Assembly: GCA_964035545.1 (NCBI GenBank)
Contig: OZ037767.1
Location: forward strand, 18,668,759 to 18,728,758
Direction of reading: 5' to 3'
Source: Bugula neritina
Taxonomy: Eukaryota; Bryozoa; Gymnolaemata; Cheilostomatida; Bugulidae
DNA: 60,000 nt
Below are positions 1 through 60,000 of the stretch, piece by piece. The position numbers were made by a program, and so were the translations under genes. How positions within the stretch are numbered: position 1 is the stretch's first letter; every line of letters starts with the position of its first letter. Under the pieces are notes generated by a model. That model ran no database searches and was not told the origin of the DNA. It was given only the letters and a program-made list of their open reading frames with translations.

Positions 1-1286
1 ATATTTTAAACTCAACTGATAACTTATGTCCTGCAAGCTGCAGACCTATACTTTAATTAGCACACCATATTATGCTCTAACCACTAGGCAAATACTGCCC
101 CCAGTAGATAAGCAAAGTCTAAGTTCCTTTTATATAATACATATCTCTAGAAAATTACCTAAATCCTGGCTCATGTTTGATATAGTTTGTAGATGTGATC
201 ATAAAGTCACAGGTTAATTTACCCTGTACACGGAGAAATAAACATATTTTGCTTGAATTTTTTAACAACAAGAGAGCTAGGTTTATATTTTAACCCCTTA
301 GACACACTGTGTACTTTGCAGGCCGCAACTTAAAACAGTAGCCATTTTTACAAAAATCCAAGCTTCCTGTACGACGCTGAGGTACAATAGGATCAAGTTC
401 TGCTTGATTAAAAAAGGTTGCGGCAGGCTTCTATGCTATTGGTAGAAAAACATTTGCTTCAATTTATTGGATATAAATATTCAATGAGGGATCATAGATG
501 GTACCTAATAGCAAACTTAGAGAACATATTAAAAATTACATAACAATTAAAAATTAAATTACATTAATAGTATTAGTGCTGTCTATTGTGTATGGGTAGA
601 TGAGACAAGGTGAGGGTAAAGATGAGAAAGGGTGGATATGTAGGGTTAGAAGGGGGAAATTAGTGCTCATATGAATAGTTTCAACAAAACAAAAACATAA
701 AACAGAAAGGCAAAGATTTTGAGAAAGAAAAATATATTATATAACTTATCAACATGCTCCTTGAAAATACAGGATAACTAGCTTAAAGTACGGAATTAAT
801 TACTGTAGGTACTTGAAAAGCCTAATTCTAGAGTATAATTCAGATCAAAAATATGAAAAGTTTATTGACATAGGTAGTAACAATTAGCAGCTCGGCCATT
901 TATAAACTGAGTTTTGCCTGTTTCAATCATTATCATCATCATGTCAAAAGAAGTTAATCAGTTGCCGTTGGCAGCAGCTGTAATCAATTACTTGTTAACA
1001 CCTTGCTTTAATATAAATCTAATTATTCCTAATCTGCGAGGCAATTGTATGCATAATGATAATGAATATAGTTTGGAATACGCTGTCATTTTATAACAAC
1101 CATAATCATAGTGATAATGATAATGAAAAGCCCAAAACTATAAGTATAACTATAACTATAAGTAGGCCTATAAGTATAAGTACTGCAGTACAGGTCTACC
1201 TCCATTTGTTACAACAGTAGCAAAGGAACTATAGGAAGTATGTAATTAAATAGCAATTGCAACCCATGTAGTAGTTGTATACTTAC
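1..1286. other. AT-rich intergenic DNA, no gene seen
   Basis: I found no exon with matching splice sites and no recognisable protein here. There are short simple stretches such as ATCATT near 925-945 and a run of CTATAAGTA-like units near 1135-1185. Short ORFs here have no coding character. Confidence 0.5.
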
Positions 1287-1304
1287 CAGGTTACGCTCAC
1301 TCAT
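1287..1304 (-). CDS. Candidate first coding exon (MSERNL), unrecognised gene
   Basis: On the minus strand an ATG at 1304 in a good context reads M-S-E-R-N-L and is followed at 1286 by a textbook splice donor, GTAAGTATAC. The upstream DNA on that strand (about 1305-1460) is richer in G and C than its surroundings and open in the same frame, so it could be 5' UTR or more coding sequence. No following exon was found between here and the window edge, so the gene would continue to the left. This may be a chance match. Confidence 0.25.
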
Positions 1305-2009
1305 AGTGATAGTTGGATCAATGATGGAGTGAGACCCAAACGCGATCACTAACTGACACAATGGCAGAAGGACTTTGTTGACATACCTATTAACTATACT
1401 ACTACTACTACTACTACTAGTCCAAGCGCGGTTTTTGCAATACAAATAAAAAGAAACTGCGCAGGAATTTCTAAAATGCAATACATGAAAAAGTTTAGGA
1501 AAATCTGACAGTTGCTGCGCTGTGTTGCGCAGAACTGTAAGTGTATATCTTCAAATATTTGCTTACAAAATTAATAAAGAATTATTGATGAAAAAAACAT
1601 TCTGACAGAAATTCTTACAATAGTAGTATTTTTTTAAACTCTGTTTGTTCTACATTTTTCAAAAACTAGTTTGTTTTAAGTCAGGATAAAACTCTTTAAC
1701 CATCCAAAAGTTCTCAAAAATTATATTCAGACAGCTAGTAGCTAGTTTGCAGATATATACAGTAGTTATCTATAGAACAATAAATGGTATATGCAGCCAT
1801 ACCTCAGGCTATCTACTACACAGACCTGTCACTACAAATGAATCATCTGTTTAGAATCAAGATTATGTTCAGTTTGCAGTTCAGAGTCTTGTATTATTAT
1901 ACCAATCGCTGAATTTACCATCTATTTGGTTAAATGAGCCTTTTTCTTGTTTGTTTTTGAATCAAAGAACATTAAAAAGGGTAATAATTTATCAATTTTC
2001 TTTAGTGTA

Positions 2010-2065
2010 AATATTTCAAATGTAAATAAATAAAACATGTTTTATTTCTTTACATTTGAAATATT
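2010..2065. repeat. Near-perfect 56-bp palindrome (28-bp arms, no spacer)
   Basis: The left arm (2010-2037) and right arm (2038-2065) are reverse complements with one internal mismatch, centred on AAACATGTTT. The arms contain ATTTCAAATGTAAATAAAT and its complement. It could extrude as a cruciform or, if transcribed, form a long hairpin. It lies in gene-free DNA. Confidence 0.85.
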
Positions 2066-2227
2066 GTAAGTAAATTTGATTAAGTCAGCGTCTCACATCA
2101 TCAAAAGACATTCTGTTCAATCATAATTATGTTATAAGCTCAAAATTGATTGAGGTGTGAGGGCAACTCCTAAATATGCATACACAATAATGATTACGGT
2201 AGAATGCATTATAACTCTACAAGTAGG

Positions 2228-2432
2228 AGCAGCAATGGCCTAGCGGTTAGAGCATTCGCTTAGTAAACATGATGTAGTGAGTTCGAACCGACGATGGCCA
2301 TTGGTGATCTTAAGAAGAGCATCCAGTCATAATTTCTCCTGTACCCCATCTGAGTAAGTCCTTTACGCCCGATTCAACAAAAAAATTCCATTAAGGGTTC
2401 TCGCAGGGGTAGCGACTATAATTTGGCGTGCG
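2228..2432 (+). mobile_element. SINE-A copy 1 (tRNA-derived)
   Basis: The head reads GCAATGGCCTAGCGGTTAGA, a pol III A-box-like stretch, followed at 2281-2291 by the B-box-like GTTCGAACC. The body contains ATTGGTGATCTTAAGAAGAG and the tail ends GCGACTATAATTTGGCGTG. Body and tail recur in the same order in the copies at 9.8, 50.0 and 59.1 kb, which defines the family. It is close to full length at about 205 bp. Confidence 0.8.
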
Positions 2433-2831
2433 TTTATATAACCCATACAAGTATTATGTGGTGGAAAAAAGTATATTAATGACAACAGCTACACTCATAA
2501 TTTTTTATTTTTGAATATATTTCACTGTGAGTCATAGCAGAAAAGACTGTTAAATATAACTTATAGAATATACTTAAAGCATTATTACTCTGTTATAAGA
2601 GCTACATTACAGAAGGTAAGACAACCTCTAAAATTAATTGAAACTTTATATGTTTTATGTTATAATTCAACTTAGAGAAGTAAAATTTTGACTATAAAAC
2701 GAGTTTTCAATTTTTAAGCTAATTAAAGATGTCTAATTGAAAATAACACTTGGTTTGTTATATGTTTCGTTTGACTAAGGCATTGTGGTTAAATCATGAA
2801 GCTCGTATTTTGAAGCTATTTATGATTGCAT

Positions 2832-4170
2832 GTAGGGGTGACGGGGGGGGGGGGGGCACAACGGTCATAGGGGTACAAAAAGCCGGCCAAATTGTGAGAG
2901 AACTTATTGACTTAGAGTTGTGATTTTTTTTCATAAAAGGATATTGACATAATTATTCAGTCTTTGTAGTTTCAACACTTGCGGAACATAAATGTTGAAA
3001 AGGCGAGTAAAAAACTCTTTTTACCTACTTGTTGTAAATTTTCTAGGATGTCGTTAAAGCTTTATAACTTTTTACACCCAAAGGCAAAAAGCCTATATTT
3101 TACCTATATTGTTGCCATTGCTTGTCTCTACATTGCTTAACCAGTATAACAGCAAACACTGAAATAAATTTTCCTTGAGGCACATTTATTTTCAATTTCG
3201 CCACATGGGGCACAATAGGCCAGGCTGACTGGGGCACAATGGGCCACCTGATTATTGCACCCTGATCACTGTTTTAGTTTGTTTGCCAAAAAAGATGGTG
3301 GAAATGTTACTAAAATCTATAGATATAGCCATTTCTGACCTTTTTGTAAAATATCAAAGACGTCATGGTAAGACTACAAAACTACAAGTTGAAGCTCCCC
3401 TAATATATACATCTGGTGAGGTTAAAGCTTTGCCATTCTATACATAATACAAAACACTCTGCTGTTGCTACTAGTAGATAGTCATGATATTCATTATATA
3501 TAATATCATTGAGAGAATATACATGTATTTGGCTAAAATAAATTGTGATTTGCTCATTTGCTCCCCCCTCTCCATTCCGTACTCCAGTCACAAACCTCAG
3601 CCATGCATGCACCTTAGCTACAGTTCATAGAAAAAATTCCACTCAGAATTTTGTAGTACATGTTACTAAAGTTTGTTTTTAATAAACGTTCCTCTGAGGT
3701 GAAAATAACAGAACATATTTAGTTCTAAACAGTAATGATAATGGCACTGCAGAACGAGTGACGTGCGTTTGATTTTGCCTTCCTCTGCTATCCGTGGTGG
3801 CACAAACTGTACAGCTAAACCATGAATTTTGCTGTAGATCTGAAAGAGTATCTTTATTTATTTGTAATATTAAATAAATAAAGATCATATGTAACAAAAT
3901 ACGCAAAATTTCAATTTATTTGTTGTGTCCTTTCCAGTGGCTCATTGTACCCCAGTACCGGGGCACAATGGGCCAATTTTTTCATCATGAAAATTTCATT
4001 ATTCTAAAAGTTGTGAGAAAGATAGAAACAACAAACTGATACCTGTAAAAGACAACAGATGCAGCATTTAGACTATGAGATTATTGAACTAGTAACTTGA
4101 AAAACAGACGAATGAGAGCAACAAATGCGAAATTCGGCCCGTTGTGCCCTCCCCCTCCCGTTACCCCTAC
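2832..4170. mobile_element. Candidate non-autonomous DNA transposon with 33-bp terminal inverted repeats
   Basis: The left end (2832-2864) begins GTAGGGGTGAC, runs through a stretch of G and ends GGCACAACGG. The right end (4138-4170), read on the other strand, begins GTAGGGGTAAC and ends GGCACAACGGG. The core GGGCACAAYGGGCC-like motif recurs inside at 3207-3221, 3231-3246, 3939-3953 (inverted) and 3959-3974, so it could be a transposase-binding motif. The 1.34-kb interior has no transposase ORF. A 14-bp stem (ATCTTTATTTATTT and its complement) lies near 3849-3884. I could not see a clear target-site duplication, and the family is not recognised. Confidence 0.6.
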
Positions 4171-5846
4171 TATATAACACAATATTTTGCAATTCAGTAA
4201 AATAGTTTTTAAGCAAATTTAGTTTTACTTATTTCTATAATGTTTAGATGACTCCCTTATTTGCACTTTTTGATATTATATAATACTGTAATTTCTATAA
4301 TGAAGGGCAAGAACATAGTCACCAACAGTTACAAATATCATAATAATATAACACTGCTATCTACACTCAGTGATTTATGCTTCCAACAAATAAATTATTT
4401 TATTTAGAAGAAACTTGAAACTTACTGCATGCTGTGCATGGTAAATAAACTATAGTATATATATAGTAAAATATTCAGATAGATATTATTTCATTATAAT
4501 AGATATTCTTAGAGTTATGACCACATGTCTATGAGAAAAAATAAATCTCGGTGACTTGATTGAATACAGTTTTATATTTAAAAGGCAGCTAGGCAACATG
4601 CATGTGCTCAATCATTATACTCGCATTAAATTAAATTGTCCTAATATTGATATAGTTTCAACACTGAGCTGTGCAAATACATTATGTTGTTTTTACTATA
4701 TTATGCAATTACCCTCATGTTTTATGAACTACATATGCAACAGCTTAACCACTAAAGCCACATCCTCTCTGTCATATGCTGCAACATCACCATAATATCA
4801 AGCTGATTATTATATGCCTGTATTACAACTATGAGGGTAATTTGTAGCTTAGATAAATCACCAGATCCTGCATTTTATGATAACTCACATGCTGGTACCT
4901 GTTGTGTGCCAGCAGCTATCTGCTTTCTTGCATATAACAAGCATCACATGATGGTTTCCTTTTCATCCTTAGTCAGACACGAGTAAGATAATATCCGGTG
5001 TTTTGAAAAGTGAAGTGTTATTTCACGTAATAAGGCACGGCACGGGTGAAATGGAACAGCGCTATTTTTTATGTGTAACTATGTGATATATGTTAAAGAA
5101 ATCTTATGTAATAATTTTTCTATATATTTTCTCAATCGAGCCTAATTTATATATAAATACTCTGCTAAAATTTTTCATGTACCCTCGTAAACTATATAAT
5201 AATATATATTCGTTTCCACTTTCTTCAATTTTTTTACATAAACACATTTTTTATTTTTCACTGCTTGGCATTTAATTTTGTACATTGCCATTTGGGTAAA
5301 TGTTTTAAGTGATGATTTTATGAACAGAGATATCTGCAGAGAGGGATATGAGCTCATCTTCATAGAATCATCTTATAATACGCTAATTATAGATGCATTA
5401 AATCTTGCATAAAATACAGTTTTACATCTGCTTCATATTAACAGTATACATTATTAATTGAAAGCTCTTTTTCATTCATCAGCTACATATTTTGCATTCT
5501 CAAACCATACAATAATTGAAGCTGGCTTTCTGTTGAAACAACATTTAGAAACATTACTAAATTAAGTGTTGAAACAATCGAAATTCAACAAACCACATTA
5601 TAAGGCTATAATATATATATACAGCAGTGGCAATTTTTAACAGCATACATAAAGTAAAACAATTGTTAAAAAAATTCTGAATGATGGGCATACAAAACTT
5701 ATTTAGATCTATAAAATGTTTTGAACTTTAGCAAATATGTTGCTCACTGGTAAATGTTAGTATAACGCAACATATCTTACTAAAGGTTTGCTGTTCTCTA
5801 TTAAACTAGTAATGAGATTGCATGCTAGAAATTTTCTGTTTGCTTG
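4171..5846. other. Intergenic DNA, no gene seen
   Basis: AT-rich sequence between the candidate DNA transposon and LU1. No splice-supported exon or known repeat was recognised. The short ORFs here have biased, low-complexity translations and no domain. Confidence 0.5.
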
Positions 5847-8131
<2,285 letters not shown>

Positions 8132-9795
8132 GCTGCATAACTCTTCAAAGGATACGTAGATTCCAATTCTTAAGTAGCTTATGAGACAACTAGTAAAATC
8201 TTTAAAAAAGTAAGCAAAACTTTGAGTTTATAGACAAATTTGGGAAAAGCTACATAACACTTTAATTGTATTCTATTAGTTATAGTGTTAGATCAACTAT
8301 AGTGTTATAGAATCTATAGTCTATATGAATTAGTCAAAGGGCTAACATAGCCAAGTGTTACAATGTGCCAGCATGGTAGAACTACTAGGGTGTCTCTTGG
8401 ACCTTTGAAGAATACCCTGGAAAACTTCGAATCTTATGTTGCAATGATAATGAAAAGGAAGACAATTCTCAAAGTGAGTGTTGAAGATAATTGAGTAGTG
8501 TTTTTGTTATTATATTTTTTGCATATGCAGACTCTGTTTGACAATTTTTTTTTAAATTTTGCTGTAACTTATTTTGTAGCAGCTATTATATGTATCATTA
8601 TTATCATTATAGTCTATTTTAACATTAAGTATAATTATGAAAAAACTTAATATGAAATAAATAATTCAAGATGAAATCTGATATGCAATATAATTATATA
8701 TACAATTATCAGATCTGTTTATAATATATTATGTTACATGCAGTAACATAATTATTTTTAACATGCATTTCTATAATGCTTATAATAGTAAGTAATATTT
8801 ATTATTGTTGTAGCCTATAAATCATGCTACAACAGCATTTGTTTTCTGATTTTTATAACTGAAACAGCTGCATATTAATATTATGTAATTGTTGCCACTT
8901 CTCTATTATAACAGCTGATTGTAAGGTTGGTTTGTGTAGAGAAATAATGTTTAAATATATTCAATAATCTCGTGATGGGCTGATGTGTCAGGGTGGAGAT
9001 TAAGCTGGTTGAATGACGCTCCACTTTCTTTCATCCTTTAAAATGTTGGAGATAGTCATCAAATGTGTCAAAAGATCGGAAATACTGGTAGCTTGCCATC
9101 ATAATATGCTTGAGATCGTTTTCGCTATAATGCTGCATTTTATGTTTTTTTCAAATTAGTATAACTTTGAATTCTTGTCAACTAGGAACTAAAATTTCAA
9201 TTTAGTTGTTAATCTTTCAAACTTTGTAGAATTTTAATTGAAGCTGATCTATAATGTGAGAATAATGTTACAAGTACAGTTTGATGAGAAGATTTTACAT
9301 GTATTCTAAATATCCACGACTTTGCTACTTTAAATTTGTTACTTGTAATAGTTGCTGAACGGTGATACAGCTATATGGCCTACAATTATACAGTTATTGA
9401 AATAAATCAGGTGACTTAGGCAACGTTAAAGATTCTGCAAAATTATTGCTTAGTCACTTAATACTCAGGTTTTTTATTTCAATTTATCAACATAAAAACT
9501 GATTAGGTATTGTATATGAAGATTTTCAAACCTACAAAAAGGATTGTGTAATAAATTATTTATAAGTCGGAAGTTTGTTCTGCTTAACTACTTTAGTGCT
9601 GGTTGTCACATGGCTATGTATCTACGTGACTCATAGATATCAAACAGAACCCCTCATAGCATATTAGGCCAGCATAAATTCAATGTATAATCAACTAATA
9701 CATGAGTTATAGACCATGTTTATTACACTTTCTCAAACAACTACTTCAACAATTACAAGATGTATATAAAAGTAGCCCTATAACGTTACAAAACT
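8132..9795. other. Intergenic DNA between LU1 and SINE-A copy 2
   Basis: The region should contain the minus-strand LU1 promoter just right of 8131, but no clear TATA motif was assigned. No other exon, RNA gene or known repeat was recognised. Confidence 0.45.
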
Positions 9796-9990
9796 GCAGC
9801 CGTGGTCTAGGGGTTAGAGCGCTTGCCTAGTTAGTACAAAGTTATGGGTTCGAACCAGACAAAGGTCACTGGTGGTGTTAGAAAGATAATTGCTCCTGTG
9901 CCCCATCTGAATAAGTCCTTAAGCCTATTTAACACAAACCCTTTTCATCAGGGGTTTCTCACAGGGATGACGACTATAAACTTGAGTGAG
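9796..9990 (+). mobile_element. SINE-A copy 2
   Basis: This copy has the clearest head: GCAGCCGTGGTCTAGGGGTT with a perfect B box GGTTCGAACC at 9848-9857. The body reads TCACTGGTGGTGTTAGAAAG, then GCTCCTGTGCCCCATCTGAA, and the tail is CGACTATAAACTTGAGTGAG. An ORF across it is incidental. Confidence 0.85.
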
Positions 9991-10330
9991 CTTTTTGCAT
10001 TACAAAACTGCTCAAAAGTTCCTACATTAGTAATCATTGTGACTAGCTATTGTTAGCATACTATAGTGATTATATGTCTATGTTTATCATACTAAACTCT
10101 TACTAAACTCTTTGTTGCAAAAGTCAAAAAGTCTTGACTGGTTTAAAATTATTTTTGTATTATTAGTTCTATAAAAGAAGTGGTTACTATAAGCCACTTG
10201 AGTTACTAGTAGTAAACATGTGTATAAATGTTGACTTACATCTATTTAATTTCAATATATCATAATTTCTTATATTTTATATTTTATGGTTGAAACAGTC
10301 GCTTCTGCTGACATATATATGTATTGAACT

Positions 10331-10445
10331 GTAGCGTTGAAATAACCCATGGTAGTCTGGTGGTTTAATGGTTAGCTTGCCTGTTCGCAATATGTATAGG
10401 TCTTAAGTTTGAATCTCAGTAGAGAAAGTTATTTTATATAAAAGC
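10331..10445 (+). mobile_element. SINE-B copy 1 (short tRNA-like element)
   Basis: It begins with GCGTTGAAATAACCCATGG, has an A-box-like TGGTTTAATGGTTAGC and a B-box-like AGTTTGAATCTCAG. The layout matches copies at 21.3, 39.6 and 59.5 kb: a GTTGAG-like leader, TGTAATGGTTA, then GGTTTGAATCCCA, about 100 bp in all. It is diverged, and not a functional tRNA as far as can be judged. Confidence 0.65.
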
Positions 10446-11659
10446 TTCAACAATTTAGGTACATATAACAATAGTTAATATTTTTTCAATGTACGCTAAA
10501 TGCAGTTTAGCTTGCAGTAATTTTTAAATATTTCTATTTGCATGCTATGCATGTACATCTTCATCTGTGTTTATCAAGATGTGAAAAGACTGATCCTAAT
10601 TGAATATGCAATTTCACAGAATGCATAATCTGCTGGTTAGAAGTGAATTGTAAAGGAATGTCACTTGAAACTTGAGCAGATCTTTTAAAAGACAAACTTT
10701 TGATCGTAGGAAATTCTATACCAGCATAAAAACGTATTTCAATGGGCTAATGAACAAGTTTATATATACTTGACAAGGAGATATACTTGAGGCAACTTTT
10801 ATGTTTTAAAATCAAGCCACAAGTGACTTTCTTTATTAAAACGTTTATAAAATGTATGAAAATGTATATTTTGTTATAACTAAAAACTGGAGTAATAATA
10901 TTCCCTATATATAAATCTATTTAATTTTCAAAGAATTATATTTCTTTAAAAATACTACAACTTGACAAGTTTAGTACTGGCAAAACTTTAGTAATCAACA
11001 AAGATTAAAAAGTTTTAAAATATATGTTTTAAACAGCTTGACTTAGACCCACCTTTCAGATCCACACAAAAATTGGCATTAAATGATTTTCATAGACTGA
11101 TTGTCATTTAAAACTTAATTAGCTTTTAAGTTCCATAGCCTCAAGCCAACATTTCTGCTTTTAAAAGTATTGGAAAATTAGCATTTAATTACAAGAAGGA
11201 AATTGTATTTTGTACAATGCCATGTAAGGCTACTTTCTTGTAATAAAATGTTAGAGTAGTAGATAATATCATTATGAACCTTTTCAGAAACATTTATATA
11301 TCAAAATAAGCGTAGTAATAATTAGTTGTATGTCATTTTAAGAACTCTAAATGTGTTTTTAAAATAATAAGATGGGCAGCCTCTTGTAGCCCATTTAAGA
11401 AAACAATATAGCTCTCACAAATATTGTTATATAGTATGAAAACACAAGTTCTGAAATATTCAGCAATGTGGAAACATGAGTACTCTGGCTACTCCATCTC
11501 TTCATATCTTTGATTTCTCTATAGCTTCTTGATCTTTATACACTTTTGATCTTGTTGCTTCCTTGCAAGTTACAAAACATGTGTTATAGCTGTTGGCGCA
11601 TGGGGCTTGTGACTGTGAGTAGCAGCACATCATGGGAAGAAAGAGGCGGAGCATGTGGC
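10446..11659. other. Intergenic DNA upstream of LU2
   Basis: AT-rich, with no exon or recognised repeat. The last few hundred bases probably include the LU2 control region. Confidence 0.45.
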
Positions 11660-11666
11660 TATATAA
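11660..11666 (+). promoter_or_regulatory. Probable TATA box of LU2
   Basis: TATATAA lies 67 bp before the LU2 start codon at 11733, in a locally GC-richer stretch (GGCGGAGCATGTGGC just upstream). Spacing would put transcription start about 30 bp further on and give a short 5' UTR, similar to LU4-LU8. Confidence 0.55.
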
Positions 11667-11732
11667 TAGACCAACGTAACAGCACAAAGTCAGTAACTTC
11701 GCAAACAGATGTGACAGAGATACAGCAGAAAC

Positions 11733-13956
11733 ATGAAGATCCAACTGACACTTCTCACTTTACTAGTTGGTAGGTAGATTGTATAGATTGTGTATCTTTG
11801 TAAAGCACTAGGTGCATTGCTCCAGATAAACTCCAACACTGTAATAAAAATTTAAAAAATAATATGAGCTGATATACGTGTAGACTTTGTATAGCAAAGT
11901 TTAGAGGACTTCATAATGAGCAGCATAGTCTATTAAGCTTATATTTTAGAAATGTTGTTGAACATTGGTTGTTAAGAGAAATTAATGTTCTTCAAAATGT
12001 TTTCCTAATTGATATACTTGTAACAATTGTATAAAGAGATATTCTTTTGGTAAAGATGTATAGAATGTTGGCTACAATAAACTATTACATACGTATATCA
12101 ACTCAAGTATATACCTATATGTTTATGTTACAGCATCTGTTGCACTGACATATGCCATCAAGTGCTATGAGTGCACCGACTGCGATCCTGTCCCCAGTGA
12201 TGATAATCTGGTAGAATGTGATAAAATTCATAGCAGCTGCTTTGTTACTGAAGGTAACTTTTATCAGTTTTCTTGCTTTTGTTGCATAGCTTAACTAGAG
12301 AAAATATTTGAATCAAATTTTTTAAATCTTTCTGACAAATATGACTTTTTTGCAATTTATTATCTTGTAAACATGCTTATATAGTCCAACATAGTTGAAA
12401 AAATACAGCAGCTCTAATTACTCGCTAAAAATATTATACTTTTGCAGCAACTAAAAACCTGCAGTTAAAAAAATAAATCTTATAAGTAGCATGGTTTATG
12501 ATATTATGTACAATGACTTAATTGAAGCTTACTGTGAATTACATTTCTAATATAACGATATTATCAAACGCATTATAATATAACGTAAACATAATATATA
12601 AGATGTGTAGAAAATGTAGTGTATGAATTATACTGCACCATGATATAATATAGAATACTTCCTTATAATATATGCAGTATACAGTTACAATGTATGTATA
12701 ATTATATAAAACAGTATAGTGTAAAATAAGGTACATGTATATATTCTAATGAATTATAACATATAGTATAATACAACCTGACATATCGGGCTCATAATTC
12801 TCTTTTAGTGACGCATGATGACAACTCAACTACGTACAATAGAGGCTGCAGCTACTCGGGTGCCATCTGGTCAGGTGGAAAATGTGACCCAGAAGTAAAA
12901 TTACCTTTCATCTCAAAACGGAGTTCAAATCTTGATGATACAAGTGCGCTTAGTGAACTTGGAAATTTCAATTTGAGTAGCTTGGGTGAACTGGGAAATT
13001 TCAATTTGAGTAGCTTGGGTGAACTGGGAAATGTTAATTTGAGTAGCTTGGGTGGACTTATTGGTGGACTTGGAAATTTCAACTTGAGTAGCTTGGGTGG
13101 ACTTATTGGTGGACTTGGTAATTTTAATTTGAGTAGCTTGGATGGACTGAGTGGACTTGGAAATTTCAACTTGAGTAGTACAGGTGGACTTGGCGGACTT
13201 GGTAGTTTTAATTTGAGTAGCTTGGGTGGAAATCCTATCAGTAAGCGTAGCTTAAACTTTGGAAATTTCAATTTGAGTAGTTTGGGTGGACTTGGTGGAC
13301 TTGGAAATTTCAACTTGAGTAGTACAGGTGGACTTGGTGGACTTGGAAATTTCAACTTGAGTAGTACAGGTGGACTTGGTGGACTTGGTAGTTTTAATTT
13401 GAGTAGCTTGGGTGGAAATCCTATCGGTAAGCGTAGCCTAAACTTTGGAAATTTCAATTTGAGTAGTTTGGGTGGACTGATTGGCGGACTTGGTGAATTT
13501 GGGAATTTCAACTTGAGTAGTACAGGTGGACTTGGTGGACTTGGAAATTTCAACTTGAGTAGTACAGGTGGACTTGGTGGACTTGGTAGTTTCAATTTGA
13601 GTAGTTTGGGTGGACTTGGTGGACTTGGAAATTTCAACTTGAGTAGTACAGGTGGACTTGGTAATTTTAATTTGAGTAGCTTGGGTGGACTTGGTGGACT
13701 TGGAAATTTTAATTTGAGTGGACTTATTGGCGGACTTGGTGATTTTGGAAATTTCAACTTGAGTAGTACAGGTGGACTTGGTGGACTTGGGAATTTCAAC
13801 ATGAGCAGTATGGGTGCACTTGGTGAACTGGGAAATTTTGATTTGGGTAGCATGGGTGGAATTCTTATGAGTAAGCGTGATGTAAGCGTTGGTAGTTCAC
13901 AAAAGAATTGCTACTGCAAAGAAGATGGGTGTAATGGAAACAACATTGAAGAATAG
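11733..13956 (+). CDS. LU2: secreted LU-domain protein with a giant Gly/Leu-rich repeat loop
   Basis: The spliced model is join(11733..11769, 12134..12253, 12809..13956), 434 residues, with two phase-1 introns as in the other LU genes. The signal peptide begins MKIQLTLLTLLVASVALTYA. The LU fold starts KCYECTDC and continues VEC, SC, RGCSYSG and GGKC. After PFISKR, where finger 3 should close, about 300 residues of repeat intervene. The fold then ends NCYCKEDGCNGNN, so the ten LU cysteines are complete and none lies in the insert. The insert has about 21 units of the type GNFNLSSLGGLGGL, mostly 14 residues (42 nt). Nineteen NLS sequons and one NMS sequon could be N-glycosylated. Lys-Arg pairs occur at ISKR, ISKR, IGKR and MSKR. 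The frame is kept throughout, which argues for selection. A likely poly(A) signal AATAAA is at 14274. Function is unknown; an extracellular matrix, mucus or adhesive role is only a guess. Confidence 0.85.
12952..13860 (+). repeat. In-frame coding minisatellite of LU2 (about 42-bp unit)
   Basis: Units centre on GGAAATTTCAACTTGAGTAG followed by GGTGGACTTGG-type extensions. Unit length varies by whole codons (33-60 nt), and a larger block ending in the GGNPI-S/G-KRSLNF segment occurs twice (about 13150-13270 and 13330-13455). Because all units are multiples of three and lack antisense stops, a long antisense ORF (12852-13853) appears by chance. Confidence 0.95.
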
Positions 13957-16039
<2,083 letters not shown>

Positions 16040-16044
16040 TATGA

Positions 16045-16074
16045 ACACACACAAACACACGCGCACACACACGC

Positions 16075-16106
<32 letters not shown>

Positions 16107-16145
16107 CCACACCCACACCCACACCCACACCCACACCCACACCCA

Positions 16146-16231
<86 letters not shown>
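16045..16231. repeat. Compound CA / CCCACA microsatellite
   Basis: An impure CA start (ACACACGCGCACAC) leads to about eight ACACCC hexamers at 16100-16150, then pure CA to 16231. ORFs over it are artefacts. Confidence 0.95.
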
Positions 16232-16234
<3 letters not shown>

Positions 16235-16463
16235 GTATTACTTGTAATTTACAAAGTTAGTAACATGCATTTGAATCAAAAGTAATCAGAAGATAATTCA
16301 ACTTTCATTGAAATCCCAAAACTATAATTATGTGAAAAGACTCAGCAAATATAAAAATCTTTGTAGTACGAGAAAATAACTCATCCAATGCAATAAAATA
16401 AAAAAAGACAAAAAACATGTACTTCATTTTTGTGTTTTGGAAGTTTTATTTTATATGAAGAAT

Positions 16464-17334
16464 TTAATCCTGAATGTCTTTGAATTTTATTATGTCATTG
16501 CATCCATCTTCAGCACAGTGACAGCCGAAACGATCGACTCCATCATTAATAAATGGCATCTTCACTTTCTCGCAGTCATCACCTTCTATAGATGCAGGCA
16601 GCAGACTGCAACCTCTTAGATACTTTTTCTCTTCACCTCTTTTCTCTTGGAGTAAATCACATGACATTAAGTGAAAGATTATGATATGCTGTGTTACTAT
16701 AATATTAAACTATAATAAGTGTTTCTGGTATGTAAAAAGATCTTTCTAGGTAAAAGCTTAACTGCTTGTCTTTCAATCATTTAATTGACTATAAGTATAT
16801 TATAATGAAAAATTCCTTTTCAAGGTATAAGCAATACATTAAAAGTTGTATAAGTTTTAAATAGTAGGTTATGCATAATAAATTGTTCACTATAGATAAT
16901 ATATAACTGTGAAGAACTATGCAAATGTTAACAGAATTCACTTACACTATATTACAATATGAGAATGTCACCTGATAAAACTACTGTGATTATTCAAAAT
17001 GATGCATTGTGATCAAACAACTTTTTGAGGAAAATGATGACTAAATTACCTTCAGTGACGTAGCAGGCAGTAAACATCTCTCCACAATCTGACAGAGTCT
17101 CTTTATCTGGAACTTCACTGCATTCTGTACACTGGTAGCAGGTGATGGCATTCGCTGCAGCAAACACAGCTGAAACAAAATAAAACTATATTCAAATAGT
17201 TTAGCTTCGCTTATTATAAAGGTTATTTGCTATAAGCAAAGAGGAAAAAAAATTTATTCATTCAACAAATAAAATTGAATATAATGTACAGAAAACATAC
17301 CAATTAGAACACAAATCACAAACAAGCTCTTCAT
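16464..17334 (-). CDS. LU3: secreted LU-domain protein, intermediate relative of LU4-LU7
   Basis: The spliced model is complement(16464..16645, 17050..17169, 17301..17334), giving 111 residues. Exon lengths (34, 120 and 182 nt) and phases are identical to those of LU4-LU7. Signal peptide MKSLFVICVLIAVFAAANA is followed by ITCYQCTEC, LSDCGEM, TACYVTE, RGCSLLP, GDDCEKV, PFINDGVDRF and GCHCAEDGCND, which is the full ten-cysteine LU pattern. The segment joining exons 2 and 3 is unusually charged (EKRGEEKKY), where LU4-LU7 have EVNGDTTTY; the acceptor there (CTCCAAG) is weak but is the only one that keeps the length. There is no GPI-anchor tail. It lies between LU2 and the LU4-LU7 array and probably diverged before the array expanded. 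Confidence 0.82.
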
Positions 17335-17674
17335 GGTCCTTCCTAAGAATCCCACATCTCAATGCCTCAAACTCTACATATCTTAGCTTTGCCTATAACA
17401 TCAAATAAACTAATCTCAGCCAACCAATTAGATCATTACTTTTTAGGATTAGGCTGGTACTGAACCATAAAACTCATTTCTTTTCAAGACATTTAGTTGG
17501 CATCTATCTTTTCTTTTATGTGCAATGCAGTATAACCAGCATAATTATTAAACGTAATCCAATGCCTCTAGAGTTAGAGTAATGGAATATTGTCATGTGA
17601 CTGCTATAGCATGTCAGCTCACATAACACTTTTCATACTTTTTTATCTGCCAAGCTGTTGCCTCAGACATTGAA

Positions 17675-17756
17675 AATTTAGATATACATGTATCTACTTA
17701 AATTTAGATATACGTGTATCTACTTAAATTTAGATATACGTGTATCTACTTAAATT
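17675..17756. repeat. Three 26-bp tandem units, each holding an imperfect palindrome
   Basis: Units at 17675-17700, 17701-17726 and 17727-17752 read AATTTAGATATACGTGTATC followed by TACTTA. The first differs by one base (ACATGT for ACGTGT). Each contains TAGATATACGTGTATCTA, an 18-bp near-palindrome. They lie about 340 bp upstream of the LU3 start codon. Confidence 0.9.
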
Positions 17757-17867
17757 CTCTAAAAATCCATGACAATTGTACAATAAAAGATATGCTTGTA
17801 GTTATGAAATAAAGTGCAGAAAAAATATTTTTTAATTTATTGAGTCTAAAATGTATAATAATTAAAA

Positions 17868-18085
17868 AAGAAGTTAGAGCCCTGGCTTAGTAATTGCAAG
17901 GCTAGTGGTTCGAATCCCAGTAAAAGCTATTGGTGATGTTTAGTAAAGCATTCAGTCATACTTGCTCTTTTGACATAATAAAAGAAAAAGATAGTCTTTA
18001 GCTCAATTTACCATCGTCCTTTCTATCAGGGATTCTTGCAGGGAAGGCAGCTATGGTAATTACTTTCAGCATATACATAGCTAAA
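17868..18085 (+). mobile_element. SINE-A copy 3, 5'-truncated
   Basis: It starts inside the A-box region (GTTAGAGCCCTGGCTTAGTA), keeps the B box (GGTTCGAATCCC at 17907) and the TATTGGTGATGTTTAGTAAA body, and ends near GGGATTCTTGCAGGGAAGGC, with a diverged tail. Confidence 0.7.
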
Positions 18086-18400
18086 AGACCATTGGCCCAG
18101 GCTTAGCAGAGTACGCCTGGTAACAGAATTTACTATTCTACCTTAGTCTAGATTTGTAAAGATTAGAACAAAACTCTCAAAGACTTTGCAAAAGTCTAAT
18201 GCTGGTACCTTGCTTTAAAGTGTTTGACAAAATTTCATAATTCAAGAAGCAAACTTTGTGGCTTTTGGGAAAAAATTTGCTACCTCAAAAATGGGGACAC
18301 AACTCAAATTCTTAATAACTGTATGGCATATCTATGTTTAAACTATGTTTCAATATTAGGCATTATAAAATCTAGAAAATTTTACAATAGTTATGTAATT

Positions 18401-18625
<225 letters not shown>

Positions 18626-19033
18626 ATTTTATTATAAAGTTACTCTTTCAATGATGAACTACTTCAAGCAAATATTTGGCTCCATTTATTTTATAAGAAA
18701 ATATTAACACATTTTAAAAAAGTGCCAACTGGGAAACAAAGCATAGATAACAAAGACTTTGCTAGATTGATTTTCTAAAGGATAGAAATAAATTTAGTCA
18801 ACAATTAGCTTTAATATATTAAAAAAATTTAATAGAAAAATGACATGGTCTAGCATAGAATTATAACGAGCTGAAAATATGGCTATATTTCAATAGAACT
18901 TGTATTTCATTAATAGTCAGTCACTATAGCTAACAGTCCTTAGATTATGTTAGGGGGAGTAAAGCTAAGACTCCACAATAACACTGCATAGTAGAGCATT
19001 CTTGTAAAATAGCTGCCTGTTATATGTTTTTAT

Positions 19034-19038
19034 GTGAC

Positions 19039-19083
<45 letters not shown>

Positions 19084-19108
19084 CATATACATATATATAC
19101 ACACACAT
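19034..19108. repeat. TA/CA microsatellite downstream of LU4
   Basis: A TA tract with CACATACATA interruptions replaces the expected poly(A)-signal region of LU4 and separates it from the conserved 3' flank seen in LU5-LU7. Confidence 0.85.
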
Positions 19109-19168
19109 ATCATAGTCAGTATAATCATTCAAGTAATCATCAACAATATAATCATCTTCTGTGATTTA

Positions 19169-19968
19169 TTAGATGGTAGTTGTGATCTCCTTCATCTTAT
19201 CATTACATGCATCTTCATCACAATGACATCTAAGATGTTCAATTCCATCATTAACAAATGGATTCACTATTTTCTCACAATCATCTCCCTCTAAGTTGGC
19301 TGGGGCAAAACTGCATCCTCTGTGGTAGGTTGTGGTGTCTCCATTTACTTCTAAAAGTTGATAAAAATGGTAGAATATGTAAATAATAATTCTTCTCTAG
19401 TGAACTTAGAGTAATTTTGAAATATTTATTTAATTTAAACACCACGGAGACATTATGCATGTTTGTTTTAAAACATTTTTAACATGATTGCAAAAACATA
19501 TCATTTGTTGCAAATAAATTTAGTGATATTTCATATATCAGAAAAGCAATGGTGAGAATTATGTTATAACAAATACAAATTTTTATTTTATTGACATATT
19601 TTATTCAATCCTGATGGATAAAATTTTATGAAAAGCGTTGCTAGAGTTAATACCTTCAGTGATGTAGCAGGCAGTCAAGTAGCTAGCACATTCAGACAGA
19701 TCATCTTCATTAGCTTCAGCTGCACAGTCAGTACATTGGTAACACTTGATGGCGTTTGTGCTTGCAAGAGTTGCTGTGAAAAGCAGTAAAGTACAAAAAT
19801 AATTTTTTTAATTTTCGCCAGTAATATGAATCAAAGTTTTTCAAAAAGTCATGCTGTCAAAACTTATTAATTTCTCTTAGATACCATTCAAATTTTCAAC
19901 AGTAATAATATTTAGAATATATCAGCAAACCTACCAACAAAGAGAGCGAGTAGAAGTAGCTTGTTCAT
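19169..19968 (-). CDS. LU4: secreted acidic LU-domain protein, tandem array copy
   Basis: The spliced model is complement(19169..19350, 19654..19773, 19935..19968), 111 residues, with phase-1 introns. Signal peptide MNKLLLLALFVATLASTNA is followed by KCYQCTDC, then EANEDDLSEC, TACYITE, YHRGCSFAP, GDDCEKI, GIEHLRCHC and EDACND. That is ten cysteines in the Ly6/uPAR order, ending in C-N-D and an uncharged TTTI tail with no GPI signal. The mature protein is short and acidic, as is common for secreted three-finger proteins. It differs from LU6 and LU7 essentially at LSEC versus LSDC. Its TATA box is at 20028-20036. It is the left end of the near-identical array. Confidence 0.88.
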
Positions 19969-20027
19969 CTTGTCTGGTATTCTGTAGAATGTCTTCTCAG
20001 TGAATGATAATATTCTGTTTCTCACCA

Positions 20028-20036
20028 ACTTATATA
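20028..20036 (-). promoter_or_regulatory. TATA box of LU4 and conserved promoter block
   Basis: TATATAAGT on the minus strand lies 60 bp before the ATG, inside a block (GAATCAGTATATAAGTTGGTG) repeated at all five close LU genes. Just upstream, ATGACTTCTAAAGA (rc of 20059-20072) is also conserved. Confidence 0.75.
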
Positions 20037-20099
20037 CTGATTCAATCTGCACACAGTTTCTTTAGAAGTCATGTTATTATGTAACCAACTTTCTATAAA

Positions 20100-20921
20100 C
20101 ACATGTATATGATATATTTATATTATGTAATATAAAATTGTATGTATATACCAGCAGCTAAAATGAGTTCTGACATAGATTACTATCAGTTCTTCACTAA
20201 TCTTAAAGATGAAAGCTCTTGAAATGATAAAATAACTTTTATATTTTGGTTCATTATAATTAGTTTTTTATATAAAAGAATATATGCAATTATATGTACC
20301 AGGAACTATAAAAACTATGTTCTCTATAATCTTGAAGCATTAGCTACCAGCATGCCTTCACTAATCTAAAAGATGAAAGCTCTTGCAATGTCAAAACACA
20401 TCCTGTATCAATTAGCTAAATTTAGGTTTGACGCAGTGTCCTTGATAGCATGCAAAGACATATTTTATCAAATAAATAATACTATTTTGCTATTTTGATA
20501 ATCATTTTTTTGTACGTGGTTTTGTTATTTTAGAATTAGCATGTTTATTACATTTGAAAAAATTATTATAGATTTTTAATATCCTTTATTTGCAAAACCA
20601 ACTGCTAATTTCAAAAGACTACTTAGGCTACTAGCTGTAGTTGTGCAATACATAATTGCGGTTTTCTCAAAATACATTTAGGCATTATTTCTAGCCTTAA
20701 GTAGTTTTGTTTCAAAACTATAAATGAAAACCCTACATATGTCAGTATACGATGAACTTTTCTAAGTATTTCGGTGAAAGCATTTAATTTTTATTTCTTT
20801 TCGATCATTACTTTTCATGCACATCGAAATATTGAGCAAAAGTTTCATCAAATCACTTATATGCTAACACAATTGATAACAATACTTATATGAAAATAAG
20901 CCGCAAGTTTTACTATTATTA
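20100..20921. other. LU4 upstream flank with an internal duplication
   Basis: TTCACTAATCTTAAAGATG near 20193 recurs as TTCACTAATCTAAAAGATG near 20357, so part of the upstream flank is duplicated with a period of about 165 bp. A related stretch lies near 25440 upstream of LU5. No gene is seen. Confidence 0.5.
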
Positions 20922-21070
20922 TACTCGTACAAGTTTATAGTCACCATCTCTGCTGGATGCTGTTCGTAGCCAACATCATCAATGGCTTTTGTCTGAGCTT
21001 GAACCCTTAAGTTAATGCTTGCTAAGCAAATGCTCTAAAGTCTAACCCCTAAACCTCCACGGCTGTTCCC
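20922..21070 (-). mobile_element. SINE-A copy 4, internally deleted
   Basis: In minus orientation it has the head GAACAGCCGTGGAGGTTTAG and ends with GATGGTGACTATAAACTTGT. The central GCTCCTGTGCC block of the family is missing, which explains its length of about 150 bp. Confidence 0.7.
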
Positions 21071-21312
21071 AAGTTTTACTATCCTATACTGTGGTATTTA
21101 ATTTGCATGGAAAATGATATCACTTAGTATATAGACAGCATGATCTACCACGCTTATTTAACCAAAAATTGAGATAGAAATCACAATAGTATTATTATAA
21201 CTATAAAGTTTTTACTCCCTTTTACCATTTTGTTAAGCTATGTTGTTTTTGTAATAACTGCAAAAAATTCACAAACTATCAATTTTTAAAAGACTTTTCT
21301 TTGGTTATTACT

Positions 21313-21425
21313 GTAACGTTGAGTTTACCCAGTGACTTCTGTGATGTAATGGTTATAGTGCACCTGTTTGCCAACCAGAGTTCTCGAGTTTGAATCCCAC
21401 TAAAGACAAAAGTTATGTAGTTCTT
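21313..21425 (+). mobile_element. SINE-B copy 3 (reference-like)
   Basis: It reads GTAACGTTGAGTTTACCCAG, TGATGTAATGGTTATAGTGC, a CTGTTTGCCAACCAG arm and B box GAGTTTGAATCCCA, then ACAAAAGTTATGTAG. It has no internal expansion and so is a useful reference for the copies at 18.4, 43.6 and 59.6 kb. Confidence 0.75.
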
Positions 21426-22760
21426 GCATGTACAATTAAATTAAAATAGCAAATAGAAATTACTACTATAATACTTGTAGCAATCTGGGGTTGTACTAGG
21501 AAAGAAGGCCATTGCTTGAAGAAATATTGTCATAGAAAAAAAACATTGCAATCTAAGCTCATTAAAACGATGGCATTTAGCAGGGGTTGCTCACAACACA
21601 TCACATATGTAAGTTTAGTTGTATACAAAGTTGGTAGCTGTGAAACCTGTATTAGCTATGTTTTGATATAGTAACTATTTATGCTTTGACGTGCATGAAT
21701 TCTGTTGGTTAATTGCTATAATAACTGATAACTTCCTAAAATAGAACTTTTTCATGTACCTTGTATATATAACTTTTCAAATGACTTGTTACTCTTCATA
21801 CTTAACTTGTGACCTTTCAAGTACAACTTGTTCCTTTTTAGGTGTAACTTCTTGCTATTTTTAAGTGGCACAGTTTGGTCCTCAACAACTGTCTATATAT
21901 TGGTAAAACATTTATGTAGGCAGCTCAACTCTATTTTTCATTTATCAAAACTAAATCAGAGGGTGGTAATGATTCAACCTGCTAAATGTGCAATTAGTAT
22001 ATACTGTAGATTATTAATGAACTAAATTATGCTTGAAATTCTTTTTTTGAATTTGGTTTTCAAAATAACACCATGTTTCAATGCAATTTCATCCATGTAA
22101 TTTGTTAGAGTACAGTGTGGGGGCTTTAGCAACCCATTGTAAATAAAACATCAAGTGAATTCTACTTAATAAACAATCTGCATGCACAGTTATTAAAGTG
22201 ATGGAGTGGATTACTTCAAACAACTCACAGCCACATGCAAGCACCTTACCTAACAGGTCGCTTTAACTAAGGGAAACAGATTATACCCTGTTTGATAAGA
22301 ATATGGCACTTGCCCTAGAAGTTGAAAAAGGAACTGAGGAAAAAATTCTCAAAGCTTAGCCAATATTTTGGCAGCTGCATTTTACTGAAACATTTTTTTG
22401 TAAATTTTTTTTTACTTTGAAGCATATATAAAAGCATTGCATTTATAACAATTTTTGCATACATTGTATGTTGAAATTTAATTATATAATACACCACTTT
22501 AACGGCTAAACTTAGCAATTATGTTCATCACACACGCACTCTCACTCAGATATGTATAAACTTGTACATTCTCATATTTATTGTTGTAACTAAACTCTAA
22601 AGTACTAATGCAATAATATAATGAATCTCACCTTAGCGTACTTGGTAGTTTATATATGTTTGCCGTTTGTAGTTGTATTGAGTTCAGTTATTTGAATTTG
22701 CAGTACTTTAAAATTTCAAGACAATTTAAATTTCAGATTGCATTAAAGAGAAAAAGACAA
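21426..22760. other. Intergenic DNA, possible SINE-A tail relic
   Basis: Around 21555-21600 the string GCAGGGGTTGCTCACA resembles the GGGGTTCTCGCAGGG part of SINE-A, but no head is present. Otherwise AT-rich with no supported exon. Confidence 0.4.
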
Positions 22761-22789
22761 AATAATAAATGAGATACAACAAATTTATT

Positions 22790-23004
22790 TGTAACATATG
22801 CTTTTAAATAAAAATAAATATCATATTATAGTCCATATAATAATTCAAGTCACGGTCAACAATATAATCATCTTATAGAATTTATTAGACAGTAGTTGTG
22901 ATCTCCTTTATCTTATCATTTCATACATTACAATGACATCTAAGGTGTTCAATTTCATCATTAACAAATGGATTCACTATTTTCTCACAGTCATCTCCTC
23001 TTTT
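22790..23004 (-). pseudogene. Truncated LU terminal exon (LU array remnant)
   Basis: The 3' flank (with AATAAATTTGTTG on the minus strand) and the terminal exon of the LU4-LU7 type are present, including GDDCEKIVNPFVNDEIEHLR. A deletion after RCHC and an early stop destroy the last cysteines. The exon is cut at about 23003, just before GDDC, so its RGCSFAP part, exon 2 and exon 1 are missing. At the cut it joins Penelope-like sequence in the same reading frame. It sits where a unit of the array would be expected between LU4 and LU5. Confidence 0.8.
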
Positions 23005-23400
23005 TGCATGTAAGAAAAAGGCTTTATGGTTGTTGAATCTGGTTTTGAACGTAGTTGAACAGATTCCTATGTATGATTGGCTGGAGTTATTGTCATATAT
23101 TGTCACATGCAGTTGCTTGGTAAATTAAGGCTTTGTATAAGCATATAATTTACCATTTAATGGACAGTCGGAAGGTTGTTTACAGTTACATTGTGTGTCG
23201 TTAAGTTTAATAGTGGTAGTAGGAATGTGCGCAGTTTTAAGTTTGTGTTGGTTCGAGCCATCAATAATATTTTTTATGTTGGGCATACATGAGTACATAG
23301 TTTTTATGATCTTCCTATTACAAATTTTTAATATGTTGGCATCTTCACTATATATCACATTTAAAAATTTATAGCTCATGGTACACAGCAATAGCTGCTT
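23005..23400 (-). mobile_element. Penelope-like retroelement fragment (C-terminal GIY-YIG region)
   Basis: The minus-strand translation contains YSCMPNIKNIIDGSNQHKL, then QCNCKQPSDCPLNG and later SYIGICSTTFKTRFNNHKAF. These correspond to the zinc-finger-like CxC...C..PLNG linker and the GIY-YIG endonuclease start of Penelope-like elements. There is one in-frame stop after KLYAYTKP (23125). No reverse transcriptase domain is in the window, so this is a 3'-end relic. Identification is from motif memory rather than a search. Confidence 0.7.
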
Positions 23401-24370
23401 GCTGTTTTATATCAGAGGGCTTATAAACTTCAAACATAGTAACATAGTATGTATATTATAGCTACAGCTGTATATAGTGTATAACTAGTATATAGTTATA
23501 ACTATAATATTTATGAGACAAAACTTAAAAAAAAATTATTCAACATAGTTCTGGTGCATCTTTTTGATACTTACTTTTATATACTTTTAATCATTACCAT
23601 TATATTTTCACAAACTTAGAAGACGTCATAGATACTTACATTCAAGGAGCTAAATAAATCTTTAAATACTATAATGGTGTGCTGAATCGAAATAATGTTA
23701 TATTAAATAATGATTATTTCAGACTTGATTAAAAGATTTGTACAACTTGGTTTTGCAAAATTTATTGAGTAAATGAATTTTCTTTAATCTGAAAATTTTT
23801 TCTGCTTCTAAAATAATTATGCAAATTTTAGATTGGAACTAATTCAACTTTTTATATGGCTTCAAACACTTAGCATAACATGTCAATTGAAATAATGAAT
23901 CATAATTTGGAGCTATAGAAACATTAACAGGTGAAACCCAGTTGATATTTTTGATTCAACTTTGTAGTTAAACTAGTATGTACTTTTGTAAAAAGCCAAT
24001 TTGAAAAAATAATCATGATGGTATTGCCGATATAATTTGTTTTTTTTTATTTCTAGAGGTTTGTGTAACTTGTTGGCTATATAAAAACATTTGGATCTTT
24101 ATTATAGTTAAAAATTATTTTCTGTGTTTGCTTTTGTAAGGGTTTAAATTAATAACATATTGATGAGCATCGTACATTGTATGTAAATATTTATCAGATC
24201 ATATTTTACTCAGCGACTGCTGTATATTATACACGAACACTCAAGTGACTATAACATTAGCTGAGAGAAACTTCTGAAAAATTGCCGGTTATTTTTCAAA
24301 TTGCAGACGAGTATAATTACTAGCATATATAAATTATATACAGTGAATGAAACAGAATATTAGATGCGAT
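23401..24370. other. Intergenic DNA between the Penelope relic and LU5
   Basis: No exon or known repeat recognised. Parts (such as the ATTAAAAGATTTGTA region near 23726) resemble the region left of LU6 near 29027, which suggests that the duplicated LU unit includes more than the gene. Confidence 0.4.
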
Positions 24371-24472
24371 ACAACAAATTTATTTGTAATTTCCTTTCAG
24401 ATAAACATAAATATCATAGTCCATATAATCGTTCAAGTCATCGTCAACAATATTATTAACTTCTGGAGTTTA

Positions 24473-25234
24473 TTAGATGGTAGTTGTGATCTCCTTCATC
24501 TTATCATTACATGCATCTTCATCACAATGACATCTAAGGTGTTCAATTCCATCATTAACAAATGGATTCACTATTTTCTCACAATCATCTGCCTCTAAGT
24601 TGGCTGGGGCAAAACTGCATCCTCTGTGATAGGTTGTGGTGTCTCCATTTACTTCTAAAAGTTGGTAAAAAAGGTAGAATGTGTATAAATAATAATTTTT
24701 CTCTAGTGAACTTAGGGTGATTTTAAAATCTTTGTTCAATTTATAATTACAAAGATGTTATATACTATGTTGTTTTTAAAACAATCTTAACATGATAGCA
24801 AAAATAAATTTTGTTGTAAATAAATTTACCAATATTGCATATTATAAATGCAATGTTGACAATTATTTTATATAATAATTAATACAGGCTTTAATTTTCC
24901 TAGAATTTATTTAATGATAATAAGGTGAAAGGTTATAAAAGAAGCTACTAGAATTACCTTCAGTGATGTAGCAGGCAGTCAAGTAGCTAGCACAATCTGA
25001 CAGATCATCTTCATTAGCTTCAGCTGCACAGTCAGTACATTGGTAACACTTGATGGCGTTTGTGCTTGCAAGAGTTGCTGTAAAAATCAATAAATTACCA
25101 CAATAATAATTTTCAGCCAAAGTAAAATATTTTTTGTCTACTGATGATATAATAAAAATTTAAAATAAGAAATTGTATATAAAAATGATAATAAACTTAC
25201 CAACAAAGAGAGCGAGTAGAAGTAGCTTGTTCAT
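24473..25234 (-). CDS. LU5: secreted LU-domain protein, tandem array copy
   Basis: The spliced model is complement(24473..24654, 24958..25077, 25201..25234), with exon lengths 182, 120 and 34 nt and 111 residues. The product matches LU4, LU6 and LU7 except for EADDC in place of EGDDC before the seventh cysteine and LSDC in exon 2. The donors are GTAAGT (intron 1) and GTAATT (intron 2). On the minus strand, AATAAATTTG at about 24384 is the likely poly(A) signal. It is predicted to be secreted, with the full ten-cysteine LU pattern and no membrane anchor. Confidence 0.88.
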
Positions 25235-25293
25235 CTTGTCTAGTATTCTGTAGAATGTCTTCTCAGTGAATGATAATATTCTGTCTCTCACCA

Positions 25294-25302
25294 ACTTATA
25301 TA
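25294..25302 (-). promoter_or_regulatory. TATA box of LU5
   Basis: TATATAAGT lies 60 bp before the ATG, the same spacing as in LU4, LU6, LU7 and LU8, inside the shared promoter block. Confidence 0.75.
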
Positions 25303-25670
25303 CTGATTCACTCTGCACACAGTTCCTTTAGAAGTCATCTTGTTATGTAACCAACTTTCAATATAAACACATGTATATGATATAGTGTATGTATATGAAA
25401 CCAGCGGGACGATCAAGCTCTTTTATGGTTTAGCAGCGTTTATTCACTAATCTAAGTGATAAAAGCTTTGAAATAATATAATGCATCCTCTATTGTAGCC
25501 AATTTTGAGTGTGGGGGTTTCTTTGATCTTGTATATGTTAATTTAGCAAACTATACCATCTTTTAAGTATATAATTGACTATTCTAAGTAACTCTATTAT
25601 ATTAGGCTCAGCTATTAGTTTATGCATTTAAAAAAATCAATAGATAAATTAATACTAAATTGAGGAAACA

Positions 25671-25860
25671 GGCAGCATAGAGGTTATATTATAGTGCTGA
25701 CTTAGTAAACAAAGGTTAAGTGTTTGGATCCTCATCTTAAAAGGAAAACAATTATTGCTCCTTTAAGACACAATATTGAAATTAGGAAGCCTTAGCCAGT
25801 CTAATTTTTTTTATTAAAGGTCCTCGTAGTGTTTGTGTTACAATCACCCACTTGCACAAC
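25671..25860 (+). mobile_element. SINE-A relic
   Basis: A decayed copy: GGCAGCATAGAGGTTATATT, CTGACTTAGTAAACAAAGG, a lost B box (TGTTTGGATCCTC), then ATTGCTCCTTTAAGACACA and AAAGGTCCTCGTAGTG. The order matches the family, but the similarity is weak. Confidence 0.45.
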
Positions 25861-25894
25861 TCGTTGTTGTTATTGTTGTTTACTATAACTTGTT

Positions 25895-26019
25895 TGTAAC
25901 AACAGGATATTGCAACAGGAAGTAACATCCCTTGATATTGTTTCATAATAATGTATGATTGTACACCACCTATATATAAATGGTTTAGTTTATAGAATAA
26001 AACAGTTTATGTTATAACA
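25895..26019 (+). mobile_element. Possible short solo LTR
   Basis: The stretch begins TGTAACAACAGGATATTGC, contains TATATATAAATGG and then AATAAAACAG 30 bp later, and ends TTATAACA. That is the promoter and poly(A) layout of a small LTR. No target-site duplication or internal domain was found. Confidence 0.25.
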
Positions 26020-28375
26020 GTACTGCTGTGTGTTGTGTCAACTGTAATAGAACCATGTGCATTGTATATAACGGAAATAATATATATACAAAATACATAT
26101 ATAAAAGTGCTGGAACAGAAAACCCTATGATAAACTTCTTCCAGTAGATAAGTTATTATGAAGCTTTATTTGCACCAATTAACAGATAATGCATGTGTAT
26201 GTGTGGTATTTTATTGCATGTGTAATGCAGATAATATTTAACCCAGAATGTCTGTTAGCTACAGAAATCTGTCAAAGCTGTGTATATAGGTATACATATA
26301 ATATATATAATACTTCAACACATTTTCTGATGCCAGCGCATTACATATTTTCTTTTAGCAATTTTTTGTTTAAATTGAAATGATGAGCAGCAAAACTTGA
26401 CCAAACATTCTTCCATTATTATGTAACCAAACTATTACATAACAAGTTAGTTTTAGCTACATTTTCTAGAGCAATTGGCTATTTGAGGCATCAATATCTA
26501 ATGTATAAGTGCCCTGTAAGCCTATATAAAATATGAAAGTATATCTGTATTATATTAGCAATTTTAATCTACAAAAACTAAATTATAAATTGGAAACACA
26601 CAATGACTTTAAATGCTAAATGCACTCAAAACTAAACTTGAATTTGATAGGAGTTGTTATCACCAACTATAATAATGGTTTATCTATATAATCTTAGGAT
26701 GACTGTCTCAGCAAGATATAAAGTTAAAACAACTTCATAAAGCTGTTCTTTAGATCTTGGTAGCTCAAACTCTGAATCACATGATCAAATATCCTGTTAT
26801 ACATCCCTTTGAAAATTTATTATATTAACACTTATCACTGTACCCTGATATAGCACTTGTCTACTATACTACCAAGTTTTAGTACAAAGCTCGTAATGCT
26901 ATATGATCATATATCATGGTACAACATTTATAAAGTATACTTACCAGTATTCCAATATATACACTGCAATATATGGCGTGTTAATATTATACTGTATTGA
27001 TGTTTTCTTTTAATCATTTGCAAAAACGAAGATAAGTCAGTCTGTATGCATATTAACTGATGAAATCATCTTGAATTGCCCTGTATTAGTATAAACTATT
27101 TAGATTATACTTTTTTATATTTCAAAAGATTTTAATTGGCAAAACTCTACAAGTCAAGTCAAACTTCTTTTGGAACACATTTTCTTCAAATATGAAAATC
27201 ATACTGCATTGCGTTGTCTCACCCGTCTGCCTTGCTCTATGTATTCAGTAAGATTTAAAATATTAGTAAAAATTATAATAGTTATATCAAGCATAATAAA
27301 CTTTTTAACAAATTTGCATTTTAGGGTAGAATTCATTTATTAATTGAAAATACAATTATCTCACTTGCTATAGAGCACATAACAAAACTAAGTATATATG
27401 GTTGCCATAGAAAAGATCTCTGATATGTTATCACCGTTATATTATCACAATATATTGTCAGAGATGCAAAAAATGAAGTAAAAGTTTTAGTTTTGTGTCT
27501 ATTATAGTCACATTGATACAAAGGTTTTATAGAAGTACACAACAATATTGATAGATTCTCATGTTATTCATTGTAATTACTGTCAGGAAATATTTTGAAT
27601 TTTATTCTTTTCCCTTATTAAAATAAGATGTTTCTATAGGCGGTTACTGCCAGATACTATAAACTAGTGTTAAAGCTCAATATAGTTTAGGCAAAATAAA
27701 GTATGTAGTATATCCATAAATAAATTCTCAATATTTTATCGTCAACGTGGTTCATAATTATAGCTATAACTCATCAATTGAAATGTTGTAAAATTGGATA
27801 GCTTCGTCAATATACGGTACTAGGTGCCATATATTATAGACACCATGTGTGCAATGAATACATCTATATAAAAACATACAGGCTACCATAAATACAGTTT
27901 TTAACAGATAAATAATTGACAAAATATTTAGCTAACGCTTAAATAGAGATTGTAATAAAACTTGAATGTAAATTTTGCTACTGTAAATGCTAATCTATAT
28001 CAATTTGACCATTTCTATGATTAACAATTTTTATGCTTCTAAAATCTTTTTTAAACCGATTAGGTACAGGCAGAAATTTACCAAGCATAGTAGATTGTTT
28101 ATTAAAAATTATTTCAACTAACAAAGTCTCACTTGTGGCAATTAATCACATCACCAAATCTCATTTATTACTATAGTCTATGCTTTGTGTATATAATCTA
28201 TTGTTTAAAGGCATATACAAAGAGTTTGCCACTATGACTTGATAAGTTTGTGTCATATCTTAAAATTTCATAACTCATGGTAATGAGCCTTTAGCTGCAT
28301 GTCTTCTTGTAGTAGTTTTGTGGGTAGAATGCAATTAAGTTATTTGGAGCATAACTTCCTAATATAAAAGACTAG
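26020..28375. other. Long intergenic DNA, no gene seen
   Basis: AT-rich sequence upstream of LU5. I found no splice-supported exon, SINE or structured repeat. Confidence 0.4.
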
Positions 28376-28379
28376 ATAG

Positions 28380-28705
28380 GTTGTCCGTGTTGAGTAGAAT
28401 AATCTTTATTGTAAGGTATAAAAGGATCTGTGAGTGTGTCTCGATCTGGCAAGCTCTATAAATGGTAGACTGATCTACTCTGTGAGTTCGCCTCCTTATA
28501 TGCTGGGAATAAGTTCTTTCAAGAAACTTCTGCCGATCGCGTCCGCAAATTGGGGTTCCTGTGAAAATTTCGGAATCACCGACATGTTCGATCACATTCA
28601 ACTGAGTCCGATCAGATCCGACAATCGAATGCCTCAAACCCAGTTGGATATCTTGACATCCTCACTCTTTTGATTCTCGACTAAGATCGGCTTACACGAT
28701 TGTGC
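28380..28705 (-). mobile_element. Probable solo LTR or LTR-like fragment
   Basis: An island of balanced base composition in AT-rich DNA. On the minus strand it starts near TGTAAGCCGATCTTAG, has CATATAAGGAGG (TATA-like), then about 110 bp later AATAAAG (poly(A)-like), and ends near CTCAACACGGACAACC. This order of promoter and poly(A) signal is that of an LTR. The overlapping opposite-strand ORFs show no domain. Exact ends and target duplication are unclear. Confidence 0.45.
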
Positions 28706-28709
28706 AAAA

Positions 28710-29680
28710 ATTACTATATCAAATGAAAAATTGGGAAGACAAATCTAAATTACTACACGGTAAAATTTACTACATTATAACTTGAAGAATAACAATTACA
28801 TAATTTTAGCTGTTATAAAACCAAAAAATAAAACTATGACTACTTTTTATTTGCTTATTATTTGAGACATTTTTTTAAAATTCTAATTTTAATCAATCTT
28901 ATTTTATAACAGCTATTAAAAACGTTTATACATGCTCATACCCACAAAAGCTTAATTATTCTGTAAATATCAGCCTGGTGTTAGATATAAATAAATTTAT
29001 CTTATGAACAATGATTATTTCAGATTCAATTAAAATGTTTTTTATATAACTTGATTTCTAAAATATATTATAGATAAATAATTTATCTTTGATATCAAAA
29101 AGTAATTGCTTCTAAATTATAAAAAGCAACCTTAAAAATTAAAAAGGAATTAGAGCTTGCTATGGGGCTAATAAATGATTATATAGTATGTAAGCATGTC
29201 AACTAAATTAATGAGACATAATTTAAAGGATCTGGAAACTCATTGATTTTTGTAATGCAACTCTGCAGATAAACTAGTTTAGTTTAAAAATAATCAGTTT
29301 AGAGAAAAAATGTTGGTATTGTAGAAATAATAACATGTTTTTTTATTCTGAAACTTTTGTGTAATTTGCCTGCTGCGTAAAAATGTTTTCGTAGAATATA
29401 CTTACTTTCTGCAGTTGTTTTGTAAGGGTGGAAACTAATAACATACATCGTTTTATATTTGGCTTTTCTCTAATCTCTAATTTTATACAAATATTCGAGC
29501 ATCAACTTTTATGCCTACCTATAACTCTTTTGATGTAGAATTAAAGGGAAAATTCAACTGACTGCATTTAACTGAGAAAAGGATTTGTAAAATTATCCGT
29601 TAATTTTTTTAAGTTTAGATGAATGTAATTACTAGAATATTATATTATAACATATACACAGTGAATGAGACAGAATAATA
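28710..29680. other. Intergenic DNA between LTR-like fragment and LU6
   Basis: AT-rich; the right part resembles sequence left of LU5 and so probably belongs to the duplicated LU unit. No gene seen. Confidence 0.4.
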
Positions 29681-29790
29681 GTTGCGTTACAACAAATTTA
29701 TTTGTAATTTCCTTTCATATAAATATAAATATCATAGTCCGTATAATCATTCAAGTCATCGTCAACAATATTATCATCTTCTGGAATTTA

Positions 29791-30552
29791 TTAGATGGTA
29801 GTTGTGATCTCCTTCATCTTGTCATTACATGCATCTTCATCACAATGACATCTAAGGTGTTCAATTCCATCATTAACAAATGGATTCACTATTTTCTCAC
29901 AATCATCTCCCTCTAAGTTGGCTGGGGCAAAACTGCATCCTCTGTGATAGGTTGTTGTGTCTCCATTTACTTCTAAAAGTTGGTAAAAAAGGTAGAATGT
30001 GTATAAATAATAATTCTTCTCTAGTGAACTTAGGGTAATTTTAAAATCTTTGTTCAATTTAAACATCACTGACACATTATGTATATTTGTTTTAAAACAC
30101 TTTCAGCATGATTGCAAAAACATATTATTTTGTTTCAAGTAAATTTTGTGATATTTCTTATATCTTAAATGCAATGGTGAGAATTATGTTATAACAAATA
30201 AAAGTTTTAATTTTATTAAAATTTATTTAATGCTAATTGGTAAACTTTTATGAAAATTGTTGCTAGAGTTAATACCTTCAGTGATGTAGCAGGCAGTCAA
30301 GTAGCTAGCACAATCAGACAAATCATCTTCATTAGCTTCAGCTGCACAGTCAGTACATTGGTAGCACTTGATGGCATTTGTGCTTGCAAGAGTTGCTGTG
30401 AAAAGAAGTTAATTATTTAAATAATTTTCTGCAGCAAGACTTGACTAATTTTTTTACATATCGATGATAATAACGATGTAAATAAATGATAATTATATAA
30501 AAATAACAGCAAACTTACCAACAAAGAGTGCGAGTAGAAGTAGCTTGTTCAT
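29791..30552 (-). CDS. LU6: secreted LU-domain protein, tandem array copy
   Basis: The spliced model is complement(29791..29972, 30276..30395, 30519..30552), 111 residues, with exons of 182, 120 and 34 nt. Its protein has LSDC and EGDDC and appears identical to that of LU7. Intron 1 is almost the same as in LU7 (shared AATAATTTTCTGCAGCAAGA and nearby text), whereas LU4 and LU5 differ there, so LU6 and LU7 are the most recent pair. AATAAATTTG on the minus strand at about 29702 is the poly(A) signal. Confidence 0.88.
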
Positions 30553-30610
30553 CTTGTCTGGTTTTTGTAGAATGTCTTCTCAGTGAATGATAATATTCTG
30601 TCTCTCACCA

Positions 30611-30619
30611 ACTTATATA
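30611..30619 (-). promoter_or_regulatory. TATA box of LU6
   Basis: TATATAAGT in the conserved block, 59 bp before the start codon. Confidence 0.75.
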
Positions 30620-30659
30620 CTGATTCACTCTGCACACAGTCTCTTTAGAAGTCATGTGG

Positions 30660-33600
30660 TTATGTAACCAACTTTCTATAAACACATGTACATGATATAT
30701 AATTGTATATACCAGCAGCATAAGCTCTCTGTATTATACTCTACATGGGTCACCAGCATATCTTTGATGATCTTTGAAATAAAATTTCTTAAGATAATTT
30801 GTTTTGTATCTTAATTTGCCAGTTTTGAATCTGATGATGTATTTGTTATTATATAATTTACAGAAATAATCCTCATTTGAAGTGGTTTTCTATAATAGGC
30901 ATATAATTCATGAGTCTACAAAACTTGGTGGATACAAAAACATCTTTAAAAACAGTTTTGTTGCATTATGGCATTGTTACTAAACAAGTTTTTAGAGAAA
31001 TCTCTTTGAAAAGCATACCTAGTTGAATATGCAGATAATAATTTATGTACGGACTGTTTGCACTCTTCTGGTATACCACTCAACTGTATATATATATATA
31101 GTTACCATATTCCGCGCACATAAAAACATATTTAATATTATAATATCCCATAAATTCTCCTTATTCAACTAGTAGTGGGTAGCACAAAATCTAGTTGTTC
31201 TAAATGTGTGTACATGCTGAGTCAAAGGGCCGGTTTTTCCTAACGTTCGAAGCATATGAAAGCTTTGTTTGCAACCAGTGATACTGTGAAACTTCAAAAC
31301 ATCTCCTGTAGCCTAAGTTTTGAATCACGTTATATATTCTTATCAACTCCTTTAAAGAAAACTCTATAAATATTATTTATTATAGATACTAATATATAAG
31401 TTACTTTTTGTATATTTAGCCAAGTTTTAATACAAGCAGAATTAGACATGTGACATAAATATGTATTCCAGCATATCTATGATCTCAATACCAGTATGTC
31501 GCTTTATTGTAACATGTGGTTATGAGATTAACATGAATTATTTTGATCCTTTCTTTTGATATCTATCACTCCAAAGTTGATATTAATAATTTAATAGCAT
31601 CATATTGTATTATTATATTATAATATTATATTGAATTATTATATAATATATTGCTGCTACCTGCACAGGACATCTATGGTGAAAGGTGGCCGTCAAACTA
31701 TCTAATTATATGTTAGCTATAGCAATAAGGTTGATTCAAACTTAACCAAGTTACAAAAAGTTAAGTTTTCATGTATGGCCTTTGGTCACAGCAATTATTA
31801 CCTTAAAAACAGACAATTGTTATTTCAATGACTGTGCTCCATGAAAAGCCTAATTAGCACTGAATCTGAAGAAATGCCATTTGTGAGCTGATGCTAAAAC
31901 TCACATAACTGATTGATTGACTGATTTATTACACATCACAGACATGAAAACACGCTGTGAAATTCAGTTAAAAACTGGCTATAATAAGCAGGCAGAAAAA
32001 ATTGGAAAATAAATCAGAACTCGATTATTTGAAATAAAATATCACTCAAAGTATTTACAGAGTTTTGTAAGAATTGCTATCTCTGCCCCTCTGTATTTGA
32101 TGTTTCTATATCTTCCAGAAGGACACGACTCAACAACTTAAAAAATCATTGTCCAGTAAGAGTTTTAATAATTTATGAAGTTGTTTAGTTCAGAGACTCT
32201 GACAAAAGACTTTGGGAGTGCTCAGAATGACAACAGATAAGCAGTTATGTTTATTCATATCTACACCATGCAGCTGTAATTTATTCTACTTGCGTATTGC
32301 AGTATGTATTATATTGCATATTATTACAATCAGTAGACATGCAGTCAAGAGCTAATAAACTGTTGCATGGAGTTTTAATTTGATACAGATAAAAGTTTTC
32401 TTGCAATACAGTTGACTGGTTTCATAGTTAAATCGACCAAATTATTTTCGATATTCATAAAACAACCAAACAGCAGTTACATAGTCAGAGTCACAAAAAG
32501 TTTGACTCTCACATATTGATTTCATAAAGATATAATAATATACATGCGAGTAGTCGGTCAAAGTTAAGGAGTATCAGGAATAGTCCGGAAAGAAATCCAG
32601 TATAATATTATATTGCTACTTTTCAGCCTTATACTTTTACTACTTCCGTCAAAAGTGATGATGACATAAAATACAGTAGTGGTGTTGTAATATAGATGAA
32701 CCCTTAGCCTTGATTTTAATCAGGTTATATTATTCTGATGGAAGTTGAAGCAAATTAACATCTCACCCTTAGCTGCCGTACTATAGCTATTATTATCTGG
32801 TAAACTTATGCCAAGACAATTATTTATATGTAGACCTTATAGTTATGGAAGAAATAGATGCTCAACTGCTTTCTATGACATGGGAATTTTGATACTCAAG
32901 TATGGCAGGATTTACCGTTCAAGATTAAAATTAACATACAATATATAACTAATAAAAACTTATATAGAAGATTGTTATGTCCGATAATAAAATTCAGCAT
33001 ATATATACAAGACACCTTTGCCAAAAACAAAAAAAATTTCAGCACAGAGAAAAATGATTTTGGCATGATAAGAAGGTTTATATAAAAACTAGTTTTAGCT
33101 GCTAATTAAACTATTTAAGCTCTTGCAAAAACACCAAGCATTAAACTCATATGTGCTTGTTTATACTAAAATAAAAAACCCTAATGAAAATAAATGTTTT
33201 AAAACTGGATGAGGACTCTTTCAGATGGTTCACAGGAGCAACCATTACTAAATGCTCCTCTGAACATCACGTACTGTAGCGTTTGAAATTGAACCGCTAA
33301 TCTGGTCAGATATACAAAGCATTTCATATCACCTTGTTTGCTAATGGCAGTATAATTTTTTTAAAATCAAAAATTTGAATAATGAAATAACAGAGATCAA
33401 ACTACTAATGGCTTGGACTAACCAAGGTGACAGGACCACGAAATTATATTTCATCATAGAACCGCTCCAAACAACTCCAAATTATACAAAAAATGTATTT
33501 GTTCATTTAAACATGCTAAACTTTGCGTGAAGACTAATAATTTGGATCTAAAGTGTTAATTCGTGATGCCTTACAAAGCTCTCACGTCCTTTTTACCACC

Positions 33601-34000
33601 AACTTCTTCATTTTGTTAACAAGTAATGTCAATTACAATTTGGCTATTAATTAAAACTAATTGGCACTAGTGCTTAAAGGAGAGTCACAAAATTTGAATG
33701 GTTTAAAGGAATAACCTGCTTGAGTTACTTGATTTACTGACATATTAGTTTATTGTGGGCTGAGAATATATATACTTATGTTTAGTACATAAATTGAGTA
33801 TGCTACAGTTATACATGCTCATGGTATCTATTATATATAGAATGTATATAACCAATGCAATGATCTAGTTATCTAGTGATTTTAATGATATATTTAAATA
33901 GGTGCATGTAGATTGTAATAATTGTTTGGGTCTAATTAATTTGTAGATTACATAATGTAAAAAAGACCATATAAGAGTTGCAATACAAAAATTTTATTTG
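30660..34000. other. Long intergenic DNA between LU6 and LU7
   Basis: Starts with the shared LU upstream flank and then runs into AT-rich DNA. Near 33215-33250 a GGTTCACAGGAGCAACCATT stretch may be a relic of the reversed SINE-A body, but no head is present. No supported exon was found. Confidence 0.4.
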
Positions 34001-34086
34001 TAATTTCCTTTCAGATAAACATAAATATCATAGTCCATATAATCATTCAACTCATCGTCAACAATATTATCATCTTCTGGAATTTT

Positions 34087-35245
34087 TTAGATGGTAGTTG
34101 TGATCTCCTTCATCTTATCATTACAAGCATCTTCATCACAATGACATCTAAGGTGTTCAATTCCATCATTAACAAATGGATTCACTATTTTCTCACAATC
34201 ATCTCCCTCTAAGTTGGCTGGGGCAAAACTGCATCCTCTGTGGTAGGTTGTGGTGTCTCCATTTACTTCTAAAAGTTAAATATTAAATATAGCTTATCCA
34301 ACACTATGCAATATAAATTATGAAACATTAAAAGAAATTATTATGAAAAAAAGTTTTTTGACGTCAACATTGAAATCTGTTGAGTAGTTATATTGTCGCT
34401 GTTCATGTGTAATCCTCAACATAGAAGTTACCAAGTCATGGAATTGTAAGCAAATAGTAACTCGAACTGAATTGGCAAGAAAACAAAAGAAAAAGTAAGT
34501 AAATTTATAATATAAGATAGTGCAAGTTATAGTATACAATTAAGTGCATTTCAGATTGAAATTTTAGAGTGGTAAAATGTTCAAATCACTTGAAATGTAA
34601 AAAATATATCATAGCAGCGTGTGCGTGTGCGTGTGCGTCTGTGGTGTGCGTGCATGGGTGTGCGTGTGTGGTGTGCGTGCATGGGTGTGTGAGTAAATTA
34701 AATAAATAAAAAAATTACTGAAAGTAGTTGAGTTGGTTTTCAAAACTTTCAAACTTGAAACGTTTCTAATTAGTTCATAGTTCTCAATGTTTTAAATAAA
34801 TGATAATAAAATATTTATTAATCTAAATGTAATTGAAAACAGTTGTTAGCATAAGTGTAGTGCAAACAAGTTTATTGTAATAAGTGCATTTGTTTAGTTG
34901 TTTGAAAAGAGCATGCCTAAATTATGAAAATTGATAAAGTAAAGTATATAGAAAAAACAAACTAATACCTTCAGTGATGTAGCAGGCAGTCAAGTAGCTA
35001 GCACAATCAGACAGATCATCTTCATTAGCTTCAGCTGCACAGTCAGTACATTGGTAACACTTGATGGCGTTTGTGCTTGCAAGAGTTGCTATGAAAGGCA
35101 GTAGATTGCTTAAATAATTTTCTGCAGCAAGATTTGACTAATTTTTTTACATATTGATGATAATAACTATGTAAATAAATGATAGTTATACAAAAATAAC
35201 AGCAAACTTACCAACAAAGAGAGCGAGTAGAAGTAGCTTGTTCAT
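34087..35245 (-). CDS. LU7: secreted LU-domain protein, tandem array copy
   Basis: The spliced model is complement(34087..34268, 34969..35088, 35212..35245), again 111 residues from exons of 182, 120 and 34 nt. The protein is the LU6 type: signal peptide MNKLLLLALFVATLASTNA, KCYQCTDC start and CHCDEDACND end. Intron 2 is 700 bp, about 400 bp longer than in its relatives, and contains a GTGTGCGT/GCATGGGT minisatellite at 34617-34692. The AATAAAATTTTTG stretch on the minus strand near 33993 is the likely poly(A) signal. It is the right-hand end of the minus-strand array. Confidence 0.88.
34617..34692. repeat. GT-rich minisatellite in LU7 intron 2
   Basis: Units of GTGTGCGTGTGCGT are followed by two copies of GTGGTGTGCGTGCATGGGTG. 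It is absent from the matching introns of LU4-LU6. Confidence 0.85.
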
Positions 35246-35304
35246 CTTGTCTGGTATTCTGTAGAATGTCTTCTCAGTGAATGATGATATTCTGCTTCTC
35301 ACCA

Positions 35305-35313
35305 ACTTATATA
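35305..35313 (-). promoter_or_regulatory. TATA box of LU7
   Basis: TATATAAGT, 60 bp before the start codon; the surrounding 120 bp match LU4-LU6. Confidence 0.75.
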
Positions 35314-35945
35314 CTGATTCACTCTGCACACAGTCTCTTTAGAAGTCATGTTGTTATGTAACCAGCTTTCTTTAAACACGTGGACTTAATATAATATATG
35401 TAATTATATATGTACCAGCAGCTGGAATAAAGTCTGTATATTCTATGATGAGCTACCAGCAAGACTTTACTGATCAAAGCTACCATCTCTAAAAACATAT
35501 CAGGTATAAACCTCATTGGTTCTAATATGATAAATTTCAAAGATTCAAAAGTTTACCCTTCCTAAAAGACTCAAATGAGATTGCAGAAAAAAACCGAAAA
35601 ATTACTCCTTTAGCTATAGTATAAATATTGTTTTATGTACATCCTGATTTCATTCTTTTTCTATACTGTTCAACTAATTCGGTGTAAAAACACATTTAAT
35701 ATAATCCTATATAAAGTAGTTGAGTATCTGTGCAAAAACTTTTACAAACACATAACCAATTGGCACTCAGAGAAAAAAATATAAAAATTCCCTAAAAATA
35801 GTTTTTTAACATTGATTTTTGTTTTGTTGAAAAAGTGTTGAGCTGTAAAAAAATTATCAAGTTACTTTTCAACAGAAAATTATATAGTAAAACTATTATT
35901 GAAATATATAATATATACCTGTATATATAAATCATAGTATGTATT

Positions 35946-36028
35946 ATCCACACGCACGTGCACACACACATACACACACACAGACACACACACACACACA
36001 CGCACGTGCACACACACATACACACACA

Positions 36029-36070
<42 letters not shown>

Positions 36071-36103
36071 CACACACACACACTTGCACACACACACACA
36101 CGC

Positions 36104-36180
<77 letters not shown>
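35946..36180. repeat. Compound CA microsatellite
   Basis: A CA tract with two copies of CACGCACGTGCACACACA at the left and CTTGCACACA units in the middle, and pure CA from about 36110 to 36179. All ORFs over it are artefacts. Confidence 0.95.
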
Positions 36181-36182
<2 letters not shown>

Positions 36183-37915
36183 TATATCAATTATAATGTA
36201 TACTTGTTTTAAATAAACACTACATGAACTTCATAGATACAACTAGCTTATAGGAAAGATGAAATTGAAATTTTAAATGTAAAATGAAAGAAAGACTTTG
36301 CAGAAAATGAATTGCTTGAAAAATGCTGTCCAGAATTCTTTCAGAAACAGAAAGTTGGTCAGTGTTACAGCTGCCAGCATATTCTGTTAGCTTGACAGCC
36401 CTGTTACAGTGTCTGAAACTATAAGTCACTTGACCCAAGATCCTGTTTTAGATTTCTTTGAACAATAATCTCCTAATTGATTATCAATGTACCCTGATGG
36501 TATAAGATGCTTTCATCTGATGACATTATAATAATAATTATAATTAGGTCAATCTATAGTAACATAAATGTATGTTACTGCATCTACAAACTGAATAGGT
36601 ACCAGTATCTCACACTATCACCACGTTTTGTAATAATATTTTCTTTAAATCCTATATACAATATTAACTATAAAAATATCTTTATACACTATGTTAGCTG
36701 ATAACCTTGCTTTCAAGTACAGCTAAGATTTTCTTTAGGAGTAGTTTTTTATCTAACAATGTGAAGGTATATTTATTTAAATAAAACTCAAAAACTCCCA
36801 TCAAATAATATGTAGTACGTAGTTTTACTTTATTAAGTATACGCATCAGCAAATTAAGACCAACAAAAGAAATTATTTAAAGCGTAATAAAAGTTTAAAA
36901 GGTTGTAATATTTTTTATGATTATTATTATAAAGTGATGTATGTATTTTCAGACAAAAGGCTTAGAGAAAAACTTGCTACAGAAACGTGCATTTAACTGC
37001 AATATTGGTAATTATAATATTTATGGTTTCGGAGCAATTTGAAAGAACCACATTTCAATTTACTAAAAATAGGAAAAAGTATAGAAAGTCAAGCAAAGTT
37101 GGAAAAACAACTTCAAGTGTTTAGTTGTATTTGCTGATGTTACATTAGTTTAAGGTGGAAAATGCAAATATTTTAGCAGTTAAATTGTGAAAAAAGCCAA
37201 AATCAAGGATATGAAGTGTGTATACTAAATTAAGTAAAATGATCCTATATAAAAACAGCTTTCATGTTACGCCATCATATATAATTACTTTATTTAATAG
37301 CTCTACTTGCGTTTATTGAGTGGAAATTTTGTGTCATCGTGTTACAATCTTCTCTTGCAACATATGTTAAGTAATTAGGACTAAAACACATCAGATTAGT
37401 TTTGAATAGCTACATACAATAGCAATCTGCTGCAAATATATATCATATAAATTTGATTGAAACCTTTATATTTTTCCTCTTGATTAAGTAGTTTAGCAAA
37501 GATTCAGGAAATATTTTGCCTTACATTACAATGAAACTATTCTTTCACTGGGCATAATATGGTGAGATTTAGGTTGTTGCAAGAGGATGTAACAAAGTTG
37601 CAGAGTAACTATTAAATTCTATACAAACTATAATATTACCATTTAGCACCTTACAATAAATGACAATATGATATGTGGAAATTTATTTTCTAAGTAAAAC
37701 ATGACCCGATAAAGTGCTATTTGATGCCTTATGAAAACCTAATGAACTAGTCAACAACACAAAATTAAAACATTGAGTACGGAAAGTAATAATTACTGTG
37801 AAGCTTCTATTTGAATGTCTCAAGCTAGTCGTCAAAGTAATAATTAAACACCAAAATATGAAAGGAGTTATCCTTCTCTTTGATTATTAGTCTAAACTCA
37901 GCCAACCATGATTTG
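36181..37915. other. Intergenic DNA, no gene seen
   Basis: AT-rich sequence. No exon with splice support or recognised repeat. Confidence 0.4.
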
Positions 37916-37919
37916 TCAC

Positions 37920-37995
37920 AAGACAAAAATTTGAACCCATTACCTCCGGATTGGAAGCAGACACTTACTAACTACTGCACCACAGAGGGTATTGG
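37920..37995 (-). mobile_element. SINE-B copy 4, diverged
   Basis: On the minus strand it reads CCCTCTGTGGTGCAGTAGTT, an arm with CTTCCAATCCGGAGG and B-box-like GGGTTCAAATT. Leader and end are not clear. Confidence 0.6.
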
Positions 37996-38298
37996 AAATC
38001 TTACTACTACACGAGAATGCAACTCTCAAATATAAGAAAAATAACATTAAACTTGTATGTAGGGTCTAAGAAAGCGTGAGCTAAAAAACCTTTCGTGTAC
38101 TCAAAATAGCAAATAATTGATAAAAAATAATAGAGAGAAATAACTATATTGCTGGCATTTCCACTATAACATTAAATGAAAAAAGATATATAAAGGCTTT
38201 ATTTATAGGCCTATAAAAGAATTAAAGCAAGAAATGACAAGATGAAGACTTAATTGGGCAAAAAACACAATTATTTTATTGCATGAGCGGTGAACATA

Positions 38299-38321
38299 TA
38301 TGTGTGTGTGTGCGTGTGCGT

Positions 38322-38364
<43 letters not shown>

Positions 38365-38407
38365 AGCAGTGACCATGCACACACACACATATATTATATA
38401 TATATTA

Positions 38408-38491
<84 letters not shown>
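38299..38491. repeat. Compound TG / CA / AT / poly-T microsatellite
   Basis: GTGCGTGTGC and GT units (38300-38360) are followed by CACACACA (38377-38388), ATTATAT units, a long AT tract (to about 38474) and a T run to 38491. The T run and AT tract lie about 500 bp beyond the candidate 3' UTR exon of the membrane protein gene. Confidence 0.9.
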
Positions 38492-39587
38492 ATTTGCACC
38501 AAAAAAATCATATATTTCAAAATCAAATGACTTATTGCTAAACAAACACCATGACTGTAATGCATCAGTAGCTTTATTTATAATTGAACTTTCTAGCCGT
38601 TTCAGAACTTGGAAGATCAATGTAGTATTTTCAAGTAGCTAGATTTGAGAAGCAAAAATTTAAATAACATAATTTTAACAATTTGAAACGGCAAATATAT
38701 AATTATGGAGACACACACCTTACTATTTATTAAGTATATCACAATTTGTAGTATATAAAATTGTAAGCAGCATTTAAACCTATACCATATGACATAATGT
38801 GTAAAAAATAGGTGAATTATTACTTTGGTCAGCAGAACTAAGCAAATTATTTAAGCAGAAACATATAGCAAAAGATGGTGATAAAGACGAGTTCAACAGG
38901 GTATTCTGTATAAAAGAGCAATCGGCCAATCAGCAGTTGAGACAAAATTGCAACCCTCTAGTCCTTTTCGTCACCAGAGCTAGTGAAGCATCCGGATTAG
39001 TACTACATGTAATTGCTGCAACAATAAAAGTCATCATTAACTTAGTAAAAGTGATTAGTTGAATACTAATTATAGATCATTTGTTTTTTTCTAAAAACTT
39101 CTATTCTTAAGTCAGAGAGATAATTCCAATAGTTTTCAGCATCCAAACACAGTCAGCATCATAATAATATCATCATGACAGTACTTTTTCTATAGATCAA
39201 TTAGAGGGAAAGCTGGCTGTCAAACATAGGCAAAACTTCAACAGGCTTTTTACGCAGTGTCTTAGCTGACCATAAATGCTTGTAAATATGAAAAAACATT
39301 TTTTCAACATAGCTAAGAGAGCCTAGGCTAGATGAATAAGTTTGGAAAAATAGTAATCAAAAGCAATGTTGCAATATATTAGTTTCTTAGCAGTATTTTT
39401 CCCTGGCTCTTTTGATTGTTTACTATAATCAACATCTTTTTTATATTATCATGTAAAATTGTAATGATTTATAAAGCAAATATGTAGCAGTGTTGTATTT
39501 TTCCACATTTTCACAAACTTATTGTCCCATAAAGATTTAATGTTGCTATTTGTGGTTTTATAAGTATTATATCACTATCAAACAGTA

Positions 39588-39695
39588 GTGTTGAGATTAC
39601 TTAGTAGCCCCTTTAGTGTAATGGTTAGCACAATCGTTTGCAAACTGGAAGGCCCGGGTTATAATCCAGTGTGGGCAAAAGTTTTTTTACAAGCC
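39588..39695 (+). mobile_element. SINE-B copy 5
   Basis: Leader GTGTTGAGATTACTTAGTAG, A-box TAGTGTAATGGTTAGCAC, arm CGTTTGCAAACTGG, B-box-like CCGGGTTATAATCCAG. It is the most tRNA-like copy, but the acceptor and anticodon stems do not pair well. It lies in a 3' UTR intron, antisense to the host gene. Confidence 0.75.
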
Positions 39696-39899
39696 ATAAA
39701 ACATAGCTGCTAATATTACAACTATATGCACTGAGCCATTATGTTTCTAATCAATTGGTAAAATTTTGATTTTTCCCTAAACCTAAGCATTTAGGTAAAA
39801 TTTGGTGCCCAAACTGCATGATGACTATAGCTAGTTCGCCATGTGAGAGAATGATATAAGTGTAGCTAATAGAGCCAACTTACAATCAAAGACAGCAAT

Positions 39900-42800
39900 T
39901 TATTTTGATCCTGGTGCAGATGCTGGTTCAACTACACGTTCATCTATTAGATTCTCATCAGATGAAGGATGTTCCGACAATTCTTCCTGGTCACCGTCGT
40001 CATCTTCTTGACCTTCACCTAACCAAATAAGAATTCAATAACAGTTAATATAAGATAATTCATGCAAAATTGTTAATTAATTTTCATAACTATTACTACT
40101 CAACTATGGCAGCTATAGTCAGGCAGCTAGAGCACTGGCTTAGCAAACACAATGTCAGTGGTTTGACTTCCATTAAAAGATGTTGGTTGTGCATGGTACA
40201 AGATTTCAGTCTAATTTCATTCTTGCCACAGCAGAAAAGAAGACTTTAATTTACTTTCCAAAAAATTTTGTTTCAGATGTTTTCACAGTGACTATAAATT
40301 CTTGTAATGTTATTAAAAGAATGGCTTATACTATTCAATATAATAAATTTGAAACTATCAAACTCTTTAAGCAGCCATGTCGAAGTGGTATAAGTCAATG
40401 ATTAAAGATCACTGCACAAAGTGGAATGCTATTCTTTTCAAAATATTTTAAACACAGACACTGGAGTATGTAAATTTCTTCTACAATAGTTTTTCCAGGA
40501 TTATCCAGTTTTTAAATTGATTCTTAAAGTTCCAAAGAACAAATTATTTCAGAGTGTTTTGAGGCAAGACTCTATAGTATTTACCTATAAATAGAACCAT
40601 ACATGTTATTGCTATAAGTACCATATAATAGTTATCAATCAGTTTAAAAACTAATTACCTTATAAGCATTAAAATACTTAAATAATGTTGATAAATCTAG
40701 CAAACATACAAATCACAAAACTTGTTATTCTTTTAAAGTGTGCATTATAGGCACTAACAGGTGCAATCAAAGTATATCTATAGTATTTAACTAATCACGT
40801 ACCAGTTGAGTCTCCAGAAGGTGATACAGCTTCTGTGGAACCAACTATATTTTCCAAACAACTTTCAGGTACAGGACTTGTTGACATTTTATCAATCCCT
40901 GAAGTAGAATTTTTTGCACTGGCAAAATTAAATCGAGCTTCACTTGACCCACTTTTGCCATGTAAAGAAGTTGCTTCATCAGCTGAATCTTCTACAAGAA
41001 ATTCATAAGCATCAAATTGTTTTTTAATAATATGGTTACTAAATAATAATTTTTCCAAATTTCATACCTGCGGATCATTTTATTTGATTGATTACACATT
41101 TGAAACTTTTACGTTTCAGCTATTTTTCACAGTTTAATTGCTATTTTATATGCTTTTTTGCCTAAAACTAATAAAATATAAATAAATACAATTGAATAAT
41201 TGAGATTTTTTTAAATTTTGATTCGATGACCATGTTTATTTTTAATTATTTGGTCAATTTTAGTTTGCTGGCTGTCACGATAAAAGCGTCCCGCTCCACA
41301 AATCTAAATTGGCTAAGAAATTAAGCAAAAACATAAAAAATCAAGCAAAATTGCAAGTAATCTCAATTAATTAATTGCACTTTTAAAATCCTTATTAGTT
41401 TAGAGCAAAACCCCATATACATACATTAGCAGCAATAAATTGTAAAAATTAGCTAAAAACTGAAGATTTCGAGTGTATAAGAATTTGAGTAAATACATGA
41501 CCTTAACCTACTGTGAGCTGTTTACCTTCATGAGATCTGTTGTTTTTAGATTTGTCTGCACCAGATGAAGCTCCTTGTTGCTCAAGATCAACTTGCAACT
41601 GTTTACCAGGAAATGAACTATGCTTAGGAGTAACACCTTTTTTGATTTTTCTTTTGCCAGGTGGAGAGCTAGCTTTCTGGGATTGAACTTCTGTTAACTG
41701 AGCTATAATATATGACCCAAAAGAGCTAGGAATCTTAGCAACAAGTATACATGATATATGGCGATTCTAAAGACCATAGTTACTTATGCTCAATTTTTTT
41801 TATTGTTTCATATGAGTATATTCTAGTCCAATACATAGCAATTTTTTGGTAAAGTTCAGCTTGACCTAATTAAGCATGCAATTATAAAATAAAAATATAA
41901 AAAATTTATAAATGGTTTTAATTGCTTAGGTTTCTTCCATCACAAATGGTATTAATTAAAATTTGTGTGCCATAAATAAAACATTTATACCATTTGTTAA
42001 AATACCATCATCTCAATGTTTTAAGAGTTACCTACCTCTAGAATCACTGACTGATGAACCGTCTGTAGTTTCAAGTAGAAGACTCACTCTTTCTTCATCG
42101 TTATTAGCAAACTCAACAGACGGATGTCTACTTGTGCTAGGTTGATTATTCCTACCATTTCTTGTCTGTCGTAGTCTATGACTAGCTGTTGAGTCTACAA
42201 GCAAAAAAGGTTTTTAAATTATTTACACAATGGTGTTATAGGTATTTGAGTGTCTTGAATTTTTTTGTTTTTTTGTTATCTACTTAAAAAAGCCAAGTAA
42301 ATCACAAATATTAAATTTATGTTCGTTTTTAATCTCTAATCACGTGACTTACTGTAATAACAATATTTGTTAATTCAATTCACAAAGCACATTATTTTGT
42401 CTAAATGAACAACACATTTTAGTTATCTTGATCAGATAATATTTAAAAATACTCTCAAAACATAATCTTTCACAAAATAGATAAGCCAAACATTTGTATT
42501 TGCGGATATTAAATCTACCTGTTTTTTGAGTAGTATTTTTTAAAGAGTTCAATCCGCTTTGCACTAAAGGAGCAGGAGCATTTGAAGGATCTGTAAGCAG
42601 AAGAAAAACAGAAAGTATCAGAACCTGCAATTTTTATCAATTAAAAGTATCCAAAATGCATCTTTGAATCTTTAAAATTCGTCAAAATGTACATATAGTG
42701 TGACCCTAAGTATATATAGAAAATTAGCAAGTTTACAGTAACAGTTACCAGTTGTACTAAAGCCTTTTGAAGTTTGCCTTCTTGATTTACACGTATAAAT

Positions 42801-44463
42801 AATAGCTCCAACAATTCCAAATACTATCACTGTAACGAGGATAGCAATTACGGGGACATAGACATTAGCTTGTGGTGTTTCTGAACTCGGCTTGCTTTTA
42901 TCAGTTGGGTTCTCTACAACAGAAACTTTCGGCATTTAAAATATTTTATTGCCATTCGAGGCATAGTAATATGGCAAATTTGAATGTTAGTTTACTTTTT
43001 TAGTTTTAATTTTCAACTTACGTAGGTGATTTGTCACATTTGACTTCTCCAGAGTTGTAGCAGTGGATGTAGTTGTTAGGATGTTGAGTTGCTGTTCACA
43101 GTAGTCCAAGTAATAATCTAAAAGTACAATAAATAAAAAAACATGTCTAAAAGTGCATTCATTACCTAGTATTGTTTTTAACAGTTCAGAAACTAATCTA
43201 CCTGGATATTTTTTATGGCAACAAGTTGAGGCTGAATTTCAAAAATATTTTATAAACTAGCGGTTGAACTTAACCAGAAATTGTGAGTTACAGCTTTAAG
43301 AACACAAAATATAAACTTGGACTAGCATGACATGTTTAGGAAACTGAGAGCAATACTTGAACATTCTCCAGTGCAGAGGGCGGCATCTCTGGACCCAACT
43401 ACTCTGTTATTGCAGATCGGACCACAACTTTTATATTGATTTAGTCTTTCCAAAGCGAAGCATCCCTCTACTGCCTTTTGAAACTTGGCGCCATCTGAGT
43501 CACACTTGGCGTCTGTATATTTTGTTTTGTTCCCAGAGCAAATCCAAATCCTGTTAATTAAATATTTTCAAAAAAATAAATGCTATAAAACTTTTGCCTT
43601 CACTGGGATTTGAGCCCAGGACATCCTAGCTTGTTAAAAAGCATACTACTATTACACCACAGAGGCTACTAGCTTGTTAACAAGCATACTACTATTACAC
43701 CACAGAGGCTACTAGCTTGTTCACAAGCATACTACTATTACACCACAGAGGCTACTAGCTGTTAACTCAACACTGCAATATTAAAAACCCTTGATATGTC
43801 GGCGTTTTTTCAATTTTCACACTTGATTATATTATAACAGCAGATTTTCCGTAGAAGGTTTTCCTTTCTAAAGATTGTTAAAAACTGCAAGGCTGTTTCT
43901 TGCCATAAAAATCTTTAAAGCTTGAGCAAATCATATTTAAATTATAATAAACATAAACTGTTACAAACATTTATTGCTTCACCGCTCAAACAGCTTAATT
44001 ATTTTCACCTTCAACTACAACTATCAAAAAGCAATCTTTCACACCATTATAATAATATATTACATTATATTATTGTTACATAAATGACATTTTGATGGTG
44101 CATGTCATATCAATATGCTGCAACATGCCACGATACATATTAAATAAAATAATTGATCTTAATAAATTGTATCCTAAATTACAGTCATTTTATTAAATGC
44201 ATTATTATTTTAATAAACATGTTGTCTTATCTTCTTACAGGTATCATATATATACAATTGTACCATATTATGTTGCCTCTGTGTATAACATGTGCTACAT
44301 TATTATAATAATAATTTCTACAAATATTATTGTCATGATAGTTATATCTATTATCAAAACCTTACTTGGTATTTGGATTAGTAGTGACAGCAGAAAGTAT
44401 TGTAGACACCATGACTGACCACACCATGACCAACACAACGGCGTATCTCACAGTCTTATTCAT
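39900..44463 (-). CDS. Nine-exon single-pass membrane protein with eight-cysteine ectodomain
   Basis: The model is complement(39900..40018, 40803..40991, 41526..41702, 42036..42194, 42519..42590, 42749..42913, 43022..43117, 43357..43550, 44366..44463), 422 residues. Every junction has GT-AG ends and keeps frame; the last seven introns are all phase 1. Residues 1-25 are a signal peptide (MNKTVRYAVVLVMVWSVMVS onward). The ectodomain has eight cysteines, including CGPIC, LCTGEC and YYLDYC, and NKT, NVT sequons, then a Thr/Ser/Pro-rich stalk. The membrane segment is about residues 148-170 (VPVIAILVTVIVFGIVGAII). The cytoplasmic tail of about 250 residues is Ser-rich, has KRKIKK and an acidic end (QEDDDGDQEE), and no recognised catalytic domain. 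After the stop, donor GTAAGTTGG at 39883 and acceptor TTATTGTTGCAG at 39016 suggest a 3' UTR exon. The architecture is receptor-like; resemblance of the cysteine region to a TNF-receptor-type module is speculative. Confidence 0.82.
40108..40312 (+). mobile_element. SINE-A copy 5, diverged, in intron 8 of the membrane protein gene
   Basis: Head GGCAGCTATAGTCAGGCAGC with AGCACTGGCTTAGCAAACA, decayed B box (GGTTTGACTTCC), and an end matching the family tail (GTGACTATAAATTCTTG). It is antisense to the gene. Confidence 0.65.
43585..43785 (-). mobile_element. SINE-B copy 6 with a triplicated A-box segment
   Basis: On the minus strand the leader GTTGAGTTAACAGCTAGTAG and A box TGTAATAGTAGTATGCTTGT are followed by two further copies of the A-box segment (about 47 bp each, with AGCCTCTGTGGTGTAATAGT), then CTAGGATGTCCTGGGCTCAA and AATCCCAGTGAAGGCAAAAG. 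The element lies in intron 1 in the sense orientation. Confidence 0.8.
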
Positions 44464-46985
44464 AATTCTGTAAATATTATATAACCATTGAGATATAGTA
44501 TAAAATTGAGTAATACTATCATGGGAAGTACTTTATCAAAGCAACTGGTCTCCAAGTAGTTGCTTATAGCTAACATTAGGTAACACTTTTAATTAAACTA
44601 CAATACTTTAGAGTGTTACTAAATATAGACAGCACCTTTATAAAAATTTACAAGCAGTACCTAGTTTATAGCTTACGAAAAGTAGAGCTCGAAGTTATAG
44701 GCAGAACAAGTTATAAGCAGAATATCTACTAAAAATACACCAAAATTAAGCAATATAATTAGACAACACCTTTTGCTAAAATTAGACACCACTTGCACAG
44801 TGTTGGTCAAAAGATACCACAAGATACAATCATACAAGCTCTTCTATGTGATAACTGATAAGTAATATTATCTTTGCCTGTCAAAGGCTAAATAGTGTTG
44901 AAAAATTTACCAACATAAACCACAAGTTACCACTATTGCGTTTTAACACAATCATGTATAATGTAAAAATAATGTATTCATTGTATTTGGGCAAAATGAT
45001 GTCATATTCACATCATGCACATAACTGTTACATTTATATTTCTCTCAAATAGTTCTTCAGGTATATCTTTATACTATTTAGTTGATGTACTAAAACAGAA
45101 AATATACAAAGTTGTAACAAAAGCCTAGCCATGCATGCTAAATTTGTTGAAAAACATTGTAGTTATTATAGTACCTAAATTATCGAAATTTTGTTTTAAA
45201 TTCTAGATTAGAAAAAATTGTCTTTTCAAATAATAATATTTACAAATCATTTAGCTAAGTAATGTTAAATTTAGAATCTAAAATTGAGTCAAAACTGTGT
45301 TGATTCTTGTTATAACATTTACTGACATAGAAAATTAATCTAGGGCTAGGTTTATTATATTACTCTAGGTATTGATTAGGTAAAATCGCAAAGTTTGAGG
45401 GGAATTTTCTTAAAAATTCTAGCTTATAGCTATTATATAGGTATATTTGAATTGATTATTCTAAAACAGCTCCTTTTATTCATGAGTGTGTTTTACATTA
45501 GAGAGGCCTTTAGCTGTTTTCCAATCCAGTTCTTTAACTGCATAAAATACTAGGGGGGGGGGGGAATGAATATTAACAGCTTAAGTTTTTACATGTAATG
45601 TAGAGATGTTTGCTAGAAAATAATTGAATCCTATATTCTAGAAATTTCAACGATTGGTTTAGGTACTTGAAATTTTAGGAGCAATTGAAACTACCTCTAT
45701 ACAAATGCTCTACGGTGTTGGATAAACTACTGATAAGAAGAGTACTAAAGTTTATTACGGATCATGTATAGTTAATGCGTATATTTAGATAAGAAAAAAA
45801 TTTGTGGGTAGTTTAGGAAGGTTTTAGTAAACAGTGACTACGATAGGGTTGTCCCAAATATAAAACAAACAATTTAGCTCTTCAGGTGTATAATAAACAC
45901 CCACCCAAAACTTTGTATTTATAAATGAAAAACTTCAAAATATTTTTAAATGGGCTGACAAACCACATACATCTTCGATTTCATAAATCGCATTGAATCA
46001 TGAGCAAACCACAGCAGAGATTGCTCAACTTTTACTCTAATAACTATGTATAGTACTCGAACTATAATCACGCAGTATGTCATTTATTATAGCACACATA
46101 TATATAGTCTCTTCCAACATTAAAGTGAAGCCCTATATCTGCTACATTTTGTACTCTAATGTCAGACTTCTTTTTAAAGTGGATCACTTGAAGTTGATAA
46201 AGTAATATGAAGATGTGACTACATACATTCTTTGAACTCATAGACATAAAATATTTGGATAGTAAATGACAGTGCATTTAAAATGCTAAAAAATTTTAAC
46301 TTGTAAATGAAATCTTGAAGCATAGTATATAGCAGTATATGTTGCATATATAACAACAGTCACGAATCATTCAAATTGAGCCTACTGCAACAATTGAAAT
46401 GCACTCTTTGAAAAGGACCTTACTTTTGAAATGAGAACAAATCATTGTTGCATTAGCAAGTTGGCATTTCAAAGCTGACCTACTTTTTAACTGAAGCGGG
46501 TAGTTGTTAAACATTTAGCTATTCTGGAATTTGACTTTGCAATCATTTCACCTAGAGCTTTGCGTGTCCACCGACTATGCCAAAATTTTAGTATAAATCA
46601 AAGTCAAAATTATTTCAAAGAATTAACTTGAATAATACTATTGGGCAGCACCAGTATATACACTTTGAACTCAAATGTAATATAGAATGATGTACTAAAA
46701 GTCAAATGTAAGTTTTGCTCTACTAAAATTAATTTTGTAAGCATCATTGATTGACCATTTTTGGCTAATCGTCATATTAAGTTTATTGAGATACATCATG
46801 CTAGAGTTTATGGGGAGAAATCAAACTGTAGTTTACTGCTACACAGAACAGACATTACATACTAATTGTGTTACTGTTGTTATTAGTAATATATCAGCTA
46901 CTTTATAATAAGAGGTTAGTGAAGCAGGTTTTTGAGAGAGCAGGGTTACTACTACAGATAAAAAGCAAACTTCAAACTAATAAAA
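44464..46985 (-). repeat. Upstream region of the membrane protein gene, duplicated block copy A
   Basis: The block starts at the gene's start codon and runs upstream. Text such as AACTGGTCTCCAAGTAGTTG (44539), TACAAATGCTCTACGGTGTT (45698) and ACTCTTTGAAAAGGACC (46402) recurs in order at 48722, 50235 and 51328. It has no gene of its own and must hold the promoter. It carries a G run at 45553 not seen in copy B. Confidence 0.8.
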
Positions 46986-46999
46986 GTACATATAACCAT

Positions 47000-48617
47000 A
47001 TATTATCAAAAGTACTTCAGACATGAAAAATTTGCATGGTATGGATTACAACTAACAAATGAGAACGTCAGTAAGCAACTGCTATCGAGAGGGCCGAATG
47101 AAATAAGTTGAATAATAACTACATAGGCTACACAGTTAAGAAAGTGTTCATCCCTGAGGAATGACATGGTCTAAGGTAGTCTAGATTGCTCTATAAGTTT
47201 GTGGAGGGAGTCCTCAATAAACTATAGCTCCCTAGTAGTTGCCAAGATTGGCGAAGGGGGAACCTCTCTTATTTTGCCACTGATATATTGACAATGTAGA
47301 GTCCCGAGAGTGGGAACGCTGGACATGCTGCTTGGCCGAGGTAATATTAGTGTCAGCTCTGTGTAACACCACTCTTGGTAACCACCGAGGAGGGAAGGAA
47401 CGAGAAATCTCTGTCTCCGGCCTCTTATGGTGTGAGAGCCTGAGCATGGTCTTGTTGGCCTTGGTGTTCGCCTGTTTCCTGGGCTTTCTGATTGGCTGGG
47501 CGACCTCCTGAGGTAAGGATTGACGGTGATGAGAACCTTTAACTGCCATCGTGGGTGTACCCACATGATTTAACGTCACTGGGTGATGCGGGCAAAGCTG
47601 GTCAGAGGATGCTAACTTAGCGGGCGATTTCGTCTGATCAGGTTCTGGAACAGGTCCGGGTGGTATTGATGTAAGTCCAGCTTTTACTGCATCGGCATAA
47701 CTCTGAGGCCAGGTATTACAACTCTCCACGTAACCCACCGCTTGGCTCATTAATGTACCGCTTTGTACGCAGTCACACACAAAACCTTGGAGGTAAGGTG
47801 GGGGTTGTCTAGAGCGCTGACCCTTCTCCAAATACGACGGTGCCTTTACAGATGGACTCGAAAGTTCCACGGGTGGGGCTACCGGCTCTGAGATGGATGG
47901 TTCCATACTGACTTCCCCTGGAGCTTCCAAGGTGGGGTTCCTCCCCTCTGTGGGGGTCTCCACCTCCAGGCCCGGCTTGGGTTCTAAAAGTGATGGCATC
48001 AAATCTGGCACTAAAGGTGGTAGACTCACTTCCAGTGGTGGAAGCGGTCGTTCGTCCCTTGTCAGTTCTTCCTCCCGCGGCACGACCACCTTATACTCAG
48101 GTTTGTGCCGCTGCCGCCCGCGCATTGCCGTCTGCCTCTTGGGCTCTAACAGCAAAGGAGCTTCTTTCACCGCATTGGGGCTAGCCCAATGCGGCTTCAA
48201 GCGAGCCTCATTCTGGATAGACACTTGTCCTAAGAGCTCGATTTTGTAGGTATGATTGGGCATCACCTCGACTACTAAATAGCTTAGCCGCTTGTCCACG
48301 ACGCCTAGGGTGGTTGGCCTTCCAAACCCAGTCCCCCACCCAGTAGAGGGGAGGCTCTTCAGTGTCCTTGCTCCGCACCTGTCATTGCTTCTCTTGAGGC
48401 ATTTTGTGTGCAGCCCTCATACGTTCTACCAGTTCACCTACATACCCATGGACAGAGTTATCATGATCAGGAACATGGTAGGCGAGGTGGTCGGGGAACC
48501 GGGTCTCTTGGCCAAGCACTAGGAGGTTGGGAATCTCACCCATACTGGTATGTGGGGTGCTGCGGTATGCCCGCATGACTTGCGGAAGCACCCTATCCCA
48601 TTCCTCCTAACCTGCAG
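47000..48617 (-). mobile_element. Decayed Ty3/gypsy-type retrotransposon fragment (integrase C-terminal part)
   Basis: Reading right to left it starts inside integrase (EEWDRVLPQVMRAYRSTPHT, then GEIPNLLVLGQETRFPDHLA), which is the end of the catalytic core. It continues through YWVGDWVWK to an SH3-like C-terminal module (VEVMPNHTYKIELLGQVSIQ, then NEARLKPHWA) and a Pro-rich tail of about 300 residues ending near 47232. A stop (after MPQEKQ) and a frameshift interrupt it, so it cannot make an intact integrase. Reverse transcriptase, RNase H, gag and paired LTRs are absent. It lies exactly between the two duplicated blocks. Confidence 0.8.
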
Positions 48618-48642
48618 TAACGTATCCTACAGCCATATTCAT
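48610..48642 (-). pseudogene. Decapitated paralogue of the membrane protein gene (start of exon 1 only)
   Basis: An ATG at 48642 opens MNMAVGYVT, aligned with MNKTVRYAV of the intact gene, with matching 5' flank. Similarity is lost after about nine codons, at about 48617, where gypsy sequence begins, and a stop follows two codons later. No other exon of this paralogue is in the window. Confidence 0.7.
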
Positions 48643-51600
48643 AGTTCTGTAAATAATATAATCCCCTAGCTTCAATATAAATTCGAGTAATATTATAACT
48701 TGAATCCTTTTATCAAATCAACTGGTCCCCAAGCAGTTGGTTAGCTAACACTAGTGACTAGAGTGTTACTAAATATAGACAGCACCGTTATGAAAATTTA
48801 TAAACAGTACCTAGTTTATAGTTTACTAAAAATAGAGCTCAAAGTTATAGGCAAAATATATCTACTAGAATTACACGACAATCAAGCAATATAATTAGAA
48901 GACAACCAAATTAGACACCACTTGCACAGCGTTTGTCAAAATATTTAACAATATACAGTCATACAAGCGCTTCTATTTGATAAACAATATTCCTTTCAGA
49001 CCTGTCAAAAGCTAACTAAGAGCAATGGTGTTGAGAAATTTTACCAACATAAAACGCAATTGTTACCACCACTGTATAATACGCAATCATGTATAATACA
49101 AGGAGTGATGTATACAATGTATTGAGTTGAAATGATGGCTCATTTACATCACACACATAACTGTGCTACTTATTTACATTATTCTCTCATGAAAATAAGT
49201 TTTTAAATATATCTGTATGATATACTATTTAGTTGATGTACTAAAAAAAGATACCATAAAAATTTACAACAAAAACCTAGCCAAGCATGCAAATTGCACG
49301 ATACACTATTTGAATGTACACCTTTTATAAGAAGGGGAATTATTTTGTAGTTGATTGTGATGACTAACATATTTCATAGGTATTTTAAGTGCTTTAAAAT
49401 GCAATCAATACAATACGGTAAAAACACTGTAGTTACTAGTTATAGCTAACTTATAGAGGCTGTGTTTTAACTCCAGATTGGAAAACATGCATTGCATTTC
49501 AAATCAAGTTATTTAGAAGTCATTTGAACGTATATGCTGCTCTGGGCTCTGAAAAAATTAGCTATAATACTAAATTTGAAATGTAAAATTAGATCAAGAT
49601 TGTTTTAATTTACTATTGATTATAATATTTACTGATGCAGAAAATAAATCTAGGGCTATGTATATTATTATCTGATTATAGATATTGATTCGGTAAAACT
49701 CAAAGTTTGAATGGAATTTTCTCAGAAATTCAGTTAGCCATTATATAAGCATATTTGATTTGATCATTCTATAATAGCTCGTCTTAATCTGAGTGTATTT
49801 CACATTAGAGAGTTTTAGCTGTTTTACTATATCCAATGCAGTTTTTTAACTACATGAAATAAGGAAAAATATTCACTTAAAGTTTTTGCATGCAACTGTA
49901 GAGAAGTTTGCTAAGGAATAATTAAATCATAATATGTTCTAAAAGTGGTAATTTGATTTGTTCAGAGGAAGCAGTCGTGGTCTAGGGGTTAAAGCGTTTG
50001 CTTACAGTAAACATGAAGTCATGGGTTAGAACTCCAGTGAAATATATTGATTGGTGATGTTAGGAAGAGCCTTCAGTCATAATTGTTCCTGTGTCACACA
50101 TGAATATAAGTTCTTAGTCCAATTTAACAAAAAACCCCTTCCATCATAGGATGGTGACTATAAACTTGCAAGAGTGTTATCAATGATTTGCTTAGGTATA
50201 ACTTAAAAGTTAAGAAGCACAATTGAACCTGCTCCTATACAAATGCTCTACGTATAGTGTAAGCTAAACTACTGATATGAAGAGTAAAGTCTACTACATC
50301 AGATACAGCTATCGCTTATATAATTGTATTCAGATAACAGGCAAGCTCACTGGTAGTTTTATATTATAGGAAGCGTTGCCTTAACATTTAGACAGTGACC
50401 CATTTATGAAGCAACATTTTAGTTCTCCTTGCAAAGAATACATGCTAGCTTGAAACTTAGTATTTGAAGATAGACCAAAATATTTTTATATAAGGTCACA
50501 AAGTACGAATATCTTTCTTCCTCTGTATATATAGATTCAATGTAGATGTTATAGTGCCATGTTGTTTATATGTTTACAGTTATGGTGTACAGTATTATAT
50601 GTATGTAACATCAAGTACTAGAATGTGTGAAGCTTGACCATATTATTATGCATATTATAGCTATACAGCTATTAGGTATTATAGCTATATGTAACCAGCC
50701 TAGAATGTAAATACCTAACCCTAGCTAAGTCCCTCAGCAATTACTAAAAATTAATAAAAACTTAGCTAGATTGTGAGTAACATCTACATAATAGATAACA
50801 AATATCAGAATATAACTATTGCTACTGTATTACTGGTGTTGGTGAGAATAAATACATGTGTTAATATTAACGTATTTTAGACTAGCTACTAAAAATCTTT
50901 ATGTAATAAATCATATTGAATCATTATTAAACTGCTGTATAGAGGGTTCAACTTCTACTCAAATGATGAAATACTTCAAGCTGTATAATTTAACCATGTA
51001 ATATACCCATAACTATAGGATGTTTAAAGCACATCATAGTTATTTCTCCCAACATTATTCACTGCTATTTTTACTCTATCATGTCAGCTATATTTTTTAA
51101 AGTTGCTTACTTCAAGTTGGTTAAGTAATATGAGGATGTGCCTTCATACAGCTTTTCAGACAAGACATGAACTATTTGTGTAGCTTATGACAGTGCTTTT
51201 GAAATGCCAAGAAATGTCATTTTATAAATGAAATCTAGCTTAAAGCATAAAATTATATATAGTAGTGCATTTTGTATATAGAGATGATTACAAATTATCT
51301 AGAAGTATATGACAACAACTAAAATACACTCTTTAAAAAGGACCATGCTTTTGAAATTGGGACAAAACATTGTTGCATCAGTAAAGTGACGTTTCAAAAC
51401 TGACCTACGTTGTAACTTAAGTAAGTAGTTGTTATTTTGCATTTTGACTTAGCAACATTTTCACCTAGCGGTTAGTGTGTTCCAAATTGTGCCAGAACTT
51501 TAGTAAGCTAAAGTCAAAATTCTTCAAAAAATCAGCTTGAATCATACTAATGTGCAGTATTGGTATATACACTTAGATCTCAAATACAACCAAATTTTTG

Positions 51601-51910
51601 ACTTAAAATATAAAATGATATACTAAAGATTAAATTCAAATTTTGCTATGATCAAATTATTTCTGAAAATATAATTGACTATACCTTTGGCTAGTATTAA
51701 TATGTTCATTGAGAAAAATTTTGCTGTAGAGTTCATGGATAGAAATCAAACTGGAGCTAATTACTGTTAGACAGAACAGGCTTTAAATACTAATTATGTT
51801 ACTGTTTAATATTGGCTAATATAAGAGACTATAGTGAAACAGATTATTGTTGTAATATTATTCATCACAACGCAGGGCTACGACTAAAAAACAAAATTCA
51901 AACTTCTGAA
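48643..51910 (-). repeat. Upstream region, duplicated block copy B
   Basis: Collinear with 44464-46985 at moderate identity, but longer because of a SINE-A insertion at 49971-50175 and several smaller insertions near 50500-50900. It would be the promoter region of the truncated paralogue. Confidence 0.8.
49971..50175 (+). mobile_element. SINE-A copy 6, inserted in block B only
   Basis: Head GCAGTCGTGGTCTAGGGGTT, weakened B box (GGGTTAGAACTCC), body GGTGATGTTAGGAAGAGCC and tail GGTGACTATAAACTTGCAAG. Flanks show similar strings, AATTTGATTTGTTCAG before and AATGATTTGCTTAGG after, consistent with a target-site duplication. Block A has a single matching site (ACGATTGGTTTAGG at 45650) with no SINE. 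Confidence 0.85.
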
Positions 51911-53160
51911 AAAATTCATCCTGAAGCCTATTATTATGCATTGTATGCAGGTTTCAGACTCTGCTCATTTTATAAGCACCATGCCATTATATACTCGCAA
52001 TTAGAAACATAGTCATAATATAGCTAATGTATTGCTACGTACACCTTCACATTTCTCTAACTATAAGTAACTATGTAAACACCTACACTCAACATAACTG
52101 CCACCCAAATGCAAAGAATTAATTCTGAGAGTTGCTGAGCCAATTTTCATTATCTAAATGTCTATAAAGCTTACCCTGTTGCTTCCATGTGTATTATGGC
52201 ATTTTCCAAACAAACGGAAACTCATTAACAGCAAGCTGACTTTTTGGGTGGAACTGAAAAAACCTACTATTGTTACGCCATGGATCTAACTATGGAAAAT
52301 GTTTACGCAATTAATAAGGTGACTGTCCCCAAACTTTTATGACTAATAAACACTATACTAGCTGCAGTTGAATGTTGCTATCTAAACATAGTATTATTTG
52401 CTTAAGAGATGATAAGGGAATTGTGATTCATCATTAAATGAACTTTGACTCATTTTATCTTGTTGGTTTAACCATGTATACTACCACTGCAGGTCGAGTA
52501 GCATACATGCTACCAAGAGTCTGCACTATAAAATAGGATCTCACAATTTGTCTAATTCTAATGCATTTAGGACGACTTATATATGTAGCTTTCTTAGCAG
52601 GAGATGTAAAACAACTAGCTAGTTGGGAACTCTTTCTATTTACTTTAATATTGGCAGAAAAATATTCCATAACTACTTTTTTGAATGGAAAACCACTAAT
52701 TAAACCTCAAGGTTTTTATCAATTATTTGCATCAATTTCAGAGTGAGAGTACACACTGAGCCCAACTATAATGCATCATCAACATAATCCAGGACATATC
52801 AATGCATGCAGACAATACAATAGATCTGTCTTGTCATGCGAGAGTTTTGTTTAAATTATATAAAATTATCACAATAAATTCCTGACAACTATAAGTGCTA
52901 TGAGTAAAATAATATTGTTTGCGCCGGATGTGCAAGTCCTCTAGCTGTTGCTAAGTAACTGCTGGATTGATCTATAAGACTAATCTTTGTAGGTCAATTA
53001 ATGCTGGTTGGTACTGCAGAGACACGTGATAACCTAGTTTATATGCTGGTATATAGTATAGTGTCATGAAAGTGCTTATAGAAAGGATGGATTACAGAGA
53101 ACCAATTCTGCTGGTATTTATTAATACTGTATATTTATATTTGACTGCATGCAGTTAATA
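51911..53160. other. Intergenic DNA between block B and LU8
   Basis: AT-rich. Two overlapping opposite-strand ORFs near 52455-52746 were examined and not accepted. No other feature was recognised. Confidence 0.4.
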
Positions 53161-53181
53161 GAGTCGCATTTGCTTATTATC

Positions 53182-53250
53182 ATGACTTCTAAAGAAGTTG
53201 TGGCAAGTAGAAAAGAAAGTTGGTTACATAATAAGATGACTTCTAAAGAA
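53182..53250 (+). promoter_or_regulatory. Duplicated upstream element of LU8
   Basis: ATGACTTCTAAAGAA occurs at 53182-53196 and again at 53236-53250, each near GTTGGTTACATAA-like text. LU4 and LU7 show only one copy about 25-45 bp before the TATA box. Conservation across the LU promoters suggests a factor-binding site, but this is an inference. Confidence 0.45.
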
Positions 53251-53271
53251 ACTGTGTGCAGAGTGAATCAG

Positions 53272-53280
53272 TATATAAGT
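53272..53280 (+). promoter_or_regulatory. TATA box of LU8
   Basis: TATATAAGT lies 60 bp before the LU8 start codon in the same block as at LU4-LU7, here on the plus strand. Confidence 0.75.
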
Positions 53281-53339
53281 TGGTGAGAAGCAGAATATCA
53301 TCATTTACTGAGAAGACATTCTACAGAATACCAGACAAG

Positions 53340-53990
53340 ATGAACAAGCTACTTCTACTCGCTCTCTTTGTTGGTAAATTTGCTCTCATTTTTATATAAT
53401 TATTATTTTGTATTTTATTGCTATCTATAGATAAAAAAATTAACTAATTTTTGCTCAAGAAAATTATTTAAGTACTTTACTCCTTTTCATAGCAACTCTT
53501 GCAAGCACAAACGCTATCAAGTGTTACCAATGTACTGACTGTGCAGCTGAAGCTAATGAAGATGATCTGTCTGATTGTGCTAGCTACTTGACTGCCTGCA
53601 TGCTACATCACTGAAGGTAATGCTAGTTTGAATATATCTATAATACTGTACTATAACTATATGTGAGAAACTTCAGGTTTAATGTATAGTTACAAGAAAT
53701 ATGTTGGTATATTTAAGCAATTTACATATTTCAGGTAGTACATGTACAAACATTTTCAATGGGTCCAAGAAAGGTCCTAATTTAAATAAAATGAGCCAGA
53801 TTCAGCTGAAATACTTGTTTTAATTTAAATTTGTCAGCCATGATTTGTTTACTTTGAAATCAATATTTATAGAGCTATTCAAGCATTCAATTAGTTCCAC
53901 CTAATAACATTTATATAGATATCTCTAACAGTCAACTCTAATGAGATAATTTACTAAAAGAAACTTAAGTTTTGAAATAAAGGTTACTAT

Positions 53991-54081
<91 letters not shown>

Positions 54082-55141
54082 CTCTAAAATAAGTGTTTGT
54101 AAACATAATATACATATGCATACCATAACATAAATATGTTGAAAAATAGTGAGGTGTTTCATGTTTCTACTTGTGCAGAAGTAAATGGGGACACTACAAC
54201 CTATCACAGAGGATGCAGTTTTGCCCCAGCCAACTTAGAGGGAGATGATTGTGAGAAAATAGTGAATCCATTTGTTAATGATGGAATTGAACACCTTAGA
54301 TGTCATTGTGATGAAGATGCATGTAATGATAAGATGAAGGAGATCACAACTACCATCTAATAAATTACAGAAGTTGATAATATTGTTGACGATGACTTGA
54401 ATGATTATACTGACTATGATATTTATTTCTATTTAAAATTGCCTAAAATATATTTGTTACATTGCATCTTTCTGTTTCATTCTATCTCACATAATTTCAG
54501 AAATAAGATAAACCTGGATTTCTAATTATAGCATTTTGCATTCATGAAAGCTTAAGATGTTGAATGCAAATCAATTAAAAACTGTGAACTTATTTGTTAA
54601 AAAATAAATAAGTAAGATAATATTTATGATGTAGTTTTAGTTCACTTATAGTCACAGCGTTAGATATAAACATGTATAAGTTTACACATAGCTATTGAAC
54701 TTTATGTTAAACTTAGCTATATATAGTCACCAATCTGATGGACATATATCATAGGTTTCTGAGTTTTACTCTACAGGCTATTATATGTAATTAAATTCTT
54801 GAATAAGCATAGTTTGTTAAAAATCTTATGTGTTTCATATGCATGGTTAATAAGTAAGAAATTTTGCAAAACAAACATTTTTAGTGAATACATATGCATA
54901 CCGTAACATAAATATGTTGAAAAATAGTGAAGTGTTTCATGTTTCTATAACTTGTGCAGAAGTAAATGGAGACACCACAACCTACCACAGAGGATGCAGT
55001 TTTGCCCCAGCCAATTTAGAGGGAGATGATTGTGAGAAAATAGTGAATCCATTTGTTAATGATGGAATTGAACACCTTAGATGTCATTGTGGTGAAGATG
55101 CTTGTAATGATAAGATGAAGGAGATCACAACTACCATCTAA
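53340..55141 (+). pseudogene. LU8: inverted LU copy, frameshifted exon 2, two terminal exons
   Basis: Exons of the LU4-LU7 type are at 53340..53373 (signal), 53493..53616 (exon 2) and two alternative terminal exons, 54179..54360 and 54960..55141. Each terminal exon is 182 nt and open to the normal stop. Exon 2 is 124 nt rather than 120: an extra ATGC after CTGACTGCCTGC-like sequence shifts the frame and gives a stop (TGA) four codons later. The TATA block, donors (GTAAAT, GTAATG) and acceptors (CATAG, TTGTGCAG) look intact. The terminal exons differ slightly (RCHCDEDACN versus RCHCGEDACN), and the 45 bp before each is conserved, so one arose by duplication. It is a recent pseudogene unless the 4 bp are a sequence error. 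It lies 18 kb from the array and on the opposite strand. Confidence 0.8.
53993..54078. repeat. (AT)n microsatellite in LU8 intron 2
   Basis: About 85 bp of pure TA about 100 bp before the first terminal exon. Confidence 0.95.
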
Positions 55142-56597
55142 AAAATTCCAGAAGATGAGAATATGATTGATGCTGTTGAAGAAAGGATTTGCTATAAAAT
55201 AATTCTTGTTGACAGTGTTTTGTGACTCAAGAATTTACATGCTTCTTGCACTTAGAATAGTAGCTTTTCTTATAGCATATACTTGTCTAGAGCAATAAAT
55301 AAATCTACTCAAAACATTTATACTATATATTTTGGTTTTAATCACATTTAAATTAATTTTATAAAATATGATTGCTTAAATGTGGCTGTATTTACATATA
55401 TCGCATCATCTTTAACAAAACATCTTTAATTATTGCATAGCAGTTGTAACAGCCAGCATGGCCTTTTTGTAACTCATGTTTGTAAAAATAAATAGAAAAC
55501 TAAGTATTGAAAATGCACTCATAAATTATTTACACTTAGCTTGTCAAACCTATTGTCATTAAACTTAAGCTATATATTTGTTCTTCATAGAATTAGCACA
55601 GCTGTTTTGAGCTGTTATGCTAGCCAACACATCTTGTAAACTAGCTAGCTATATAAGGCTTTGTAGGCTGCACAAGCGCTCATTCTACACTTGGCCTAGC
55701 CATGGTAGGCTAAGTGTTAGAGCCATGACCAGTGCAGCCGTTTCATAAAACTAGTCGAGCCAATCAGGTAAAAGACATTAACTTCAAATAAATAAATACA
55801 GAAATTTATCAAAAAAGTCAGTTTTTAGAAGTATATAGTCGTTTATTGCATATTATAATTTATTATCCATATTATTTTGAACATCGGTAATGTTTTTTAA
55901 ACAAAAAATATATATTCAGCATAACTATAAGTAATATATTAAGTATATTTCAAAATTATTTTTGCAAGTATATGCTACTGGGGTTATAAAAGCCACTTTC
56001 AAACTTGCAAAACCGTATTAATACACCTTGTAAATGTTTATATAGCCTATATAGATAATCAGTCATTCTTTAAAAGTATTACAAAAAACTTAAGTCTAAC
56101 ATAATATATGTACTCATACTGTAGATTCAAGATGCTATTATAAGCCTAAAGATTCATGTTAATTTTATAATATAATATTAGCTAGTATTTAGAATAATGC
56201 AAGCCTTTGGAACTTTATTAAAACTGAAATAGCTTTCAGAATAACAGCATTAAGAAAATGGCCATAAGAGGTAAGGATTTCGCCGCTGTTAAAAATTCAA
56301 AATGTAAAATCAATAATTTGCAATATTTTTGTTGTGACTAAATACACATCAGCAGCAATTTTCTAATTAGTGTTTACTGTTTACTGTTTGGTATATTATT
56401 GAATTGCATATATTTTGCTATATATATGTAATAATTATATTGATAACATGACTTGCCTCACTAATCATTGTGAGTAAAAATAAATTTGAAATAATATAAT
56501 TTCATAAATATTAACAGAGCCTAGTTGTATAAATATTTTAAAAGCAACTAAATAAGCTTTGCAAATTTAAAATAAGTATAAAAAGTATTATTAGATT
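55142..56597. other. Intergenic DNA between LU8 and the TNF-like gene
   Basis: Contains the 3' flank of LU8 (AATAAATAAATC near 55294 is a possible poly(A) signal) and AT-rich DNA that should hold the 3' UTR of the TNF-like gene on the other strand. No further exon was recognised. Confidence 0.4.
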
Positions 56598-59469
56598 TTA
56601 AATTTGGTCATCATTCAGTTTAATGAGGCTCAAGAAAAATGTTTCCTTCTCAATTCTGAACCAGGCACCGCTTGAGATGACCATGAATATCTGGTGATAA
56701 GCTTGCAATGACACAATCTAAAACAAATATTCTTAGCCTATCAAACATAAACAGGTATTGATTCTCAAAAGTTATGATCTGAAAATAGTATTCAATAATG
56801 GGAAGTTGTCTACCCACTGCATGCTATACATAGAGTCAGTTTTAGAGCTATAAAGCAGTTATAACCAGGAAATAGTAGTAGTCTTCCTATTACCAATATT
56901 CTTCATATGGGAAAAATGGCATGCTAGTAATCGTCTGACCAATACACAAGCAGATAAGATAAAGATGACTAGTTTTGGGTTTAACTGAAAATACCAAACT
57001 TATTGAGTTGATTGTCATGCAAACTGCAGACTCAAGGTCATATTAAAAACTGCATTTTTTTGTAATCAGGTGGTTTGCTCATTAGGTTTGCAGCAACTCA
57101 ACAAAGACAGCTATATTTTTTTGAGCTGTCAATTTGTGTTTCAAAATTGCCCAAAGAACGAACCTATGCAACAATTAATTATTGATACTGCAGTAAATTT
57201 TTATGTAGTTTTAAATGTATGTTTTAAATATAGTGCAATATAGAGTTTATAACTAACATACAAAGAAAAAAATTTAAAAATGAAATGTTATTTTAGTTTG
57301 CAATGACCTAAAGTGGAGCTGCTCCCTATACTAGAAATCAATCATGCATTTGGGGCACTATATAGGACTAGCAGTAAGAAAACGAATGAGTGAATGCAAT
57401 TTGGAATAAAGAGTAGACAATTCCTACCTTCCAAGCTTGACAGGGAAAAATTGAATCAGCTGGATTGGATGCATCTCTATAGATAGCTGGTACGATACAC
57501 TTTGTAATCAGCTGCTGGTTGCTGTTGAACCTGTCCTGGTAGATCTCAAACTGAGGCCATCTTTCTGTGCCATTGCCAGCCACACTGAAGTGAACCTGCA
57601 ATTAATGTTTGTGTGGAGCTGTTAATATGATAGCTCACAGTTTACTGTATATACAACTCTTACAAGGAGTATTTTCAAAAAGAATATATCTTATAATTAT
57701 CTTAGTTTATTCAAACAAACTAATTTTTGCATGTTAGTAGGTTGGATTGAATACATCATTCAAAATATAAAGTTAATTTTAGCCAACAACATAATTGGTT
57801 TAAAATTTCAAGATTATACTGTAAGATCTGATAACTTTATTCATTGTAAAATATTGCCATATATTGAAAAAATATGGAAGTTATCAAGCAAACTTCTCTC
57901 TATATCAGCTAATCTAAACACAGTGGGAAGAATATTTACAGTAGTATACATGTGTAAAAATCTTAGACTGAGGTTGTTGCTGCATATAACTCAAATGGTG
58001 CGCTTTAAATTATTCTGTATAATTCTGGGATACTATATATTAGTGTTTAAAACAAATTAGGATTCCTCAAATTAAGTAGAAATATCAAGGCACTAAATAA
58101 GTTCAAATTAATCTTTTTCACTAAACTGTAATTAAATAATTCTTTATTACTATACGCAAGCATTTTTGATAAACAAACTAAAATAACTACAGAAGCTTTC
58201 TGAGAGGGTATTATTTATTTAGAACACATGCTATCTAGTACACAGGTTATACTTACACTATATATGCATGTGCTATATTGCATATACAGGTTATATAATT
58301 ACACTGCCATGTACTAGATAGTATATACAGTATACAGGTTATATACTGACACTGCCATGTACTATGTAGTATAGACATTGCCTGTACTTACACTACTATA
58401 TGTACTAGATAGTATATACAGTATACGGGTTATACCTACACTGCCATGTACTATATAGTATATACAGTATACAGGTTATATACTTACACTATATATGCAT
58501 GTGCTATATAGTATATACAGTATACAGGTTATACTTACACTACCATGTACTATATAGTATAGACATTGGCTGTACTTACACTACTATATGTACTAGATAG
58601 TATATACAGTATACGGGTTATACCTACACTGCCATGTACTATATAGTATATACAGTATACAGGTTATACTTACACTGCCATGTACTATGTAGGTGCCAGC
58701 TTTTTTCACCATCAGCTTCCCTATATCTTGCAGGAAGAAGTTCTTTTCAGAGTGAGGAGTGAACATCCAAGGAGCTTTTGTGTAAAATCTATAGATCTTG
58801 TCATCTGAAATGACATAATTACCAAAGTCAGTTCCATTTTCTTATTTAGTTTGTATGCCTGAACAATATTATGCTGCAACATAATTTTATCGAGACAGTT
58901 GCACAGCTTTTTACATATCAATTGACATATAATTACATTATAGATGTTTCGGATTTGAGTTTTATCAGTGTTTTTGTATATAGACACAATATAAGTTGTT
59001 AATAAACAATATAGAAACACCAAAAACATATACAAGCATTGTACTTTTATAAAACTCGTGCAAGTTTATAGAAAACCCCTGATGGAACGGACTTTTTAAA
59101 GCGGGCTTATTGGACTTATTCAAATGAGGCACAGGAGCAATTATGATGACTGGATGTTCTTCCTAACATCACCAATGGTCTTTGTCGAGAATCGAACCCA
59201 TTACTTTGTACTTACTAATGCTCTACCTCCTAACCCACGGCTGCTCCCATTGTATGTTAATATTGCTTTATAATTATTTGCAATAGTTTCTACAATTGAT
59301 ATTGATTGTGAGTCACCTGTAGTGTATCTCATTCTAGTCAAATGTTTATCATGTGTCCTGTTGCACAGCTCGTCTCCTTGTTTGTTATGTAACAGCGGGT
59401 ATCCTTCTAAACAAGTCTCTCTTATTTTGTTCTTAGAATAGTTTTTAAATCTTAGATCCGAATCAGATG
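56598..59469 (-). CDS. TNF-superfamily-like ligand, C-terminal four exons (5' end not found)
   Basis: The model is complement(56598..56717, 57428..57595, 58674..58804, 59317..59469), at least 189 residues, ending in a stop. All ends are GT-AG and phases agree (1, 0, 0). The first exon encodes a stalk-like part with two cysteines (ETCLEG, ELCNRT). The remainder fits the TNF jelly-roll: FFLQDIGKLMVKKAGTYIVH matches the strand with the G-x-Y-x-V core, followed by GSVHFSVAGNG. A cysteine pair sits in TKCIVPA and FPCQAW, and the last strands read SLQAYHQIFMVIS and ETFFLSLIKL, where TNF proteins have a T-x-F-F-G-like end. These ligands are type II membrane proteins whose trimeric C-terminal domain binds TNF receptors. 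The N-terminal membrane exon should lie to the right, perhaps beyond the window. Identification is from pattern only. Confidence 0.78.
58240..58690 (-). repeat. Tandem array that repeats an exon end and splice donor of the TNF-like gene
   Basis: About ten units of roughly 46-50 bp; a higher-order block of about 188 bp occurs twice (58373-58470 and 58561-58660). On the minus strand the unit reads CATGGCAGTGTAAGTATAAC plus CTGTATACTGTATATACTAT-like text. The right-most unit is the real exon end (GTACATGGCAGT at 58674) and its donor GTAAGT. Six units keep GTAAGTA, two have GTAGGTA and two are degenerate. Confidence 0.85.
59050..59248 (-). mobile_element. SINE-A copy 7
   Basis: Nearly full length in minus orientation: head GGGAGCAGCCGTGGGTTAGG, B box GGGTTCGATTCTCG, body ATTGGTGATGTTAGGAAGAA, then GCTCCTGTGCCTCATTTGAA and a tail ending CTATAAACTTGCACGAG. 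It lies in an intron of the TNF-like gene, in sense orientation. Confidence 0.85.
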
Positions 59470-59534
59470 CTACAACAGATGAGTGTAGAGCTTCAGTTAC
59501 AAATAATCAGAAATAAAATGTTATGTTATTTGTA

Positions 59535-59755
59535 GTGTTGAGTTTACTCAGTGGCTTATTTGGTGTACAATTGTAACACACCTGCTTGTAAGGGGGAGGA
59601 GGGGGGAAGAGGGGGGGAGGAGGGGGGGAAGAGGGGGGGAGGAGGGGGGGAAGAGGGGGGAGGAGGGGGGGAAGAGGGGGGGAAGAGGGGGGGAAGAGGG
59701 GGGAAGAGGGGGGGAGGAGGGGGGGTTTGAATTTCAGTGAGGCAACAATTCTATA
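59535..59755 (+). mobile_element. SINE-B copy 7 with a purine-rich expansion inside
   Basis: Leader GTAGTGTTGAGTTTACTCAG, TTTGGTGTACAATTGTAACA and CACCTGCTTGTAAG match the family. An array of GGGGGGAGGA/GGGGGGAAGA units then fills about 59590-59725, and the element resumes with GGTTTGAATTTCAGTG of the B box. Confidence 0.8.
59590..59725. repeat. G-rich polypurine array
   Basis: About 135 bp of one-strand purine, with runs of six or seven G separated by A, AGGA or AAGA. It has strong potential for G-quadruplex or triplex structure. Confidence 0.9.
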
Positions 59756-60000
59756 CTAATATAACTTGAGCAATTTATTAATAATCTACCTTCATGTAGG
59801 ACTACTCTCTTAACTTTATTTATAGTGAAAGTAAATATTTCAACTTCTCATGAGTGTTTTAATTGAGTCAATAGGTTTATACTGTTTGAAATGCTCTGAA
59901 AAGGTTAGCTAGTTATAATATATGTGTAGATAGCAACAACTTAAAAAGCTAAACTTAATACACTCTAAAATTTAGCCTGTACCTATGTGAAAATTCTAAA

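Follow-up and report, generated by a model that had tools for sequence, protein, structure and literature searches.

A Lys-Arg-bracketed repeat insert in the third finger of a predicted LU-derived protein of Bugula neritina

An LU (three-finger) scaffold is combined with a low-complexity region in C4.4A (LYPD3), where this region is Ser/Thr/Pro-rich, O-glycosylated and located outside the LU domains. The same combination characterizes LU2, the gene described here. GPIHBP1 and SP-10 (ACRV1) also join an LU domain and a long low-complexity segment in one protein. Their disordered segment, however, precedes the LU domain and is encoded by a separate exon (PMC6600238), whereas that of LU2 lies inside finger 3, in the last LU exon. 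The same source gives as general rules of LU domains that an Asn follows the tenth cysteine, that exon boundaries are mostly phase-1, that cysteines pair 1-5, 2-3, 4-6, 7-8 and 9-10 and that the C7-C8 pair stabilises loop 3 (PMC6600238). Single-domain proteins of the QVR/Ly6-uPAR type (PF17064), here the B. neritina proteins EB796_012224 (P0001) and EB796_017848 (P0002), both relatives of genes neighboring LU2, have a signal-like leader, ten ordered cysteines and an Asn after C10. LU2 resembles them in all three respects but carries about 320 repeat residues between C7 and C8. We found no LU protein with such a finger-3 loop in the literature searched (titles and abstract starts, with most subscription papers outside the search), in line with the preliminary description, whose author knew of none.

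The window, as we call the whole 60,000-nucleotide stretch analyzed, belongs to C3 (chromosome 3) of the B. neritina assembly, in which we searched 215,847,546 bases on 295 contigs. LU2 consists of three exons with coding lengths of 37, 120 and 1148 nt (Table 1). The bounds of exon 3 are exact, with a single open frame leading from the acceptor TCTCTTTTAG to the stop codon. The N-terminal leader MKIQLTLLTLLVASVALTYA is hydrophobic and by eye signal-peptide-like. The product ends in CNGNNIEE, and inspection showed no C-terminal hydrophobic tail; LU2 is therefore predicted to be secreted rather than GPI-anchored. The region 11640-12900 is single-copy in the genome, as each of the 18 other matches falls within one stretch of intron 2. 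This stretch (12548-12786) has copies of 67-78% identity on several chromosomes, some of them clustered (on C7 near 15.708 Mb and on C3 near 14.955 Mb), and looks like an uncharacterised dispersed or satellite-like repeat. About 650 bases past the stop codon, a perfect AC dinucleotide run extends over 511 bases (14611-15121).

Table 1 Features of the LU2 locus, in positions of the window.
Feature	Position	Strand	Remarks
LU2 gene, three exons	11733-13956	+	434-residue product; GT..AG borders; both introns phase 1
TATA-like box TATATAA	11660..11666	+	5′ of start codon at 11733; string match, candidate
Exon 1, coding part	11733..11769	+	signal-like leader; phase-1 donor GTAGGT
Exon 2	12134..12253	+	end of leader and LU cysteines C1-C5
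Exon 3	12809..13956	+	C6, C7, insert, C8-C10, stop
C7	12883..12885	+	residue 78; under the LU rule, first partner in the finger-3 disulfide
KR site 1	12916..12921	+	residues 89-90; upstream edge of insert
Insert, after KR site 1 through KR site 4	12922..13878	+	319 residues; 21 units; core GNFNLSS
KR site 2	13243..13248	+	residues 198-199; ...NPISKR|SLNFG
KR site 3	13429..13434	+	residues 260-261; ...NPIGKR|SLNFG
KR site 4	13873..13878	+	residues 408-409; downstream edge of insert
C8, C9, C10 and Asn after C10	13909..13935	+	CYCKEDGCN
AATAAA	14274..14279	+	sole AATAAA/ATTAAA from stop to 14600; string match, candidate

Translation of the three exons yields ten cysteines in canonical LU order (residues 23, 26, 29, 41, 48, 66, 78, 420, 422 and 427), so that the earlier statement that LU2 keeps the full set holds. 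All ten align with those of the neighbors LU1, LU3 and LU4. The tenth cysteine is directly followed by Asn (CNG), and both introns are in phase 1, as the LU rules have it. The domain measures 412 residues from C1 to the end, compared with the 60-90 residues of LU domains, and about 90 when the insert (89-410) is left out; for this reason, we regard LU2 as an LU-derived variant and not as an ordinary LU member. In a search with the QVR profile (PF17064), full LU2 scored 19.9 bits and LU2 with the insert left out exactly 27.3 bits, the value of the cut-off itself. The UPAR_LY6 and CD59 models scored below their cut-offs. The relatives P0001 and P0002 reached 28.0 and 24.0 bits with the same profile, and the LU family considered here thus sits at the edge of QVR. 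Descent of LU2 from the QVR/Ly6-type LU family of B. neritina is the best explanation of these sequence features. The domain reading of the preliminary description, an LU-derived protein with a signal-like leader and an insert between C7 and C8, was right. Comparison with PDB sequences gave no match for LU2 with the insert left out. The best PDB sequence match of the LU family profile was SLURP-1 (E = 4, not significant), and a model of P0001 from a two-sequence alignment had a pLDDT of 40.0 and no usable fold.

The other LU genes of the window have the short form of the loop. From C7 to C8, LU1 and LU3-LU7 (minus strand) as well as LU8 and LU9 (plus strand) have 16 residues in between, or 13 in the case of LU1, as against 341 cysteine-free residues in LU2. 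This bears out what had been noted for LU1 and LU3-LU7 and adds LU8 and the C-exon of LU9. Neighboring LU genes have the same exon layout as LU2. We read 11 LU C-exons, eight in the window (LU1, LU3-LU9) and three elsewhere in the genome (one on C7, two on C4), which are also uninserted. Exon 3 of LU2 was compared with its own genome at E ≤ 0.001 and matched only itself, the one match among four candidates. It is unique at this threshold; among LU C-exons, the uninserted form applies to the 11 that we read. At E ≤ 0.01, exon 2 yielded 11 genome matches if its own locus is counted, and the best non-self match was 47% identical; the LU4 C-exon yielded 12, on C3, C4 and C7. At the level of exons, QVR (PF17064) had 32 genome matches at E ≤ 1, two of them over the cut-off, and PF00021 had no match in this genome or in 14 controls.

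Several members of the array depart from an intact gene. LU8 (53350-54360, plus strand) is frameshifted, its first LU exon containing four additional bases relative to LU7. For LU9 (54854-55141), only the C-exon was found. A partial copy of an LU4-type C-exon (22888-23010, minus strand) contains one in-frame TGA, and judged by these sequences the array contains decaying copies. Another LU4-type C-exon, 80% identical, lies about 11 kb beyond the end of the window (C3:18739487-18739648, minus strand). An open frame of 394 codons at 47232-48416 (minus strand) resembles by eye part of a retrotransposon polyprotein.

The inserted part of LU2 comprises about 320 residues, slightly above the 300 estimated earlier. 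It consists of the 21 cysteine-free, Gly/Leu-rich units between C7 and C8 that the preliminary description had given as an approximate number. The units are spaced 11-20 residues apart, mostly 11, 14 or 15. The loop contains 91 Gly, 71 Leu, 56 Ser, 44 Asn and 25 Phe among its 341 residues; it is mildly hydrophobic (GRAVY +0.19) with few charges and four Pro. In the core, the leading Gly is present in 21/21 units, the first N in 18/21, and F, the second N, L, S and S in 20/21 each. There are 14 distinct units among the 21, and the repeat has grown by unit and block duplication. The best explanation of this arrangement is that a Gly/Leu/Asn/Ser repeat grew to about 320 residues in the part of the last LU2 exon that encodes finger 3.

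We searched for relatives of the insert and of the gene in several collections. Exon 3 had no match at E ≤ 0.001 in 5.8 billion proteins among the 8000 candidates sharing most words with it, a candidate list possibly crowded by low-complexity proteins. It matched no family in Pfam or NCBIfam. With the insert, no PDB sequence was found at E ≤ 1, and of 124 pattern matches in GTDB contigs none was confirmed. These negatives apply to the protein, Pfam, NCBIfam, PDB, GTDB and own-genome searches and do not show absence from other bryozoans. Residues 1-100 of LU2, compared with a protein collection that includes the B. neritina EB796 records, had none of 45 candidates at E ≤ 1, and the gene models of the EB796 draft apparently omit LU2 or break it up. 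As LU2 was not found among these records, no outside gene model backs it, which counts against every functional reading. The records P0003-P0011 (sources jgi and lgn, probably metagenomes) contain exons closely similar to those of these bryozoan LU genes, some running into apparent introns; public metagenomes may therefore include DNA of B. neritina or a sibling, from which variants of LU2 could be obtained.

We then compared the units at the nucleotide level. Over Leu-Gly and the six-residue core of the 21 units, the first, second and third codon positions departed from the majority base 9, 3 and 37 times, respectively, out of 168 each, so that the third position takes 37 of 49. Over the six-residue core, pN/pS was 0.075 in the sense frame and 0.36, 0.76, 0.98, 1.5 and 2.2 in the other five; with Leu-Gly added, it was 0.10 in frame versus 0.31-2.0 in the other frames. 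In these calculations, stop codons of a given frame were skipped, and the pN/pS and codon-position figures are descriptive and carry no P value, since the units are related by duplication. Over 13 codons including the variable spacer, dN/dS was 0.30; as this figure is weaker, constraint is strongest on the core. The substitution patterns show translation of the plus-strand frame under selection, either now or until a short time ago, and the earlier remark that the reading frame is preserved through the insert stands on the open frame, the third-position bias and the core pN/pS. We also considered coding on the minus strand, where an open frame of 352 amino acids crosses the repeat, and rejected it, the lowest antisense pN/pS being 0.36 compared with 0.075 in the sense direction.

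Two readings without a role for the repeat have to be weighed against this pattern. The first, very unlikely in our view, is that the repeat is a low-complexity tract without function which expanded neutrally in an LU copy that was itself redundant; this would fit an array with decaying members (the frameshifted LU8 and the C-exon copy with an in-frame TGA), growth by unit and block duplication and the failure to find LU2 among protein records. The low core pN/pS in the coding frame only, the concentration of departures at third positions, an open frame of 394 codons and the retention of every LU cysteine argue against it, as does the fact that LU2 is single-copy and not one of the near-identical copies. 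The second is that the gene model is wrong, the repeat being intronic or misassembled, and that an ordinary LU domain is all that the mature protein contains. A CAG|GT is present upstream of C7, but protein-level constraint in one frame, together with an array of only about 1 kb in an assembly built from HiFi reads with a QV of 53.7 (PMC11480708), makes this explanation barely credible.

A feature that the preliminary description did not mention is the position of the Lys-Arg dipeptides. LU2 has four, two at the edges of the insert and two inside it. BLASTP of P0001 against LU2 gave two blocks, residues 4-88 (37/85 identical, E 3e-20) and residues 411-428 (8/18 identical, E 0.004). The insert hence spans the first to the last KR within a few residues, and its edges are uncertain to that extent, given the shortness of the second block and an overlap of two P0001 residues between the blocks. 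As in a convertase precursor with dibasic sites at its spacer's edges, KR89-90 and KR408-409 are at the ends of the LU similarity. All four arginines of the loop are part of a KR, and 0 of 20,000 shuffles of the loop reached four KR, a figure that overstates the case since sites 2-4 are probably copies and the four sites are not four independent events. Sites 2, 3 and 4 have AGTAAGCGT in common, and the sequences surrounding sites 2 and 3 agree in 114/117 bases. The codons for S-K-R at site 1 are TCAAAACGG. Comparing sites 1 and 2 over K-R-S-x-N, we found a synonymous third-base difference in 4/4 shared codons (AAA/AAG, CGG/CGT, AGT/AGC, AAT/AAC) and different amino acids both at x and in the position following N; the synonymous differences are mild evidence that the dibasic motif was kept.

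The furin rule is R-X-(K/R)-R, which fits 0/4 of these sites. A Gly before KR permits C-terminal amidation and occurs at site 3 alone. LU3 also has a KR in its model (EKRGEE, in finger 2) with no insert nearby; a KR on its own consequently proves nothing and may be due to chance in the LU family. For convertases, the P-domain PF01483 has exon-level matches in the genome, 12/12 of those listed being over the cut-off. Dibasic sites have been proposed in silico for neuropeptide and insulin-like precursors of B. neritina (PMC4990251), and the main text of this paper, the part to which our search applies, contains no words beginning with NFN, LSS, GNF or Ly-6.

We tentatively favor, with a probability of roughly 0.4, the reading that LU2 is an LU-derived secreted precursor whose finger-3 repeat is a spacer cut at one or more of the KR sites. 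LU2 would enter the secretory pathway and fold via its ten cysteines, and proprotein convertases would cut at one or more of the four sites. If all sites were cut, the LU domain would be left with a nick in finger 3 and two chains joined by C7-C8, and the repeat would come free as three peptides of about 109, 62 and 148 residues (KR counted), perhaps partly N-glycosylated. The peptides might serve as extracellular gel, fiber or coating material, or might represent a spacer removed after folding. A more specific form, a two-chain three-finger protein from which the KR-bracketed, glycosylated repeat is excised after folding, in the manner of the C-peptide of proinsulin, so that bulk structural glycopeptides are released, is possible but somewhat doubtful.

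The alternative put forward in the preliminary description is that the insert of about 320 residues remains uncut as an N-glycosylated loop of finger 3, anchored at both ends through the C7-C8 disulfide, and has a mucus-like or surface-coating role. The count of twenty units with an NLS or NMS sequon was correct: the loop has 20 sequons, 19 NLS and one NMS, in 20/21 units, and a further one (NST) is located outside the loop at residue 58. Composition shuffles of the loop had a mean of 8.1 and a maximum of 17 in 5000, although the 20 sequons are not 20 independent events because the units copy each other. N-glycosylation is described as favored by Thr over Ser at +2, by a small nonpolar residue at +1 and, at −2 and −1, by aromatic residues (PMC3248387). 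In the loop, an aromatic F precedes the sequon Asn in 19/20 cases, which is favorable, whereas the +1 and +2 positions of these exclusively N-(L/M)-S sequons are not. Leu reportedly lowers the use of Asn-X-Ser, as ascribed to Shakin-Eshleman in 1996. The sequon is also not singled out by conservation, since its N, L and S are kept in as many units as the F before and the S after it; the selected object may thus be the repeat core as a whole, perhaps a short strand.

We therefore consider N-glycosylation of the loop possible from its sequons, and the claim that this could be among the most densely N-glycosylated stretches of its size must be weakened. The same applies to the mucus-like role: with its mild hydrophobicity, few charges and few Pro, the loop is unlike mucin, even if glycosylation can be entertained. 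A signal-like leader would suit the uncut loop, but a KR at both edges of the insert is unexpected of a permanent one, and together with the sequon type, the equal conservation of adjoining residues and the GRAVY value this renders it unlikely.

A further alternative is a silk-like or gel-forming protein in which short GNFNLSS beta strands stack between flexible GGL spacers, the LU domain serves only for anchoring or as a solubility head, and glycans and cleavage are secondary. It draws on the regular spacing, the alternating polar/apolar hexapeptide and the high Gly and Leu content. A model of the repeat alone places short strands at intervals of about 15 residues in one part of the chain (51-55, 66-70, 81-84), but its mean pLDDT of 42.9 is of low confidence and too low to support a fold. 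Relatives among PDB sequences are missing at E ≤ 1, and N-glycans, if added, would presumably oppose stacking. We judge this organization to be distinctly improbable.

Returning to the cut precursor, the closest analogy is with proinsulin-type precursors, which LU2 would resemble, if its KR sites are cut, in having a dibasic-bounded spacer between disulfide-linked chains. Insulin-like precursors of Bugula have been predicted with dibasic sites between the chains (PMC4990251). The scaffold of LU2 differs from them in being an LU domain, its spacer is a 21-unit repeat and its cleavage is a prediction, and we claim no homology. Excision of the insert, if it takes place, would make LU domains a further kind of scaffold, next to insulin-like ones, that carries a removable spacer. 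If C7-C8 can enclose more than 300 residues and the domain still folds, finger 3 would be a tolerant site for long inserts. The literature on bryozoan larval adhesives, consulted at the level of titles and abstract starts, contained nothing bearing on LU2. Bugula neritina is a well-studied fouling animal, and to our knowledge its secreted adhesive and coating proteins are poorly known. As a single-copy gene whose product has such a composition, LU2 is a direct candidate to localise in B. neritina.
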